A stretch of 64,000 nucleotides of DNA from Candidatus Sysuiplasma acidicola (GTDB taxonomy: Archaea; Thermoplasmatota; Thermoplasmata; Sysuiplasmatales; Sysuiplasmataceae), in NCBI GenBank assembly GCA_019721035.1, contig JAHEAA010000007.1, positions 1-64,000 on the forward strand. Direction: 5' to 3'. This document shows, piece by piece, positions 1 to 64,000 of this stretch. Position 1 is the stretch's first letter; every line of letters starts with the position of its first letter. The notes under the pieces were generated by a model that searched no databases, had not been told where the DNA came from, and saw nothing but the letters and a program-made list of their open reading frames with translations. The translations under genes were made by a program, and so were the position numbers.

Positions 1-499
1 TCCCGACCGGTGCTGTTGCCGCAATGTTCCTTGTGAATGCGACAACTATTGCGTCAGCAGTGATTGTGACCGAACCCATACTCAGTGTTCTGTCTTCCAT
101 AAACAGTCTCTGGTATTCACCGAATTTCAGTCTGACGCATATGCGCTGTCCGTTCCTTCCCTGTCCGTATGCGATGCTCATTACACCATTATTGATTGTG
201 TACGCAGAACTGTCGAGTTTCATCATCGGGTGCCTGGCGACAGGCACCCTGTGCCATCTTCTGTGTTTCTTTACAATGGACCATGCAATCTCTGCAACAG
301 AGTACGGATACTGACTCGCAAGACTGTAACGGTCTATGAATTCCCTGTATATGCGGTTGCGCAGATTGAGTCGTCCGTTGATGTTCTCTGCAATACATAT
401 GCGTATGGCATCATTCACCATGTCGCGGAACAGTGAAAGCACCCGTGCCAGTTCGGCACTGTGCTCATAGCCGAACTTCACACCCTTCACAGCAGACAT
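1..499 (-). CDS. tnpB: TnpB (IS605 OrfB) family protein, N-terminal part, cut by window edge
   Basis: An open minus-strand frame runs from an ATG at 499 off the left edge, 166 codons without a stop. The product begins MSAVKGVKFGYEHSAEL and continues with FRDMVNDAIRI, LNLRNRIYREF and YPYSVAEIAWSIVKKHRRW. These are typical of the N-terminal domain of archaeal IS200/IS605 OrfB proteins, now known as RNA-guided TnpB nucleases. The RuvC-like catalytic residues and the zinc ribbon would lie outside the window. A TATA-like stretch sits at 587-594. In-frame ATGs at 580, 571 and 568 could extend the protein, but 499 has the best family match and a purine-rich stretch just before it. No TnpA is visible. 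Whether the element is intact cannot be judged here. Confidence 0.8.
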   Translation of the reverse strand, partial: MSAVKGVKFGYEHSAELARVLSLFRDMVNDAIRICIAENINGRLNLRNRIYREFIDRYSLASQYPYSVAEIAWSIVKKHRRWHRVPVARHPMMKLDSSAYTINNGVMSIAYGQGRNGQRICVRLKFGEYQRLFMEDRTLSMGSVTITADAIVVAFTRNIAATAPVG

Positions 500-766
500 G
501 TACCTTCCACCCCTGTAACGGCACAGCAGACACTGACACAGTGCAGATAACGTGCCGTCCGCATGCATCATTCCAGTCATGCAGGCTATTTAAACGGCGA
601 CAGGGGGAGGTCGCCGAAACATGTTATTTCCGCACAACACTGACTGTGTTCGCTGCTGCAACCATGTCGCTGTCTGCAACTGACGACGAGAGGTGTGACT
701 GCAGCGGGCGGAGTACGCAGAAACCATAAAGCTGCTGGAATATCAAGGAAAATTTGACAAGGTCCC

Positions 767-946
767 ATGTACACGGAGGAGAAATATCGCAGAATGGGTG
801 TCGCCACAGCTGTACTCAACAGAGCCATCGAATTCAGCAGACTGAAAGGATGCAGCCGTATGGTCCTCCATGCATCAGTATACGGCAGGAACCTTTACCT
901 TAAAGCGGGTTTCCAGGAGTCAAACGAAATGAAGATGAATCTGTGA
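767..946 (+). pseudogene. GNAT N-acetyltransferase remnant (C-terminal third)
   Basis: The 59-codon frame reads MYTEEKYRRMGVATAVL, which fits the GNAT acetyl-CoA-binding motif (R/Q-x-x-G-x-G/A), and later YGRNLYLKAGFQESNEM, which fits the GNAT C-terminal strand and helix. A normal GNAT domain is about 140-160 residues, and the N-terminal half is missing. An in-frame TGA lies at 755-757, just upstream, and no acetyltransferase-like sequence was found before it. It is read as a 5'-truncated remnant beside the TnpB element. A short functional protein is possible but unlikely because the substrate-binding half is gone. Confidence 0.6.
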
Positions 947-1115
947 TCTGAGTGCCGATCAGATTGTTGTCGGCTGTACGGACCTTCGGGCGATTCCACG
1001 TTTTCGGATGAAGTTTCTGGCTGTGCCTTCAATTTGCCCGACGGGCGGAGCACTCGCACCGACCCACCTCCGTTTGTGATTTATAATGGATATTCAATAC
1101 TGAATTGTCCGCAAT

Positions 1116-1370
1116 ATGGCTGATTCGCAGAAGGCAGGTTTTAAAGAACAGGTATTGACCAATTTCTCTGCGCTGATAACCGCAGCTTTCGGCCTCGTTG
1201 CTGCTCTTGCATGGAACGGATTCATATTGGCTTTGTTCAAGCAGATATTCGGGACGACCGGAACCCTCCTTCCAATGTTTGTCTATGCTGTAGTAGTCAC
1301 GATCATTGCTGTTGTTGCAACGATAGGTGTGGCCCTTTCTATTGAGCGCGTCAAAGGGAAGAAGCAGTAG
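1116..1370 (+). CDS. DUF5654-like small membrane protein
   Basis: This 84-residue protein has two hydrophobic segments, about residues 18-41 and 52-76, and a basic C-terminus ending VKGKKQ. The N-terminal stretch FKEQVLTNFSALITAAFG followed by LVAALAWNGF matches my memory of the archaeal DUF5654 family, whose function is unknown. A TATA-like element, tttataat, is at about 1080-1087 and supports a leaderless transcript starting near the ATG at 1116. It is monocistronic; the next gene has its own promoter. Confidence 0.75.
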   Translation: MADSQKAGFKEQVLTNFSALITAAFGLVAALAWNGFILALFKQIFGTTGTLLPMFVYAVVVTIIAVVATIGVALSIERVKGKKQ

Positions 1371-1521
1371 GATTTGTGAGTGCTTTGTCATGTCAGAAGA
1401 AGCAGCGGGATTCATGAGCATATTATGACTCCCCAATGCCCATAAATTACGGCGATTTCCCGTCCATGAATACCACGCGCCCAGGAACCCCCGCTGTTTA
1501 CGGCGGGGAGTATGTCAGGTG

Positions 1522-1529
1522 TTATATAT
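1522..1529 (+). promoter_or_regulatory. TATA box of the zinc-ribbon/aEF1B operon
   Basis: The sequence ttatatat lies 25-32 bases before the ATG at 1554, the spacing expected for a leaderless archaeal transcript. It decides the zinc-ribbon start, because a longer reading frame from 1512 would begin upstream of the TATA box. Confidence 0.65.
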
Positions 1530-1553
1530 GGGTATGGTTTCAGAAAGCTGCCG

Positions 1554-1724
1554 ATGACATCCAACGATTTGAATTGCAGTTCATGCGGAATAAGGCTCGT
1601 AGATACAGGCGTAGTTTCCTTCATGTGCCCAAGCTGCGGGCAGAACAGGATTGGAAGATGTGCCCAGTGCAGGGATCAGGGCATAAGGTACACATGCAGT
1701 TCATGTGGCTTTTCTGGACCATGA
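1554..1724 (+). CDS. Small zinc-ribbon protein (HVO_2753-like)
   Basis: The 56-residue protein has four CxxC knuckles at residues 8/11, 25/28, 36/39 and 48/51, enough for two zinc sites. This pattern, with MCPSCGQ and YTCSSCGF, is that of archaeal two-zinc-ribbon micro-proteins such as Haloferax HVO_2753, proposed to bind RNA. The start is placed at 1554 because of the TATA box at 1522-1529. It is followed 16 bases later by the aEF1B gene on the same strand. That pairing recurs in archaea and suggests a translation-linked role, but the exact function is unknown. Confidence 0.85.
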
Positions 1725-1740
1725 TTAATGAGGTCTGCAA

Positions 1741-2007
1741 ATGGGAAAAGTGGCCATGACGTACAGACTCATGCCTGAATCAACCGATTTCGATTTTACA
1801 GGTATCGACAGGGTCATAACGTCAAAACTGCCCGGAGGTTCAGAACTCAGGGACGGCAGAATAGTGCCGATTGCCTTCGGCCTGAGCTCATTTGAAGTCA
1901 TGATTGTTGCCGAGGACAGGGAAGGCACTTCTGACAGCGTGGAAAAGGCACTTCAAAGCATCAATGGAATAAGAAGCGTAGAGTCCATTGAGATAACGCT
2001 GCTCTGA
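1741..2007 (+). CDS. ef1b: Translation elongation factor aEF1B (EF-1 beta)
   Basis: This is an 88-residue protein of the archaeal EF-1 beta family, the guanine-nucleotide exchange factor that recharges EF-1 alpha with GTP. It has the expected N-terminus MGKVAMTYRLMPES, the central PIAFGLSSFEVMIVAED and the C-terminal SVEKALQSINGIRSVE, and it is full length for the family (about 88-90). A gaggt Shine-Dalgarno-like sequence precedes the ATG, and the gene lies 16 bases after the zinc-ribbon gene, so the two are probably co-transcribed. Confidence 0.95.
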   Translation: MGKVAMTYRLMPESTDFDFTGIDRVITSKLPGGSELRDGRIVPIAFGLSSFEVMIVAEDREGTSDSVEKALQSINGIRSVESIEITLL

Positions 2008-2117
2008 AGCTTCCGTTTCAATACACCTTGGCTAGACCAAATGTTCTCTGGCCGCAAGTTTTCGGTCTACGTTCCATCACTGTTTTAAATGCACAGTCTC
2101 TATTTCTTCTTGAGAGC

Positions 2118-3194
2118 ATGCTGTCCAGTCTCGACAACGTCAGGAACATGGCCATGTTCCCGTATACGCAGGCCGTGAGGACATACGTGGCCGCGCATCC
2201 GGAAATGTACGACTTAGCTGTCATGCTCAGGAGTCCCCTCTATGAGATGGTGAGAGTGCGGGGGAAGGAAAGGACACTCTCCGCCCTGAACAACATGGAG
2301 ACGGGCGAACGCAGACTCTCGACAGAGGAGGAATGCAGGCAGGAAATACTCTCCTTTGCCGTCTCAAGGATGATATGCTCTGTCATCGGTGACAGGTTTC
2401 TCGTAAACAGGGTCGCGGTGACGGAGGGCAAGGCTGCCGGTGCGCTGCTCGCGCGGAATCACGCTCTGATAATGCCGATGGCAAAGGAATTCGGCATTGA
2501 ACCTGTTGAGGAGGAAGAGGGAAAGGGGGTGTACTCGATTCACTTCACCGCATTTCTGAAGTACTCCTCGAAGATGCGCTCACCCGACTGGAAACTGCTT
2601 TACCAGCGTCTGAGAAAGGGAAGAGTCACGGTGGATCGCCAGCGTCTTATCAGGCTTGTGGAACAGGCCGTTACCGATCATCTGTCAGAGAGGCTGCCGC
2701 CGTACACCGACGAGATTCGCAGTTCGCTCTCCGCAGAGATACACGAAGTCGCAACGGTGCTGAATGAAAAGAAAGCAGAGTTTCAGAAGAACAATCTGGG
2801 CGACATAAGCGAGGCAAGATATCCTCCGTGCATGAAGGAAATACTCCGTCAGATACAGACATCTCAGAATGTGCCGCAGATGGGCAGATTCGCCATAGTG
2901 ACGTTTCTGCACGCGATAGGCATGAGTGCGGAACAGATATTCGATCTGTTCAGTTCTGTGCCCGATTTCCGTGCCGACAAGACGAGATATCAGATTGAAC
3001 ATATAACCGGAAGGATATCGTCGACGGAGTACTCCGTCCCGGAATGCAGCACCATGAAGTCCTACGGCATATGCTACAATCCGGACAGCCTGTGCGGCAG
3101 GGAATGGATGAAACATCCTCTTACGTATTACATAACCAAGGGCAGGCCCGCTAAATCTCCCTCCAGGAAGCGATCGCCCTCCAGACAGCCGTGA
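2118..3194 (+). CDS. priL: DNA primase large subunit PriL
   Basis: This is the non-catalytic large subunit of archaeal/eukaryotic-type primase. It binds an Fe-S cluster and regulates initiation by PriS. The four cluster cysteines are visible at residues 238 (YPPCMKEIL), 310, 319 and 326 (PECSTMKSYGIC, DSLCGREWMKHPL). The protein is 358 residues, normal for the family, with a basic C-terminal tail. A TATA-like ttttaaat at about 2083-2090 places transcription start near 2112, so the ATG at 2118 is preferred over the longer frame from 2028. The last 44 bases overlap the 3' end of the convergent CDP-alcohol transferase gene. Confidence 0.92.
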   Translation: MLSSLDNVRNMAMFPYTQAVRTYVAAHPEMYDLAVMLRSPLYEMVRVRGKERTLSALNNMETGERRLSTEEECRQEILSFAVSRMICSVIGDRFLVNRVAVTEGKAAGALLARNHALIMPMAKEFGIEPVEEEEGKGVYSIHFTAFLKYSSKMRSPDWKLLYQRLRKGRVTVDRQRLIRLVEQAVTDHLSERLPPYTDEIRSSLSAEIHEVATVLNEKKAEFQKNNLGDISEARYPPCMKEILRQIQTSQNVPQMGRFAIVTFLHAIGMSAEQIFDLFSSVPDFRADKTRYQIEHITGRISSTEYSVPECSTMKSYGICYNPDSLCGREWMKHPLTYYITKGRPAKSPSRKRSPSRQP

Positions 3195-3783
3195 GATTCC
3201 CGGCGATGCCAAAGAACAGGAGGAGCCACTCAAACGGCGTGAGGAAGAGGAATGTTGCGCCGTGCGGTCCGTAGTGCGATGTGCCGTAGAGATATTCCAC
3301 CGCAACGGCAACAAGCATGTAGACGAGTCTGTCCGCCCTGCCAAGAATGCCTCCGTAATTTCTCTTCAGCCCAACCGCCTGTGCCTGTGTTCCGAGATAG
3401 CTGGTCATGAAGACGCCTATCAACGCGAACATGCCCAGCGCTAGCCCTGCCGAATAGAAGCTGAAGGTGAAACCCAGTATGAGCGCTATGTCTGCATACC
3501 TGTCGAGGACATGGTCAAGGAAGTCGCCTTTCTGGCTGCTCTTGCCGGAAACACGTGCTACGGCTCCGTCCAGCGCATCAAATGTGCCGCTCACCAGTAT
3601 GAAAGCAAAGGCGCCAATCAGCAGGTCACGCGTCGCTATGGAGGAGCCTGCAAGGAGAACGGCGGCAAACGCCGCAAGCACGAATGCAATCCAGCTGACC
3701 GTGTTTGGATTGATTTTTGCCATCCTTCGTGCTATAGGATCAACTATCCTCTCCGAGGACTCTCTCACCCTGTCTAAAACCAT
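3151..3783 (-). CDS. CDP-alcohol phosphatidyltransferase (archaetidylinositol phosphate synthase-like)
   Basis: This 210-residue integral membrane enzyme joins a CDP-activated archaeal lipid to a polar head group. The family motif D-x2-D-G-x2-A-R-x8-G-x3-D-x3-D is present in DALDGAVARVSGK and KGDFLDHVLDRYAD. About six hydrophobic segments are seen. Members of this size in Thermoplasmata are usually archaetidylinositol phosphate synthases, though inositol phosphate specificity cannot be read here. It overlaps the upstream AK6-like gene by 10 bases and is the last gene of the truA-AK6-transferase operon. Its 3' end overlaps priL tail-to-tail. Confidence 0.88.
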   Translation of the reverse strand: MVLDRVRESSERIVDPIARRMAKINPNTVSWIAFVLAAFAAVLLAGSSIATRDLLIGAFAFILVSGTFDALDGAVARVSGKSSQKGDFLDHVLDRYADIALILGFTFSFYSAGLALGMFALIGVFMTSYLGTQAQAVGLKRNYGGILGRADRLVYMLVAVAVEYLYGTSHYGPHGATFLFLTPFEWLLLFFGIAGNLTAVWRAIASWREI

Positions 3784-4310
3784 TTTTCAATTTCACCTCT
3801 CCATCTGGATGTCACCGGCGGGTTCCTGCTTCTTCCGTTTATCGCCATTTCGACCGCGTCGGCGGCGTCCGCAGGCGTCATGCTGCCCGTATCCATTTCG
3901 TGAATGCACTTTATCCTTTCCATCGCTTCAATCAGTATGACATCGAGAACTTCCGAGCGCACATTGTCCTGAATCTTTTGTTTTTTCCATCCCCTCTTCT
4001 CCAGTCTCGCAAAGAGTTCTGATGGACGGCATCTGAGCACTATGGCCATGTCGCAGGATGCATAATGCGCAAGGTGCCCCTCGACGATCGTGACTCCTTC
4101 AACTCCGGCGCGCCACAGCGCGGCGCTGCGCCTTGCCAGTTCGTCCGTATCCACAACATGACACCTGTCCCTGGCGGAGTAGGTGTAACTGGTGCCGGTC
4201 CTACGCACCATCTCCATCACTCCGATGACGCGGTATCCGCGCTCCTTCAGCACATGTGCTACTGTGCTCTTTCCGGTTCCGGGTGTTCCAGTGAGGGCAA
4301 CTGATTTCAT
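3774..4310 (-). CDS. AK6/Fap7-type adenylate kinase-like NTPase
   Basis: This 178-residue P-loop protein starts MKSVALTGTPGTGKST (Walker A at residues 8-15). It carries VDTDEL, the VEGHLAHYASC strand and the LEKRGWKKQKIQDNVRSE segment typical of AK6/Fap7. In eukaryotes and archaea this family has adenylate kinase/ATPase activity and helps the final maturation of small-subunit rRNA. The gene lies 7 bases after truA and overlaps the next gene by 10 bases, so it is in an operon with another RNA-maturation gene, which agrees with the assignment. Confidence 0.9.
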   Translation of the reverse strand: MKSVALTGTPGTGKSTVAHVLKERGYRVIGVMEMVRRTGTSYTYSARDRCHVVDTDELARRSAALWRAGVEGVTIVEGHLAHYASCDMAIVLRCRPSELFARLEKRGWKKQKIQDNVRSEVLDVILIEAMERIKCIHEMDTGSMTPADAADAVEMAINGRSRNPPVTSRWRGEIEKWF

Positions 4311-4317
4311 TGAGACC

Positions 4318-5100
4318 TCATTTCGGCATCAAACGATACAGATATTCCAGCGTTTCAATGCGGGAAAGCTTATCCTTCCATCTCTCTGCGGAGTCCGGCG
4401 AATACTGCGCCCGCACGAACCGCATGCCGTAGTCCACGTCCATCAGTATCAGGAATTCCGGTCTTGCGAGACCAAAACTCATCCGTTCTCTACCCTCAAG
4501 CGCAAGACTTATGTCCTCCATTTCCGCCCTTCCGTCCGAAACCATAGTTGCCGCGCTCACAATGCGCCTGAGCATGTTGTGCAGGAAGCTTCTGCCGTAG
4601 AAATCTATCTCCGTCCATCTCTCACGTTCTGTAACATCTATTCTCTCTATGCTCCTGAACCTTCCCGCCGCACCGCTTTTGGAGAAATTGATGAAATCCC
4701 TGCGCCCGGTGAAAAGAGCGAGCGCGCCGCGTAGTTTCTCAGTGTTCCCGCATCCGAACAGCAGATAACGGTAATGTCTCATAACAGCTTTTCTCGGATT
4801 GAATGAAGCCGGGACCAGCAGGTATGAATGGAAGAGTATGTCCCTGCATCTGGCATTAAGCGCTCCTGCAAGTTTGTCAGGATCGAATGAAGTGTCGAAG
4901 GCAACTGCATTTGCAATCGCATGAACGCCTCTGTCGGTTCTGCTTGCACTGACAAAGTTTGCTTCTGCGGCGCCGGATATTGCCCTGATGTCGACCAGCG
5001 CTTTTATCACGTCTCCTTCCACTGTCCTTGCGCCAGGCTGACGCTGGTATCCGGAGAAACTTGTTCCTTCATAGGCAAATTTCAATGCAATCCTCGGCAT
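4318..5100 (-). CDS. truA: tRNA pseudouridine(38-40) synthase TruA
   Basis: The enzyme converts uridines 38-40 of the tRNA anticodon arm to pseudouridine. The N-terminus MPRIALKFAYEGTSFSGYQ and the catalytic-aspartate motif SRTDRGVHA are diagnostic. The length from 5100 is 260 residues, as expected. An upstream GTG at 5124 would add eight residues that do not match the family, so the ATG at 5100 is preferred. A TATA-like element, tatttataagg, lies at about 5157-5168 on the minus strand. It is the first gene of the truA-AK6-CDP-alcohol transferase operon. Confidence 0.92.
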   Translation of the reverse strand: MPRIALKFAYEGTSFSGYQRQPGARTVEGDVIKALVDIRAISGAAEANFVSASRTDRGVHAIANAVAFDTSFDPDKLAGALNARCRDILFHSYLLVPASFNPRKAVMRHYRYLLFGCGNTEKLRGALALFTGRRDFINFSKSGAAGRFRSIERIDVTERERWTEIDFYGRSFLHNMLRRIVSAATMVSDGRAEMEDISLALEGRERMSFGLARPEFLILMDVDYGMRFVRAQYSPDSAERWKDKLSRIETLEYLYRLMPK

Positions 5101-5242
5101 GCTACTGCACCGGCACATCATCACTCATGCGACGATAATTTAGTGACATCCTACACCTTATAAATACAGGGCCCCTCCCGTCGAAATCGGTGGCTGTTCG
5201 TGCTCCAGCGGGAACAGCCGGAGGGACACTGGATGGACTTCG

Positions 5243-5267
5243 GAGAACCGTCTGATCAGACGTTCTC
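5243..5267. promoter_or_regulatory. 25-base inverted repeat upstream of truA and acyP
   Basis: gagaac-c-gtctga is followed directly by tcagac-gttctc: two 12-base arms that pair perfectly except for one bulged C, with no loop. It sits in the divergent region between truA and acyP. It could be a dimeric operator or an RNA hairpin; no known binding motif is recognised. Confidence 0.4.
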
Positions 5268-5353
5268 TCCAGACGAGTGATTTCCGGCATGCCCTGCCCT
5301 GCAGTCCTGGGCATATCCAGGCATTGTAATATATTTGTCACCCGCTTTCGTCT

Positions 5354-5369
5354 TCCCATTGCAATGGGA
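5354..5369. promoter_or_regulatory. Perfect 16-base palindrome upstream of acyP
   Basis: The sequence tcccattgcaatggga is identical to its reverse complement. It lies about 120 bases before the acylphosphatase start and downstream of the inverted repeat at 5243-5267. Two strong palindromes in one 390-base divergent region suggest a regulator-binding site, but the protein is unknown. Confidence 0.4.
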
Positions 5370-5488
5370 GCTCTTCACGATGGCTTTAATAAAGGTGACA
5401 CGCCGTGTGTGGCGCTTCACATTAAAGCAGGCGATTGAAGCGAGCGTTTCAGGGCCGAATGCTGGGAGTGCGGATGTGCTGGGTCATG

Positions 5489-5761
5489 GCTAAGGTGAGA
5501 ACGACGGTCAGGTTCAGAGGACGTGTGCAGGGCGTGGGTTTCAGATTTCATGCCGTGGAATTCGCAAAAGAGAGCGGAGTAACCGGATGGATCAGGAACA
5601 GGGACGACGGCACAGTGGAAGCAGTTTTTGAGGGGGAGGAGCAGGCCGTCCGGTTTGTTATTGAACGCTGCAAAATGGGCATCGCCCAGGCGCATGTTTC
5701 TTCTGTTGAGGCAACGAACATGAAGTATACAGGCGAATTTTCCTCCTTCTCGATACGCTGA
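5489..5761 (+). CDS. acyP: Acylphosphatase
   Basis: This small cytosolic enzyme hydrolyses acyl phosphates such as carbamoyl or acetyl phosphate. The 90-residue protein contains the signature GRVQGVGFRFH with the substrate-binding arginine and VTGWIRNRDDGTVE with the catalytic asparagine. Starting at the ATG at 5489 gives MAKVRTTVRFRGRVQGVGF, exactly the family N-terminus; the longer frame from 5435 adds unrelated residues. It is monocistronic and convergent with the TatD-family gene, whose stop lies 2 bases away. Confidence 0.93.
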   Translation, partial: AKVRTTVRFRGRVQGVGFRFHAVEFAKESGVTGWIRNRDDGTVEAVFEGEEQAVRFVIERCKMGIAQAHVSSVEATNMKYTGEFSSFSIR

Positions 5762-5763
5762 AA

Positions 5764-6621
5764 TCATCGGCCGTGACTGCGTGCCGATACACGATCGTTG
5801 CCGTACACCGCCGAGGGATTGTCACCGTGTATCTTCCAGGCAATGCTGTCGTCGAACTCGCCGCTTTCAATAAGTTCTCTCGTTCTCCTGGGTACTGTGC
5901 CGATTCCAAGGATGGCTCCGGGCCGCTTCGGATCATCGATGTAGTCTGTCTCCATCATGAATCGCGTACCCTTCGCCGCTGAAGATTGTACGAGCTCTCT
6001 TGTCGCCTTTACAGACGGGAAGATCCCGCTGTTCTCTGCAGGAGTGATGAGATCAGTGCAGTGGTGCTTCACTACTCTCCCCCTTTCTATTCCTGCACCG
6101 TCGGCCAGGTCCGCTATGCCAGACATCATGGACGGATACGGATCTTCTGTATGCAGCACAACCGCGCATGAAGCTTCCTTCGCACTCTTCATGCATTCTG
6201 TCATGATTCTGTTGCTTGCTTCCATAACCTCTTCAGGCACGGGAAAATGCGGCCTGCCTACCTCGCCTATTGCATCGGCCTTTCCGTCAAGGACGTGAGC
6301 TGCTGCGAGTTCCACCCCTGTAATCATCTTCTCTTCTGCAGCCTGGAGTCCCTCTTCACGTGCCATTTCAATGAAGGTTACAGGATAAGGACCTACGGCG
6401 AGAAGTACTGTCAGTCCAGTATGTTCCACTACTGCATCCCTTATGCTCTCCGCCTCACTGTACATGATTTCGAAGAAATCAGGCGAGCAAGGATCGCCGT
6501 CGGGCGGAAGATTGACAAGCAGCATTGAGCTTCCTCCCTTTCTCTCGAATTCGATCGCCGCATCAATGAATCTTCCGCCGCGCTGAAGATGCACGTGATT
6601 ATCAAACACCGGATACTTCAT
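5764..6621 (-). CDS. TatD-family metal-dependent hydrolase
   Basis: A 285-residue amidohydrolase-fold protein. The metal-binding DNHVHLQRGG motif is at the N-terminus, followed by AIGEVGRPHF, VVLHTEDPYP, VKHHC and a late METDYIDDP strand carrying the final aspartate ligand. Archaeal members form a TatD-related group often annotated as DNases or phosphodiesterases, but the substrate is not established. It begins 2 bases after the tbp stop and is probably co-transcribed with it. Confidence 0.85.
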   Translation of the reverse strand: MKYPVFDNHVHLQRGGRFIDAAIEFERKGGSSMLLVNLPPDGDPCSPDFFEIMYSEAESIRDAVVEHTGLTVLLAVGPYPVTFIEMAREEGLQAAEEKMITGVELAAAHVLDGKADAIGEVGRPHFPVPEEVMEASNRIMTECMKSAKEASCAVVLHTEDPYPSMMSGIADLADGAGIERGRVVKHHCTDLITPAENSGIFPSVKATRELVQSSAAKGTRFMMETDYIDDPKRPGAILGIGTVPRRTRELIESGEFDDSIAWKIHGDNPSAVYGNDRVSARSHGR

Positions 6622-6623
6622 GA

Positions 6624-7172
6624 TCAGTGGAGAAGTCCCGCACCCTGCAACTCTTCCATTATCTTCTGCACCGCGTCTCCTACGTCCGATGGTTTACGGG
6701 CTCCTGTGCAGACAAGCTTGCCGCTTCCGAAGAGCAGTACGACGACTTTTGGAGAGTCCAGCCTGTAAACGAGTCCAGGAAACTGCTCAGGCTCGTACTC
6801 AACTTTTTCCAGCCCCAGGCTTATGGCTATGGCATTAAGGTTGATTTCCTGACCCAGGTCAGACGATGCGACAATATTCTGAACTTCGATCTTGGGCTCT
6901 ATCTTGATTATTATGCCTGCCTTGCCTATCTGTTTTGACACCTTGCTGATTGCAAGTTTGACTTCTTCAAGACTCTTCGCACCTGTGCATACGACTTTTC
7001 CGCTCCTGAAAAGCAGCGTGGCAGTCTTCGGCTCCTTCAGTCTGTAAATGAGTCCAGGAAACTGCTCAGGCTCGTATTCCGCACCATCAAGAGCAAGTGC
7101 AATTGCCTGTAAATCTAGCTCCTCACCGAGTGAAGTGGATGCAACAACATTTTCAATTTTGATTTTCGGCAT
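6624..7172 (-). CDS. tbp: TATA-box-binding protein
   Basis: General transcription factor that recognises the archaeal TATA box. The 182-residue protein is made of two direct repeats of about 90 residues, each with a VVAS/IVAS-SLGEELDL-type strand, EYEPEQFPGLIYRL or EYEPEQFPGLVYRL, and a GK-VCTGA turn. This gives the two-fold saddle of TBP. The length is normal. A strong double TATA region lies upstream at 7205-7224. It appears to lead an operon with the TatD-family hydrolase. Confidence 0.97.
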   Translation of the reverse strand: MPKIKIENVVASTSLGEELDLQAIALALDGAEYEPEQFPGLIYRLKEPKTATLLFRSGKVVCTGAKSLEEVKLAISKVSKQIGKAGIIIKIEPKIEVQNIVASSDLGQEINLNAIAISLGLEKVEYEPEQFPGLVYRLDSPKVVVLLFGSGKLVCTGARKPSDVGDAVQKIMEELQGAGLLH

Positions 7173-7204
7173 AAGTGTTTCCCTGAAATAATGAAATTCA
7201 TATG

Positions 7205-7224
7205 TATTTAAATAACTATTTAAG
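7205..7224 (-). promoter_or_regulatory. Double TATA-like promoter of tbp
   Basis: Two overlapping A/T elements, tatttaaata at 7205-7214 and cttaaata at 7217-7224 on the minus strand, lie 35-50 bases before the tbp ATG. The duplicated TATA would fit autoregulation by TBP, but this is inference. Confidence 0.5.
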
Positions 7225-7290
7225 CGGTTTCAGCCCAGGTTACAGCACTATTTTAGTAATATTATATCGATTTTCGTATTAAGAGGCTTC

Positions 7291-7980
7291 TCAGAAGTCG
7301 CGTGAAAATCGTAGTTTGAGAAGGAACTTCAAGTTATTCCATCCATCTCTCCAAGTGCTGAGTTTTTTCTCTCCCTTTCGTTCCACAAAATCTATCGGCA
7401 CCTCCATAAACCGGAGGCTTCTGGCTGCACGGATCTTTATCTCCTCTGAGAACGGGAAGCCGTTGCTTGTCACGTTGAGCCCCTCATATGCCTCCTTCTT
7501 CATAATCCACATACCGCTCTGGGAGTCTGTTATCGATACCCGGAAAAGCAGTTTGGTGGCGATGTTGAGCACCCAGTTCCCGAACTTGTGCGTTCTGTTC
7601 ATCGCCCCTCTGTCCATGGAAACGAATCTGTTGGCTGTAATGAAATCAAAATTACCGTCGTCAAACGACTGAAGCAGACGGGGTATGGCTTCCGGCGGAT
7701 AAGACGAGTCTGCGTCCATGGCTATTATCACATTCCCTTTTGATGCAGCGAAACCCGTTTTGTAGGCTCTTCCATAACCGCGCCTCTTTTCCTCAACGAC
7801 GTTGCATCCCCTGCTTCTCGCTATTTCTACGGTTCTGTCCCTGGAATTCGTATCCACCACTATGATTTCGTACTCCCGGCCAGTAGACTTCATCGCGTCT
7901 GCTATCCTGTCTATAACCTGGCCTATCGACTCTTCCTCATTTATTGTAGGAATCACTATTGAAATCACATGCAACATCAA
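7291..7980 (-). CDS. GT2 glycosyltransferase, polyprenyl-phosphate sugar synthase-like
   Basis: A 229-residue family 2 glycosyltransferase with a GT-A fold. It begins with VISIVIPTINEEESIGQVI, followed by IIVVDTNSRDRTVEIARS, a DADSSYPPEAI (DxD metal site) and the QSGMWIMKK segment typical of dolichol-phosphate mannose or glucose synthases. There is no membrane segment, as for the short DPM1 class. The role is probably to charge polyprenyl phosphate for surface glycosylation. It lies 48 bases after another GT2 gene on the same strand. Confidence 0.85.
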   Translation of the reverse strand: MMLHVISIVIPTINEEESIGQVIDRIADAMKSTGREYEIIVVDTNSRDRTVEIARSRGCNVVEEKRRGYGRAYKTGFAASKGNVIIAMDADSSYPPEAIPRLLQSFDDGNFDFITANRFVSMDRGAMNRTHKFGNWVLNIATKLLFRVSITDSQSGMWIMKKEAYEGLNVTSNGFPFSEEIKIRAARSLRFMEVPIDFVERKGEKKLSTWRDGWNNLKFLLKLRFSRDF

Positions 7981-8028
7981 TGTTTAACCTGTAAACCCTA
8001 ATAATTGTTGCTAAAGCAACGGCTTCTC

Positions 8029-8868
8029 TCAAAAGGGCACTTTTCGTTTCTGACCGTACAGTTTATAAGCAACGTAGCCGAAAAGCGCCATAACAACCCT
8101 CACCGAACCGTAATACGTCACTTTTCGCCGGAGCATTTCCAGCGGCTTGTAACTCTTCCATAGACTGCCGTATTTGAGCGTCAGCTGCTTTCTGCCCGCT
8201 CCGTTCCAGAATGCCTGTCTTGAGAAAGCGTAAAGCGATTCACGCGTCTTGTGATGAACAACCGCTTTTTCATTGTACGCCAGGTCATAGCCCCTGTCCA
8301 CGGTCCTTATGTTGAGATCAATATCTTCTGCCGTTATAAACCATGAATCGAAACCGCCGACGTCAGTCAGGACTGTGCGCCTATATGCGAGATTGCAGGA
8401 GGGATATGTGACATCCAGCCCTCTTCTGTAAAGTTCAACTCTCTCCAGCCCGCTGTAAGGGCCCTCTCCGACATAAATGGTCCTGCCTGCGACAGCATCA
8501 ACTGATTCCAGCGATGTCACAATCTCCTCAAGCCAGTGATCAGAGGCGTTACAGTCTCCGTCTATGAATGCGACAATATCGCCCGTTGACCTCTGAATGC
8601 CGAAGTTTCTTCCCTCCCCTCTCTTCCCGCTCTTCAAATACAGTTTTATGAAATGATAACGGGCAGCGTAGGAACGGACAATATCCGCCGTATTGTCTGT
8701 GCTGAACGCATCCACAATTATCACCTCTTTTTCAACATTCTGCCTGATCAGGCTTTCAAGCAGGTCGGAAATGTTCCGTCCCTCGTTCCTCACTGTAACA
8801 ATCACACTGACCAGCACTGTTACGCATTCTCCCTTCCAGATAAGCCCGCAGAGAGTCTCCCTCTTCAA
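8029..8868 (-). CDS. GT2 glycosyltransferase
   Basis: The 279-residue protein carries VSVIVTVRNEGRNISDLLES, VIIVDAFSTDNT and the IDGDCNASDHW metal-binding region, plus a GGFDSWFITAEDIDLNIR acceptor-site motif, all usual for inverting GT2 enzymes. The C-terminus has a hydrophobic helix and basic tail that may touch the membrane. The start is uncertain: a TTG at 8868 sits about 25-30 bases after a TATA-like tttatta, while a GTG at 8817 fits the family N-terminus. It precedes the second GT2 gene by 48 bases, so both probably act in glycan synthesis. Confidence 0.85.
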   Translation of the reverse strand: MKRETLCGLIWKGECVTVLVSVIVTVRNEGRNISDLLESLIRQNVEKEVIIVDAFSTDNTADIVRSYAARYHFIKLYLKSGKRGEGRNFGIQRSTGDIVAFIDGDCNASDHWLEEIVTSLESVDAVAGRTIYVGEGPYSGLERVELYRRGLDVTYPSCNLAYRRTVLTDVGGFDSWFITAEDIDLNIRTVDRGYDLAYNEKAVVHHKTRESLYAFSRQAFWNGAGRKQLTLKYGSLWKSYKPLEMLRRKVTYYGSVRVVMALFGYVAYKLYGQKRKVPF

Positions 8869-9008
8869 AGCGGCGAGACTGCAATAAGGATATCTTAATA
8901 AAGTTTAACCGACGCTCCATCGCGTTTCAGTTTATTCGCATGACTATGTGCCGAAACACATAAACTGAACGAGGTATAATTTAAGATACGATTCACTATG
9001 TAAGAATC

Positions 9009-10601
9009 ATGTCCTTCTTTGACTTCCAGCTTACGATCGGAGAATTGATAGCGTCCGCGATTGAGAGAAACCCCAATCAGACCATATCATTCAGGGATAG
9101 AGATCACTTCACATATTCACAGTTCATGGGGGATGTAAAACACCTTGCCGGCGGTCTCAGTAAACTCGGCGTTGGCCGGGGAGATGTAGTTGCAGTACTG
9201 GATTACGACTCCATCCCGTACCTGCAGTCATACTTTGCCGTCCCTTCACTTGGCGCTATACTGCACACAGTGAACATCCGTTATCCACCAGAAGTCATGT
9301 ACTACACGATGCAGCATGCCGGCGACAAGTATGCAATCATACGTGATGACTTCCTTCCCGTCGCCGAAAAGCACGCCGATCTCTTCAAGTTCATAAGGGG
9401 ATGGATTGTGGTCAGTGAAAAGGGTGCAAAATCAACGCTTCCCGGATCGATTTCATTGAAGGACCTCAACCCGCCTGAAAATTTTGAACTGCCACAGGTT
9501 AACGAGAACGAGACAGCCACAATATTCTATACGTCGGGGACGACAGGTAAGCCCAAGGGCGTCACATTCACCCACAGGCAGATCGTTCTTCACTCGCTTT
9601 GCGGTATATCCAGTTTTTCCGATCCGCCGATAAAGATGACGAACGAGGATGTCTGGATGCCCCTGGTTCCTCTGTTTCATGTTCACAGCTGGGGTCTGCC
9701 GTTCTCAAATCTGCTGAAGGGCATGAAATACGTGATGCCTGGAAAATACGAGATACCCGAACTTCTGAGGACTATAAGGAATGAAAAGGTGACGCTCATG
9801 GCGATGGTGCCGTCCGTGCTTTATCTGATGATCAGCCATCCGGATGCGCCAAAATATCTTTCTGGACTCAACCTCAGGGTGGTGGTGGGCGGTGCAGCAC
9901 TTCCCAAGGGACTTTCCGAAAAGGCGGCGCAGCTCGGCATACATACGTTTTCCGGATACGGTCTTTCGGAAACCGCTCCTGTCCTGACCCTGGCGACGTT
10001 CAGTCACGCAGTCCTGCAGATGACGGAACAGGAGAGGAACGGATTCCGTCTCAAGACTGGCTATCCTGTGCCGCTTGTGCACATCAGGGTGCTCGACAGT
10101 TCAGGGAAGGAAGTTCCTCACGACGGGAAGAGCATCGGCGAGATTGTTGTACGCTCTCCATGGCTGACAAAGGGATATTACAAAGATGAGGAGAAGACAG
10201 CAGAACTGTGGAAAGGGGACTGGCTGCATACCGGCGATCTGGCAGTTCTGGACGGATATGGTTATCTGCAGATCGTTGACAGGGAGAAGGATGCCGTGAA
10301 ATCGGGCGGCGAATTTATTCCATCCCTGCTGCTCGAGGATGCAATAAGCACGTGTCCCGGAGTTGCGGAAGTTGCCGTTGTGGGCAGGAAAGACGAAACG
10401 TGGGGTGAACGCCCCGTCGCTTTCATCGTGGCGAAAGGCGATGTGACCTCCGGCGACATTGTGAAGACTCTTTCAGGTTTGGTGGATGTCGGCAGGATCG
10501 CAAAATTCTGGATACCTGATCAGTTCATATTTGTCGACGCACTCGAAAAGACCAGTACTGGCAAGATTGACAAGAAAGTGCTCAAAGTTGGTTTGCACTG
10601 A
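9009..10601 (+). CDS. Acyl-CoA synthetase (AMP-forming)
   Basis: This enzyme activates a carboxylic acid to the acyl-CoA through an acyl-adenylate. The 530-residue ANL-superfamily protein has the P-loop-like YTSGTTGKPKGVTFTH, the adenine-site GYGLSETAPV, the hinge LHTGDLAVLDGYGYLQIVDR and the C-terminal catalytic lysine in KTSTGKIDKKVL. It is most like medium/long-chain fatty-acyl-CoA synthetases, but chain length cannot be read from sequence. A TATA-like element near 8974-8983 supports the ATG at 9009. Enoyl-CoA hydratase and acetyl-CoA synthetase genes lie elsewhere in the window. Confidence 0.92.
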   Translation: MSFFDFQLTIGELIASAIERNPNQTISFRDRDHFTYSQFMGDVKHLAGGLSKLGVGRGDVVAVLDYDSIPYLQSYFAVPSLGAILHTVNIRYPPEVMYYTMQHAGDKYAIIRDDFLPVAEKHADLFKFIRGWIVVSEKGAKSTLPGSISLKDLNPPENFELPQVNENETATIFYTSGTTGKPKGVTFTHRQIVLHSLCGISSFSDPPIKMTNEDVWMPLVPLFHVHSWGLPFSNLLKGMKYVMPGKYEIPELLRTIRNEKVTLMAMVPSVLYLMISHPDAPKYLSGLNLRVVVGGAALPKGLSEKAAQLGIHTFSGYGLSETAPVLTLATFSHAVLQMTEQERNGFRLKTGYPVPLVHIRVLDSSGKEVPHDGKSIGEIVVRSPWLTKGYYKDEEKTAELWKGDWLHTGDLAVLDGYGYLQIVDREKDAVKSGGEFIPSLLLEDAISTCPGVAEVAVVGRKDETWGERPVAFIVAKGDVTSGDIVKTLSGLVDVGRIAKFWIPDQFIFVDALEKTSTGKIDKKVLKVGLH

Positions 10602-10669
10602 ACGGCAGTCACGCCATCAGTATGACAGCTCAGGTCGATCGCATCATGCACGTTTCGGCTGGCGTAGTG

Positions 10670-10678
10670 CTTTTATCC
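10670..10678 (+). promoter_or_regulatory. TATA box of the factor F1 gene
   Basis: The sequence cttttatcc lies 21-29 bases before the ATG at 10699, consistent with a leaderless mRNA. Confidence 0.5.
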
Positions 10679-10698
10679 TACGCCATAAATGACCACGC

Positions 10699-11595
10699 AT
10701 GGTGCACGTTAGAGAAAGGAAGGGCCATGTTAGGATACTGGGCCACAGGTTATTCTACAGACTATTCGGCGACTCACCGTTCAGAGGCACGGTGGTGTGC
10801 CTGCACGGCGGACCAGGCGCAACGCACGACTATCTTCTTCCCATGGCGGATCTGGCCGGACACGGTTACCGTGTTCTTCTGTACGATCAGCTTGGCTGCG
10901 GAAAGTCAGAACTTCCGCCCAACACGTCACTCTTCACGATAGAGAGGGGAGTCGAGGAGCTTGAGGAACTCAGGAAGGTGATGCGGCTGGGCAGAATTCA
11001 CCTTATGGGTTCAAGTTACGGCGGCCTTCTTGCCCTTGCCTACGCGCTGAAATATCAGCGCAATCTGCTCAGCATTGTGACGGTGGGAGGCATTGCTAGC
11101 GTGCCTCTAACGATTTCCGAGATGGAGAGGCTGAAGTCTCTCCTTCCTGCTCGCGTGAGGAAGACACTGACGAGGTATGAAGAGAAAGGCGAATTCAGCA
11201 ATCCGGACTACTTGAAGGCAGTGGAAGTGTTCTACAGGCGCCATCTCTGCAGGCTGCCGGTCTGGCCCGATGATCTCATTAAATCGATGAATAACACGAG
11301 TCTGCCCGTATACGGCACGATGAACGGCCCAAATGAATTCACCATCACTGGCAACATACGCTACTGGGATATTTCGTCAAGGCTCGGGGAGATAAGGGTG
11401 CCGGTGCTCGTCACTGGCGGCAGGTATGATGAAGTTACACCCAGAGTCGCCAGGCAGATAAGCAACGGCATCAGGAACTCCAGGCTGGTTATATTCAGGA
11501 ACAGCTCTCATCTGCCCATGTGGGAGGAGAGGGAGCGTTTCATATCCCGCGTTGCAGACTTCCTTGACGGTGTTTCGCGCAACAGGCAAAGCTGA
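10699..11595 (+). CDS. pip: Tricorn-interacting factor F1 (proline iminopeptidase, S33)
   Basis: A 298-residue alpha/beta hydrolase that removes N-terminal residues from short peptides released by tricorn protease. It follows the Thermoplasma F1 sequence closely: LHGGPGATHDYLLP (oxyanion loop), YDQLGCGKSE, the nucleophile elbow MGSSYGG, MNGPNEFTITG, GGRYDEVTP (acid) and NSSHLPMWE (histidine). The length equals that of F1. It is a cytosolic enzyme in final peptide degradation. It is monocistronic with its own TATA box at 10670-10678. Confidence 0.94.
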   Translation: MVHVRERKGHVRILGHRLFYRLFGDSPFRGTVVCLHGGPGATHDYLLPMADLAGHGYRVLLYDQLGCGKSELPPNTSLFTIERGVEELEELRKVMRLGRIHLMGSSYGGLLALAYALKYQRNLLSIVTVGGIASVPLTISEMERLKSLLPARVRKTLTRYEEKGEFSNPDYLKAVEVFYRRHLCRLPVWPDDLIKSMNNTSLPVYGTMNGPNEFTITGNIRYWDISSRLGEIRVPVLVTGGRYDEVTPRVARQISNGIRNSRLVIFRNSSHLPMWEERERFISRVADFLDGVSRNRQS

Positions 11596-11657
11596 CCCCA
11601 CACGCTGTGCGCCGGCATAGTTTCTCTTCCTCTTAATACTGAAAACACATTAATCTG

Positions 11658-12173
11658 ATGTCTATATGCTGTGATATGGTGGAAATAAGGGAACTCATAA
11701 CATACTGCAGCACGGTCAGAAGGCGCTTCGCAACCGCTCTCTCCGCCCTTCCACAGGAAACAGTGGACAGGAATATGGAGGCGAGCTTCTACAGCATGAA
11801 AAACATAATGCTTCATATGATCGACAACGAGGACATGATCGTCAATTTTGTTATACCGGGCAAGCAGGATGCCTATGTCAGGAAGAAATCTGAGGATTAT
11901 CCCGATTTCGCATCTGTAGTCAGGCATCTGGACGCAGTGGAATCCAGGACAGCCTCGTTCCTCGCTTCAGCAGACAATGAAGAGCTTCGTAGAAAAGTAA
12001 GTCTCAGGACAATGAAGGGCGCCGTTTTCAACCTCTCAGTCGAGGAATGCCTCCTGCAGACATTCACTGAGCAACTCTACCATATGGGTGAACTCATTGC
12101 CCTGCTCTGGCAGCTCAACATAGAGCCTCCTCAGATGCAGTGGTTCTACAACAATCCCAGATCGACGCTTTGA
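11658..12173 (+). CDS. DinB-like four-helix-bundle protein
   Basis: A 171-residue protein with the DinB/YfiT four-helix arrangement. A histidine in IMLHMIDNED and one in EQLYHMGELIALL sit at the positions that bind metal in this superfamily. Members are often thiol-dependent transferases, but many are uncharacterised and the function here is unknown. A TATA-like tcttaatac at about 11628-11637 supports the ATG at 11658; an alternative ATG lies at 11676. It is convergent with the uridine phosphorylase gene, only 3 bases apart. Confidence 0.75.
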   Translation: MSICCDMVEIRELITYCSTVRRRFATALSALPQETVDRNMEASFYSMKNIMLHMIDNEDMIVNFVIPGKQDAYVRKKSEDYPDFASVVRHLDAVESRTASFLASADNEELRRKVSLRTMKGAVFNLSVEECLLQTFTEQLYHMGELIALLWQLNIEPPQMQWFYNNPRSTL

Positions 12174-12176
12174 CAG

Positions 12177-12971
12177 CTAATTGCCACGCTCCCTGTCAGC
12201 GCCTATCACCCTGATCAGCGCACCGACGGCAGTGTCGACGCAACTGTCCATGCCTGATTCCGGGTCGATGATGTCCTCTGTCTCATGCCATGGCGCAACA
12301 TCCGAGACTAGGCAGATGCCCCCTCCCCTGATATTCCACAGCGTCGTCAACGTGAGCACGGTGCCCATCTCCATCTCTATGTTCTTGACCCCCATCTTCT
12401 TCGCATCGTCCAGATTTCCGGCTGTATGCGACAGCATGAAGCCTCCGCGGGACATCGATATCACCCTGTCATCATTTAATATCCTGTTCTCTGAATAGAA
12501 ACCGTCAACTGACAGCGTCACTCCCTTCTGGAATGTGCACTTGCGCTCCTCAGCCTCGTGCATGAGTGCACCGATGATTTCGTGGTGCGCAGCCGCCGGA
12601 AACGTATCGGGAACATAGCTGCGGCTCGTTCCGTCCCTCCTGTAGGCTGCGGTTGTGATGACTAGATCGCCTTTCCTCAGTCCTTCCGCAATACCGCCTG
12701 AAGTTCCGACACGTATGAATGTGTCCGTCCCGGTATTTGCAAGCTCTTCCATGAGAATGGCAGTCGACGGTCCGCCGATGCCGGTGGATGCAACAAGGAC
12801 CCTTTCGCCGAGCAGTTTGCCCGACATGATATTGAACTCCCTGACATGCCTCACCTTCTTCACAGAAGAAAGCCTTGACGCGATTCGTGGCACCCTTTCA
12901 GGGTCTCCGCATATCAGCGCATATCTGGCGCCTTCGTTTTCCTTGAGTCCTGTGATAATCTGGACAGCCAT
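12177..12971 (-). CDS. udp: Uridine phosphorylase-like nucleoside phosphorylase
   Basis: This 264-residue PNP/UDP-family enzyme splits a nucleoside with phosphate to a base and ribose 1-phosphate. Landmarks are ALICGDPERVPRIA (phosphate site), STGIGGPSTAI, FIRVGTSGGI and the sugar-binding NIEMEMGTVLTL. The overall pattern favours uridine phosphorylase, but purine activity cannot be excluded. It begins 2 bases after gcvH and should share its transcript, so nucleoside salvage and a lipoyl carrier are co-expressed. Confidence 0.88.
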   Translation of the reverse strand: MAVQIITGLKENEGARYALICGDPERVPRIASRLSSVKKVRHVREFNIMSGKLLGERVLVASTGIGGPSTAILMEELANTGTDTFIRVGTSGGIAEGLRKGDLVITTAAYRRDGTSRSYVPDTFPAAAHHEIIGALMHEAEERKCTFQKGVTLSVDGFYSENRILNDDRVISMSRGGFMLSHTAGNLDDAKKMGVKNIEMEMGTVLTLTTLWNIRGGGICLVSDVAPWHETEDIIDPESGMDSCVDTAVGALIRVIGADRERGN

Positions 12972-12973
12972 TC

Positions 12974-13351
12974 TTATTCACCAATCGCCTTCCTGTAATC
13001 CGGGGCAGAAAGCAGGCCTTCGCCACCCGATGCGGGCCTGAGCACGATAAACCATCCTTCTCCGTACGGATCCTGGTTGATGCGTTCGGGCTTCTTCGCG
13101 ACTGCTTCGTTGACGGAAATTATTGTGCCGTCCACGGGTGCGTATATCTCTGAAACAGTCTTCACTGATTCTACGCTTGCAACAACATCTCCGGTCTTCA
13201 CATTCTTGCCCGGCTTTTCAAATTCGACATAAACAACATCAGTGAGCTCCGACTGTGCGTGATCCGTGATGCCGATTCTGTAGCCTTCCTTTTCCTTTCT
13301 CACCCATTCATGCGTTTTCGTGTAATACAGATCTTCCGGAACGGTACTCAT
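12974..13351 (-). CDS. gcvH: Glycine cleavage system H protein
   Basis: A 125-residue lipoyl-carrier protein that shuttles the aminomethyl group in glycine cleavage. The lipoylated lysine lies in ESVKTVSEIYAPVDG, flanked by the usual hammerhead-fold residues, with DLYYTKTHEWVRKE at the N-terminus and NQDPYGEGWFIVL near the C-terminus. It has a full length and a good Shine-Dalgarno. No other gcv genes lie next to it; in some archaea stand-alone H proteins serve lipoate assembly instead. It is the first gene of an operon with uridine phosphorylase. Confidence 0.94.
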   Translation of the reverse strand: MSTVPEDLYYTKTHEWVRKEKEGYRIGITDHAQSELTDVVYVEFEKPGKNVKTGDVVASVESVKTVSEIYAPVDGTIISVNEAVAKKPERINQDPYGEGWFIVLRPASGGEGLLSAPDYRKAIGE

Positions 13352-13359
13352 GCAAAATG

Positions 13360-13367
13360 CCCTCCTT
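13360..13367 (-). promoter_or_regulatory. Strong Shine-Dalgarno of gcvH
   Basis: On the minus strand aaggaggg lies 8 bases before the gcvH ATG. A TATA-like gatttataag at 13434-13443 implies a leader of roughly 60 bases. This differs from most genes in the window, which look leaderless. Confidence 0.65.
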
Positions 13368-13443
13368 GTGACCGCACTTCCGATGCCCTGCAGTCATATT
13401 CGACACTGCAAATTTCACGGAGAGCCGTTCCTGCTTATAAATC

Positions 13444-13748
13444 TGCTTCGCAGCGGTAACAGGTCAGTGTTCCGAAAACAGCCCAACAAAGTGAATGTCT
13501 GGAGACATTCGACCCATATTGGGACTTCTGTCACGCCATGGTGCTTTTAGTAGCGTTAATAAATATTAATAAATGTTTCTATAAGCGCTGCGCTGTGCAC
13601 AAACCATCTACAGACTGTACCGTTTCTCCAGGATTTGGACACGGCCTATTGTTCCCAATGATGCATGTTGATGACACTCGTCATCTTCTATTATCTTCTC
13701 CGGCAGGTCAACGCCGTCTGTTGAAACGGCCAATTTGCTGAAATATCG
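13444..13748. other. Intergenic region between gcvH and the M20 gene
   Basis: It contains an A/T-rich block around 13552-13575 (gttaataaatattaataaat) that could hold promoter elements. A 50-codon minus-strand frame follows (stop near 13608), without recognised similarity. No tRNA-like or family-matching sequence is visible. Confidence 0.3.
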
Positions 13749-13757
13749 ATTTATATT
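13749..13757 (+). promoter_or_regulatory. TATA box deciding the M20 start
   Basis: The sequence atttatatt lies 20-28 bases before the ATG at 13777 and inside the longer frame that would start at 13735, so the downstream ATG is favoured. Confidence 0.6.
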
Positions 13758-13776
13758 CATACCCGCTTTTCGGTTC

Positions 13777-14955
13777 ATGTCCCCGATATACAACGAAGCA
13801 CATGATTTTGAAGGCGACATTATTGCCATCAGAAGGAAGATACACCGGAAACCCGAGCTTTCTTTTCAGGAAAACGAAACCGCTGCGCTCGTCGCATCGA
13901 CGCTGAAATCCATCGGTATTCCTGTCAGAACAGGAGTCGGAGGAAAGGGTGTCGTGGGCCTGCTCAACGGTGCTTCGGAGGGAAAGTGCATCGCGCTCAG
14001 GGCAGACATGGACGCGCTGCCGCTGGAGGAGAGTGCCCCGGTCGAATTCAGGTCAGAGAGGCAGGGCATTATGCATGCTTGCGGTCATGACACGCATGTG
14101 GCAATGCTTCTGGGTGCCGCAATGCTGCTGAAGCGACACGAAAGCGAGCTGCGGGGCCCGGTAAAGCTGATATTCCAGCCTGCAGAGGAGCATGGAGGAC
14201 GCGGCGGTGCCGGACCCATGATAGACGACGGAGTTATGAACGACCCCAAAGTATCATACGTCTTCGGCCTGCACATCTCTTCAGCATACCCCTCAGGAAC
14301 GTTTGCGCTGCGTCCCGGCCCGATTATGGCATCACCAGACTCCTTCCGCATCAGGGTCATGGGAAAGGGAGGACATGGCTCCGCTCCCCACATGTCCATA
14401 GATCCTGTATTCATTGCCGCGCAGGTAGTTTCGTCGCTGCAGGGCATCTCATCGCGCTTTATCGACCCTATAGAACCGTTCGTGCTCTCGGTATGCAGCA
14501 TTCACGGGGGAACAAAGGACAATATTATACCTGACGAAGTGACGCTCGAAGGCACAATAAGAACATTCAGCACCAGGACAAGACTGAGGGCCAAGTCGCT
14601 CACATCAAGCATTGCTAAGTCCATATGCAGGTCCTTTGGTGCCGGATGCGAAGTGAGCTTCATGGAGAACGCCTATCCTGTGACGGTAAACAATAGAAAG
14701 GCGACTGAAAGGGTGCAGTCTCTTCTGCGCAATATGGAATCGGGTAAGGTCATTGAAACCGATCCGGTTATGGGCGGCGAAGACTTCTCGCGTTTTCTTC
14801 AGAAGGCGCCAGGAACTTTTTATTTCCTTGGAACGATGAACGAAACCAAAGGCTGTGTCTATCCAAATCACAGCAGCATGTTCACAGTCGACGAAGACGT
14901 GCTGCGGCTGGGCACCGCTTCGCTTGCCGAAATTGCGCTGCATTTCCTGCCCTGA
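13777..14955 (+). CDS. M20D-family amidohydrolase/peptidase
   Basis: A 392-residue zinc hydrolase that cleaves N-acyl amino acids or small peptides. The family metal-site pattern is present: RADMDALPLEE, MHACGHDTHVAMLLGAA, FQPAEEHGGRGG with the catalytic glutamate pair, FGLHI and a late NHSS. The dimerisation segment includes GKGGHGSAPH. This fits the aminoacylase/IAA-amino-acid hydrolase group (M20D); the natural substrate is not known. The start is set by the TATA box at 13749-13757. Confidence 0.9.
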   Translation: MSPIYNEAHDFEGDIIAIRRKIHRKPELSFQENETAALVASTLKSIGIPVRTGVGGKGVVGLLNGASEGKCIALRADMDALPLEESAPVEFRSERQGIMHACGHDTHVAMLLGAAMLLKRHESELRGPVKLIFQPAEEHGGRGGAGPMIDDGVMNDPKVSYVFGLHISSAYPSGTFALRPGPIMASPDSFRIRVMGKGGHGSAPHMSIDPVFIAAQVVSSLQGISSRFIDPIEPFVLSVCSIHGGTKDNIIPDEVTLEGTIRTFSTRTRLRAKSLTSSIAKSICRSFGAGCEVSFMENAYPVTVNNRKATERVQSLLRNMESGKVIETDPVMGGEDFSRFLQKAPGTFYFLGTMNETKGCVYPNHSSMFTVDEDVLRLGTASLAEIALHFLP

Positions 14956-15165
14956 TTGCTGGCTGTATACCGTTCCGTTGCCAGATAACCTCGAATTGCC
15001 ATATTGTGACGCCACAGACGCCACGGCCGCACGGCAGGGAAAACCTGCACCGCACCGCAATCCCGTTTAGCGATAGATTTGGCGATATTGGCCGGAAGAG
15101 GCGTGAAGCCCAGCGGTTGTTCGACTCGTGGAAACAATTTAACGGCGGAAGCACATCTGTCTTCT

Positions 15166-15951
15166 ATGCCCGGTAATAATGTTTACGACGATCTAGTTGT
15201 CGAAAAGAGGGAAGGCTTCACAATACTAAGGCTCAACAGGCCCAACGTGCTCAATGCGCTGAGTTTTAAACTTGTTTCACACATAGCGGAGGCACTCGCG
15301 GAGGAGGACAGGGACTCGGGCGTGAAATCATGCATCATTACCGGAGGAGAAAGGGCATTTTCAGCCGGTGCAGACATTAAAGATATGGCCGGCAAGACAT
15401 TTGCCTCTTTTGCAGCAGATGACGATTTCTCGGTATGGGACGCCATGGAGCGGTTCAGGAAGCCGCTGATCGCCGCAGTCGAGGGCTATGCGCTAGGCGG
15501 CGGATGCGAACTCGCCATGTCTTGCGACATTATTGTTGCCTCAGAAGGTACAAAATTCGGCCAGCCTGAGGTAAACCTCGGGATTATGCCGGGTGCGGGA
15601 GGGACTCAGAGACTGACCAGGAGCATTGGCCGTCACAGAGCCATGCGTTATATACTGACGGGTGAGCTGTTCAGTGCGGAGGAGGCTGACAGAATGGGCC
15701 TCCTCAGTTCACTGGTGCAGCGCGGCCAGGCGCTCAATGAGGCAGTCAGAATTGCAGGACTCATAGGGCAGAAATCGTTGCTGTCACTGATGCTGGCCAA
15801 GGAGGCCGTTGACGCTTCGCAGGACGTTGGTCTGGCTGAGGGTCTCAGGATCGAAAGGCGTATGTTCTATTCCCTCTTCTCGACTGCCGACCAGAAGGAG
15901 GGAATGGACGCATTCCTTTCCAAACGACCGCCGAAGTTCACAGGTAGATGA
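15166..15951 (+). CDS. Enoyl-CoA hydratase/isomerase (crotonase family)
   Basis: A 261-residue crotonase-fold protein. It has the CoA-binding FSAGADIKDMAG segment, the oxyanion-hole glycines in EGYALGGGCELAMSCD and the catalytic-glutamate region FGQPEVNLGIMPGAGGTQRL. These fit an enoyl-CoA hydratase of beta-oxidation-type pathways, though crotonases differ in substrate. The ATG at 15166 (MPGNNVYDDLVVEKREG) matches the family start, and a TATA-like caatttaac lies about 25 bases before it; the longer frame from 15079 has no such support. Confidence 0.9.
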   Translation: MPGNNVYDDLVVEKREGFTILRLNRPNVLNALSFKLVSHIAEALAEEDRDSGVKSCIITGGERAFSAGADIKDMAGKTFASFAADDDFSVWDAMERFRKPLIAAVEGYALGGGCELAMSCDIIVASEGTKFGQPEVNLGIMPGAGGTQRLTRSIGRHRAMRYILTGELFSAEEADRMGLLSSLVQRGQALNEAVRIAGLIGQKSLLSLMLAKEAVDASQDVGLAEGLRIERRMFYSLFSTADQKEGMDAFLSKRPPKFTGR

Positions 15952-16048
15952 ATATTCGTCAATCTCATTTCATGGAAGTGTGATGAAATATATTTATGAG
16001 TGATTGCTACACTATCTTTACTGAGCATGCTGTTTGCTGTGCAAATTG

Positions 16049-16591
16049 ATGGTGATTCAGCTGAATGAGGAAATAAAAACTAAAGTCTGTCTGGTCGGTG
16101 ACAACAATGTAGGCAAGACCAGTCTTATAAGGCGGTTCGTGCTGGACTCGTTCGACGACAAGTATACGTCAACCATAGGCACGAAGGTAACGAAGAAGGA
16201 GGTCAACGTAAAGAGGGATAACGGCCGTGAAGTCAGCCTGTCCATGCTTGTATGGGACATTATGGGCCAGAAGGGATTCAGAGAGCTGCTCAGGGAATCA
16301 TATTTCTACGGGGCGGAAGCGGCTGTTTGCGTCTGCGATGTGACAAACAGGGAATCCCTGGATGAACTGAAATACTGGATCAAGTCGATGGAGAGCATCA
16401 CCGGCCATATACCGATGATATTCATCGGTAACAAGAACGATCTTGTTGATCAGATTGTCGTAACGAGGCAGGATATAGACAAGGTTGCCACATCATACGG
16501 CTCTCCAGCAATGGTTACGAGCGCCAAGACCGGTGAGAATGTGGAAGCTGCCTTCATGCGCCTTGCTTCCATGCTGACTGCAAGAAAGTAG
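16049..16591 (+). CDS. Ras/Rab-like small GTPase
   Basis: A 180-residue GTPase with all G boxes: G1 GDNNVGKT (residues 17-24), a threonine-rich switch I, G3 WDIMGQ with the catalytic-type glutamine at 74, G4 GNKNDL and G5 TSAKTG. It lacks a lipidation signal and is a single domain, like other archaeal Ras-superfamily proteins. A TATA-like atatatttatgag is at about 15985-15997; the ATG at 16049 gives the best N-terminus, with TTG at 16034 as an alternative. It precedes the giant surface-protein gene by 53 bases on the same strand, which suggests a functional pair. Confidence 0.9.
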   Translation: MVIQLNEEIKTKVCLVGDNNVGKTSLIRRFVLDSFDDKYTSTIGTKVTKKEVNVKRDNGREVSLSMLVWDIMGQKGFRELLRESYFYGAEAAVCVCDVTNRESLDELKYWIKSMESITGHIPMIFIGNKNDLVDQIVVTRQDIDKVATSYGSPAMVTSAKTGENVEAAFMRLASMLTARK

Positions 16592-16644
16592 TGCAGCATC
16601 ATTCTTATCCCCTGCTCCGCTGATGTGTACGAGGAGAGTTGCAG

Positions 16645-19600
16645 ATGCATCACAAACATGGAATGGGCGGGGCGCTGCTCGTTGTCTTCCTCCTGCTCTC
16701 TTCCTCATTCGTGTTTTTTTCGCAGAATGCCCAGGGCTCTCCAGCCCCGGCAAGCTCGACCACGACATTCTATCTCCATGACGATCAGCACGGTTTCGGG
16801 CATCCCGGCAAACGCTATGACTGGGCAAACACCTCCCGACCCTACAACCCGCTGAATCCGAATTTCATAAGCAGCAGCTATCAGGGTATATTGCTGAACA
16901 ACTCTCCGCCGTATGATTCATTCCGGTGGATCGCCTATCCGTCGGTAGGCGTTCCAGTTATGTTGAACGGCACCGTTACCGTCAGGCTCTATCTCACACC
17001 GTCGAACACATCCACCGGCATACCCTTCAATTTTACTGTGACGCTACAGAACGATACCGCGGGCCAGGTGCACAAAATCACACAGGGCTCGACTGGCAGC
17101 ATATCCCTGGTACCGAACGAGCAGGTCAACGTGACAATGAATATTTCCCCCCAGCCGTACAGGCTTTCCGCCGGCAGCGGCCTGATTCTGAACGTCACCA
17201 GGACTGACGCGAATTCCCTCGCATCTGTGTATGTGGAGTTCGACTACAATTCCACGCCGTCCAGCTTCAGTGTTTCACTGACGCCGCGTATCTCGGGTGT
17301 GGCGATATCCGCCGGCAGCACCATCTATGACAATCAGAGCTTCACTGTCGGTGCGTCGGTAACGGATGCACTGGGACGCGGGGACATAGCATACGCGACA
17401 CTGTCCGTCGTGAACCAGAGCGACATCACCGTTCTGAGCGGCGTCGGCATGATGCTGTCGTCATACAGCACGTATGCATCGAACTTCACTGCCGTCATCG
17501 GTCCACTCCACTACGGGAAGTACGTTCTTTATGTCACCGCCGGGACGAAGTCGAATCTCTCCGGCGGCAACGAAACATTTCTGCAGAGCTATAATCTGAC
17601 GGTACTGCCGTCGCTGGGCAGCTTTATCGTTTCTTCTCCCGCCGCTTCAACCGCCGGCGCGTCCTTTTCAGTCGAGGCGCAGGCAGTAGCCGACGACGGC
17701 CTGAATATGACCTCATTCAACGGCACGGCGGCCGTGCAGATAGTGAATAGCAGCGGAACGCCTCTGCCGCAATCGCTCTATTCGCCTCACACTGCCGCAT
17801 TCGTCTCGGGTGTTTCGAACATCAGCGCAGTGATCACTGAAGAGGGTAATTTCACCGTCATTTTTTCATCAGGCAGTGCTACGGGAAGCGCTGCAATACA
17901 CGTGTCCGCAGGTCCTGTGAGCAGTATAGCGGTCCGCCCGTCTGTATATTCAATGCTCGCCGGCTCCACGGAGAAATTCACCGCAACAGCCAGTGATGCT
18001 TACGGCAACGTCAACACGACATGGCAGCCTTCATGGAACGTTTCCGGCGGCATAGGCAGCATAAGCCCGAACGGCACCTTCACGGCGACGACCGCCGGAG
18101 TGGGCATGATAACCGCAAGCGACGCAACCACTGGCGTCTCGGGTTATGCGAATGTTTCTGTATCATCAGGATCGCTGTTTTCGCTCCAGATAAACCCGTC
18201 AAACGAGACGGTGCTAGCAGGAGGAAGCTACTTCTTCCAGGTTTCAGGTTTCGATGCCTACGGAAACTATGTTCAGCCTGTGAATGTTGTGTGGTCCACA
18301 AACGCAGGCACGCTGTATGCCAACGGGAGTTTCGCGATGCTCAACGTTACGGCTTCCCTCATGTCAGCCGCGTACGTCGAGGCTTATTCAGCCGGACTCG
18401 ATGCCATCTCGCTGCTGACTGTCGTGCCTTCGGCCTACAGCCCGCAGATAGTCACGCCTGTCGTCAACCTTACAGAACCAGCAGGTCATGCATGGTCTGT
18501 GAACCTCAGTGCATATGTATCAAATCCAGACGATCCGACGGGACAGGGAATGGAATGGTTTCTTTACGGCGGCGCAAAGCTCTTCTATACCCTGGGTTCA
18601 GGCATCTTCGGCAACACTCAGATAACCTTCGTTCCTTACCCTGGCGCTTATGGCCGTGCAAATGCAACGCTTCTGGTCATCAACAGGCAGGGCTACAGTG
18701 CGTCCATGGAATTCAGCATAACGCTGCTGCCCAGGCCCGGATGGATAAACCGTCTCCCGCTTTACATGTCAGTGCGCGGGGGAACTACATACTTGCTCAA
18801 TTACACGTATTTCATCGACTCGTCGCCCTTCGCCGTGAACCAGATACGCGTGAGCACGAACTCGCTGTTTGTCTACGTTTCGGGTCAGTCCCTGAACTAT
18901 CTGTTCCCCGTGACTGCTGTCGGACGTACTTTTCCGATTGTCATTACTGCGACGAACCCGGACAATCTGAGCACCAGCATAATTCAGATTATTTCGGTTG
19001 TTTCAACGGCGCCTCCTTCGCTGGACACCAGAAGTGCCCCTCCATCGTTCATATCTGTCTACAGGGGGCAGAATGTGACGCTCGCGTCTCCGCTTTCCGC
19101 TTATTTCAACAGCGCGCAATATCTGCATTTCAGCATCATTTCCGGGGTAGTGTCAACCTATCTGTCGGGAACCGGCATACTCTACATATCTGCGCCTGAA
19201 AGACCCTCGACATTCAACGGAACGGTTCTGGTCGAGGCGAACAACAGCGCCGGAGGGTATGCTTTTCTCTTCCTGCACGTCGGCATCGTGAATATTGTAA
19301 CTCCTCCGGTGGTTAAACCCATCCCTGTAATCAGTGTTCATTACGCGACGGCCGGAGTCCGTGCGTACACCATTTCGCTCCTTCCCTACGTATCGGACAG
19401 CTACTTACCTCTGTACATGATTTCAGTATTTCCCGGATCCGGATACATCACGTTCAGCAGGAGCAATTTTTCGCTCTCCTTTTCCCTGCCTGCAAACGTT
19501 TCCGGAGGCTCCGTATACAACGGTCCTTACTGGCTCAACACCACTTTGCTCTTAATCGGCGGCCCGCTCTCTGAGATATCCAACGATTCCGTGAGCGTGG

Positions 19601-20661
19601 GACTCGCGGTATACGTATCATCCAATTATCCTCCCGCTGTTATTTCCGGCGTCTCTACGCCGACGTTCATTTCCGTTTCTGAGAATGGCATGAATGCTGC
19701 ACTCAATCTGTCGCGCATCTTCTATTCGCCTCAGAACAGTCCCTTGAGCTATGGCGGAAGTGCCGACAATCTGTCGATTTCAGTTTCGCAGTATGGCCTC
19801 GTGACAATACGTCCTGAGAAGTATTTTGTCGGCAGCGTCAGAGTCGATTTCACCATCGGCTCTGATTACGGCTTTGCAGACTACAGCGTCCTCGTCTACG
19901 TCTATCCGGTTTACATTCCCCCTGTAATAAGCCTCCCTGCGCACATTACGACAAAAACGGCGACATTCGTGGTCAATCTGTCGCGGTACATTACCGATCA
20001 TAATAGCGTACCGCTCACGATAAGCGCTGCAGGAAGTGGTGTGACGGTTGTCGGCTCAGACATGCTCGTTTCTCTGCCGTCCGGTTCGCAGGGGGAGACG
20101 ATCACGCTGTTCTTCACCACACCGCAGGGAACGGTGATTGAAAGAACGATCGGCGTGCAGCTTCTGTCGCCAGTGCCAAACGTGTACGCCCTCCTGTTCT
20201 ACGGCCTACTCTTCATCGTGATTCTATTTGCGGCCCTGCTCACATACAAACGGCTCGTTCCGCACAGATTCCAGCTCAACTCCGTTCTGCTCATTCACAA
20301 TGACGGCAGGCTGATCGCATATGGCCACAGGGAGGACTACAGGGGAATGGACAGAGATCTCGTAGTGGGTATGTTCACTGCAATCCAGGACTTCGTCTCC
20401 ACTTCCTTCCCCGAGATGGACGGCTCCCATTCCCTGAACAGGATTGAGCTTGGCGATTACAGCATTGCCGTCGAGCGCGGCAGGATAGTGTTTATTCTTT
20501 CAATCTATTCGGGCGAAACGCCGAAAGGGTGGAGTGAAAAACTGCGCGCTACCATTGACGGTATTGAGAGGACATACCAGAACCTCGACGCCTGGGACGG
20601 AAAGCAGGAGGGCATAGAGGGCATAGGGGCAATAATCTCGGCTCTGTTCCAGAGCAGATGA
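16645..20661 (+). CDS. Giant membrane-anchored surface protein with cytoplasmic roadblock/longin-like domain
   Basis: The 1338-residue protein starts with a signal peptide (hydrophobic GALLVVFLLLSSSFVFF). A long ectodomain of about 1160 residues follows, rich in Ser, Thr, Asn-x-Ser/Thr and Ig/cadherin-like beta repeats. One transmembrane helix (YALLFYGLLFIVILFAALL) leads to a C-terminal domain of about 155 residues. That domain begins SVLLIHNDGRLIAYG and continues with DLVVGMFTAIQDFVSTSF, LGDYSIAVERGRIVFIL and NLDAWDG. The pattern of strand-turn-strand, helix and strands suggests a roadblock/longin-type fold, a class known to bind small GTPases, but this is my inference. The start at 16645 has gaggag 8 bases upstream. 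It follows a Ras-like GTPase gene, so it may be a receptor acting on it. Confidence 0.8.
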   Translation: MHHKHGMGGALLVVFLLLSSSFVFFSQNAQGSPAPASSTTTFYLHDDQHGFGHPGKRYDWANTSRPYNPLNPNFISSSYQGILLNNSPPYDSFRWIAYPSVGVPVMLNGTVTVRLYLTPSNTSTGIPFNFTVTLQNDTAGQVHKITQGSTGSISLVPNEQVNVTMNISPQPYRLSAGSGLILNVTRTDANSLASVYVEFDYNSTPSSFSVSLTPRISGVAISAGSTIYDNQSFTVGASVTDALGRGDIAYATLSVVNQSDITVLSGVGMMLSSYSTYASNFTAVIGPLHYGKYVLYVTAGTKSNLSGGNETFLQSYNLTVLPSLGSFIVSSPAASTAGASFSVEAQAVADDGLNMTSFNGTAAVQIVNSSGTPLPQSLYSPHTAAFVSGVSNISAVITEEGNFTVIFSSGSATGSAAIHVSAGPVSSIAVRPSVYSMLAGSTEKFTATASDAYGNVNTTWQPSWNVSGGIGSISPNGTFTATTAGVGMITASDATTGVSGYANVSVSSGSLFSLQINPSNETVLAGGSYFFQVSGFDAYGNYVQPVNVVWSTNAGTLYANGSFAMLNVTASLMSAAYVEAYSAGLDAISLLTVVPSAYSPQIVTPVVNLTEPAGHAWSVNLSAYVSNPDDPTGQGMEWFLYGGAKLFYTLGSGIFGNTQITFVPYPGAYGRANATLLVINRQGYSASMEFSITLLPRPGWINRLPLYMSVRGGTTYLLNYTYFIDSSPFAVNQIRVSTNSLFVYVSGQSLNYLFPVTAVGRTFPIVITATNPDNLSTSIIQIISVVSTAPPSLDTRSAPPSFISVYRGQNVTLASPLSAYFNSAQYLHFSIISGVVSTYLSGTGILYISAPERPSTFNGTVLVEANNSAGGYAFLFLHVGIVNIVTPPVVKPIPVISVHYATAGVRAYTISLLPYVSDSYLPLYMISVFPGSGYITFSRSNFSLSFSLPANVSGGSVYNGPYWLNTTLLLIGGPLSEISNDSVSVGLAVYVSSNYPPAVISGVSTPTFISVSENGMNAALNLSRIFYSPQNSPLSYGGSADNLSISVSQYGLVTIRPEKYFVGSVRVDFTIGSDYGFADYSVLVYVYPVYIPPVISLPAHITTKTATFVVNLSRYITDHNSVPLTISAAGSGVTVVGSDMLVSLPSGSQGETITLFFTTPQGTVIERTIGVQLLSPVPNVYALLFYGLLFIVILFAALLTYKRLVPHRFQLNSVLLIHNDGRLIAYGHREDYRGMDRDLVVGMFTAIQDFVSTSFPEMDGSHSLNRIELGDYSIAVERGRIVFILSIYSGETPKGWSEKLRATIDGIERTYQNLDAWDGKQEGIEGIGAIISALFQSR

Positions 20662-20799
20662 TGTCATCAATCACCCTCCGCCCGTTCCGTTTAGCTCAAA
20701 ATGCGAACATAGCCAGAGTACGCTGTTATTTGCAAGAATGATATTCATATTACATCCCTTTAATACATGCATCCTGCCTTGAAGTATACAGGGACAGGA

Positions 20800-21009
20800 A
20801 TGGGCAGAGAAGAAACAGTCCTCAAGATGGCGCATCGTTTCCTCCTCGAAATTAACGAAGGGGAAATGGACAAAGCCGTGGATGACGGTTTAATACTGCT
20901 CAGACTGATGTCCGGTGATCCTGACGGGTTGAATGCAACGACGATGGTTTTGCCTACTCCTCCCCCTCGCAAGGCAAATAACAGTCAAGTTGCCCCCTTC
21001 GTCAGGTGA
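20800..21009 (+). CDS. Small hypothetical protein
   Basis: A 69-residue frame that begins MGREETVLKMAHRFLLEING-like charged helix sequence and ends with a Pro/basic tail (PTPPPRKANNSQ). A TATA-like ctttaatac at about 20757-20765 precedes the ATG at 20800. No family is recognised. The composition of the first 50 residues is protein-like, but the evidence is only promoter position and frame length. A longer version from 20767 is possible. Confidence 0.4.
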   Translation: MGREETVLKMAHRFLLEINEGEMDKAVDDGLILLRLMSGDPDGLNATTMVLPTPPPRKANNSQVAPFVR

Positions 21010-21109
21010 GCCGGCCGGTGCCTGTCCCGTTAAACTCATGTCTGCCACGATGCGTTCCATGCTGCGCCGGTGGCAATCCTGAAATAAGCAGCCCGATTTT
21101 CAGTGCATC

Positions 21110-21658
21110 ATGTGTATACTCACCGATTCTGAAATAACATCGATGGCATCTTCCGGCCTGCTGATATCGGACGGTTTCAGCGGATCCTCTGTCACGCCAA
21201 ACGGTTATGACCTCAGGATTCAGACGATGCTCCTTCCAGAAACTGCGCATGAAACATCGCACGATGCGGAAATACCTCCTCATTCCTGGTTTGTCGTCTC
21301 GACGCTCGAGAAGATCACACTTCCGGGCAACATCTCGGCACAGCTGTGGATCAGAAGCAGCTACGCGAGGAAGGGCTTATTCGGCAGCTTCGGAAAGGTT
21401 GATGCCGGTTTCTCCGGAACACTCACGCTTTCATTCTTCAACGCGTCTTCGAAGTCAATCAGGCTTGCCGGCGGAGAGAGGGTGGCCCAGATAGTATTCG
21501 AGCGGCTGTGCTCAAACACCGACCGGGATTATGCCTCGAGATCCGGGAATTACCAGAACCAGGCAGGCATCACTCTCGAACCGCCCGAACGGGCTCCGGT
21601 CAGGACATCTTCGTCAGGAGCAGATGGTAAATCCCTTCCGCCGGAGAGTAGCTCTTGA
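21110..21658 (+). CDS. dcd: dCTP deaminase / dUTPase-like protein
   Basis: A 182-residue trimeric-dUTPase-fold protein. It starts MCILTDSEI, has TPNGYDLRIQTM, the catalytic region WIRSSYARKGLF, the VDAGFSGTLTLSFFN strand and GGERVAQIVFERL. These are the marks of dCTP deaminases, some of which are bifunctional and also hydrolyse dUTP. It supplies dUMP for thymidylate synthesis and limits dUTP. The C-terminal tail (ERAPVRTSSSG) is Ser-rich, and its last 59 bases overlap the convergent trm5 gene. Confidence 0.85.
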   Translation: MCILTDSEITSMASSGLLISDGFSGSSVTPNGYDLRIQTMLLPETAHETSHDAEIPPHSWFVVSTLEKITLPGNISAQLWIRSSYARKGLFGSFGKVDAGFSGTLTLSFFNASSKSIRLAGGERVAQIVFERLCSNTDRDYASRSGNYQNQAGITLEPPERAPVRTSSSGADGKSLPPESSS

Positions 21659-22595
21659 CCTTCCTGACGTCGACGACCCGCAACCTGTCGATCGAGTGCT
21701 CCAGCGAAGAAGCTCTTTCCGCAATACCGGCATTTTCTGCTCTTTCGTAATAGTGTATGAAACCCTCTTTTCTGAGCATGGACAGCGCCTTTCCGATGAA
21801 GCGCTCCCCGTCCTGGGGGAGATTCATTAATATCCTGTCAAACGGCACGTCAGGCTCGACCGTCATGCTGTCCCTGAGGTGACACTCGATGTTGGCAATC
21901 CTGTTGAGTTCCGCGTTCTCTTTCAGGTATGACAGCGCATACGGGTTGATGTCAAACGCCGTGACAGTACCGTTCACGTCCGCCCTTGCCGCCGATATGC
22001 TGAACGGTCCAACGCCGGCGAACATGTCGAGTATCCGTTCACCCGGTGCAATGGCTGAAGCGACTCTCTTTCTCTCAACCGCAAGCCGCGGCGAGTAGAA
22101 TGTTTTCGCCACGTCCAGTCTGAATTTGAGGCCGTACTCCGAAACCGATGTCTCTGTGCCGCCACTGCCGGCAATCAGTGTCAGTTTTCTTATCCTGTAC
22201 TCACCATGGACACCGTCGTCGCGAAATACGCTGTCAAGGCTGCGGTTTGCCTTCAGTATGGCATCGCCTATCTCGTGATGCCTGTCTGAAAGTTCGGGTT
22301 GCAGCCTGATCAGCGCCTTCGTTCCCAGGACGTCAAACGAGGCCGGAAGACTGTCCGTCCATGCCCCTGGGCCTAACAGTTCCCGGTATCCACCTTTCAC
22401 CTGTCTCTTCTCCCTGAAGACTGCGAAACACTGCTCCCATCCCTCTCTGCGCGGGGGAAAATCGGTCACAGGTATGACCACTCCTTTTTCATCCTTCAAC
22501 AGCAAAAGCCTGCTGTCGATAGCTCCTGTCCTGATAAGCTCACGTCTTGCTTTTTCCGCCTCCGAAAGCGATACTCTAATGCCCCTGGTGTACAT
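21600..22595 (-). CDS. trm5: tRNA (guanine37-N1)-methyltransferase Trm5
   Basis: This enzyme methylates G37 next to the anticodon, protecting the reading frame. The 331-residue protein has the archaeal Trm5 layout: an N-terminal recognition domain, then the class I SAM-binding domain with ILDMFAGVGPFSI, AFDINPYAL and the active-site LMNLPQDGERF, ending in a conserved KVKSYSPAEG. The ATG at 22595 (MYTRGIRVSL) is preferred over 22655, which would overlap dph5. It is divergent from dph5 with 15 bases between starts, so the two promoters must lie in each other's coding sequence. Confidence 0.9.
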   Translation of the reverse strand: MYTRGIRVSLSEAEKARRELIRTGAIDSRLLLLKDEKGVVIPVTDFPPRREGWEQCFAVFREKRQVKGGYRELLGPGAWTDSLPASFDVLGTKALIRLQPELSDRHHEIGDAILKANRSLDSVFRDDGVHGEYRIRKLTLIAGSGGTETSVSEYGLKFRLDVAKTFYSPRLAVERKRVASAIAPGERILDMFAGVGPFSISAARADVNGTVTAFDINPYALSYLKENAELNRIANIECHLRDSMTVEPDVPFDRILMNLPQDGERFIGKALSMLRKEGFIHYYERAENAGIAERASSLEHSIDRLRVVDVRKVKSYSPAEGIYHLLLTKMS

Positions 22596-22610
22596 CTGTG
22601 AGGCGTAAAA

Positions 22611-23411
22611 ATGGGAAGGCTTGTATTTGTAGGTGCGGGGCTCGGCGGACCGCAATCACTGACGCCGCAGGCACTTGACGTGCTGAAAGACTCCGCCTGC
22701 GTCTATCTTGAGACATATACGACATTGCTTCCGGAAGATTTCCCTGGACAGCTTTCTTCCATGATCGGGAAGCGCGTGCGTGTGGTCGGAAGGAAGGAAG
22801 TCGAGGACGGCAGCATCATACTGGAGTCTGCTTCTGCCGGAAAGTGCGCCCTGGTTGTGGGCGGCGATGCAATGTCTGCAACCACCCACGTCTCTCTGCG
22901 TATCGAAGCGGCCAGACGCGGCATAGGAACGGAAATGGTGTTCGGCCAGTCGATTTTCACTGCAGCACCGTCGCTCCTGGGACTGCAGCAGTACAGATTT
23001 GGAAGGACTGTTTCAATGCCCCTCTTCACCGAACGGTTCAGGCCGTCGAGTCCGCTCGAGATGGTGGAAGCAAACCTTAACGCGAATCTCCACACGCTCC
23101 TTCTGCTCGATATAGATGCGGACAGCAATTACTTCATGGCACCGCGCACATGCTTCGAACAGCTGCTTGAGCTTTCGCAAAAGGCCGGGCATACTCTCCT
23201 GAACGGAGACACACTGGCATGCACCGTGTCCAGAGCCGGAAGCGCTGGCTCTGAAACGCATGCCGGCAGCATATCCAGACTTATGGATATCGACACAGGC
23301 GCGCCTCCTCACTGCGTCGTCGTGCCATCCAGGCTGCACTTCGAAGAGGCTGACGCGCTGGTCCTCTTTTCCGGCGCCCGGCGAGATGAAGTTTCCGGCT
23401 TTACTGTCTGA
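22611..23411 (+). CDS. dph5: Diphthine synthase
   Basis: This SAM-dependent methyltransferase trimethylates the precursor of diphthamide on elongation factor 2. The 266-residue protein starts MGRLVFVGAGLGGPQSLTPQ and has YLETYTTLLP, VGGDAMSATTHVSLR and SIFTAAPSLLGLQQYRFG, all conserved in archaeal Dph5. It has the SUMT/diphthine synthase fold and full length. It is divergent from trm5 and convergent with the FtsZ-like gene. Confidence 0.94.
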   Translation: MGRLVFVGAGLGGPQSLTPQALDVLKDSACVYLETYTTLLPEDFPGQLSSMIGKRVRVVGRKEVEDGSIILESASAGKCALVVGGDAMSATTHVSLRIEAARRGIGTEMVFGQSIFTAAPSLLGLQQYRFGRTVSMPLFTERFRPSSPLEMVEANLNANLHTLLLLDIDADSNYFMAPRTCFEQLLELSQKAGHTLLNGDTLACTVSRAGSAGSETHAGSISRLMDIDTGAPPHCVVVPSRLHFEEADALVLFSGARRDEVSGFTV

Positions 23412-23426
23412 ATGCCTGTCCGGCGC

Positions 23427-24284
23427 TCATTCGGAAAGCATGAATGCTCCGATCCTGTTCTGTCCTTCCGCATTCCTTTTTCCGGCCCAGACAGTGATTG
23501 TTTCAGCGCTGCATTTCCTTTCCAGTTCCTCCGCTATCCTGACTGCACTCTCCGCAGGAGCAGAGGCGGTTTCAACAAACAGGCACACCATGCCTCCTCT
23601 GCCCGATGCATCATGCATCTGCGCCAGAAGCGCGTGTGCTGTCTTCTTCTCCCACCCTTCTCCAGTCGAGTGATCGACAGAATAGGTGCATCTGTAATGT
23701 TTTCCTGTGAGTCCTTTCGTCCATTCTGCGTCTGCGTGCTTCACAAGCTCTATCAAAGGCGACGAGACTATCCTGTTCATCACTGGCAGGGCCTGCGTCA
23801 TTTTCATGCCTGGCGTGCTTTCCAGCACTATATTGTTCTCGAACGCCGCAGTCAGATTCGCGCTTGCCTGCAGTCTGTCGAGATCTCTTCTGGCTTCCGC
23901 CCTTCTCATGCCGCCCTCAACGCCAAATGGAAGAGCTACGGAGGCAATGACCGGAACAGACAGCGCAGCGGCTGCCTTTGAAACCACGGCGGCTCCCGAG
24001 CCGCCGGCAAATCCTCCCAGGCCGGCAACTACGAATGCTGCGTCGCGACCCTTGAGCAAGGAACGCATCGTCCTGACAAACGGCACATCTGCATATTTGA
24101 GCAGCCGCGGTTCCATCTCCCTTACGGACAGCGTGCCGGCATCGAGCTGTATGTCTGCTCCGTATGAATCCACGCTGACGCAATCCAGCTTCCTCAACTC
24201 CCTGCCGATGTTTTTTCCGCTTCCTCCGCAGCAGAAGAGCAGTGGACGCAGGCTGCTGCTTTCCCTTATCTCTATTCTGCTCAT
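23427..24284 (-). CDS. Divergent FtsZ/tubulin-superfamily protein
   Basis: A 285-residue protein with an N-terminal CCGGSGKNIGREL (compare FtsZ GVGGGGGNAV) and a tubulin signature variant GLGGFAGGSGAAV at residues 88-100 (usual GGGTGSG). The VASVALPFGVEGGMRRAEA strand and helix match FtsZ VAVVTKPF-x-EG. It is shorter than FtsZ (about 350-400), and the region after residue 160 lacks the NxDxxD catalytic T7 loop needed for GTP hydrolysis in polymers. It may bind nucleotide without making normal filaments. The start is an ATG at 24284; it is divergent from the antiporter gene. Its role in division is unproven. Confidence 0.72.
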   Translation of the reverse strand: MSRIEIRESSSLRPLLFCCGGSGKNIGRELRKLDCVSVDSYGADIQLDAGTLSVREMEPRLLKYADVPFVRTMRSLLKGRDAAFVVAGLGGFAGGSGAAVVSKAAAALSVPVIASVALPFGVEGGMRRAEARRDLDRLQASANLTAAFENNIVLESTPGMKMTQALPVMNRIVSSPLIELVKHADAEWTKGLTGKHYRCTYSVDHSTGEGWEKKTAHALLAQMHDASGRGGMVCLFVETASAPAESAVRIAEELERKCSAETITVWAGKRNAEGQNRIGAFMLSE

Positions 24285-24418
24285 CCTGAATGCATAACCT
24301 TCCTGATTGTGCGCCTTTTTTCACGAGGCATGTGGCGTGGCTATTCGCTTATCAGAAATGAAATTTTTGATATTAGTTTTATAAAAGAATCATGACCTGA
24401 AGAATACGAGGCACTCAT

Positions 24419-26164
24419 TTGAGCTCGCTTGGATATGATGGAATAGCCGTACTGTTCGCCGCAGCGGCTATTGTGAGCATTGTCTTCAGGAAGATGCGAC
24501 AGCCGCTCATCCTGGGTTATATAGTCGCAGGCGTGCTCTCTGCATCGTTTCTGACTGCCGACATCAGACTGATATCGCTCATGTCTGACCTCGGCATAAC
24601 ACTGCTTGCATTCACTATGGGCATGGAGCTCAGTCTGAATGTGCTGAAGGAAATTGGCAAGAAGGTAATCGTGGCCGGCATCATAGAAGTGCTGCTTATG
24701 CTCCCGATCGGGTATATAGTGTCCCTTACGCTGGGATGGTCGCCGGAGACGGCAATCTTTTTCGCATCTGCCTTCGCCCTTACCAGCACAACTGTGGTAA
24801 CCAAGACGATGAGAGACTGCCGGGAGTCGATCAAGTCATATTCAGACCTCGTCCTTGGCCTGCTTGTTGTCGAAGATCTGCTCACCGTCGGACTGCTGGC
24901 TATACTGTCGAGCATAACTTCACATCAGGCATTCGGTGTGATACAGCTGCTGGAAATCATGGGAGGCATGGCATTCTTTGCCGTTGTCAGTCTGATCCTT
25001 GCCATAAATGTGATACCCAGGGCGATCAACCACATAGTGAATTTCGGAAGCGACGAAATAATTGTCATAACTTCAATGGGGCTCTGTTTTGCGCTGGCGC
25101 TCTTCGCCAATGAACTCGGCTTCTCATTTGTCATCGGTGCATTCATAGTGGGTGTAGCCGTGGCCGAATCCGACCACAAGGACAGGATACATTCTAGGAT
25201 GGTGCCCATCAGGGACATCTTTCTGGCGGTGTTTTTCGTGTCCATAGGCACCCTTATCCAGACATCCTACCTCATCACGTTGCTGCCTATTGCGCTGCTG
25301 CTTGGCGTCGTGTTCATCGTCTGGAAGTTTGTATCGGTCACGCTGGGATTTACATTCACCGGATTCGGTCTCCGTAACGCTTCATACGTCGGCATTGCAG
25401 CCGGCGCCATCGGTGAATTCTCGTTTGTAATCGGCAGGCTGGGTCTGCAGTTCGGCTTCCTCACTCAGGAGATATACACACTTATCGTGCTGATTTCCGC
25501 AGTGACCATTGTCATTTTGCCGCAGACCATCAGGAGAAACGAACGCATCTATAACGCGGTCAAATCTAGAACCCCGGGCGCCGTCGTACTTTATGCACTC
25601 GCAATCAGGACTTTCGTGGGTAATCTTCTTAAACAGATATCCGGCCCTCTGAAGATGGAAAAACCATCCAGGGCGCTCCTCCTGACGTTCGGCCTCAATA
25701 TCATGGTGGTCGTCTCCATTCTCGTCATGACAAAGTATTTCATTTCATACGCCGGATCCATCTCATCCGGCGCATTACTGAACCTGACGCTTCTGATGCT
25801 CGGCTATCTGGTCGCTGTAGTGCTTCTACTCTACTCCTCACTCCATACACTGATCATGGAGACAGAAAGATTCTTCGGCGACAGGGACATGGAATCATCT
25901 TTTTCGGCAAAGCTCCTCAAACGCCTGCTGCAGGCGGTGTATATGATTGTCGGCTATCTGGTCATCGCATCTTCGGTTACATCTGTTTTCTATTTTGCTC
26001 CGGTTACCGTCCTGATATCTGTGGCTGCGTCAGCTGCGATCATCTTTCTCCTCTGGAAGGGAATATCGGATATCAGCATATCCATACCGGGGAGCAAGGA
26101 AAGGGGAAAGAGGAATACAGAGAAATCTGAAAATGAAATGCTCATTGAACTCATGCTGCGCTGA
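24419..26164 (+). CDS. Kef-type cation:proton antiporter (CPA2)
   Basis: A 581-residue polytopic membrane protein. The first 380 residues follow the CPA2 Na+/H+ exchanger fold, with LGYIVAGVL, LGITLLAFTMGMELSLNVLK, the ion-site region VEDLLTVGLLAIL and FVIGAFIVGVAVAES. The last about 190 residues hold further hydrophobic helices instead of the RCK/TrkA-N domain of KefB/C, so it may be regulated differently. It should exchange K+ or Na+ for protons, useful for pH control in an acidophile. No ATG is available in frame; the TTG at 24419 follows a TATA-like gttttataaaag (about 24375-24386). Confidence 0.88.
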   Translation: MSSLGYDGIAVLFAAAAIVSIVFRKMRQPLILGYIVAGVLSASFLTADIRLISLMSDLGITLLAFTMGMELSLNVLKEIGKKVIVAGIIEVLLMLPIGYIVSLTLGWSPETAIFFASAFALTSTTVVTKTMRDCRESIKSYSDLVLGLLVVEDLLTVGLLAILSSITSHQAFGVIQLLEIMGGMAFFAVVSLILAINVIPRAINHIVNFGSDEIIVITSMGLCFALALFANELGFSFVIGAFIVGVAVAESDHKDRIHSRMVPIRDIFLAVFFVSIGTLIQTSYLITLLPIALLLGVVFIVWKFVSVTLGFTFTGFGLRNASYVGIAAGAIGEFSFVIGRLGLQFGFLTQEIYTLIVLISAVTIVILPQTIRRNERIYNAVKSRTPGAVVLYALAIRTFVGNLLKQISGPLKMEKPSRALLLTFGLNIMVVVSILVMTKYFISYAGSISSGALLNLTLLMLGYLVAVVLLLYSSLHTLIMETERFFGDRDMESSFSAKLLKRLLQAVYMIVGYLVIASSVTSVFYFAPVTVLISVAASAAIIFLLWKGISDISISIPGSKERGKRNTEKSENEMLIELMLR

Positions 26165-26190
26165 GGCCCAGGGGCAGCCATGGTTTGCGC

Positions 26191-27078
26191 TCAGAATGCG
26201 TCCAGTTTCGACTGATCTGTTATGTTTATGCTCTTCATTGGATGCTCAATGCCCATCATGTCCATGAACTCCATTGCATTCTTGGCCGCCTTCGCCCTGC
26301 CGTGGTTGTTGAAGTATATCCTGGACACCTGCGCCTTTTCGGACAGCATTCTCACTTTCGGGACCCATGTTTCAAGCTGTCCTCTGGAATACAGGTAGTC
26401 ATACCTGTTTATCCTGCCGTCATCTTCGCTCTTGCCTCCGTACCATATGTCCCTGTTCCTTCCGTGAAACCTTACGTAAGCATGATCGCCGGTTAGCGAA
26501 CGCATCACCGGAAATGCAGGGCTGTCGACAAAGACGTTGCTGCAGTTCAGGGATGTCAGTGCATCCTCAGCTTCTGTTATCAGCTGTTCCGTTCCCGGCG
26601 TAAGCCAGCTCCTGTCCCTGAACTCAACCGCTATATCATTCCCGTCCTTCCTTATCTCTTCGAGCAGTTCCGCAAGATGAGAGAGACTCCTGTCCGAATA
26701 CCTGAATTCAGGCGGCAGCTGCAGCAGCACGGCGCCAAGCCTCCCGGCCTTTCTCAACGGCGTTGTGCATACGTCAGCGAACTGTCCTCTTTCGGCAACC
26801 GCAAGATCGATTTTTCCGGATGGCAGGAGATCGTGGCTTATCCTTCTGGGCAGTTTGACTGAAAATTCGAACTGCCTGAGATCGGCTGTCTTCTCTATCC
26901 AGGAACTGACTGTGGCGGCAGATGGCATCGAATAGAACGTGCTGTTGACCTCTGTTGTAGAAAAGAACTGCGAATAATAGCGCAGCCACTCTGTATGCCT
27001 GTGTGAAAGTTCTTTGGGGTAAAAGGGGCCGACCCAATCGCTGTAAGACCAGCCGCTGCAGCCAGTTAGAATATTCAC
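26191..27078 (-). CDS. DUF72 family protein
   Basis: A 295-residue protein with a TIM-barrel-like fold. It begins with ILTGCSGWSYSDWVGPFYP and carries VNSTFYSMPSAATVSSW, FEFSVKLPRRISHD, VEFRDRSWL and YVRFHGRN, the standard DUF72 (YecE) signature. Function in the family is unknown. It starts with GTG; a TATA-like tctttattaatc lies about 25-30 bases upstream, consistent with a leaderless GTG start. Confidence 0.9.
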   Translation of the reverse strand: MNILTGCSGWSYSDWVGPFYPKELSHRHTEWLRYYSQFFSTTEVNSTFYSMPSAATVSSWIEKTADLRQFEFSVKLPRRISHDLLPSGKIDLAVAERGQFADVCTTPLRKAGRLGAVLLQLPPEFRYSDRSLSHLAELLEEIRKDGNDIAVEFRDRSWLTPGTEQLITEAEDALTSLNCSNVFVDSPAFPVMRSLTGDHAYVRFHGRNRDIWYGGKSEDDGRINRYDYLYSRGQLETWVPKVRMLSEKAQVSRIYFNNHGRAKAAKNAMEFMDMMGIEHPMKSINITDQSKLDAF

Positions 27079-27129
27079 GTATCTTTATACTCCTGCTCGA
27101 TTAATAAAGATTAACTGCGCCTCCCCGAA

Positions 27130-27360
27130 ACGGAACGCTTTAATCTATCATACACCAATTACTCTCATGTCGCAGGCTTGGAACTGGCTGAACGGTGATA
27201 CCGGGCAAAGTCAGCGACTACAGTGCATCGTATAATGGGTCCCCTCTAGACTGGGACGCGCCGTCCCTGCGTGACAGGGGGACAACCCCGGTGCACAACA
27301 TCCCGGCATGGGTCAGGTGCGGGAGTGCGCTGAGCGTTCTGTGAACGCAACAGTTACTGC
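27130..27360 (+). other. Unexplained intergenic segment with TATA box and hairpins
   Basis: A TATA-like ctttaatc at 27138-27145 is followed by a short frame (ATG at 27167, 22 codons). Hairpins are seen at 27263-27283 (gtccctg with cagggggac) and 27334-27348 (gcgttc-tgt-gaacgc), the second followed by ACA at 27350-27352. It could hold an H/ACA-type guide RNA or only decayed coding sequence; neither is established. Confidence 0.3.
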
Positions 27361-27375
27361 CGGGAAACAATGTCC

Positions 27376-28950
27376 TCAGCCGAACACCGAATTTGTCTGT
27401 TCCCGCATAAACTGTAGCAGGTAGTACATGCCACCTGCACCCTTGCCCGTAGAACCGCTCATCTTCCAGCCCACAAACGGCTGCGACCCGACCATGGCCG
27501 CGGTGGTTGCGCCGGTAGCCTTGTTTGCATAGCAGACACCTGCTTCCACGCGTTCGAAGAACCGGTTAAGCTCCTCTCTGTCATCGCTGAATATTCCTGC
27601 CGTGAGTCCGTAGTCTACGGAGTTAGCAAACTCAATCGCCTCGTCGAAGCTCCTGTACTCCGCGAGCGCGAGTATAGGCAGGAATAGCTCCTCACTGAGG
27701 AGTCTGTGATCGGCAGGAAGTGCGTCCACTATTGTCGGTTCGACAAAGTAACCTTTTGCCAGCGCATCCATCTTCAGCACATTGCCGCCTGTGAGCACCT
27801 GGCCCGATTCCCTTGCATCCAGCACAGCCCGCTCGTATTTCGACACTGCGCCCTTGTCAATGACCGGTCCCAGGAATGTGCCCCGTTCCGCCGGATCGCC
27901 CGTGCTCAGTTTTTTCGTATATTCCACCAGTCGTTTTGTAAACTCCTCTTTGATGCTCCTGTGTACGATTGCCCGCGATGCGGCACTGCATTTCTGGCCG
28001 CCGAAACCGAATGCTGCAAGTGCAGTGCCTGCGACAGCCTTTTCCATGTTCGCATGCTCAGTGACTATCACGACATTCTTGCCTCCCATCTCCGAGATAA
28101 ACGGTTTGAAGTTTCCACCGTTGAACTCCCGTGAAAGTTTCAGGCCCACTTCTCTCGAGCCTGTGAAGACGATGCCCCGGACAAGATCATTCCGGGCCAT
28201 CTCGCGTCCCACTGCAGAACCGGGTCCTGTGACGTAGTTCAGCACGCCGTCCGGAAGGCCTGCTTCTCTGTATATCTCGTAGAGCATGAGTGACATCATA
28301 GGCGTCGCACTGCTGGGTTTGAGCACCGCGGTGTTTCCAGTCACTATCGCTCCCGTAGTCATGCCGCAGGCTATGGCGAATGGAAAATTGAACGGTGCTA
28401 TCACCCCCCATACACCGTACGGTTTCATCACGCTACGGTTGTCTTCAGAAGGTCCAGAACGGCCCATCTCTGTCGTGTAACCCCTGTTGTTTGTTATGAG
28501 CTCTCCGTAATATCTCATGAAGTCGATGCCTTCATCAGCATCGCCCATAGCTTCGAATCTGTTCTTGCCGTTTTCAAGTGTCATCATCGCTGCAATGTCG
28601 AACTTCCTGTGGGCCGCAATTTCCGCGGCCGCATTCACTATGGAGACCCTTTTCCTGTAGTCTTCGTGCCTCCACGCTGAAAATGCTTCATGTGCAGCCT
28701 GAATGGCATCGGCAGCATCCTTTCCGGACCCTTTCTGAAACCTGCCTATCAGCATCTCCCTGTTCTGAGGGGACAAGACTTCGAAAACGCCATCTTTCGA
28801 TTGTCTGCTCTTCCCGCCTATGTACAGTGGATGAGTGCTTCCCAGCGAATGTCTGGCATTCTCCATCGCCTTTTCGTACTGAGCATGAAATTCCTCTTCC
28901 CTGCCTTCTGATCTGAATCTCCTGTATGTGTTTTCATTTACAAACGTCAT
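27376..28950 (-). CDS. 1-pyrroline-5-carboxylate dehydrogenase (aldehyde dehydrogenase family)
   Basis: A 524-residue aldehyde dehydrogenase that should oxidise glutamate-semialdehyde/P5C to glutamate with NAD(P)+. The N-terminus MTFVNENTYRRF and the early HPLYIGGKSR resemble the P5C dehydrogenase group. Catalytic landmarks are the glutamate in ISEMGGKN and the cysteine in FGGQKCSAASR; the cofactor segment includes GVIAPFNFPFA and FTGSREVG. The ATG at 28950 is chosen because upstream codons overlap the rqcH tail and do not look like the family. It starts 34 bases after rqcH and may share its transcript. It would link to proline or arginine breakdown. Confidence 0.88.
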   Translation of the reverse strand: MTFVNENTYRRFRSEGREEEFHAQYEKAMENARHSLGSTHPLYIGGKSRQSKDGVFEVLSPQNREMLIGRFQKGSGKDAADAIQAAHEAFSAWRHEDYRKRVSIVNAAAEIAAHRKFDIAAMMTLENGKNRFEAMGDADEGIDFMRYYGELITNNRGYTTEMGRSGPSEDNRSVMKPYGVWGVIAPFNFPFAIACGMTTGAIVTGNTAVLKPSSATPMMSLMLYEIYREAGLPDGVLNYVTGPGSAVGREMARNDLVRGIVFTGSREVGLKLSREFNGGNFKPFISEMGGKNVVIVTEHANMEKAVAGTALAAFGFGGQKCSAASRAIVHRSIKEEFTKRLVEYTKKLSTGDPAERGTFLGPVIDKGAVSKYERAVLDARESGQVLTGGNVLKMDALAKGYFVEPTIVDALPADHRLLSEELFLPILALAEYRSFDEAIEFANSVDYGLTAGIFSDDREELNRFFERVEAGVCYANKATGATTAAMVGSQPFVGWKMSGSTGKGAGGMYYLLQFMREQTNSVFG

Positions 28951-28984
28951 GGCCGCACCATCCTTACCATGCAATACTCGATAA

Positions 28985-30841
28985 TTACTCTTTTGTGTTT
29001 GCGGCCGCGGGCACTTCTTTTGCCATCGGAGTGAAGCTGCTTTTTCCCGGCGGCAGAACCGAAACAATTTCATCTGATGTTGTTTCAAATTCAGCGTGAA
29101 GTGCGGCGGCTATCTTCTCCTTTGTCATCGAACCAGGCGTCAGGACCACATATCTGTCTGAGTTCGCTCTGATCGCGCTCACCGGCGCGCATGCGATGCG
29201 CCTCTCTCCTTCGTATTCGATGACGCCGAGCGCAAGCTCCAGTTTCAGCCTGTTAAAATAGTTCCTCTTTCCCCTGATCACAAATGCACCCCTCGGCAGG
29301 AACTCCCCCGTTTGGGGTGTCTTGCTTACCTGATCAGGCGTTACCCAGTACGCCGAAGCTGCACCTATCTGCGCATTCCATGCTCTGGAGAAGCACAGTG
29401 CGAATCCGCAGGCTTCCTCCAGCGTAGCCTCCGTTACCCCTTCTTTCCATTTGACAACCGTACTCGGCGCTCCGTACACGTCAGCATGTGCATAGCGGTC
29501 TGTCTGCGCAAGATGCCTGGACACGAGTCTGTCGTTTGTTTTCGCATCCCGTCCGGCGATTACCAGGCATCCTTCGCTGCTTATAAACCACCTGTATGTG
29601 TCGAACCAGAATCTCTTTGATGCCTTCCTCATGTGCAGTGCCTGTTTAGGCTTCAGGGAACTAGGGCGGCTGCTCTCCATCTCGGCCAGCGCTTTCTCGG
29701 CTCTCCTGAGTTTCCTGTCAATCTCCTTCGCCTGATCATAGATTGAAGAGGCGATAGTGTCTATGTCCTTTGATGTGTCGATCTCCAGCGTGCATCCACC
29801 CGCATTGACGGAGATCACGTTGCCTGCTTTCCGCGTATATGTATATGGTGCATCGTTACCTTTCCTGAATGCAGAGATGAGTTTTCCGAACTGTGCGTAA
29901 TCTGCATATATGGAATCGGCAAAGTTTCTCGCCTTCTTCCCCTCTTCCGTGAGATTCCGTATTGCCTCTCTCTGTCTTTCGAGCAGCTTTTCATGTTTTT
30001 CGGCCGCGTCATCCTTCTGTTCTGTCCTCCTGTTGCTGATGTATTGCAGTATGGCGTCGCTGATGGACCGGCACTCCCTTCTCTCGAGTCCGGAGAAAAT
30101 TGCGAAAGGAACCGGTGTGAATTGTACCGCGTAGCCGTCTGAATAGTAGACCACAGGATGCGGCTTCTCAATGGTCTCGAGTATTATGCCATCTGTCGTC
30201 TCCTTCAGCTTTTTCATCTGTTCTTCCGTGAGCTCGGAAGGTCTTGTCTCCTTCACGATGCCTGTCCTCGAACAAATCTCCTCGGCAAAATCCGGGCCGA
30301 GTCCGAGCACAGTGGCAAGCGATCTCACAATGTCGGCCCTGGAAGAGAGGAGTGCTTCCCTGAATGCCCCGAACTGGGCAGCCCGGGCATCAAATCTCAG
30401 TCCGGGCCTGACATATTCGTTACCCTGTTTGATCTCCGCACTTCCTCTCCGCTCATATTTCATGGCGGCTGTGATTTTTCCCGACTCAACGACAAGCACG
30501 TTTCCCCGTCCCATCAGTTCAAAGACAATCTCGGCATTCTCCGGCCTTGAAAAACTCATACGTATGAGCCGATCAAATCCTTCCTGCTTCACGTCCGTTA
30601 CTCTTGAGTTGTCAAATTTTCTGCGGATCGTTGCTGAGAATTCACCGACTTCAGCCCCATCCTGTTTCTCGAGTCTCTCAGTCAGGAAGAGGAAAAGGCC
30701 GTCTGCAAGAACGAGTTCACGTTTCATGGACGGCGCATTGAACCGGATCGAGAAAGGTTTCCCGCCAAACGCCTTTTCGGCATATGCACCAATCAGCGTG
30801 GAGAGTTCCCTCTGCAGCAGCAGCACGTCGAGGGAAGTCAT
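28985..30841 (-). CDS. rqcH: NFACT protein RqcH/NEMF homologue
   Basis: A 618-residue member of the Rqc2/NEMF/RqcH family, which binds obstructed 60S/50S subunits with peptidyl-tRNA in ribosome quality control. The order is NFACT-N (MTSLDVLLLQRELSTLIGAYA, then FELMGRGNVLVVES), HhH-like helices, a coiled coil rich in Lys/Glu (about residues 270-310 and 365-395) and NFACT-R (FWFDTYRWFISSEGCLVIAGRDAKTND, with the conserved Asp-Ala-x-x-Asn-Asp). The ATG at 30841 gives the family start. It is divergent from the tRNA-Thr gene. Confidence 0.92.
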   Translation of the reverse strand: MTSLDVLLLQRELSTLIGAYAEKAFGGKPFSIRFNAPSMKRELVLADGLFLFLTERLEKQDGAEVGEFSATIRRKFDNSRVTDVKQEGFDRLIRMSFSRPENAEIVFELMGRGNVLVVESGKITAAMKYERRGSAEIKQGNEYVRPGLRFDARAAQFGAFREALLSSRADIVRSLATVLGLGPDFAEEICSRTGIVKETRPSELTEEQMKKLKETTDGIILETIEKPHPVVYYSDGYAVQFTPVPFAIFSGLERRECRSISDAILQYISNRRTEQKDDAAEKHEKLLERQREAIRNLTEEGKKARNFADSIYADYAQFGKLISAFRKGNDAPYTYTRKAGNVISVNAGGCTLEIDTSKDIDTIASSIYDQAKEIDRKLRRAEKALAEMESSRPSSLKPKQALHMRKASKRFWFDTYRWFISSEGCLVIAGRDAKTNDRLVSRHLAQTDRYAHADVYGAPSTVVKWKEGVTEATLEEACGFALCFSRAWNAQIGAASAYWVTPDQVSKTPQTGEFLPRGAFVIRGKRNYFNRLKLELALGVIEYEGERRIACAPVSAIRANSDRYVVLTPGSMTKEKIAAALHAEFETTSDEIVSVLPPGKSSFTPMAKEVPAAANTKE

Positions 30842-30926
30842 TGAATTCTTGTTCCTCAATCAGACACACTTCCGGTATGCAGCAGGCTTTGAGCTGTTTT
30901 CGCCGGTGACCTTACGGTTGACGAAA

Positions 30927-30934
30927 ATTTAATA
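30927..30934 (+). promoter_or_regulatory. TATA box of tRNA-Thr
   Basis: The sequence atttaata lies 27-34 bases before the first base of the tRNA, the normal distance for an archaeal tRNA promoter. Confidence 0.65.
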
Positions 30935-30960
30935 CCTTGGGCCAGTTTCTGAGCTGACAG

Positions 30961-31066
30961 GCCACTGTAGCTTAGTGGTAGCGCATATTGCGCCACTATA
31001 TAGCGACGCCTTGGTATCATCCGCACAATGAGGCGTAGGTCGAGGGTTCAATTCCCTCCAGTGGCT
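30961..31066 (+). tRNA. tRNA-Thr(GGT) with two introns
   Basis: The 5' acceptor strand GCCACTG pairs with CAGTGGC, the T-arm is GAGGG-TTCAATT-CCCTC and the discriminator is T73, typical of archaeal tRNA-Thr. The anticodon stem is ACGCC/GGCGT and the loop TTGGTA-A gives anticodon GGT. To form this, two insertions must be removed: 20 bases at 30982-31001 in the D-arm (between positions 22 and 23; the edge may shift by one base) and 14 bases at 31017-31030 at the canonical 37/38 site. After removal the D-arm is GCTT-AGTGGTA-GAGC. Around the first intron GTGG pairs with CCAC with three-base bulges, as in a bulge-helix-bulge. CCA is not encoded. Confidence 0.88.
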
Positions 31067-31308
31067 CCTGACAACTAATGATGTTTCTGCCGATCCATGG
31101 AATTGTATTTTTCTATCCCGCCGAAATCGGCATTGTGCCTTATCCTTGCTCCTGTGATGCAGCCTGTCTCTGTCTGTATGCATTCCATGCACCCTGCTGA
31201 ACATCCAACCGCGTAGCGAATCTGTCGGTCGATAATGATGGCGATATGTAATTGTGCTGATGGAAAGCTTATTGAATTGCTAGCGTATCGAACCACGGCA
31301 GGTTGCGC

Positions 31309-32862
31309 ATGGCTGAGTCTCTGGCACGGAAGTCGCTGTTCACAACACTCATAAACATTTTCGGCGCTGTCGTAGCTTACGCCGGTATTTTTGTTATATC
31401 TAGATTAATGCCTGCTCCTACAAATGAATTGACCATCGGTCTGATTGGTTTCACCGTCAGTTATGTGGGCATCTTCCTGCCGGTCAGCAGGCTTGGCTTC
31501 GGAACTGCGCACATAAAGAAGGTGTCAGAGGGTGCCGACATCGGTGAATGCAATGGTGCAATGATGCTCATAACTGCTGTTCTCACCGGCCTGATGTCTC
31601 TTCTCGTTTTTGCAACCATATTTCTGTGGGTCTATCTGCTTCATCACGGATTCGAGACGCCCCTGGAGCTTCAGGGAATATGGATAATGCTCGGCTATAC
31701 CATTGTCACTGTGTTTGCGAGTGTGCCAATGGCAACATTCAGCGCGAGGAGGGAGGTCGCGAAGGCACAGATAGGCACATTTGCAGGGCATATCGTCAGG
31801 GTCGCCGTAATAGTGTTCGTTGTTTTTTCCAGTCTTTCAGTAATCGATGTCATCTGGGCATATTTCCTGGGCGGAGTGGCTTCTGCTGCTGTGACCTTCT
31901 ATTATTTCAGGGGATACCCTCTCCGTAGACCCAGTAAGTCCATACTCAGGGAATACAGGAAATTTGCTGATCCTCTCCTCCTGCCATCGCTCATCGGTAT
32001 GCTTCCTGTGAGCCTGTCGGTCGTGCTTGTCCAGTTCTTCTGGCATCTGCAGGTTGCTGGCCTGTTCTATGCCGGTTTCAGGATTACTTCAGTGTTCGTC
32101 ATACTCGGCGGCAGCGTCTCGAGTGTAATATTCCCGCGGATATCTGAACTTCACAGCAGCGGTAGCGGAGGACAGATAAAGGACAGCACGTTGAAGTCTG
32201 AATATTTTCTGTCTTTTGTGCTCGCGCCTGTATCGGCATTCCTTCTGGTATATCCGGGCGGGATACTCCACGTCATAATGTCCAACAGTTTTCTTAAAGC
32301 ATCGGAACCGCTCGGAATACTCGCATTGTGGCTTTATGTCAATGGGATAGCAGGTCCAAAAAACAGTGTTGTCGGGGGTATGAACAGGCCACGGACGCTG
32401 GGATGGATTTCAATCGCCAGCACGTTTGTTTCGATAGCTGTCATGGTGATTGCGATACCCGGCTCAATCTTTAGCATCCGACTGCTCGGCCTCGGAGCAG
32501 ACGGCGCTGCATTCGGACTGCTTGCCGGTGCAATGGTGACATATTTCCTGTCCCACCGACATGCAGATAAGCTTGCAGGCACGGGTTTCAGCTTCAAAGT
32601 TATTGGCTTCATCATAGAGGCGATAGCCGCATATGCGCTCATCTATCCGCTGACATATGCACTGCCGCTTAGCCTTTGGGAGTGGTACGATGTTCTGTTG
32701 TTCGCCTGCCTCGGAATGCTTGCTTACGTGGGTCTTGGTATCCTCACCCGAATGGTCGGTTTCGGGGACATCAAAGTGCTGATTGAATCATTTAATCCTG
32801 TTGCAATGCGCAGGTATGTCTCTGATGAACTGAAGTCGGAATTCTCCGACGGAAAAAAGTGA
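31309..32862 (+). CDS. Oligosaccharide/polysaccharide flippase (MOP superfamily)
   Basis: A 517-residue polytopic membrane protein with about 14 hydrophobic segments. The N-terminus SLARKSLFTTLINIFGAVVAYAGIF and the internal repeat with GGSVSSVIFPRISEL match Wzx/RfbX-type transporters that move lipid-linked glycans to the outer face. It probably cooperates with glycosyltransferases in surface glycosylation; two lie at 7.3-8.9 kb but are not adjacent. The ATG at 31309 is preferred over an in-frame TTG at 31303. Confidence 0.85.
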   Translation: MAESLARKSLFTTLINIFGAVVAYAGIFVISRLMPAPTNELTIGLIGFTVSYVGIFLPVSRLGFGTAHIKKVSEGADIGECNGAMMLITAVLTGLMSLLVFATIFLWVYLLHHGFETPLELQGIWIMLGYTIVTVFASVPMATFSARREVAKAQIGTFAGHIVRVAVIVFVVFSSLSVIDVIWAYFLGGVASAAVTFYYFRGYPLRRPSKSILREYRKFADPLLLPSLIGMLPVSLSVVLVQFFWHLQVAGLFYAGFRITSVFVILGGSVSSVIFPRISELHSSGSGGQIKDSTLKSEYFLSFVLAPVSAFLLVYPGGILHVIMSNSFLKASEPLGILALWLYVNGIAGPKNSVVGGMNRPRTLGWISIASTFVSIAVMVIAIPGSIFSIRLLGLGADGAAFGLLAGAMVTYFLSHRHADKLAGTGFSFKVIGFIIEAIAAYALIYPLTYALPLSLWEWYDVLLFACLGMLAYVGLGILTRMVGFGDIKVLIESFNPVAMRRYVSDELKSEFSDGKK

Positions 32863-32874
32863 TTGCCGCCTGAG

Positions 32875-33234
32875 TCAGAAATATTCCCAGACTATGTCTT
32901 CATCCAGGCCTATTCTGCCGATCCATTCAACTGTTGCATTCATGCATTCCGTCGGCACGAGCAGTCTGTATTCATGGCCTTCGGCCTGCACCATCACGAG
33001 GGAAGTTAGCCGTTCTTCGGCACTTAACGTTCGTATTGTTTCGCAGGTTTCCACCTGAACAACGACACCTATGCCTTTTTCATTGAAACCGATGAGATCG
33101 GGCTGAACTCCGTTGATTTTTCCAGGCTCCTGTTCACCTTCGATCAGCGCTGCCACTGCATGAAATCCTTCGTTCTTCAGCGTGGCGAACATGCTCCTTC
33201 TCATCTCCAGTAGTTTATCGTCAGTTTCGCTCAT
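32875..33234 (-). CDS. Hypothetical protein, possible PD-(D/E)xK-like fold
   Basis: A 119-residue protein not assigned to a named family. The central part VQPDLIGFNEKGIGVVVQVE resembles the beta-hairpin of PD-(D/E)xK nucleases (Pro-Asp, then hydrophobic strand ending Q-V-E), but the usual lysine is replaced, so it may be inactive or a false match. N- and C-terminal parts are helical and acidic. It is convergent with the flippase gene. An orphan DNA methyltransferase lies one gene away. Confidence 0.55.
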   Translation of the reverse strand: MSETDDKLLEMRRSMFATLKNEGFHAVAALIEGEQEPGKINGVQPDLIGFNEKGIGVVVQVETCETIRTLSAEERLTSLVMVQAEGHEYRLLVPTECMNATVEWIGRIGLDEDIVWEYF

Positions 33235-33300
33235 ATCACTTCGCAGAGTCCCCGGGCCATTAAATAAAATGTCTGTCCGAGCCAGCGGGACACACTGCGC

Positions 33301-34272
33301 TCAGAGGTAATCAGCCCTGTTAACAATGTTATGCGGCTTTTTTCCCTGCGCATATCTCACTACGTTTTCATAGGCCCTGATCAAAGAACGTCTTCCCGTG
33401 CCGGCGACTGCGCCTGAATTGTGCGGCGAACCGGCGAAATTGGGCAGCGACAGAAAGTCATGCCCTGGCGTGAATTTTGAGCCCTCAGCAGGCTCATTCC
33501 ACCAGGTGTCAATGCCGGCCCGGAAGCCCGGATTTTCTTTCAGATGTTCATAAAGATCGTTTTCAATAATAATCCGACCCCTCGCGACGTTAACGAGTAC
33601 TGCATCTTTCTTCATGATTTCCAGTTTGCTTTTGCTGAAGAGACCTCTCGTCTGCTTTGTGAGCGGTGAAGCGATCACCACAACGTCGGATGTTTGCAAC
33701 ATGTCGTCAATACCGTCCGGCGTTGTGAATAAATCCACGTCCTCTTCTTGCGGTTTACTTCTTGAAACGGCAAATATGCGCATGCCCAGCGCCTTTCCGA
33801 TCTTCGCAACCTCCTTCCCTATGCCTCCGAACCCGAAAACGCCAAGCGTCGCACCCTCAAGTTCCAGCGACCGGGCCTTGTTGTCGAATATACCCTGCCT
33901 CATCATCGCCTCATTTGCCTTGATGTTCTTTGCAAGTGACATGATCAGTGCGAACGCGTGCTCTGCCACAGGCTCTGAATAGGCGCCTGCATTGCTGCAA
34001 ACCGTTATTGTTTCAGGTATGGAAGAGAACCTGATGTAATCCACCCCGGCGGACAAAGTCTGCAGAAGCTTGACGTTCTTGCATCTGGCCACAAGATCGT
34101 ACAGCGCCTCGGCTCTGTTCCATCCCCATCCGATGAACAGCACATCAAAATCTTTCAGTTCCTGGTCCGTGAATTCTCTCCATTGAGTGTTGACCAAACC
34201 GCACCCGGACGCCAGTCTGTCGATTGCATCCCTTGCCTCACTTTCCAGGTGCGCAGCTATCAGGACTTTCAA
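33301..34272 (-). CDS. D-2-hydroxyacid dehydrogenase (NAD-dependent)
   Basis: A 323-residue enzyme that interconverts a 2-oxoacid and a D-2-hydroxyacid. It has the Rossmann motif GVFGFGGIGKEVAKIG, the arginine in VLVNVARGRII, the EPAEGS segment and the catalytic histidine in GSPHNSG. The family covers phosphoglycerate, glyoxylate and lactate dehydrogenases; the short N-terminal domain and lack of an ACT domain argue against typical serine-pathway SerA. The substrate is not determined. Confidence 0.88.
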   Translation of the reverse strand: MKVLIAAHLESEARDAIDRLASGCGLVNTQWREFTDQELKDFDVLFIGWGWNRAEALYDLVARCKNVKLLQTLSAGVDYIRFSSIPETITVCSNAGAYSEPVAEHAFALIMSLAKNIKANEAMMRQGIFDNKARSLELEGATLGVFGFGGIGKEVAKIGKALGMRIFAVSRSKPQEEDVDLFTTPDGIDDMLQTSDVVVIASPLTKQTRGLFSKSKLEIMKKDAVLVNVARGRIIIENDLYEHLKENPGFRAGIDTWWNEPAEGSKFTPGHDFLSLPNFAGSPHNSGAVAGTGRRSLIRAYENVVRYAQGKKPHNIVNRADYL

Positions 34273-34392
34273 TGTCTGCCTCCCGCAATGTTAATCAAGC
34301 AAGCCGGCCCGGTCGGATTTACTGTGTGTTCTCTCATATGCCCTTTTCACATATAGCACAATGATTAAAGTTTGTTCTTTCATGAACCTTCG

Positions 34393-35157
34393 ATGAGCAG
34401 CTCTTTACCGCCGGAAATGATCGACAGGGTCTTTCGAACAGATATACTGGAATTACTCGGCAAACTTCCTGACGGCTCCATTGATATGGTTTACGGTGAC
34501 CCCGATTACAACATGGGTGTGAGTTACGGAGGCGTCTCATACAGGATGGACTTTGACGACTACATTGACTGGTACTCAAAAGTAGCTGCCGAATCTGTAC
34601 GTGTGCTGAAGGAAACAGGCAATGCATTTTTCATAAATTTTCCGAAACAGAATGCGTACCTGCGCGTAAAGTGCCTTGATGAATTATGCTATGACGTTCG
34701 CGACTATTCATGGGTTTATAACACGAATGTTGGCCATACTCCGCGCCATTTTACTACTGCTCACAGAAGCATACTGCACTGCATTAAGACAAAATACAAC
34801 AGATTCTTCAAGGAGGCCGTCGCCCAGCCTTACAAGAATCCTTCCGATAGACGGATAAGGGAGAATCTGAAGAACGGATCAAAGGGAAGGATGCCATATG
34901 ACTGGTTCTATTTCGACCTGGTGAAGAACGTGAGCCAGGAAAAGACCGCACATGCATGCCAGATACCACAAAAACTGTCAGCAATGCTCATCAGCGCGTG
35001 TACCCTTGCCGGCGACACTGTGCTGATACTGTTTGGCGGCAGCGGTTCGGAAATTGTGTGCTGTCGTGATATGGGACGGAAGTACATTTCTGCGGAAATC
35101 GACGAAAGGTATTATCGTATTATAACGGAAAGGCTTGGCCGAAGCACAAAGGGTTAA
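34393..35157 (+). CDS. Orphan N4/N6 DNA methyltransferase
   Basis: A 254-residue amino-methyltransferase of the beta type: the target-base motif IV (VYGDPDYNMG) comes before the SAM-binding motif I (LFGGSGSEIVC), with PQKLSAMLI just before motif I as usual. The tetrapeptide is DPDY rather than the common DPPY/SPPY. No cognate restriction endonuclease or specificity subunit is adjacent, so it is likely a solitary methylase. The ATG at 34393 is preferred because a TATA-like gattaaag lies about 30 bases upstream; an in-frame TTG is at 34372. Confidence 0.85.
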   Translation: MSSSLPPEMIDRVFRTDILELLGKLPDGSIDMVYGDPDYNMGVSYGGVSYRMDFDDYIDWYSKVAAESVRVLKETGNAFFINFPKQNAYLRVKCLDELCYDVRDYSWVYNTNVGHTPRHFTTAHRSILHCIKTKYNRFFKEAVAQPYKNPSDRRIRENLKNGSKGRMPYDWFYFDLVKNVSQEKTAHACQIPQKLSAMLISACTLAGDTVLILFGGSGSEIVCCRDMGRKYISAEIDERYYRIITERLGRSTKG

Positions 35158-35264
35158 ATGCGCATGCACTTTCGCCCGCACTGTCAGAAATTTTGTCAGT
35201 CTGTATTAAAAGTTAAATATCGTCACCTTTTCCTTCAACCCATGAACATGGTCAGGCAATAAGC

Positions 35265-36113
35265 ATGCTACCGAATTTCCTATATCTTCTTGCAATCGCA
35301 TTTCCCGCGGGTATATTGGGTGCAATGACTGGAATCGGCGGTGGAATCATTCTCATTCCCGTGCTCACTCTGATTGGTATACCAATCAAATATGCGATTG
35401 CTGCCAGCATTATGTCGACGATCGCGACTTCAAGCGGCTCGGCGTCTGCATACGTCCGCGATCGCCTCTCTAATGTAAGAATAGGAATGTATCTTGAAAT
35501 GTTCACCGTTCCCGGCGCTGTTATCGGCGCCACAATCGCTGTTATACTTCCCTCAAAATATGATTTTATTCTCTTTTTCACATTCGCAGCAGTACTGCTC
35601 ATATCGTGGTGGCAGCTGCTGACCGTCAAAAGGTCTTCCGAACTGCCTTATGTTGAGAAGCAGGACAGGGCATCGAAGTGGCTCACTCTACACGGTGTCT
35701 ATTTCGACAAGGTCAGCGAGAAATGGATATACTACAAGTCAACCCATGCGCTGGAGGGCGGTTCCGCTATGTTTGGTGTTGGCATGCTAGCAGGTCTGCT
35801 CGGTATTGGCGCGGGGGCCCTAAAGGTCACAGTAATGGATTTGATAATGAACCTGTCAGGAAAGGTATCAACAACAACAAGCAACTTCATTATCGGTGTC
35901 ACTGCGCTTGCCGGCAGCAGCGTCTTCATCGCCGCAGGACTTGTTAACGTCGGCATTGTCGCTCCTGTCATGATCGGTGTTACTGCGGGTGCCTTTCTTG
36001 GAACAAAGTTTCTGGTAAAGATGAGAAATGTCCAGGTACGGTACATGTTTCTGTTCATCTTGCTGGGACTTGCTATTGAGATGATACTCAGAGGTGCAGG
36101 TGTTCTGCCATGA
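35265..36113 (+). CDS. TauE/SafE-type sulfite exporter family protein
   Basis: A 282-residue membrane protein with eight or so hydrophobic helices in two halves. The repeated motif is visible in AGILGAMTGIGGGIILIPVL and AGLLGIGAGALKVTVM. The family exports sulfite, sulfoacetate or related organic acids. A TATA-like stretch (ttaaaagttaaatatc, about 35206-35221) lies upstream. The stop overlaps the next ATG (ATGA), so it is co-translated with a DUF1634 protein, a usual partner. Confidence 0.88.
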   Translation: MLPNFLYLLAIAFPAGILGAMTGIGGGIILIPVLTLIGIPIKYAIAASIMSTIATSSGSASAYVRDRLSNVRIGMYLEMFTVPGAVIGATIAVILPSKYDFILFFTFAAVLLISWWQLLTVKRSSELPYVEKQDRASKWLTLHGVYFDKVSEKWIYYKSTHALEGGSAMFGVGMLAGLLGIGAGALKVTVMDLIMNLSGKVSTTTSNFIIGVTALAGSSVFIAAGLVNVGIVAPVMIGVTAGAFLGTKFLVKMRNVQVRYMFLFILLGLAIEMILRGAGVLP

Positions 36114-36601
36114 AGGGAAAAACCGATATGAAACTGGACAGCAGATTCACCACAGATGGAGACATAATCATATCATTCCCCGCTGATCACGACGAAATAG
36201 GCAGAATCGAGGAAGAAGTGAACGAGATCAGGCAGCGAAAAGGGCTTGATCTTGAGGCGGCGCTCAGCTACGTCCTGCTGTACGGCGTCCTGATAGCCAT
36301 GATCGTAACATCTGCCGGTGTCATTGATTTTTATATACAAAATCACAGTCTGGAAATTAACCAGATTGCGCATGTATCCAGCTTTGCCGCTTACGTTTCA
36401 AGTGCCACCGGTGCAGTGCTCTCGGGCCACGAATCGTGGTTCGGCATTCTTTCCCTTGGAATAATCATACTGATGCTCACCCCCTACATCAGGGTTCTAT
36501 CGTCCTGGGTGTATTTTCTGGTCAAGGAAAAAAACACCAAATATGTAGTCATCACACTCTGGGTCCTCGTCATACTCACTGTCAGCCTGTATCTCCGGTG
36601 A
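36110..36601 (+). CDS. DUF1634 membrane protein
   Basis: A 163-residue protein with a charged cytoplasmic N-terminus and three hydrophobic segments, about residues 49-72, 100-125 and 143-160. The layout, ALSYVLLYGVLIAMIVTSAG and its overlap with the TauE gene match DUF1634, a family that usually sits next to TauE/SafE transporters. It may be a partner or regulator of the exporter. Function is otherwise unknown. Confidence 0.8.
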   Translation: MKGKTDMKLDSRFTTDGDIIISFPADHDEIGRIEEEVNEIRQRKGLDLEAALSYVLLYGVLIAMIVTSAGVIDFYIQNHSLEINQIAHVSSFAAYVSSATGAVLSGHESWFGILSLGIIILMLTPYIRVLSSWVYFLVKEKNTKYVVITLWVLVILTVSLYLR

Positions 36602-36668
36602 AATACAGAGACACTCCGGGCAACCAGCCCGCAGCATACTCCCTCGTCAAAAAGCCGGTCTCTCACTT

Positions 36669-36845
36669 TCAGACAATTCCGTTAATCACATCATCTATCC
36701 TCATTCCAAATGCAAGGAATACAATTATTGTGCCAATCATGATCAGGATATCGCGGGAGACCGCCTCAACCGTGAGTCCTGCACCGATGCCCAGAAGTGC
36801 GAAGTGGCCCGTGTATCTGGTGCACTTTCTTCCTTTTACAGCCAT
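36669..36845 (-). CDS. Small membrane protein (58 residues)
   Basis: The frame starts at the first ATG after an in-frame TGA and gives MAVKGRKCTRYTGHFALLG, then two close hydrophobic stretches (LLGIGAGLTVEAVS and ILIMIGTIIVFLAFGM), ending RIDDVINGIV. The basic N-terminus and hydrophobic body look like a genuine small inner-membrane protein. It is convergent with the DUF1634 gene. No family is recognised. Confidence 0.55.
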   Translation of the reverse strand: MAVKGRKCTRYTGHFALLGIGAGLTVEAVSRDILIMIGTIIVFLAFGMRIDDVINGIV

Positions 36846-36946
36846 CTCCGGTCACTGTCTGAGAATTCTGCATGGTGCTTTGAAATTCTCAAACGCCTCA
36901 TTGTCAGGCGCGAATTAAAACTTCAGCTATACTCTCTCATGGCGAT

Positions 36947-37165
36947 ATGAAGCAGGAAATCGCTTTTCCTCATATTCAATGGAAGCACGATTCCCAGCCT
37001 GTTTTCACTCCCGGAGGATTCATAGAATGCATCTCACACTGAAACGCGATGTGCGGAGAATGTGATATTTGTCTAATCCTGCACACTGGAGAAACCGTTG
37101 AAACAGCATCTGCATCCGATCTCAACTCACATACAACCTGCAGGAACGCTCTTTTGGCCATTTAG
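36947..37165 (+). pseudogene. Small Cys/His-rich ORF interrupted by one in-frame TGA
   Basis: One frame from the ATG at 36947 gives 31 codons (ending FIECISH), then TGA at 37040-37042, then 40 more codons in the same frame starting NAMCGECDIC and ending TTCRNALLAI before TAG at 37163-37165. A TATA-like attaaaac about 30 bases before the ATG suggests a leaderless promoter. The cysteine and histidine spacing on both sides of the TGA looks like a zinc-binding small protein. A tryptophan codon changed to TGA, a sequencing error or recoding would all explain it. Family unknown. Confidence 0.45.
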
Positions 37166-37246
37166 ATTTATTCCGTGCGCCTTAGCCGATGAACAGATAT
37201 TTAAAAGCACAAAGCACTCAACTCCAGTACATCCTCGGGTAAAAAC

Positions 37247-37876
37247 ATGACAGGGCGAGATGTAGCCTCGAGCAACAGTTTCGTAGCTGGAGAAGTGTCA
37301 AATGCAGGAAATGCCGGTTTCCCCTCTTATACGGGCCGTCTCCTCCGCTGGAGTTTTATACTCGGCATAGTCCCGCCCGTCGCGCTGATTTACGCGCTAT
37401 CAGTCAAAAGCCTCGTCTTCCTCGAATACGTGCATGTGATTACTGGCGCGACATGGACGGGATTCGACCTCTTCATGGGCTTAATCATGTCAATGGTTTT
37501 CAGAACACTCGAGCCAAGGGCCAGGGTGGAAGTTGCCAAGAGGCTCACACCGCTGAACTTCTTCGCCGTCCCTTCTCTTGCAACAGTTGCAATAGTGGCC
37601 GGCATATATCTGGCAATCAGACTTGGCGCTTTTGTACTGACTTCGCCGTGGATAATCGGGGCGGGCATTGCTGTCCTGGTCCTTACCGTACAGGGCTTCG
37701 GCATCTTCCTGCCGAACAGCGTCAGGATATTCATTGAGGTGTCGAAACCGGTTCCCGACCAGGAGAGGATAATAAGACTAAACATGTTGAACATAAAACT
37801 TGCAGGCGTGCAGGCTGCATTCCAGGTTGCGATTATATTCATCATGGCGCATATCGCAGTGCTCGGGGTGGGCTAA
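37247..37876 (+). CDS. Polytopic membrane protein, CopD/DUF2269-like
   Basis: A 209-residue protein with about five hydrophobic helices. The segment FLEYVHVITGATWTGFDLFMG resembles the histidine-containing helix of CopD/DUF2269-type membrane proteins, where such histidines can bind haem or metal. The assignment is tentative. A TATA-like gatatttaaaagc is at about 37196-37208. It is followed without a gap by a 65-residue membrane protein, and a strong terminator follows that. Confidence 0.55.
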   Translation: MTGRDVASSNSFVAGEVSNAGNAGFPSYTGRLLRWSFILGIVPPVALIYALSVKSLVFLEYVHVITGATWTGFDLFMGLIMSMVFRTLEPRARVEVAKRLTPLNFFAVPSLATVAIVAGIYLAIRLGAFVLTSPWIIGAGIAVLVLTVQGFGIFLPNSVRIFIEVSKPVPDQERIIRLNMLNIKLAGVQAAFQVAIIFIMAHIAVLGVG

Positions 37877-38074
37877 ATGGTGTTAAGCGCACTCATTGCT
37901 GCTCTGCTGTTTGCAGTGGCATTTCTTTCAATATATATGAGCATCTATGCCGGGGCTGCAAGGAGTTTTCACAGGGGTGAAATCGACGGAAGGGGCATTC
38001 GTATTCTGAGACTCGGTATCCTCGGGCATGTCGTTATCTTTGCACTTATCGCTTTTACAGCATTCCTGATTTGA
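37877..38074 (+). CDS. Small two-helix membrane protein
   Basis: A 65-residue protein with two hydrophobic helices (LIAALLFAVAFLSIYMSIYAG and ILGHVVIFALIAFTAFLI) separated by a basic loop. Its ATG directly follows the stop of the preceding membrane protein, so they are translationally coupled and may form one complex. No family is recognised. Confidence 0.6.
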   Translation: MVLSALIAALLFAVAFLSIYMSIYAGAARSFHRGEIDGRGIRILRLGILGHVVIFALIAFTAFLI

Positions 38075-38081
38075 CCGAAAT

Positions 38082-38137
38082 AATGTCGAGGCAGGTGTGT
38101 TATAACTGCGGGGTTGAACGCTTCGACATTTTTTTTT
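38082..38137 (+). terminator. Stem-loop with T9 tract
   Basis: aatgtcgaggc (38082-38092) pairs with gcttcgacatt (38120-38130) with one G-T pair, enclosing 27 bases, followed by nine T's at 38129-38137. It begins 7 bases after the stop of the 65-residue membrane protein. T-tracts terminate archaeal transcription; the added hairpin is unusual. Confidence 0.65.
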
Positions 38138-38361
38138 CAATCTCGCCCTGTCTATGATGTCTGCGAAATTCTGGAACGGCAGGCGTATCAGTCCCACGGG
38201 CGCACTGGCAGATGACTTTTTTCAGGTACTGGTTGCTGCCTCATGTGCCTTCAGCTCAACCTGAATACATCATGTCCAATTGTCTGATTCTTACATATTA
38301 TGCGTATTGTAATTACAAATCATTAATGCGTGCGCGGAGAGATGGAATTTCAGGCGATATA

Positions 38362-38934
38362 ATGGTTGAGTTAAATACGACTGTCTTGAACAAAACGCTG
38401 GAAGTCAGTGAAGGTGCTTCCCTGACCTGGTTCGCAAGGAACAGCATGAAGCTGGCACGCATATCTGCCCTCCTATTCGGACTGATTTGGGGGCTCGATG
38501 CATTCTCTAAATTCTATTTTGATACACCGTCGCAGCTCCCCGGGTGGATACAGGATGCGTCCACGGGTCAGCCTGCCTGGATACTGGGATGGTATACCTT
38601 CTGGTACCAGGCTTCCCTGACAAACTCAGCGCTCATGCTTTACGGGGCAGGAGCTGCCGAAGGAGCGCTCGCATTTGCGCTCATATTCGGCTTCGCACGA
38701 AAGCTTTCGTACGTCGTCGGTCCGTTTCTGAGTTTCCTGATATGGGCTGTGCCAGAAGGACTGGGAGGACCCTTCGGCTCAGGATATACGGATCCAGGGT
38801 CTGGCGTCGTCTATCTGGTCTGTTTCCTTGTGCTCATGGCATTGAATGCCACGCACGGCACAGATCCATATACGATTGACGCGCACATCGAGAAGAAATA
38901 CGGATGGTGGAGGAAAATAGCGGAGTTCAACTAA
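38362..38934 (+). CDS. DoxD-like membrane protein
   Basis: A 190-residue membrane protein with four main helices. The N-terminal LARISALLFGLIWGLDAFSKFYF and the glycine-rich AVPEGLGGPFGSGYTDPG stretch resemble DoxD, the small subunit of thiosulfate:quinone oxidoreductase in Acidianus, and DoxX-type relatives. DoxA was not seen nearby, so thiosulfate oxidation cannot be concluded. The ATG at 38362 is chosen because TATA-like aaatcattaat lies about 30-40 bases upstream; the longer frame from 38212 starts before it. Confidence 0.75.
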   Translation: MVELNTTVLNKTLEVSEGASLTWFARNSMKLARISALLFGLIWGLDAFSKFYFDTPSQLPGWIQDASTGQPAWILGWYTFWYQASLTNSALMLYGAGAAEGALAFALIFGFARKLSYVVGPFLSFLIWAVPEGLGGPFGSGYTDPGSGVVYLVCFLVLMALNATHGTDPYTIDAHIEKKYGWWRKIAEFN

Positions 38935-39117
38935 CTCATCTCCTCCACATGTTCTGCTGAACGAAATCTCTTCCCGCCTTCTTTTCCGCGCGCAGAGTGA
39001 AGCATCAGGTCACAATAGTGTTTACGCTATGCGCGCGCATCTTCGACGGGCTGACCGTACGCAACTATTGACGGCAGGTCAATCTTCGACGATGAAAGAG
39101 CTGGCGCAAGCACCTTA

Positions 39118-42100
39118 TCAGTCCGGCGGCTCAATCTCGGCCGGTTTGGGCGGTCTTGGTGGCGGATGTGGCTTTCCCGGTGTGCTGGTCTGCACGGACG
39201 TTGAACTTATTGTGAATTCAGTCATATTGTGATTGTAGTTTCCTTGTATGTCGAACGCGGTCGCGGTGAAGTTATATGTGCCGTCCGGGAGCACTGTTTC
39301 GTTTACGATCCATGTGTAGGTGTTTCCATTCACGGCCATGGGCGGAGAAATAACGTACGCGTAGCCACCGCTCGTATAGTTTATGGTTCCGGCCACATTC
39401 TTCAAATCACCGGATCCGAACGGGCTGAAAATATTCGATGTGATATAGACTGTACTGTTATGAGCTGTGGCCATCAGTGGCGACATATCCACTGGATTGT
39501 AGACGGGCAGAGCCAGGGATATCGGATAATCCTGGCCGCTGTGCAGCAGGATGGCATAACCTATGTTGGTGCCTGCAGTCTGAAGCATGTACCAGGAGAC
39601 GGACATGGAAATGTAGGCACCCGATGGCAGGACGCCGGATTCGGCAAGGAATGGCACATTGTATTCCACAACCGATCCGTCCGTGGGAAGATTCAGCGTC
39701 AGTGAAGCGCTTCCGATCGCATACTGTCCCGCGTTTACGCCGACGTCAACTGTCACAGGAACGGATGTCAGATTTCCTGAACCGGCCAGCGGCTGCAGGG
39801 AAAGGAAGAAATGAACATAGCTTGTGTTGACCTGCGACAGATATAGGCTTGCTGACGTTGGCTGATCCAGGCTGAACTTCCAGGTACTCGGGCCAAGCAC
39901 AGGTGCGAGATAGAAACTGTTGAAATCGTTCTGACCCGACGGGAAGGTCGTGTTCATGCCGAAGCTTGTGGCGCCGGAGCTGGCGGCGGATGAGACATGC
40001 TGTGCATATAGTGCAACTACCTGCGGATATTCCAGGAAAACAGTGGTCGGCGGCGTTGGATAGAATGTGCCAAACAGAACGCTGCCATTCTCGTAGCCTA
40101 TGCCGCTGCCCGCTACTATTTCGCGTGAACTGCTGTTGTATGCTGCTACGCCGTACGGGTTGGGGAAGAAGTACGGCGGTGAATATGAGCCGTATATGTT
40201 TGTCTGTTCCAGACTCATCTCGGAGGCTACTGGATAGAATACCCCTCCTCTCACATAGCTCATGTTTCTGAACACTGCGGGTCCGAGTATGTTGTACTGG
40301 CTTGTTACGCCGAGTGCCGAAACCAGAAACTCCGGCGCATTGCGCCCGCTGCCTGTAGCCGCTGTCGAGTAGGTTGCAACGGTGACGGCATTGACCCTGA
40401 ACGACCACTGATATGGGGAAGTTTCAACTATTGTGTAGTTGTTGAACGTGCCGTTCGTTCCCGCACTCCCCGCGATCCCGTAATCGGTGAATGCCGTTCC
40501 AAATTGACTGCTTGATGGTATGATGCTGTAGAACCAGGCACCTGACGGGATGAAATTGTTGACGGCATAACCCAGCATCAGTGTAGTGCCGTCGGAGAGT
40601 TTTTCACTCACGTAGAAGAGATTGGAGGATGAACCTACAGCTCTGTCCGGCAGGACGGTTTGAACGACGGCAGAAATGCCCGTGTTGTTTGTGCTGTTGA
40701 AGTCTCCGTAGGCACCGGCAACGTATCTGTATTCGGCAAGTTCACGGGCAAGGAATGATACGTCCGGACTCCCGATACCCGTCACTGGATCCCATCCGTG
40801 GGAGGCATTGTAGTAGCCGCCCGGGCCGTTGAATCCCACAGTTACATCGTGGAAGCTGCGGTTGTAGACAGGTGAGTTCAGTATACTGTACAGCGCGGGA
40901 TTGAGGAAGCCCAGTTGCGTTCCCTGCACAAACGCAACGTACGAGTCCATGGTCGCCACCATGCCTCCCCATGCCGGAGAGGCAAAGCTGGTTCCGCCAA
41001 ATAGGTATGACCCCCCAGTCTGGCCGTTGAATACGAAATCGTTACCTCCGAACATTGCGTTTGCTGAAACGTCGGGAATTCCCCGTTCACCGGCGGCAGT
41101 TCCGTTGACCGGAAGTCCGTATCCTGTCTGCCAGTACGGTCTGGGGAAGATGACGCTGTAACCGCCGCCGGTATATCCGTCCCATGCCGTCTCATTGACC
41201 ATAGCGACGGGGTTGAAGACTTCAGGGACTTCCGGCGGGCCGTTAAGCGGGTTGCTGACCGTCGACACTGTTCCGTTCATGAAAATTGTCGTGCCGCCGA
41301 CTGCAGTTACATACGGGTCATCGGAGGGCCAGAGCACTGATCTGGGAACGCTTGCGTCATAACCCGCAGAACCCTGATCTCCGGAAGCGGCAAGTACCGT
41401 TATACCTTCCGCAGCCGCCATCTTGAAGAACGGATGCATGTAGGTTGCAAACGATCCCACTTCGGGTTCGGGGGCTCCCCAGCTGTTTGAGATGACGTTC
41501 GCGAGCTGATTCGTGATGAGATAAGCGACGGTCTGAATCAGAGTGTAGCCTGCATCCGGCGACACCACTGAAATAACGTTCGCCTGAGGCGCAAAACCGT
41601 GAGACAGTTCGGCGTCAAGCGAGGTCTCCACTTCCCACAGACTGATGGCAGCATTGAGCGACTGCGTCACGGTACCGAGCAGATTCGGTTGCCCGAACGG
41701 ATACATGGTTTGAAACGAAGCCGGGGATGGAAGATTGTACAGGCTATCGTAGGTGGCCATATCTGCTGCAAGAGTCGGATCACCGTACGCATCCGTCACG
41801 GCGACAGTCTCGTATTGCCCCTGGTATCCGCTGTTCATCAGCGCCGTCTCATTGTAAGCGAGCTGCATGGCATACGGAGTGTATGGAGGTTGCGGAGATG
41901 CTGCTCCTCCGAAGCCGTTGTTGGACGCGTTCACTGCCTGGCTGACTGTCATATTGGACGCCGGATTGACGAGCAGCATTGACTGTAGGTAGGGATAATT
42001 GGAAAAACCGATTGCACCGCTTATCATCCCGGAAAATGAGGACGGCACACAGACTGCTTCCGTATTGAAATAATATGCACCCATCTGCGTGTCGTAGAGC

Positions 42101-42657
42101 TGAATGCTTGTGTTGAACACCGTGTCAAACTGGGTAGCAGGGCCGTACAACTGCATGAACAGTCTGTCGTTTCCCGGCACGACTGTTATGCCGTTCGAAC
42201 TGTAGTATGCCGCAATCGACTGGTAGACAGCCGCACTCGGTTCAAAAAATTTCATGAATGAAGCATGTGACATGTAGTGTCCGTACTCGGGGCTTGCCGG
42301 ATTGGATACCTGCCTGAGGAACTGTGAAAGCAGAGTGCTGTTGACCGTGTCGAGTCCCAGAAATACCGTTATGTTTTCGCCGATCAGCGGTCCAATGGCG
42401 AGCGAGCCTGACGGAATATAGGAAACACTACCCTGCAGTTCGGAGAGCGAATTTGAGGAAACAAGCGAATCAGTTGTGGATGTTATTGATGAAGGGGTGG
42501 TGCTCAATGTCCCGCCCTCACTTGTGCTCCGCCCCAAGGGCATCTTTGCCGAAGAGATTGAACTGTGGAACACGGGAATCCCGATGCCGGTCATCAGCAT
42601 AGTCACAATAACGGCCACACCAATAACAAACAACAGCCTGCTTCGTTCATGAGACAT
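39118..42657 (-). CDS. Secreted sedolisin (S53) peptidase 1
   Basis: A 1179-residue acid-active serine-carboxyl peptidase. The order is signal sequence (FVIGVAVIVTMLMTGIGIPV), prokumamolisin activation domain (about residues 85-225, with SNPASPEYGHYMS), catalytic domain (about 265-680), then about 500 residues of beta-rich domains and a proline-rich tail (KPHPPPRPPKPAE). Catalytic residues are E344/D348 (EVETSLDAE), oxyanion D427 (ASGDQGS) and S557 (GGTSFASP). No C-terminal membrane anchor is seen, so it is probably released or cell-wall bound. It is divergent from a TrmB-type regulator, with 223 bases between starts. Confidence 0.93.
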   Translation of the reverse strand: MSHERSRLLFVIGVAVIVTMLMTGIGIPVFHSSISSAKMPLGRSTSEGGTLSTTPSSITSTTDSLVSSNSLSELQGSVSYIPSGSLAIGPLIGENITVFLGLDTVNSTLLSQFLRQVSNPASPEYGHYMSHASFMKFFEPSAAVYQSIAAYYSSNGITVVPGNDRLFMQLYGPATQFDTVFNTSIQLYDTQMGAYYFNTEAVCVPSSFSGMISGAIGFSNYPYLQSMLLVNPASNMTVSQAVNASNNGFGGAASPQPPYTPYAMQLAYNETALMNSGYQGQYETVAVTDAYGDPTLAADMATYDSLYNLPSPASFQTMYPFGQPNLLGTVTQSLNAAISLWEVETSLDAELSHGFAPQANVISVVSPDAGYTLIQTVAYLITNQLANVISNSWGAPEPEVGSFATYMHPFFKMAAAEGITVLAASGDQGSAGYDASVPRSVLWPSDDPYVTAVGGTTIFMNGTVSTVSNPLNGPPEVPEVFNPVAMVNETAWDGYTGGGYSVIFPRPYWQTGYGLPVNGTAAGERGIPDVSANAMFGGNDFVFNGQTGGSYLFGGTSFASPAWGGMVATMDSYVAFVQGTQLGFLNPALYSILNSPVYNRSFHDVTVGFNGPGGYYNASHGWDPVTGIGSPDVSFLARELAEYRYVAGAYGDFNSTNNTGISAVVQTVLPDRAVGSSSNLFYVSEKLSDGTTLMLGYAVNNFIPSGAWFYSIIPSSSQFGTAFTDYGIAGSAGTNGTFNNYTIVETSPYQWSFRVNAVTVATYSTAATGSGRNAPEFLVSALGVTSQYNILGPAVFRNMSYVRGGVFYPVASEMSLEQTNIYGSYSPPYFFPNPYGVAAYNSSSREIVAGSGIGYENGSVLFGTFYPTPPTTVFLEYPQVVALYAQHVSSAASSGATSFGMNTTFPSGQNDFNSFYLAPVLGPSTWKFSLDQPTSASLYLSQVNTSYVHFFLSLQPLAGSGNLTSVPVTVDVGVNAGQYAIGSASLTLNLPTDGSVVEYNVPFLAESGVLPSGAYISMSVSWYMLQTAGTNIGYAILLHSGQDYPISLALPVYNPVDMSPLMATAHNSTVYITSNIFSPFGSGDLKNVAGTINYTSGGYAYVISPPMAVNGNTYTWIVNETVLPDGTYNFTATAFDIQGNYNHNMTEFTISSTSVQTSTPGKPHPPPRPPKPAEIEPPD

Positions 42658-42880
42658 GTAAGCCTGAAATCATGGAATCGTATTTAACCGAGTGTTTGTC
42701 ACGTCCAGACAGACAGCGGCCTACGTTCAGTCTGATTGACTTGACAGAAACGAAGGACTCGAAGCTTCAGAAAGCACTTGCCACACGCTACCCCGAAAGT
42801 GCCGATCAATTTTTCCGGCAAACAACAGCCTGTGTTCCCGTGCATCACCTATTTAATGTCGCATCATGCTTTTGGCAACG

Positions 42881-43756
42881 ATGAAATACGCGCATTTTCT
42901 TGAAATTTATCAGGAGCTCATAGCCTTTCTGGGCAAGGGTCGCCTCAGCGAGGAGGAATCCGCGTGTTACATCTGCCTGCTTCTTTACGGCAACTCTTCA
43001 GTTTCCGCGCTTTCGCGCAGCTGCGGCATCAACAGAACAAAACTATATGGCATACTCAAGAAACTCGAGTCGGCAGGCATGGTAAGTCAGGTTTCAGTAT
43101 CTCCCGTCGGGTATGAAGCGGTGCCTCTGGAAACATGTGTTTCAAGCATACTCAACGAGTATGAACACCAGCTGATCGACCTGCGCAGGGAAGCTGCGGG
43201 CATCATCCGCCTGTTTGGTGAAAAACTCAAGAGGACTCAGGCGATGAATGCCGAGTACTCATCATTCAAGCTGCGGTTCATCGGAGGCACGGGACCGATT
43301 TTGAACACGATAACCAGAATGGTTTCGGGCGCGATGAGGGATGTCGCGATGCTTGTGGACGGCAACAACATGCATCGTATCGAGTCTGTGCTGGGAACAA
43401 AAGATTCAAACTCACCTCACACGCCACGGATACGCATCATAACCGATCCCTTGCTTGAGGGTTATGCCGAGAGTCTGCACTCACTGGACTCAAACGCGGA
43501 CATTCTGAGGCGGTATCACGATATATCGGTGTATCCCAACTTCATTTCAGCCGACGGCACCGAAATGTTCGTGTTTCTTGACGTGGATCTGACAAGAAAG
43601 TACGTTAATTCTGATCAGCAGATAGGCTTCTGGGTCAGCGACAGGCATTACATTTCAAGAATGATGAAGCTGTTTGAGAAGCTTTGGTCGGGACAGGCAG
43701 TTCAACAACAAGGTCCGGATTTGAGTCCAGTGGCACAATTGAAACAGAAGCGATGA
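42881..43756 (+). CDS. TrmB-family transcriptional regulator
   Basis: A 291-residue protein with an N-terminal winged helix-turn-helix (LLLYGNSSVSALSRSCGI then RTKLYGILKKLESAGMVSQV), a linker coiled coil and a C-terminal effector domain with LRFIGGTGPIL and IRIITDPLLEGYA. TrmB proteins bind promoters and sense sugars or other ligands. The TATA-like ctatttaat at about 42849-42857 fits leaderless start at the ATG at 42881 rather than at 42866. Its divergent position suggests control of the sedolisin gene, but this is inference. Confidence 0.85.
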   Translation: MKYAHFLEIYQELIAFLGKGRLSEEESACYICLLLYGNSSVSALSRSCGINRTKLYGILKKLESAGMVSQVSVSPVGYEAVPLETCVSSILNEYEHQLIDLRREAAGIIRLFGEKLKRTQAMNAEYSSFKLRFIGGTGPILNTITRMVSGAMRDVAMLVDGNNMHRIESVLGTKDSNSPHTPRIRIITDPLLEGYAESLHSLDSNADILRRYHDISVYPNFISADGTEMFVFLDVDLTRKYVNSDQQIGFWVSDRHYISRMMKLFEKLWSGQAVQQQGPDLSPVAQLKQKR

Positions 43757-43818
43757 TACAGCCGCAGTGCAATTGCAGTCACGACAATTGTTGCCTCACA
43801 GAATTCCAGCCTGGAGGA

Positions 43819-44337
43819 TTATCCGCGTGCGGTTATCTGCGAAAGCGACAGGCCGCTGAAGGACGAGAAATCATAGTCATTTGCGTTATATCCTGTTTTA
43901 CAGTATTCATCGCGGTGTTTGATCAGCAGCCAGGACTCCTTTCCACGAATGCCAGCGGTGCGGACTAGTGCAAACGAGCCCTGCAGCTTCTTCCCGTACA
44001 AGCGGAATTTCAGGTTTCCTTCCCCTAGACTCTTGCTGGCAACTTCGTCTGCAAGCTCCGGATCGGTTACTTCTTTCCTCGTGCCCCTGCTTACCTCCAT
44101 CTCAGGAACGTACGTTCCGTCATCCCATATCATCACTGCCCCGGTTCCAGGCGAACCTCCGGTTAACACTCCTTCGAATGTTCTGTATGCGAGTTCATGA
44201 TCGCCCGTAGGCATTGCAAGACGCTTTACTCCGCTATCCAGAGTCGGACCTTTCGGGATGGACCACGAAGGCATGACTCCACCTATTTCCAGCCTGAAAT
44301 CGTAGTGAAGTGATGTAGCTCTGTGTTTATGCACCAC
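43819..44337 (-). CDS. Stand-alone LigD-type 3'-phosphoesterase domain
   Basis: A 172-residue protein matching the phosphoesterase (PE) module of bacterial ligase D, which trims 3'-phosphate and ribonucleotides at DNA breaks. The signature HKHRATSLHYDFRLEIGG and later WSIPKGPTLD, ELAYRTFEGV, GTGAVMIWDDGTY and LQGSFALVRT are present. Stand-alone PE proteins are known in some archaea. The first start codon in the frame is GTG at 44337; family-like residues continue upstream (NLAF) without a start codon, so the N-terminus may be truncated or use an unusual start. No ligase or Ku gene is adjacent. Confidence 0.85.
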   Translation of the reverse strand: MVHKHRATSLHYDFRLEIGGVMPSWSIPKGPTLDSGVKRLAMPTGDHELAYRTFEGVLTGGSPGTGAVMIWDDGTYVPEMEVSRGTRKEVTDPELADEVASKSLGEGNLKFRLYGKKLQGSFALVRTAGIRGKESWLLIKHRDEYCKTGYNANDYDFSSFSGLSLSQITARG

Positions 44338-44473
44338 AAAGGCCAGGTTGTGTATCTCCGTGTCTGCCTCACTTCCCTGATCGTGTCCAGGATGGGCAAG
44401 GTCTGAATCGATTGATAGCCTTTTGCAGGCTGTTGAAACTCAACAGCGCGGGGCTAAAATGCAACGGCCAAAA

Positions 44474-44562
44474 TGGGCTGAGGCGGAATTGAACCGCCGA
44501 CCTCCGCGTTTCATACCGGGAAGGTTGTAAGCGCGACGTCATAACCACTAGACCACCAGCCC
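44474..44562 (-). tRNA. tRNA-Val(TAC) with one intron
   Basis: Acceptor GGGCTGG pairs with TCAGCCC, discriminator A. The D-arm is GTC-TAGTGGTTAT-GAC, the anticodon stem TCGCG/CGCGG, and the loop CTTACA-A gives anticodon TAC. The T-arm is GGCGG-TTCAATT-CCGCC. The 16 bases at 44510-44525 must be spliced out at the canonical 37/38 site. The mature length is 73 bases without CCA. Confidence 0.9.
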
Positions 44563-44707
44563 TTGGCACGACACTAACAAAGCCCGGTTTAATCTTTTTT
44601 CTATTGAATATGGTGGTGCTGCATCCTGCATTTGGAATTCGTCCTCGTTCTCATGATGATGTTGACTGAAGAATGGCATGTCTCCGAAACATGCCGGCTG
44701 GTTTACA

Positions 44708-46768
44708 TCAGCCGGCTTTCTGCATTATCTTTTGAATCTGTTCGACAACATCGGGATTCGCAAGCGTCGAAATATCGCCTACCGGCAACCGGTTGGATAG
44801 AGAAGCCAGCACTCTCCTCATGATCTTGCCAGAACGTGTCTTGGGCATATCCGGAACAATAACCACCTCCCTCGGTCTGGCGATCTTGCCGATGACGCTT
44901 TCAATCGCATGTGAAACTTCCGCCTGTATGGCCTCGCCAGGCTTGAAACCGGGCTTCAGCGAAACAAATACAACCGGCACACGTCCCCTGAGTTCGTCAG
45001 CAACGGGCACGACCGCTGCCTCCGCCACCGCCGCGACGGTGAGGCATGCTGACTCCAGTTCTTTGGTTCCAAGACGATGACCTGCCACATTTATCACATC
45101 ATCAACCCTTCCGAGTATTCTGATGTATCCGTCCTCTCCCTGCAGCGCTCCGTCACCTGCATAATATGGCCAATCCCTCCAGTCTTTGCTGCTAGTGTTT
45201 CTGCAGTATTTCTGATAATACGTCTTCACATACCTGTCATGGTCGTTCCATATGGTGAGCATCTCGCCAGGCCAAGGATTTCTGATGCATATGTTTCCCG
45301 CTCTACCAGAGCCTTTGGGTATTTCATTTCCATCCTCGTCATAAATTACCGGATAAATGCCGGGCATCGGGGGTCCTGTGCTTCCAGGTTTCATTCTGTC
45401 AAGCGCCGGCTTAGTGCTGCAGAGAAATCCGCCATTCTCTGTCTGCCACCAGGTGTCAGTGATAGCCGCCTCCTCTTTCCCGACAGTGTGATAAAACCAC
45501 TTCCATACCTCAGGCTCGATGGGTTCGCCCACAGTAGTCATCGTTTTGAAATGGAAGTTGTATTTTGACGGCTCATCCGGGCCGGATTTTCTAAGCATCC
45601 TAATGGTCGTCGGTGAAGTGTGGAATATGTTCACAGAGAGTCTTTCAGCGATGCGCCACGGTCTGCCAGCATCAGGGTAAGTGGGAACACCTTCGTATAT
45701 CACCGATGTGGCAGCAAGCGCAAGTGGACCGTAGACGATGTACGAGTGGCCTGTGATCCAGCCGATATCGGCAAAGCACCAGTATACATCCTCCGGGTGA
45801 ATGTCCTGTATATATTTCGAAGTACCTGTCACATAGGCCAGATATCCGCCCGTGCTGTGCTGAATGCCTTTGGGCTTTCCGGTTGTACCGCTGGTATACA
45901 TCAGGAAAAGGGTGGCTTCCGCAGGCATGGAAACAGGCGCAACCCTTGCGCCTGAGAAGCTCTTCAGCAGGTCATTGATTATGTAATCTCTTCCCTCGAC
46001 AAGCGGCGTTTCAGACACCGATTTGCCTTCAAGGCGTTTCCAGATGAGGACCTTCTCCACTTTTTGTCCGCCCTCGACTGCTGAAGCGACAGCTCTGTCT
46101 GCATTTGTCTTGTGGTCCAGGAGCTTGCCGTTCCTGTAGTAGCCGTCAATCGTAATCAGCACGCTGCTTCCCGAATCCACGATGCGTGCGCCGCACGCTT
46201 CTCCGCTGAAACCGCCAAAAACTTCGGAATGTATGATGCCGAGTCTCGCGCATGCAAGCATTGTAATCGGCAGCTCCGGCGTCATCGGCAGATGAAGTGT
46301 TACTCTGTCACCTGCTTTCAGGCCTGCAAAGTCACGGAGCAGTGCAGCAAACTCGTTAACTTTTACAAACAATTCCTGATATGTAAGGGCGACAACGGGC
46401 TCGTTCTCCGGTTCCGGAACAAAGATAAATGCAGCCTTGTTCCTGTGATTTTCCAGGTGCCTGTCAACACAGTTAAAGCAGGCATTCAGCTTCCCGCCAA
46501 CAAACCACTTCCAGAAAGGAGGGTTGCTTGTATCGAGTGTTGTGTGCCAGTATCTGTCCCAGCTCAACATTTCGGCATATTCCCTGAAACATTCGGGAAA
46601 ATTCTTCTCGCTGAAACGTTCGTTGATGCCCGGATCGGACAGGTTAGCCTGACCGATGAATTTAGGCTGCGGATAGTAGTGTTGTTCTTCCTTCCAGTGT
46701 ACGGCTATTTCCGCCTCTGACAATTCTTCTCCGGCTTCTTTAGTTGCTCGTGCTTCTCCATTCGCCAT
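44708..46768 (-). CDS. acs: Acetyl-CoA synthetase (AMP-forming)
   Basis: This 686-residue ANL enzyme makes acetyl-CoA from acetate, ATP and CoA. Markers are FFGG-like WFVGGKLNACFNCVDRHL, YTSGTTGKPKGIQHSTGGYL, the tryptophan-rich TDTWWQTENGG that limits the acyl pocket to acetate/propionate, DGYIRILGRVDDVINVAGHR and the acetylatable lysine in PKTRSGKIMRR. Full length. A strong Shine-Dalgarno (aaggagg at 46775-46781 on the minus strand) lies 6 bases before the ATG, unlike the mostly leaderless genes around. It is monocistronic. Confidence 0.94.
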   Translation of the reverse strand: MANGEARATKEAGEELSEAEIAVHWKEEQHYYPQPKFIGQANLSDPGINERFSEKNFPECFREYAEMLSWDRYWHTTLDTSNPPFWKWFVGGKLNACFNCVDRHLENHRNKAAFIFVPEPENEPVVALTYQELFVKVNEFAALLRDFAGLKAGDRVTLHLPMTPELPITMLACARLGIIHSEVFGGFSGEACGARIVDSGSSVLITIDGYYRNGKLLDHKTNADRAVASAVEGGQKVEKVLIWKRLEGKSVSETPLVEGRDYIINDLLKSFSGARVAPVSMPAEATLFLMYTSGTTGKPKGIQHSTGGYLAYVTGTSKYIQDIHPEDVYWCFADIGWITGHSYIVYGPLALAATSVIYEGVPTYPDAGRPWRIAERLSVNIFHTSPTTIRMLRKSGPDEPSKYNFHFKTMTTVGEPIEPEVWKWFYHTVGKEEAAITDTWWQTENGGFLCSTKPALDRMKPGSTGPPMPGIYPVIYDEDGNEIPKGSGRAGNICIRNPWPGEMLTIWNDHDRYVKTYYQKYCRNTSSKDWRDWPYYAGDGALQGEDGYIRILGRVDDVINVAGHRLGTKELESACLTVAAVAEAAVVPVADELRGRVPVVFVSLKPGFKPGEAIQAEVSHAIESVIGKIARPREVVIVPDMPKTRSGKIMRRVLASLSNRLPVGDISTLANPDVVEQIQKIMQKAG

Positions 46769-46967
46769 ATTCGGCCTCCTTCATTATGCCGCCAAAGGAT
46801 TCTATCGTTGTACTCTTGAGGCGAATTGTTCATCTGACTATATTCTTTGCCGTCGTCTCCGGGCCGGTTCTGGTATCCTGGACATAAGCGCCATAAGAGC
46901 AAAAGCGGAAATAAGCAGTTTGCCGCGTAAGCGCACGGCGTGCGCAAATGCACAGCACACAGACGCG

Positions 46968-47242
46968 TCATCTTTCGATGAAACCGCTGCGTCTTAATGA
47001 TGCGAACACTTCCCTGCTCTTGACGATTATTTTTTCCGCACTCTCGCTCAATTCGTTTCATGGAGTTTCTTTGTTGCGATTCCAAGATCGACGGCTTTGG
47101 AGGCGACCGTGGCGTTGACTCGCGGATAAAGATACTGTTCCTCGATGCTGGCATGATGCAGTCTTCCTCGAGCCTTTATTCTGTAACTATTGGGAAGATA
47201 CTGTCTGTCCCGCAAGAATGCCTGGAGCGCATCCGAATTCAT
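46968..47242 (-). pseudogene. Hemerythrin-like (HHE) gene remnant, frameshifted
   Basis: The minus-strand frame from 47242 includes RLHHASIEEQYLYPRVNATV, close to the H-x-x-x-E-E-x-x-x-x-P motif of hemerythrin HHE domains, and stops at KKLHETN. A different frame continues with NELSESAEKIIVKSREV and ends GFIER at 46968. Joining the two needs one frameshift. The N-terminal half of the domain is poor. It looks like a decayed or mis-sequenced hemerythrin-family gene; confidence is low because only one motif supports it. Confidence 0.35.
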
Positions 47243-47496
47243 CGAACGCCAGGCACCTTCCCTACCGCACGCACTGCCATTTGTCAGGAGGATACATTTG
47301 GCAGTAGGGGCAGACTCAACCTATGACATTATGCTTGACAAGTGTTTGAAACTGAAAATGCTCAGGAACGTCTAACTGAAGGCACCGCAGGCAATGTGGT
47401 TGAATGCTTAACTGGAAGCCTTGTTCAAATGAAGCAACGTCATAAACTGCCTGTGGTCAGGGATGCATACACTCATCAGCGTACGGAGCATTATTA
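47243..47496. other. Intergenic region upstream of the VOC gene
   Basis: No gene is recognised. It contains TATA-like cataaactg near 47450-47458 and ttattaat at 47491-47498 that may drive the small ORF/VOC transcript. Confidence 0.3.
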
Positions 47497-47580
47497 ATGG
47501 ACGCATGTAATATGGTTGAACGACTTGGCGCTCCTGTACCGCTTGAAGACGAAGGTATAGGAAGCGGGGTGGAATCATGA
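47497..47580 (+). CDS. Short upstream ORF overlapping the VOC start
   Basis: A 27-codon frame (MDACNMVERLGAPVPLEDEG...) begins at 47497 and ends with TGA at 47578-47580, overlapping the VOC ATG as ATGA. It is acidic and has no recognised family. The overlap suggests that its translation delivers ribosomes to the VOC gene, either as a coupling leader or a small regulator. It may also be chance. Confidence 0.35.
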   Translation: MDACNMVERLGAPVPLEDEGIGSGVES

Positions 47581-47948
47581 AGATGCTGCACACGTCGATT
47601 AATGTGAAGGACATGGACAGAACAATAAACTTCTACACTGACAAGCTTGGCATGAAGCTTGAAAGCAGGAGGGAGATAAAACAGAATAACGCTGAGATTG
47701 CATTTCTCAGCATTGAGGGGAGCAATCACAACATCGAACTCACGTGGTGGAAGGACAAGACCGAGTATGTGGAAGGCGATCAGCTGGACCACATAGCATT
47801 CAGCATCGAAAACATGGATCAGTTCATTGCCAGAATGAAGGAGGAGGGTGTCGAGATTGCAAAGGAGCCATACGTGCTGGGGACGAGCAGGATTGCCTTC
47901 ATAAAAGATCCTAACGGCATCTGGATTGAAATTATAGAAAGGAAGTGA
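47577..47948 (+). CDS. VOC/glyoxalase-family protein
   Basis: A 123-residue VOC-fold protein with two beta-alpha-beta-beta-beta modules. Likely metal ligands are H5 (MLHTSINVKD), E in NIELTWW, H in LDHIAFSIEN and E in IWIEIIER, the pattern of lactoylglutathione lyase (glyoxalase I). In archaea without glutathione the thiol partner would differ, and other VOC activities are possible. It overlaps a short upstream ORF. Confidence 0.85.
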   Translation: MKMLHTSINVKDMDRTINFYTDKLGMKLESRREIKQNNAEIAFLSIEGSNHNIELTWWKDKTEYVEGDQLDHIAFSIENMDQFIARMKEEGVEIAKEPYVLGTSRIAFIKDPNGIWIEIIERK

Positions 47949-48034
47949 ATGTTTTTCATCTTATTTCGCGGTGGAGATGATTGCCTGCGTGCAATCCGAT
48001 GCACTCTTTATATGATCGTCGGGGTTTCAGCTAT

Positions 48035-48109
48035 GGGCCCGTGGGGTAGCCAGGATCATCCTGCTGGTCTTCGGAACCAGCGACCCGGGTTCGAATCCCG
48101 GCGGGCCCG
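48035..48109 (+). tRNA. tRNA-Arg(TCG)
   Basis: Acceptor GGGCCCG pairs with CGGGCCC, discriminator G. The D-arm is GGG-GTAGCCAGGATCAT-CCT, the anticodon stem CTGGT/ACCAG with loop CTTCGGA (anticodon TCG), and the T-arm CCGGG-TTCGAAT-CCCGG. No intron and no encoded CCA. A TATA-like ctttatat lies about 25 bases upstream. Confidence 0.93.
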
Positions 48110-48247
48110 TAACAATGTACATTTGTACTCAATGCTTAACGGCGACAGGTGGAAAGATGGAATGCGAAACACTGTCCATGAGTTCGGTGGGATAACATGT
48201 ACCTAAATAGCCGCGAAATATTTTACCATTGAGGTTTCCTCCCCACC

Positions 48248-49252
48248 ATGCCGCAGGCTTTCAATTCAAGGCACGACAGCCGGTATATGAAACTCATGAA
48301 CTGGTTGCTCGAGGAAGACCAGCCGTCCGTTCGCTACCACACTCTGGTAGACCTGCTGGAGCGCAGAGAAGACGATCCTGAAGTGAGAGACGCTTATTCC
48401 AGAATTCCGAGAATCGGATGGGCCCGGGACATACTGAAACTCCAGAAACCGAAAGGGTTCTGGGAATCCCACGGGCCGACGAATGCACTCGAATGGCTGA
48501 ATTTTCTCCGTGTTCCGGAGTACGTCGCCACCACGTGGAGGGCCATCGTTCTCTCGGACCTGGGCCTCACTTCCAGAGACCCTCGAATCAGAAAGATCGC
48601 CGATTGTTTCTTCGAGTACAAGCTCAAGCCGGGAACCATGATCAACATCTTCAATGAGGAGGTGTGCTACGTCGGTAATACCGCCCGCATGATGACCCGT
48701 TTCGGCTACGGGGACGACTACCGTGTGAAGAAGCTCTATGATTGGCTCATCGAAGACCAGAGGGACGACGGAGGATGGAACTGTTCACAGGGCACGCCTG
48801 GGACGCTGGACAGCTGGGAGGCTCTGGCCGCCTTTGCGGCTATGCCGAAGTCAAAACGATCGGGCAGGATTGAGCGTTCCATAACGAGAGGAGCTGAGTT
48901 CTATCTGGAAAGAAGACTCTTTCAGGAAGGCAGAAAGTATGCCCCCTGGCTCAGATTCCATTATCCGAATCACATCTACTATGACATTCTGGTTGGCCTC
49001 GACATGATTACCAAGCTTGGATTCGCAGACGACCAGCGCCTCGGTCCTGCTCTCAAGATACTCAAGGACAAGCGCCGCGCTGATGGAACATGGGCATTAG
49101 ACAGAGCGCATCCGGATCTGGGACCGGGCACGAAAATTAACCTGAGTGTGAAAAAAGTCAAGCCACTTGAGCAGGAGGTGCCCGGCAAGCCGAGCAAGTG
49201 GATTACTCTCATCGCTCTTCGAATATTGAAGCGCGTTGATGATGCGAGCTAG
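48248..49252 (+). CDS. Alpha/alpha-toroid (prenyltransferase/squalene cyclase-like) protein
   Basis: A 334-residue, helix-rich protein with terpene-cyclase-type repeats. QRDDGGWNCSQGTPGTLDSWEAL resembles a QW motif, with a weaker copy DKRRADGTWALDRAHP near the C-terminus. It lacks a clear DxDD protonation motif of squalene-hopene cyclases, so cyclase activity is doubtful; such proteins may act on other substrates. A TATA-like aaatatttta is at about 48217-48226 and supports the ATG at 48248. Confidence 0.65.
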   Translation: MPQAFNSRHDSRYMKLMNWLLEEDQPSVRYHTLVDLLERREDDPEVRDAYSRIPRIGWARDILKLQKPKGFWESHGPTNALEWLNFLRVPEYVATTWRAIVLSDLGLTSRDPRIRKIADCFFEYKLKPGTMINIFNEEVCYVGNTARMMTRFGYGDDYRVKKLYDWLIEDQRDDGGWNCSQGTPGTLDSWEALAAFAAMPKSKRSGRIERSITRGAEFYLERRLFQEGRKYAPWLRFHYPNHIYYDILVGLDMITKLGFADDQRLGPALKILKDKRRADGTWALDRAHPDLGPGTKINLSVKKVKPLEQEVPGKPSKWITLIALRILKRVDDAS

Positions 49253-49700
49253 CGCAGGAGCAGCAATAGCATGTTGCGTAATCCCGCTAAAGTACCTGCA
49301 ACAGTTTCTATCGCTACAGCCAATACCGGATATCCAATGATGCAGGTTGTGCTTCGAGTCTACCGGGGAATGCACGCATACCGACTGCCGTGTACATTGC
49401 GCTCGTGAATCCTGACGCTGTTTCCCGGTCCGGTTGCAATGACTTAACGTGAGCGGTTCTGACCTGGTTTTTCATGACAGTGATTTCAGGAGGCGCAATA
49501 AAGATGCTCACTCTGCATGAGTCAGGTCAGTTATGTCATGTCATGCCCTTTAATAGAGGAAATTCCGAAATAGATATTTGACTTCATTATGCTGGATTCC
49601 GTGCATCCGCCCTTTAAAAACATTGGTCTTTTCGATACTCCCTGATCACCCAGCGAAAATCAGGATTCAGCACTCCGCCTTGGTTATCGGGTCGGTAGGG
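49253..49700. other. Intergenic region before mre11
   Basis: No gene is recognised. It includes a TATA-like ccctttaaaaac at about 49610-49621 without a clear frame after it, and gtttttaacc at about 49704-49713 that may serve mre11. A 53-66-codon minus-strand frame at 49314-49511 has no family match. Confidence 0.3.
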
Positions 49701-49768
49701 CAAGATGTTTTTAACCTGTGATTGTAGTTCAACGATGTAAACGAACAGCATCAGTTGGCGGTTATTCA

Positions 49769-50902
49769 ATGTCGGTTAAATTCATTCACACCTCGGACTG
49801 GCATATGGGGTTGAAGACTGCCCATATTGGAGAAAAATCAAGGGATCTTAGGCATAAGAGATATCAGGCAGCGTCATTGATAGTCGACCTGGCAAAAGAG
49901 GAAAGGGTTGACTTTGTCCTAATTGCCGGTGATATGTTCGACAGTCACAACGTTGACGATCGTATAGTAAGGTCAACGGTTGAAGTGTTGAATAAGTTTG
50001 CGCCAATAGACGTTTTTGTGCTTCCCGGCAATCATGATCCGCTTCTCACTGGAGGCATCTGGGACAGGCTTTCGTGGAAAGAGGCCGGGAGCCACGTCAG
50101 GCTGATTACAGAGCCAAAGGAAATTCGTGTTGCGAACAGTGCGGTGCTCTTTCCATGTCCCGTCGCACAGAAATTGAGCAGAACGGATCCGACTGGCTGG
50201 ATACCGGAGAGAACCGCCGATGACGGGTGCATCAGGATAGGTGTCGCCCATGGCACACTGGATGTAATCCCCCATCCGGGCAATTTTCCGATACCATCCG
50301 ACCGACAGGATCGCTCGGGACTGGACTACCTTGCCCTTGGAGACTGGCATGGTTTCAGCAGACACGGGAGAACTGTCTATTCCGGAACACCCGAACAGAC
50401 AAGATTTGACGAGATTGATCCAGGCAATGTTGTCCTCGTGCAAATTGACAGTTCTCAGAGCGAGCCTGTTCTGACAAAGAAGCGTGTTGGACGGCTCCGA
50501 TGGCGTGAATTTACGACGCCGATTAATGATGAAACAGATATTATGGCGCTCCATTCATCGATATACGGCAATGGTGCTGTCTCTGAGCAATTGTTGCGAA
50601 TCAGGACCGCTCTTGCTCCCGGCATATCTCAAAACGCCGTTAATTCGGTCAAATTGCTCCGGGAAGAACTGGCCGAAAACGCATTTCACCTTGACTGGCC
50701 GGGAGAAACCGTTGAACCTCCGATAAACATTTCATCCGAATTGCCCGAAGGCATTATGTCGGAAATCGATGCCGTTCTTCAGTCCCTCATTGACGGAAAC
50801 AAGCAGGAAATGCCGGAAGGGCCTCTGGTGCATACAGAAAGCTCTGTGCTTTCAGAAGCCAAAGCCATCCTCAGACGGTTGTACATGGAGGGAAAACACT
50901 GA
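49769..50902 (+). CDS. mre11: Mre11-type DNA repair nuclease
   Basis: A 377-residue metallophosphoesterase. Phosphoesterase motifs are HTSDWHMG (D10, H12), IAGDMFDSHNVD, VLPGNHDPLL, GVAHGTLD and LALGDWHGFSRHGRTVYSG. It processes DNA ends with its Rad50-like ATPase partner, encoded directly after. The ATG at 49769 (MSVKFIHTSDWHMG) is the family start; the frame from 49718 adds unrelated residues. The stop codon overlaps the partner's start as CTGA, which suggests tight coupling. Confidence 0.92.
   Translation: MSVKFIHTSDWHMGLKTAHIGEKSRDLRHKRYQAASLIVDLAKEERVDFVLIAGDMFDSHNVDDRIVRSTVEVLNKFAPIDVFVLPGNHDPLLTGGIWDRLSWKEAGSHVRLITEPKEIRVANSAVLFPCPVAQKLSRTDPTGWIPERTADDGCIRIGVAHGTLDVIPHPGNFPIPSDRQDRSGLDYLALGDWHGFSRHGRTVYSGTPEQTRFDEIDPGNVVLVQIDSSQSEPVLTKKRVGRLRWREFTTPINDETDIMALHSSIYGNGAVSEQLLRIRTALAPGISQNAVNSVKLLREELAENAFHLDWPGETVEPPINISSELPEGIMSEIDAVLQSLIDGNKQEMPEGPLVHTESSVLSEAKAILRRLYMEGKH
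50887..50892 (+). promoter_or_regulatory. Shine-Dalgarno for the CTG-started Rad50-like gene
   Basis: GGAGGG lies 6 bases before the CTG at 50899, inside the last codons of mre11. It supports initiation at this non-standard codon. Confidence 0.6.
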
Positions 50903-53589
50903 TTCTAGAAGAATTAACAGTCTGCAACTGGCGCGGATACAGGGAAGCGCACACATTCAGGTTCGACAACGGAATAAATCTGCTGGTGGGCAGAAACGAA
51001 GCAGGGAAATCCACTCTTTTCGAAGTGCTCACCAGATTGTTGTTCGACAGGCACACCTCCAGGACGGAGGAAATCAAGTCTATGCAGCCGGTCGGAAGCT
51101 CTCTCGGCCCTGAAGCATGGATGGTTTTCAGCGCTCTAAACACCAGGTACAGGATACACAAGCGTTTTCTGCAGGATCCGTTGAGCGAACTGTGTATTGA
51201 CAGAAACGGCCACTGGGAACTCAGCGATACCGGCGATCAGGCAGATTCAAATGTCAGAAGCGTCCTTGGCGGTGAAGCATCACTCAGGACCTCAGCAAGG
51301 GCGGAAAACCGTGGCATAGCTCAGGCACTGTGGTATCTGCAATCGGACGGCGCCATTCCTCAGGGCACTTGGAATGAGAGTGTGAGACAGGGCATTCAGG
51401 GTCTGGTGCGTATTGCCATCAGATCCGACGCTGAAGAGAATTTTATAAAAAATCTGGAAACCGAATACAGGAAGTACTGGACGCCGACCGGACTGGAGTA
51501 CCAGAAGAGCGAACTGAACGAAATCAGAGCAGCAGTTGCGCGATTGACGGAAGAACTTACTGCGCTTCAGCGCATTGAAAGAAAAATTGCGGCTCACCGT
51601 CAGGATATGGAAGAATTGCAGCTGCGCAAAAACGAAAAGAGCAGGGAGCGTGAAGTCTCAGATGCTCAGCTGAAATCACTTTCCGTGAAAGTTGAAGCCG
51701 CCGAAGCCATTGAAGAGTCGAAAAGCAGGCTGGAAAGGGATATCGACGACTCCAGACAGAATCTGGACGAACTGCGAAGAAATATGTCGCTTGTTTCGAA
51801 CTGCCAGAAGAACATATATGAGTCCACCAATGAAATAAATTCAATCGAAAAATCACTTTCTGTGCTGCGGAGCGAGATGGAGACAGCACACGAATCGTCT
51901 GAACGTAATGAGTTTCTCGTTCAGAACGAGCTTCTGCCCTCGCTGAAAAAAGTCGAGCAGGAACTCAATGCACTGCAAGCCGCAAAGAATCTCAGAGCAC
52001 TCGAAAAGCAGAAGGAGCAGCTTGAGAATCACATCAATAAGGTGCGCGTGAAGACAGCGGAACTCGAGCATCTGGAAAATGAGCAATCAAATCTCGTGTT
52101 CCCTTCTGGCCAGGAAGTATCGAAACTCAATAAGCTCCACGAGGAGATCCTTTCCGTCGACTCCAAGATTCAGGCAAGCGCAATACGTGTCATCTTCAGG
52201 TGGCAGTCCAGAGAGAAGAATATCGCAACAGTTCCTCCTGCGAAAAATCTGAAGAGCAACGAATTTCTGGTCACGGAACCAACAGAATTCAGGGTGCAGG
52301 GGCTTGGCACTATTGTAATACGGAGCGACGCACAGGAACTCAGAGAACTCAGCAGGCAGTCAGAAGATCTTCAGAATAAGCTGAACGAACTTCTGCTGAA
52401 ATTCGGCGCGAGCAGCCGTGAGGAACTCCTGTCTCTGCATGAGAAAGGAAGAGAAATGGAAAAGAGCATTGAAAATGCGCAAAGCAGTCTTGAAGAATTA
52501 AGGAGCTCATATCCCGACGCAGATGTGGAACTCGCAAGAGTAATCAGGGGTATCGATGAGGAAAGACTCACCGCATCGCATTATCCGCTTCAGCCCGAGG
52601 AAAGAAAAGGTACGCTGATAAGGGAGATGATACGGCAGAAGCAAAGGGAGAAGGACACACTGATTTCCGAAATCGCCGTTAAGCAGGCTGCCGAGAAGAA
52701 GGAGAGAAGACGATTCGAGGAAAGTCAGAGCAAGCTGATATCACTCACAAGCAGGCTGTCGGAACTCACGGCAGAGAGACAGAAAAATGAGAGCGAAATT
52801 GAAGCAATTTTGAAGATTTACGGCACTGCCGATAATCTCTCCAGGCTGGTCTCGGAAGCAGAGCTGAGGTTCTCCGAAAAGAGCAGGGAGCTTGGGAATC
52901 TGCTTGCAGGCTACGAGGAAAATGTGATCAGGCCCAGAAAGATGTATGGTGAGCTCGAATCACGTGTAGAAAAACTGCGAGAGCAGATAAACCGGATCGA
53001 AAACGAGATCAATGTTAAGTCTGCATTGATCGACGAGGCCGTGAACGACAATAGTTACGAGCGCACTGAGGCGGTTGAAACCAAACTGGAAGAGGCAAAA
53101 AGCAGGCAGCAGGTGCTGCAGAGACGCGCCGAGGCAGTCCGATTGCTCAAGAACCTTGCAGATGGTTATGAGCGGCGCAGAACGCAGGCGCTTTCAGCCC
53201 CAATAGGGAGGATTGTGAATCCGTGGATATCGTTTCTCACGGACGGCGGTTACAGCTCGCTCGGACTCGACGATGCACTCAAGCCTTCATCCGTTTCACT
53301 GTCAGCGTACAATTCAGAATTGCCTGTCAACAGTCTCAGTTACGGTATGCAGGAACAGGTGATCGTGCTGCTACGTCTTGCTATAGGTGTGGTTGTAAGC
53401 GGCGAGAACAGAAATCTGGTGGTAATTGACGACAGACTTGTCAATGCCGACACTGTCAGGATGAAGCGCCTTTCGGAAATTCTCGAGAACGCCGCCAAAC
53501 ACTGCCAGATTGTTATTGCAACATGCAACGATACGCCGTATGCTTCTCTCGATGCGAAAATTATCCGCGTGCCGGCAGGCGGCCAGTAA
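50899..53589 (+). CDS. rad50: Rad50/SMC-like ATPase without zinc hook, CTG start
   Basis: An 896-residue ABC-type ATPase paired with Mre11. Walker A is GRNEAGKS (31-38), the signature motif is LSYGMQEQ (from 813) and Walker B ends LVVIDDRLVNAD (D844/D845). Two long coiled coils flank residues 425-478, where a beta-rich insert (IRVIFRWQ ... FRVQGLGTIVIRSD) replaces the CxxC zinc hook of canonical Rad50. This layout is closer to YhaN-type bacterial ATPases. No ATG, GTG or TTG gives the conserved first strand ILEELTVCNWRGYREAHTF; the CTG at 50899 does, with GGAGGG upstream and a 4-base overlap with mre11. GTG at 50986 would delete that strand. Confidence 0.85.
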   Translation: MILEELTVCNWRGYREAHTFRFDNGINLLVGRNEAGKSTLFEVLTRLLFDRHTSRTEEIKSMQPVGSSLGPEAWMVFSALNTRYRIHKRFLQDPLSELCIDRNGHWELSDTGDQADSNVRSVLGGEASLRTSARAENRGIAQALWYLQSDGAIPQGTWNESVRQGIQGLVRIAIRSDAEENFIKNLETEYRKYWTPTGLEYQKSELNEIRAAVARLTEELTALQRIERKIAAHRQDMEELQLRKNEKSREREVSDAQLKSLSVKVEAAEAIEESKSRLERDIDDSRQNLDELRRNMSLVSNCQKNIYESTNEINSIEKSLSVLRSEMETAHESSERNEFLVQNELLPSLKKVEQELNALQAAKNLRALEKQKEQLENHINKVRVKTAELEHLENEQSNLVFPSGQEVSKLNKLHEEILSVDSKIQASAIRVIFRWQSREKNIATVPPAKNLKSNEFLVTEPTEFRVQGLGTIVIRSDAQELRELSRQSEDLQNKLNELLLKFGASSREELLSLHEKGREMEKSIENAQSSLEELRSSYPDADVELARVIRGIDEERLTASHYPLQPEERKGTLIREMIRQKQREKDTLISEIAVKQAAEKKERRRFEESQSKLISLTSRLSELTAERQKNESEIEAILKIYGTADNLSRLVSEAELRFSEKSRELGNLLAGYEENVIRPRKMYGELESRVEKLREQINRIENEINVKSALIDEAVNDNSYERTEAVETKLEEAKSRQQVLQRRAEAVRLLKNLADGYERRRTQALSAPIGRIVNPWISFLTDGGYSSLGLDDALKPSSVSLSAYNSELPVNSLSYGMQEQVIVLLRLAIGVVVSGENRNLVVIDDRLVNADTVRMKRLSEILENAAKHCQIVIATCNDTPYASLDAKIIRVPAGGQ

Positions 53590-53872
53590 TCGGATTCCGG
53601 CATGCCGCGTAAAAACCTCTCTGCTGCCGAGACTGGGGTCAGGAGCCGGCAGATTGCATCAGACAAAAGTATGCTGTCCGTATCTTTTTCAGGCTTGCGT
53701 CAACGCTGGGCAACAAATTATTATCATTAGCGCTTATTGACCGTAATAATTTCATCCGGAGGACAGTCGAGTGATTGCATACAGTCAATTGACCAAAAGC
53801 TACGGTCACCCGAAGAAATTGCAGACGCTGCCGCAGCGCATCATGCAATGGCCGTTCCCGCCGGTCCTGTTC
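53590..53872. other. Intergenic region after the Rad50-like gene
   Basis: No complete gene is seen. It holds TATA-like attattatc near 53718-53726, a Shine-Dalgarno-like ggagg (53758-53762) and a GTG at 53771 followed by a frame starting VIAYSQLTKSYG, reminiscent of an ABC ATPase N-terminus but not continued. Confidence 0.3.
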
Positions 53873-55771
53873 CTACTTGAGATGACCGTCAAACCACTCC
53901 ATTATGGCAGCCAGCCTTTCGACTCTGTGCTGTGGCTTCCCGCTTCTTGAAAGTTCATGGTTTTCCCCGGGGAACAGTCTCATCTCAACCTCCCTGTTGA
54001 AATATTTAAGAGCCGAATAGAACTGATATGCCTGCTCTACGGGGCATCTGTAATCCTCTTCTGAATGTATGATCAGGAGGGGCGTATGTACGTCTGCTGC
54101 AAATTTAAGCGGTGACTTGGACCAGTACGTTTCCAGATTTTCCCACGGTGTGCCGCCTATCTGGTCGCCATTGAACCACGGACCAATGTCCGACGTTCCA
54201 AAGAACGACAGCTGGTTGCTTATCGACCTCTGCGTCACAGCCGCTTTGAATCTGTCTGTGTGGCCCACAATCCAGTTGGTCATGAACCCGCCATACGAAC
54301 CTCCGGTAACGCCAAGCCTTTTGCCGTCAATGTTCTTCGCCTTGCTGAGAACGTGGTCGGTACAGGCCATTATGTCTCCGTAATCTCCCTCCCCGAAGTG
54401 CTGTCGCACCATGCCGGAGAAGTCATCCGAGTAACCGTCGCTCCCCCTTGGATTGGCATAGAACACGGCATAACCGCAGCTGGCCAGAAGCTGGAATTCG
54501 AACATGAAGGCATCGCCGTAGGCAGTTTTGGGTCCGCCATGAATTTCCAGTATTCCAGGAATGCTGCCTGCATTTGAGTATGAGAGAAGCCATGCGTCTA
54601 TCTTCGCCCCGTCTGAGGCAGTGATCCTGTGATGCTCCGGTTTCTTCAGTTTCATGGAGGAAAAGTACCTGTTGAAATTGCTCCTCCTCACCACTCTCTC
54701 CGATGATACGGTATACAGTTCTGCCGGTCTCGATGCGTCCTGGGCTATGAATGCATAACCGTCCCTGTATGTGTCAAATGCCTCTATGCTCCCCGGAACG
54801 TCAAAGGTCCTTGCATACCGGCCAGCGTCAATGTCGGTGGTGTAAACGCCGCATTTTTCACCATCTGTGCATGTGTACGCCAGTCTCCTGCCGTCGTCCG
54901 ACCAGCGAATCGTGAGCTCACCTGCTACTCTGCTGTCTGAATTTATGGAGTTGCCGGGATTCCTGTCAGCCGACACCAGTTCCTCCGGTTCCCCTCCTGA
55001 TGTTTTCACCACAGCAATCCTGCTGTGCTGAAAAATTGATTTTCCGGGTGCCCTGTATGAGAACGCTATTCGCGCGCCGTCAGGGGAAAATGACGGCGCG
55101 CCGTATCCTGCAGGGGTCCCTGTAACACTCCTTACGTGTTTTCCGTGTGTGTCGCAGACGAACAGATCTGAAGTGTAAACGTCCCACTCTTCCTTTCTTG
55201 CAGTAAACGCTATGTGTTTGCCTTTAGGCGACACGGCGAACTGGTTAACGGTCATCTGTCCCCTGGTAAGCTGTTCTATTCTTCCGCTTAACGACACGCT
55301 GTAAAGGTGTGTCTCTCTCCCGTCAAGGAACCCCTTTCCGTTAAAGTAGAACGGGAATCTGCGTATGACCTTCACATCGCTTTTCTTTTCCGCCGATCCT
55401 TCAGTTGTGCCAATGAATACGATTGCTTTGTCATCATACGACCATGAAATGCCTGTTACCTTTCCCTTGAACGCACAAATCTGTTCGGCCTCCCCTCCGG
55501 ACGTGCTGATTGTGAAAATACCGTTTTCCTTTTCATTTCCCCTTTCAGAAACGAAGGCCAGATGATCTCCATCGTTAGACCATCGCGGGCACCTGTCCTT
55601 GGGACCCGCGGTAAATTTTTTCAATCTGCCGTCATACATCCATATTTCGCTTCTGTAGTCGTCTTTCTTCCTGTCTGGTCTGGTTACAACAAATGCTGCC
55701 TTTTCTGCCGACACATTAAGGTCGGAAAGAAACTTGAGCCTGAAAAAGTCGTCCGGTTTCAAACGCTTCAT
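53873..55771 (-). CDS. S9 family peptidase (acylaminoacyl peptidase-like)
   Basis: A 632-residue serine peptidase with an N-terminal beta-propeller (WSNDGDHLAFVSER, ISWSYDDKAIVFIG, FSPDGARIAFSYR, RWSDDGRRLAYTC) and a C-terminal alpha/beta hydrolase. The catalytic triad is the serine in VTGGSYGGFMTNW, the aspartate in HSEEDYRCP and the histidine in PGENHELS. It removes residues or blocked residues from short peptides in the cytosol. The ATG at 55771 follows TATA-like caatatttg by about 30 bases; the TTG at 55783 is less likely. Confidence 0.92.
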   Translation of the reverse strand: MKRLKPDDFFRLKFLSDLNVSAEKAAFVVTRPDRKKDDYRSEIWMYDGRLKKFTAGPKDRCPRWSNDGDHLAFVSERGNEKENGIFTISTSGGEAEQICAFKGKVTGISWSYDDKAIVFIGTTEGSAEKKSDVKVIRRFPFYFNGKGFLDGRETHLYSVSLSGRIEQLTRGQMTVNQFAVSPKGKHIAFTARKEEWDVYTSDLFVCDTHGKHVRSVTGTPAGYGAPSFSPDGARIAFSYRAPGKSIFQHSRIAVVKTSGGEPEELVSADRNPGNSINSDSRVAGELTIRWSDDGRRLAYTCTDGEKCGVYTTDIDAGRYARTFDVPGSIEAFDTYRDGYAFIAQDASRPAELYTVSSERVVRRSNFNRYFSSMKLKKPEHHRITASDGAKIDAWLLSYSNAGSIPGILEIHGGPKTAYGDAFMFEFQLLASCGYAVFYANPRGSDGYSDDFSGMVRQHFGEGDYGDIMACTDHVLSKAKNIDGKRLGVTGGSYGGFMTNWIVGHTDRFKAAVTQRSISNQLSFFGTSDIGPWFNGDQIGGTPWENLETYWSKSPLKFAADVHTPLLIIHSEEDYRCPVEQAYQFYSALKYFNREVEMRLFPGENHELSRSGKPQHRVERLAAIMEWFDGHLK

Positions 55772-55882
55772 GCTGAGAGACAACGCATGTCATCAAATAT
55801 TGTTTTCGCGACACGGATGCAGCCAACTCCTTCAATTTCGTCTGCAATATCTTTAAACCAGACCTGGTCTTTTCCCGCTGTA

Positions 55883-56629
55883 ATGGAAAAATTGCCGCTC
55901 ATCGGAATAACCATGTCTCACTCAGTAAGGAACGGATCGCCATATGATTATGTCAACCGCAGCTATCTGAATGCGGTGGAAAGCGCCGGCGGTGTTCCTG
56001 TCCCGCTTCCCAATGTAGATGCGGCTGCAGAACTAGTCGAAATGTGCGATGGCATTCTCTTTACCGGAGGCGGAGATGTGCATCCCAAACATTACGGCGA
56101 AGAAATCAACGGCACGGATCCGGCATCTGTCGAGGAAATCAGGGACAGCACAGAGAGAGTCATATTCAACCGCGTCCGGGAAAAAGGAGTGCCTGTGTTC
56201 GGTATATGCAGGGGAATACAATCATTGAATGTATTTGCCGGTGGCACCTTGATACAGGACATCAGTCTGCATTCAATGAAAGCAAATGGCACACATCCTG
56301 CTATCAGTCACAGGCAGGTTGAGGACAGACATCATCCATCCCATTCAATCAGAATAAAGCCGGGGACCAGGCTATATGCTATTCAGGGGAGAGAGACGAG
56401 GAACGTGAATTCCATCCATCATCAGGCTGTTTTGCAGATACCGGACGGCTGGATTGTTTCGGCTCTTGCTGAGGACGGCATCGTAGAGGCAATCGAGCGT
56501 CCCGGGCCGTCGTTCATGCTGGCTGTCCAGTGGCATCCGGAGGAACTGGCTGCAGAGAGTGACGACGACCACAGGCTCTTCAAAGCATTTGTGTCTGAAT
56601 CATCAGCATATTCTGCATCAAAGAAATAA
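55883..56629 (+). CDS. Class I glutamine amidotransferase-like peptidase (C26)
   Basis: A 248-residue gamma-glutamyl hydrolase-type protein. The nucleophile cysteine is in FGICRGIQSLNVFAGG, the histidine in QWHPEEL, and FTGGGDVHPKHY is typical of the PuuD/GATase1 group that hydrolyses gamma-glutamyl bonds (for example gamma-glutamyl-GABA). The natural substrate is unknown. The ATG at 55883 follows a TATA-like atctttaaacc (about 55847-55857). Confidence 0.88.
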   Translation: MEKLPLIGITMSHSVRNGSPYDYVNRSYLNAVESAGGVPVPLPNVDAAAELVEMCDGILFTGGGDVHPKHYGEEINGTDPASVEEIRDSTERVIFNRVREKGVPVFGICRGIQSLNVFAGGTLIQDISLHSMKANGTHPAISHRQVEDRHHPSHSIRIKPGTRLYAIQGRETRNVNSIHHQAVLQIPDGWIVSALAEDGIVEAIERPGPSFMLAVQWHPEELAAESDDDHRLFKAFVSESSAYSASKK

Positions 56630-56714
56630 ACAGCCGGCACAGGACAAAAAGAATGCGCCCATCCGCGCACGTTCTCCTGTGGCCGCATTCCTAACTCCTT
56701 CGCGGTTCATCAGA

Positions 56715-57212
56715 CTATAAGCCGACGTTTTTTGCCAGCGTCTCAAGTTCCTGCTCGTTTATCCAGTCGACTTTCAGGTATTCCTTTATTTCTTCTCTGG
56801 ACATTCCGATTCTTTTGGCCTCATCGACAGTGGCTTTGTATGCTTCTATTTCAATGGGGCTGTCCACATAGTCGTAGCGGTGGTCGAAAAGCACTCTTCC
56901 GTCCATGAACTGCTTGACATGGAACAGCTCGTGTATCACATCGAGGTAGACAATCTCGAATTTGCTGTTCTTCAGATGATGTGAGCTTATAATGAGATGG
57001 CCGTCAACGTCGCTAGTGCTCATATACCCCCATCGGGATGAAAAGAACTCAACCTTCAGGTCAGCCAGCACCTTTTCCGTTTCCGCTCCAAAAATCTTCC
57101 TTACGGCTTCGACTTTATCGAATCCCTGAAAGTAGTCTGTAAAGGGAAACAGTACCGGCTCTCTCTCCCTTCTGATTGTCACATTCAGTTTGCTCTCTTG
57201 CTTGGTCTTCAT
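56715..57212 (-). CDS. HExxH putative zinc metalloprotease
   Basis: A 165-residue protein with a zinc motif in VIHELFHVKQF (HExxH) and a later SPIEIEAYKATVDEAKR that could supply a third ligand. It has no signal peptide and seems cytosolic. Active metallopeptidase function is plausible but the family is not identified. The ATG at 57212 (MKTKQESKLNV) is preferred over the longer frame from 57371, which overlaps the next promoter. Confidence 0.65.
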   Translation of the reverse strand: MKTKQESKLNVTIRREREPVLFPFTDYFQGFDKVEAVRKIFGAETEKVLADLKVEFFSSRWGYMSTSDVDGHLIISSHHLKNSKFEIVYLDVIHELFHVKQFMDGRVLFDHRYDYVDSPIEIEAYKATVDEAKRIGMSREEIKEYLKVDWINEQELETLAKNVGL

Positions 57213-57410
57213 ATGGTGGCGGATATAACACTCCTGATAAATCCGTTTTCCTAAAGTCAGACCTGAGGCCGAAACGGATTGCTTCAGTCCAGAACCAAAG
57301 CGGCAATCTGTGGCTATTATGGAACATCTGACGGCGAAGATGCTGGTGCTACTGCACAAAATCTTGAACAAAGTCTTTTAAATATACCTATCAATGGACT
57401 TAAGCAAACG

Positions 57411-59852
57411 ATGCGCCGAGGTCAAAAAACAGCCGTGGTAATCGTCATTTCGCTATTGATAGTCAGCGGAGCTTTTTATTACGGCGGACAACCTGCGAAT
57501 CATGTGAATAAAACAGCGTCAGCGGTACCGTCAAACTCTGCAAGTGGAGTCGATTCACTGACTAATTCTGTTTATCTTACGTCGAATAATTCAAAGCTCT
57601 TCCCGACACCTGTGTGGGTTCTTTCCAAGACTCCTTCTTTGATCGTTCCCAGAAATCAGACTGAGATATCACTCAATCTATCTGTTGCAACATCAGGTTT
57701 TGCTCTGTTCCATCCGGGTGAGAACCAGGCGAATCAGCAGACATCTTCGATATCGCCACCAAATAGCACTTCCGCATTTGGCTGGATCACTCCATTTCAC
57801 CCGAACACTACGATTCCGGCTGGTAATTGGTCATTGAGTGTTGGCATTAACCACACAGCCGGCACTTCCGGTATTGGAACCGTCACGCTCAACGCAAGCG
57901 CTTATTCGTGGAATAACTCCAGCAAGAGCTTTGCATATATTGGTTCGTTCCAGAATTCTCGTTTAAATCTCGCGAATACATCTATTGCCAACATGATTGT
58001 CAATCTGAGCGGAAAAATGCCCGAGACGGTAATGGGTAATAATGCAAGTATTTTTGTTGAATATTTTATTTGGTTGAATGGTTTTTCCTCAGCAACGCCA
58101 TTCACTTTAGCTCTGGACACAGGCGGCTCTTCCGATTCTTCATATTTTGTGAAGTACCCTCATTTCGGGTGGCTGAACGGATCGGTAAGTCCGGCTAATG
58201 CCACTGTCACTGTTAATGGAAGCGCTGTCACTTCCATTCATGACGGTCTCTTCAATCTCACCATTGGTCAGGGAACATACTGGGTCAATGTTTCCCTCCC
58301 CGGATACAGAAATTACTCCAGTCAGATTTCTATAGTTTCAGGTTTCAGTTCGTACCTGAATGTGAAACTTTTGAGGGAGTATGTTGTCAACGTGACGGAG
58401 AAAGGGCTACCGGCCGGAACACAATGGTCTGTCAACCTCTCCGGTATGGTCAGATTGCTGTCAACTAATTATACACGATACCTGGTAGTTAACGGCACTT
58501 ACGATATGATCATTGGAAGCGTTCCCGGCTACCACATCGACCCTTATCAGTCCAATGTAACGATCAACGGCAGTGCCAGGAATGTCTCTCTGACGTTTAC
58601 AGTGGCGGTTTACGGCGTCATTTTCAATGAAAGAGGGCTTTCGTTACCGCAGCTGTGGGGCGTCTCGATAAACGGCGTGAATCACACGTCCGAGTCATCC
58701 TCCATTTCAGTGAGTCTGTCAAATGGCACGTACAATTTCACGGTTCTTCAAGTTCCTCGCTTCGCCGTGACACCTTCCTCAGGAAGTTTTAGAGTTTCAG
58801 GCAACGCGTCCTCAATGACTTTGATTTTCACACTGCTCAACTACACTGTCTTCTTCAGGGAAAACGGTCTGCCGATTGGTGCAAAGTGGACTGTGACACT
58901 CGACGGCGTTAGTCAGGAATCAAACCGGACGGTTATCGCATTTAACGAACCTGAAGGATCTTACAATTATTCAATAAATCTCCAGAGCGGTTACAGGATA
59001 CTCAACGGCTCCGGAACAGTTACTGTTTCCGGCGGAAACGTCACAGTAAACGCTACTTTTTTGACTGTGAAGGCAACACCGGGCAACATTTTTTCACAAC
59101 CGCAGGGACTCATTTATTTCCTCATTATAGTCATCATTCTGGTGCAGGTGGAAGTGGTCGCCTCCATGCTTTATTTCAGAAGGAACAGGTCCAGGAGCAC
59201 TCACGGAAAGAACGACTCCTCAGGCAACACCAACGATGAAAGCCTGAATGCATCTGCACGTCCGGTTTCGCAAATACTTGCTGCATCAGGCTCTGCATCT
59301 GCATCCGGCGCCGTTTCCTTATCGGGACCTCCGGGTGGGACGACAGGCACAAACGCTCCCTCATCCGTTGGTGGCGCTCGAAACTTTGCCGCAGAGGCCG
59401 TGTTCGAGTATGGTTGCACGTATGCAGTCTTCGAGGAGACTGCAGAAAAGTCCATCTCCCTGTTCGAGGTCGCCCTGAAGAAGGGACTCAGGGGCATATG
59501 CTTCACGCGTGAATACCCGGACAAGCTCTCCCGGAAGCACGATCTCGCGGGCGCAACCGTGATATGGCTCTCCAATATCGGGAGCCAGAATTCGATAAGA
59601 CCAAAAGATCTTGAAAAAATTACTCTTCAATGCAACGAAGCCCTGAATGCATCACAGTGCATCATAATGATAGACGGGCTGGAATATCTCATAACAAACA
59701 ACGGTTTCATCAGTGTACTCAAGCTGTTGCAATTCCTTAGAGATGCAACGGCAGTTAACAGCTCCATCCTCATAATATCGATAAATCAGCATGCTATAAA
59801 GGACAGCGAAGTGAGTCTCCTCAGAAGAGAAGTGGACAGAACAATAGAGTAG
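57411..59852 (+). CDS. Surface protein with cytoplasmic DUF835 domain
   Basis: An 813-residue protein. It has an N-terminal signal/anchor (AVVIVISLLIVSGAFYYGG), an Asn-glycosylation-rich ectodomain with at least three repeats of the thermopsin-associated type (VNVTEKGLPAGTQWSVNLSG, VIFNERGLSLPQLWGVSING, VFFRENGLPIGAKWTVTLDG), a transmembrane helix (LIYFLIIVIILVQVEVVASML), a Gly/Ser linker and a C-terminal DUF835-like domain (SISLFEVALKKGLRGICFTR, CIIMIDGLEYLITNNGF). DUF835 is RecA/KaiC-related and thought to signal. The ATG at 57411 lies about 30 bases after TATA-like cttttaaatatacc. It may report outside conditions to the cell. Confidence 0.85.
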   Translation: MRRGQKTAVVIVISLLIVSGAFYYGGQPANHVNKTASAVPSNSASGVDSLTNSVYLTSNNSKLFPTPVWVLSKTPSLIVPRNQTEISLNLSVATSGFALFHPGENQANQQTSSISPPNSTSAFGWITPFHPNTTIPAGNWSLSVGINHTAGTSGIGTVTLNASAYSWNNSSKSFAYIGSFQNSRLNLANTSIANMIVNLSGKMPETVMGNNASIFVEYFIWLNGFSSATPFTLALDTGGSSDSSYFVKYPHFGWLNGSVSPANATVTVNGSAVTSIHDGLFNLTIGQGTYWVNVSLPGYRNYSSQISIVSGFSSYLNVKLLREYVVNVTEKGLPAGTQWSVNLSGMVRLLSTNYTRYLVVNGTYDMIIGSVPGYHIDPYQSNVTINGSARNVSLTFTVAVYGVIFNERGLSLPQLWGVSINGVNHTSESSSISVSLSNGTYNFTVLQVPRFAVTPSSGSFRVSGNASSMTLIFTLLNYTVFFRENGLPIGAKWTVTLDGVSQESNRTVIAFNEPEGSYNYSINLQSGYRILNGSGTVTVSGGNVTVNATFLTVKATPGNIFSQPQGLIYFLIIVIILVQVEVVASMLYFRRNRSRSTHGKNDSSGNTNDESLNASARPVSQILAASGSASASGAVSLSGPPGGTTGTNAPSSVGGARNFAAEAVFEYGCTYAVFEETAEKSISLFEVALKKGLRGICFTREYPDKLSRKHDLAGATVIWLSNIGSQNSIRPKDLEKITLQCNEALNASQCIIMIDGLEYLITNNGFISVLKLLQFLRDATAVNSSILIISINQHAIKDSEVSLLRREVDRTIE

Positions 59853-59989
59853 GATTTCACAACATCGTAACCGATCAAAGATAAATATGGTGTAATCCAT
59901 TCATTTTACTGCAGTGGTCCTAACACCGCTTCAGAGGAATGTGATTGAGTATTGTTGGTGTGTTTGCAACTCGGTTCTTTGCGGGCGTA

Positions 59990-62900
59990 ATGTGCTTCAT
60001 GCCTCGCAGGAACACAGCCTCGCCAGCCATCTCTTCTGAGCAACATTCCCGTGTTCCGTATCGGGCCAGACGGGGAAGCGCTCTTTCCTGCACTCTCAAA
60101 TCCAGGAGATTGCAGCCGCAGACTGCGAGCGCATCATGGCGGTACGCAACAGTGGTCGTCGCAGCCGCCGTTATACTGTCGGGACTTTCCGTTTATTTCA
60201 TGCAGGCACATCTAACAGTCCGCCCGAATGCTTCATCTGGACTGTTGAGCGAAGCACAGCTCGCTCAGGGCCCATATGTCTCATCAGGACCAACTGAGCT
60301 GGCGATGCTGAAAGGTTCCACCCTCGTCGGCTCAGTTCCAGGCTCAATGCCGATGTACATGACGGTAAGCTTCAAAATTCGCAACGCGCAACAGCTTGCG
60401 ACTTTAATCAACGAGCAGCAAACGCCCGGATCTCCGTTATATCATCACTTTCTCACACTCAAGCAGTTCCAGCAGTCATTCGGTCCAACGCCACAAGTGT
60501 ATGATGAAACGCTGTCCTATTTCACTGCCGCGGGTTTCACACAGGTTGCTACAGGCACTACAATGACCCTCGCGTTCAGAGCCAACGCCGGCACTGTGGG
60601 CAATGCGCTGAAAACACAGATAGGCTTTTTCAGGCTGAGCAACGGTTCGATGGTTTACTCAAACATACGTCAGTTGTCCCTGCCTGCGCCAATCTCTTCC
60701 TCGATTTCCTCCATAAACGGCCTCACCAGCATTGTCAAGATACATACAGGACTGGTTCATGCCCCGTTCTTCTCCTACGGCGGCGGCAGTGTAACATCAT
60801 CTGCGTCATTCTCCTCCGGAACATCCATATTCTCAAACATGAGCAGGGCGGTCAACTTCACGAAACCCGGTTTTCTTTACACGGGCGCATCATTCCCGTA
60901 CGGCCAGTGGCAGTTCCTGAACCCGTCAGTACTTGGCGAGGCTTATAACGCGACGCCTTTGTACACGCTCGGTGACAGAGGACAGGGAACAACGATTGCT
61001 GTGGTGATGGCTGGCGGGTACAATCCGTCCGATCTTTCGGCTTATTCAAAAATGGTGTTCAACACCTCCAACCAGATACTCAATCGCCTTACACCATACC
61101 CTGTTAACGGCGGTGCAGTAAATGCAACGCTTCCCGGCACACGTCTTCAGACAGGAGGCGACGCGTTTGAATTTACACTGGATATTGAGTATTCGGCAAC
61201 GATGGCCCCCGCTGCGCACATCGACGCCGTGTATGGTCCGAGTCTCAGCACTGCATCGCTTGTCAGCGCGTATGCGAAGCTCACTACCATAAGCCCGCTG
61301 CCAAATGTCATAACAAACAGCTGGGGCGGCTCAGAGGATACATGGTGGAATCTCTACGGCCCATCCTGGCAGAGCGCCAATGCACTCGAGAATTATTTCA
61401 TGGAACTCACAAGCATGGGATCAACGATACTCGCTTCATCCGGCGATCAGGGCGGATACGATTCCTTTTCAGGACTGCTGTCCACATCGATTCCAGCCTC
61501 CTCTCCATACGTTGTTGCCGTCGGCGGCGTCCGGACAACCTTGTCCAACGCGAGCGGTGTCTCCTTCCCCTCTCCACCCCAATTTCTGGTAAACGCGACT
61601 GTCGCTCCGTTCGGTTTCAGCGAAGCATCCTCTTATCCAACATGGTTTCCCAACTACACACTTAATGCCAGCACTGCCGGCAATGTCACAGCGAACTCTT
61701 ACTGGTACTCGCCGGGTCTTACCGGTTCTTCACCAGATTTTGCCTCAGGTGGAATTGGCCTGAGCTACTGGTTTGAACAGCCGTGGTGGCAGCACGGAAA
61801 GGCGGTGCCATACACCGGTCGCAGGATGGTGCCGGACATATCTGCGGAAGCCGATTTCAACCAGACCGTCTATTTTGACGGTGCATGGAATTTCTTCTGG
61901 GGGGGCACTAGTTTTGCATGCCCCACAATCGCCGGCGAATTCGCGCTGCTTGATGCGTATCTCAATTCCACCGCCGGCAACTCCACGAACCGTTCCAGTT
62001 ATTATCTCGGCCTCGCACAGCCATTGCTGTACAATCTTGGTAATGATCCGCACCTCACTCTACGACCATACACCCAGATTGGTTCAGGAAGCAATCCGTG
62101 GGATATCCAGGCAAGCGCCGGCGGGCTGGGATGGCCCGGCGGCCAGAACTGGCCAGTGGCATACACCGCACCGCTGCCAGGCTGGAACCTGCTGGCAGGA
62201 TGGGGTGTCCCCGATGTGGCAAACATGGTATTCGATGCATCGACGCTGCTTTCTTCCAGCCGGCTCTATGTCAAATTCAACGGCACAACGCCAACGACGC
62301 TTCCAGGCGACAGGAACTACGTTTTCAAGCTGGTGAATTTCACCGGCGCTCCGGTTTCAGGCGCCACCGTCAACATGACATTCACATCATCTGCGGGTGT
62401 GACAAACTACAGTGAAAACAAAACAAACGCAACGGGAACTTTCTCGTTTTCTGCCTCCGGACTGCACGGAGATCTTTCTCTTTACAGCGTCCTGCCGGCA
62501 TCTTCAGTTTCCGGCTTCCAGTCAATCTGGATTTCTGAGCAGAATCTTTCGTCCGGGTCCATCTCCGTTACTGTGCTTGGAGTCGGCCGTTCAGTTATGG
62601 GCGGATTTGATTTCTTCAACGGTTTCCTGAGTCCGAACTATCCGGCACTGGGGAGTCTAATGCCCAATACGGTCAAAGTGTTTGTGACCTACAGAGCCAC
62701 GCCCACTTCCGTTCCTGTTCCGGTGTATAACGCTATGGTCATCGCTGTAACGCCTCATGAGCCGCACTTCTCCTCGCCGCCGGCTTACTCAAATCCATAT
62801 TACCAGGCTCTTGCATCCCTCAATTACACACCCATGAGATCGCTCAGCTTCACCAATCTTTCAGGCATAGCGTATGTGGAGACATGGAACGTTCCACAGC

Positions 62901-64000
62901 CTGAGAATTACACCATACATGCATCATACCGTGGACTCGCCAATGTCACGAATCTCACAGTCACGCCACGTCTGAACATACAGTCACTCAATGCCTTCTC
63001 CTCCACCGAAGGCAGTCTGTTTGGCCGTACGGCGGGCTACACCGGCAATGGCGCCAATAACACTATAATTGCACCATCGGTCGCCGGAGTAGGCGATCAG
63101 TACACCATGTACGTCCGTGTTACATACTGGAACGGCGTTCCGGCCGCGTTCGTGCCTGTGGACATTGCATCACCGAATCTTCAGTCGCCGCCGTTCTCTC
63201 CCATTCCTGTTCATGGAACAGAGACAATCACCAACGCTTCCGGCATTGCTGCGCTCACAATAAACTACAGTGTATCAAGTGCATCCCAGGCGTCGCAGGG
63301 AACACTCCTGATACAGGCGTTCAACGACAGTTATCCATCGGAATCTATACTCACACCCTCCACGAATCTTCCCGTGCTCACTAACGACAGCACTTCTGTA
63401 GTGCTGTTCCTTGGTCAGGCATTCGGCACCGCCTACACAACAATCCAGCTGAGTTCAGGATCCGTTCTGTATACGCCGTTCATCGGAACGAGCGGCGCCT
63501 ATGGCAATTTCTTCGTTGAACTGCCGGTTTTTTCGCCTTTCAGTGTATATAACAACATTACTGCGCTGTCATACTCAGTCGACGGTGGAGCGCATGTCAG
63601 CGTTCCTCTCCCCTCCACCGGACAGAACAGTTTCATGTGGTCATTCCCCCTGTCGGGTCTCTCCATTGGACCGCATCTTCTCGCCGTCATCTTTAACGAC
63701 TCGTACGGTTTTTCATATAATGTCGATTATGCGTTTTATGTAATCGGCAACGGCACCAATCCCGGCCCGACAGTGTCCTTCTCTTCTCCTGCCTCTGGTT
63801 CTTACGTATCAGGGCAGACAACGATTGATTTTACTATAACCCAGTCACAATATCTCCTTTCCGAAACGCTGAGGATCAATCAACTGTCGTACAATGTCCG
63901 TGGTCTGACGTCGTTTACATTCAATGCTTCCTCGTTTGGTTACGGAGCAATGACCGTCTCGCTTACCGCCGTGAATTATAACGGCGTCTCTGCATCGTCC
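59990..64000 (+). CDS. Membrane-anchored sedolisin (S53) peptidase 2, cut by window edge
   Basis: The frame is open from 59990 to the window end, 1337 codons. A basic N-terminus of about 55 residues precedes a hydrophobic anchor (ATVVVAAAVILSGLSVYF). The prokumamolisin domain follows (MPMYMTVSFKIRN, TPGSPLYHHFLTLKQF), then the catalytic domain with E394/D398 (EFTLDIE), D486 (SGDQGG) and S641 (GGTSFACP), then about 650 residues of beta-rich domains. It is a secreted or surface acid protease like sedolisin 1. The start is uncertain; TTG at 59945, GTG at 59960 and ATG at 59999 are in frame. Confidence 0.92.
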   Translation, partial: MCFMPRRNTASPAISSEQHSRVPYRARRGSALSCTLKSRRLQPQTASASWRYATVVVAAAVILSGLSVYFMQAHLTVRPNASSGLLSEAQLAQGPYVSSGPTELAMLKGSTLVGSVPGSMPMYMTVSFKIRNAQQLATLINEQQTPGSPLYHHFLTLKQFQQSFGPTPQVYDETLSYFTAAGFTQVATGTTMTLAFRANAGTVGNALKTQIGFFRLSNGSMVYSNIRQLSLPAPISSSISSINGLTSIVKIHTGLVHAPFFSYGGGSVTSSASFSSGTSIFSNMSRAVNFTKPGFLYTGASFPYGQWQFLNPSVLGEAYNATPLYTLGDRGQGTTIAVVMAGGYNPSDLSAYSKMVFNTSNQILNRLTPYPVNGGAVNATLPGTRLQTGGDAFEFTLDIEYSATMAPAAHIDAVYGPSLSTASLVSAYAKLTTISPLPNVITNSWGGSEDTWWNLYGPSWQSANALENYFMELTSMGSTILASSGDQGGYDSFSGLLSTSIPASSPYVVAVGGVRTTLSNASGVSFPSPPQFLVNATVAPFGFSEASSYPTWFPNYTLNASTAGNVTANSYWYSPGLTGSSPDFASGGIGLSYWFEQPWWQHGKAVPYTGRRMVPDISAEADFNQTVYFDGAWNFFWGGTSFACPTIAGEFALLDAYLNSTAGNSTNRSSYYLGLAQPLLYNLGNDPHLTLRPYTQIGSGSNPWDIQASAGGLGWPGGQNWPVAYTAPLPGWNLLAGWGVPDVANMVFDASTLLSSSRLYVKFNGTTPTTLPGDRNYVFKLVNFTGAPVSGATVNMTFTSSAGVTNYSENKTNATGTFSFSASGLHGDLSLYSVLPASSVSGFQSIWISEQNLSSGSISVTVLGVGRSVMGGFDFFNGFLSPNYPALGSLMPNTVKVFVTYRATPTSVPVPVYNAMVIAVTPHEPHFSSPPAYSNPYYQALASLNYTPMRSLSFTNLSGIAYVETWNVPQPENYTIHASYRGLANVTNLTVTPRLNIQSLNAFSSTEGSLFGRTAGYTGNGANNTIIAPSVAGVGDQYTMYVRVTYWNGVPAAFVPVDIASPNLQSPPFSPIPVHGTETITNASGIAALTINYSVSSASQASQGTLLIQAFNDSYPSESILTPSTNLPVLTNDSTSVVLFLGQAFGTAYTTIQLSSGSVLYTPFIGTSGAYGNFFVELPVFSPFSVYNNITALSYSVDGGAHVSVPLPSTGQNSFMWSFPLSGLSIGPHLLAVIFNDSYGFSYNVDYAFYVIGNGTNPGPTVSFSSPASGSYVSGQTTIDFTITQSQYLLSETLRINQLSYNVRGLTSFTFNASSFGYGAMTVSLTAVNYNGVSASS

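Follow-up and report, generated by a model that had tools for sequence, protein, structure and literature searches.

A small GTPase and the giant surface protein encoded beside it in Candidatus Sysuiplasma acidicola probably form a transmembrane longin-GTPase signalling module, a reading to which we give a probability of about three in four. The two genes lie in a stretch of 64,000 nucleotides (hereafter the window). This pair has relatives throughout Thermoplasmata and in many bacteria, suggesting an old route for signals through the membrane. A first-pass annotation of the window had described a complete small GTPase gene, followed on the same strand after 53 bases by an ORF of 1338 residues with a signal peptide, a long Ig-like ectodomain, one transmembrane helix and about 155 cytoplasmic residues resembling roadblock/LC7 or longin folds in their strand-helix pattern. 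The features of the two genes as they stand after the present analysis are listed in Table 1.

Table 1. Features of the GTPase/surface-protein gene pair in the window
Feature	Position	Strand	Basis
Rab-like small GTPase, 180 aa	16049..16591	+	Pfam Ras, motifs, nearest solved structures
Single-pass surface protein, 1338 aa	16645..20661	+	ORF; 53 nt after GTPase stop
Signal peptide, ~31 residues, MHHKHGMGGALLVVFLLLSSSFVFFSQNAQG	16645..16737	+	sequence; cleavage site approximate
Ser/Thr/Val-rich, Cys-free, Ig-like ectodomain	16738..20187	+	sequons; domain matches in homologues
Transmembrane helix, residues 1183-1204	20191..20256	+	AlphaFold2 model H2-23
Predicted cytoplasmic longin-like domain, residues 1210-1333, b-b-a-b-b-b-a-a	20272..20643	+	AlphaFold2, PDB fold matches

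The GTPase gene is complete from the ATG to the stop codon, as first described, and its product matched the Pfam Ras family with an E-value of 9e-38, the nearest solved structures being Rab1 and Rab8 (1.7e-28). The G motifs are all intact, including G1 (GDNNVGKT), the switch I threonine, G3 (DIMGQ), G4 (NKND) and G5 (SAK). With both the Asp and the Gln of G3 in place, the protein is, as judged from its sequence, Rab-like and not MglA-like. Its C-terminus contains no cysteine for lipidation. The coordinates also agree with the initial description of the gene order, the ATG of the surface protein being on the same strand with a 53-nt interval from the GTPase stop codon. A TATA-like stretch was noticed, by eye only, at about 15986-15998, approximately 50 nt 5' of the GTPase start.

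The surface protein starts with a hydrophobic segment, which is present in its homologues as well, in agreement with the predicted signal peptide. The single transmembrane helix was also confirmed, while the length of the cytoplasmic part had to be corrected to 134 residues. The whole protein is free of cysteine, and the ectodomain carries 43 N-glycosylation sequons, compared with a mean of 15.6 and a maximum of 29 in 500 shuffled sequences. The Ig-like nature of the ectodomain was upheld in the homologues only: Big_2 and Big_9 were detected slightly under the curated Pfam cut-off in two orthologues, and PKD, Big_9 and cadherin-like matches in more distant members, but the Pfam search of the window protein itself gave no Ig-like match in this region. 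The orthologues range from 1336 to 1490 aa and have the same GTPase upstream. Three other proteins of the window were recorded in passing: a large protein combining PEGA-type repeats and C-terminal DUF835 (57279-59849), which may be another surface protein that signals through a cytoplasmic tail; a short divergent tubulin/FtsZ-family protein of 285 aa with a partial GTPase-domain match (23430-24284, minus strand); and a 1179-aa protein with a pro-kumamolisin activation domain (39121-42657, minus strand).

The fold of the cytoplasmic tail was predicted by AlphaFold2 from two alignments with no sequence in common, one (A1, the basis of the first model) composed of 24 archaeal tail homologues and the other (A2) of bacterial sequences. 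In the model from A1 (pLDDT 80.5, pTM 0.66), the transmembrane helix is followed by b1-b2-a1-b3-b4-b5-a2-a3, the order of elements known from longins, and the model from A2 (pLDDT 83.1) shows the same longin topology, the pTM of both being moderate (0.66-0.69). When the archaeal model was compared with the PDB using Foldseek, the best among the matches listed was Sec22b (TMt 0.74, TMq 0.61), and these matches also included Ykt6 (0.64/0.57) and TRAPP (TMt 0.64). Among the matches listed for the bacterial model were Sec22b (0.71-0.74), sigma-adaptin and Mon1-Ccz1(-Ypt7). The PDB matches listed for both models were either longin/roadblock proteins themselves or chains from complexes assembled on such proteins, with zeta-COP, LAMTOR, MglB and sigma-adaptins also in this group, and the TM-score of the tail model to solved longins exceeded 0.5. 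On these models, the tail is predicted to be a longin-type domain of the longin/roadblock superfamily, with its elements in the modelled order of longin rather than that of MglB or roadblock. The fold first proposed for the tail is thus supported in its longin form, and no confident fold outside this superfamily was obtained. The conserved positions of the tail include LIH.DG.L, D.D....MFTA[IV]Q.F, G...I.[EK].G, SG, IE..Y and W[DN]G.

Searches of Pfam and NCBIfam with the tail and the whole surface protein of the window gave nothing significant, longin and Robl_LC7 included, and the PDB sequence search with the tail profile gave chance matches only (designed helices, ClpB, DnaJ). Weak Pfam hints were obtained for single members of the alignments: Robl_LC7 in 3 of 24 (best 0.0027), Fuz/MON1 longin-1 in 2 of 20 (0.083) and Intu/CCZ1 longin-1 once in each set (0.19 and 0.088), only the first two recurring in more than one member.

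The window genome (1.97 Mb) contains one such GTPase (E <= 1e-5) and one such tail, and the two are adjacent. Conserved adjacency in related Thermoplasmatota, on which the first-pass annotation had made its functional link depend, was found in all 8 genomes of the window's family, including one (G005) in which the surface ORF, located after the GTPase, extends past the end of the available stretch. The pair is adjacent in distant Thermoplasmata too, though the flanking genes differ; the two genes are kept together between two archaeal lineages with unlike surroundings. No third gene conserved directly beside the pair was found across both lineages; a recurrent cluster (c2) is common to both but lies several genes from the pair. 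A scan of GTDB genomes with one peptide pattern yielded 412 relatives of the tail, of which the best 80 loci were read. Among the 87 tail proteins in these best 80 of the 412 loci, 38 have a GTPase on the same strand within 400 nt, located upstream in 22 archaeal cases, downstream in 4 archaeal cases and downstream in all 12 bacterial cases. The remaining 49 have no adjacent same-strand GTPase, many of them being at contig ends. A natural GTPase-tail fusion was not found in 20 regions, nor were relatives found in viral contigs.

Other arrangements of the domain were observed as well. In some Thermoplasmata (L104:1425-4145 and L115:293-3283), the same longin-like domain is found inside the ATPase domain AAA_16 or shortly after its start, with TPR repeats behind it, an arrangement resembling an insertion into a STAND-type ATPase. 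In proteins of about 175-320 aa (L097, L109, L117, L144, L145 and L147), the domain is joined to a zinc ribbon or a short C-terminal CxxC motif; these proteins are soluble or have two transmembrane segments, without ectodomain. Three spaced or two tandem copies are present in L089:5449-11991 and L103:8191-9936, of which the tandem could represent a natural dimer.

The bacteria among the 80 loci belong to many groups, with MAG labels as given: Thiotrichaceae, Pseudanabaenaceae, Verrucomicrobiia, Planctomycetota, Alpha- and Zetaproteobacteria, Acidobacteria and Desulfovibrio. Comparison of A1 with A2 by hhalign gave a probability of 99.9 and an E-value of 2.2e-37, and by this profile alignment the archaeal tail is clearly homologous to the juxtamembrane domain of bacterial OmpA-type proteins. 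The bacterial domain is located directly before the transmembrane helix, and the archaeal domain directly on the opposite side of it; several of the bacterial proteins have an OmpA domain at the C-terminus. The G3 glutamine is absent from the bacterial partner GTPases and present in most archaeal partners. The next genes in bacteria encode GGDEF-EAL, histidine kinase-receiver or sigma-54 activator proteins.

Such neighbourhoods in bacteria were described as Rup Group 1 by Wuichet and Sogaard-Andersen in 2014, in which a small GTPase lies beside a membrane protein with a conserved domain, a transmembrane segment and OmpA (PMC4316618). The conserved domain was reported there without an assigned function and was not named as longin, and in that study the prokaryotic proteins most closely related to eukaryotic Rab/Ras were among the Rup GTPases (PMC4316618). 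From the matching architecture and neighbours, rather than from their sequence list, the bacterial domain of the present study is identified with that of Rup Group 1.

Dimers of roadblock/longin proteins serve as platforms that bind small GTPases, in most cases with the role of an exchange factor and in some with that of a GTPase-activating protein (PMC10933270, PMC3521125). In the proposed module, Ig/PKD-type repeats outside would be connected through one membrane helix to the juxtamembrane longin domain inside, which by analogy with these platforms may form a dimer. The longin tail would bind the Rab-like GTPase, probably co-transcribed with it, and, since this GTPase carries no lipid anchor itself, would keep it at the membrane. 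The tail may then set the GDP/GTP state of the GTPase when the ectodomain binds a ligand, takes part in adhesion or is clustered. The bacterial counterparts would sense through OmpA, their peptidoglycan-binding part, and would act on a kinase or a c-di-GMP enzyme as output. For the tail itself, the role of an exchange factor or docking platform has slightly better than even odds. We lean towards the exchange factor, which comes slightly ahead on the basis of the MON1/CCZ1 hints, the Mon1-Ccz1-Ypt7 match and the Rab-like partner.

A tentative alternative of clearly lower probability is a passive role of the tail, as effector or anchor: the GTP-bound GTPase would dock on it and so influence how the surface protein adheres or where it is placed (inside-out signalling), as modelled on the docking of SR-beta to the SRX longin of SR-alpha. 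This role is consistent with the missing lipid anchor of the GTPase, with the presence, among the top fold matches, of adaptor longins whose binding of Arf involves no exchange activity, and with the adhesive appearance of the ectodomains (Big, PKD, cadherin-like, CBM); an exchange-factor complex, Mon1-Ccz1-Ypt7, is however likewise a top match, and sequence does not separate the effector role from exchange activity.

A GTPase-activating role of the tail, which like MglB would then turn off the GTPase near the receptor, is improbable. Roadblock and longin have a common core, MglB is such an activating protein (PMC3521125), the weak Robl_LC7 matches point in the same direction, and a nearly invariant Gln is present in the tail helix (TAIQDF); moreover, since the bacterial partner GTPases are without the G3 Gln, something must complete their active site. 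In contrast, the window GTPase retains the catalytic Gln (DIMGQ) and thus does not require a residue in trans, the tail keeps its TAIQ glutamine with either kind of GTPase, with or without a glutamine of its own, and both the topology and the best fold matches of the tail are those of longin, not MglB.

The tail (E <= 0.1) was detected in 72, and the GTPase in 75, of 100 related genomes. Under a stricter threshold for the tail and with the window genome itself excluded, 68 of 99 relatives have both, 1 has the tail only, 6 have the GTPase only and 24 have neither, the sole tail-only genome being 57% complete. The losses cluster in three families, so that genome counts are not independent, and for this reason presence and absence at the family level are not significantly associated (Fisher p 0.23). 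The copy numbers, transcribed by hand from search tables, range from 1 to 34 per genome, and those of tail and GTPase are correlated (Spearman 0.92 over the 99 relatives, 0.85 among tail-positive genomes, 0.84 with genome size partialled out), as are the family means (0.89). As a control, the copy number of Robl_LC7 roadblock genes was compared with that of the GTPase, giving 0.76 over all 99; within GTPase-positive genomes, the value was 0.08 given the tail, while that of tail and GTPase given Robl_LC7 was 0.82. Pairing of the MglB type was rejected, as both Robl_LC7 genes of the window genome are located on other contigs (C18 and C20) and roadblock copy number shows no independent link to these GTPases. 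Beside the roadblock gene at L163 (G000:C20, ~25.9 kb) of the same genome, a V4R domain gene was observed just below the cut-off, this domain having TRAPPC3 among its relatives.

Inheritance of the two genes in a common operon for an unrelated reason, such as service of both to the cell envelope without interaction, would fit the tail proteins lacking an adjacent GTPase (about half) and the concentration of losses in few families, but is very unlikely, because the copy numbers track each other across genomes after the controls and the pairing recurs in bacteria and archaea with opposite gene order and differing other domains.

The combination of a small GTPase with a roadblock/longin partner is already known as a general kind. 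Our search of the literature outside subscription journals found neither the archaeal receptor nor a longin of Rup systems described, and no paper joining longin, OmpA and small GTPase. We know of no regulator of the Rup GTPases since their definition; with the longin-GTPase module they gain a testable partner, and the longin-GTPase pair gains a receptor form. The platform fold of eukaryotic Rab regulators is here predicted on single-pass surface proteins outside Asgard, which opens to test both prokaryotic transmembrane signalling by a receptor and a Ras-type switch, and a longin-Rab coupling older than eukaryotic traffic. The module could be a major sensory system, so far unannotated, in genomes that carry 10-30 paralogues per side. 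That the longin tails are transmembrane forerunners of the eukaryotic longin RabGEFs, with clustering of ectodomains assembling longin dimers that would load the Rab-like GTPase with GTP, is rather unlikely; if true, receptor-controlled Rab switching would have existed in non-Asgard archaea, and in bacteria through the Rup systems, before eukaryotic membrane traffic.

Among known systems, SRX of SR-alpha and SR-beta combine a longin domain and a GTPase at the membrane, as proposed for the window pair, but there the GTPase is membrane-anchored and the longin protein is not, and no ectodomain is present. Longins may also bind SNAREs or cargo instead of GTPases. MglA-MglB of Myxococcus likewise couples a small GTPase to a protein of the roadblock/longin superfamily; in contrast to the window pair, MglB is soluble with roadblock topology, MglA is without the G3 Asp, and there is no transmembrane receptor. 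The tri-longin RabGEF Mon1-Ccz1, and likewise TRAPP, have a longin core and a Rab-family partner, a likeness to the tail seen in fold matches and weak profile hints with sequence scores below significance, but are soluble multi-domain or multi-subunit complexes without ectodomain. Asgard archaea have both longin-fold proteins and Rab-like GTPases, the GTPase genes being generally outside operons with longin or roadblock genes (PMC10933270), whereas in the window the two genes are adjacent and the longin is carried on a receptor. The archaeal system has its relatives in the Rup Group 1 neighbourhoods of bacteria and not in MglAB. Rup Group 1 also has a Ras-superfamily GTPase with the G3 Asp, no adjoining MglB and a membrane protein with the homologous domain, and the window GTPase, at 180 aa, is within the Rup range of 150-240 aa, with the G3 Asp and no adjacent MglB homologue. 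In Rup Group 1, however, the GTPase is without the G3 Gln, the gene order is reversed, the domain precedes the transmembrane segment and a periplasmic OmpA end, and a gene for a c-di-GMP enzyme or histidine kinase follows; in the window the Gln is kept, OmpA is replaced by a giant Ig-like ectodomain placed before the transmembrane helix in the opposite order, and no output gene is adjacent.
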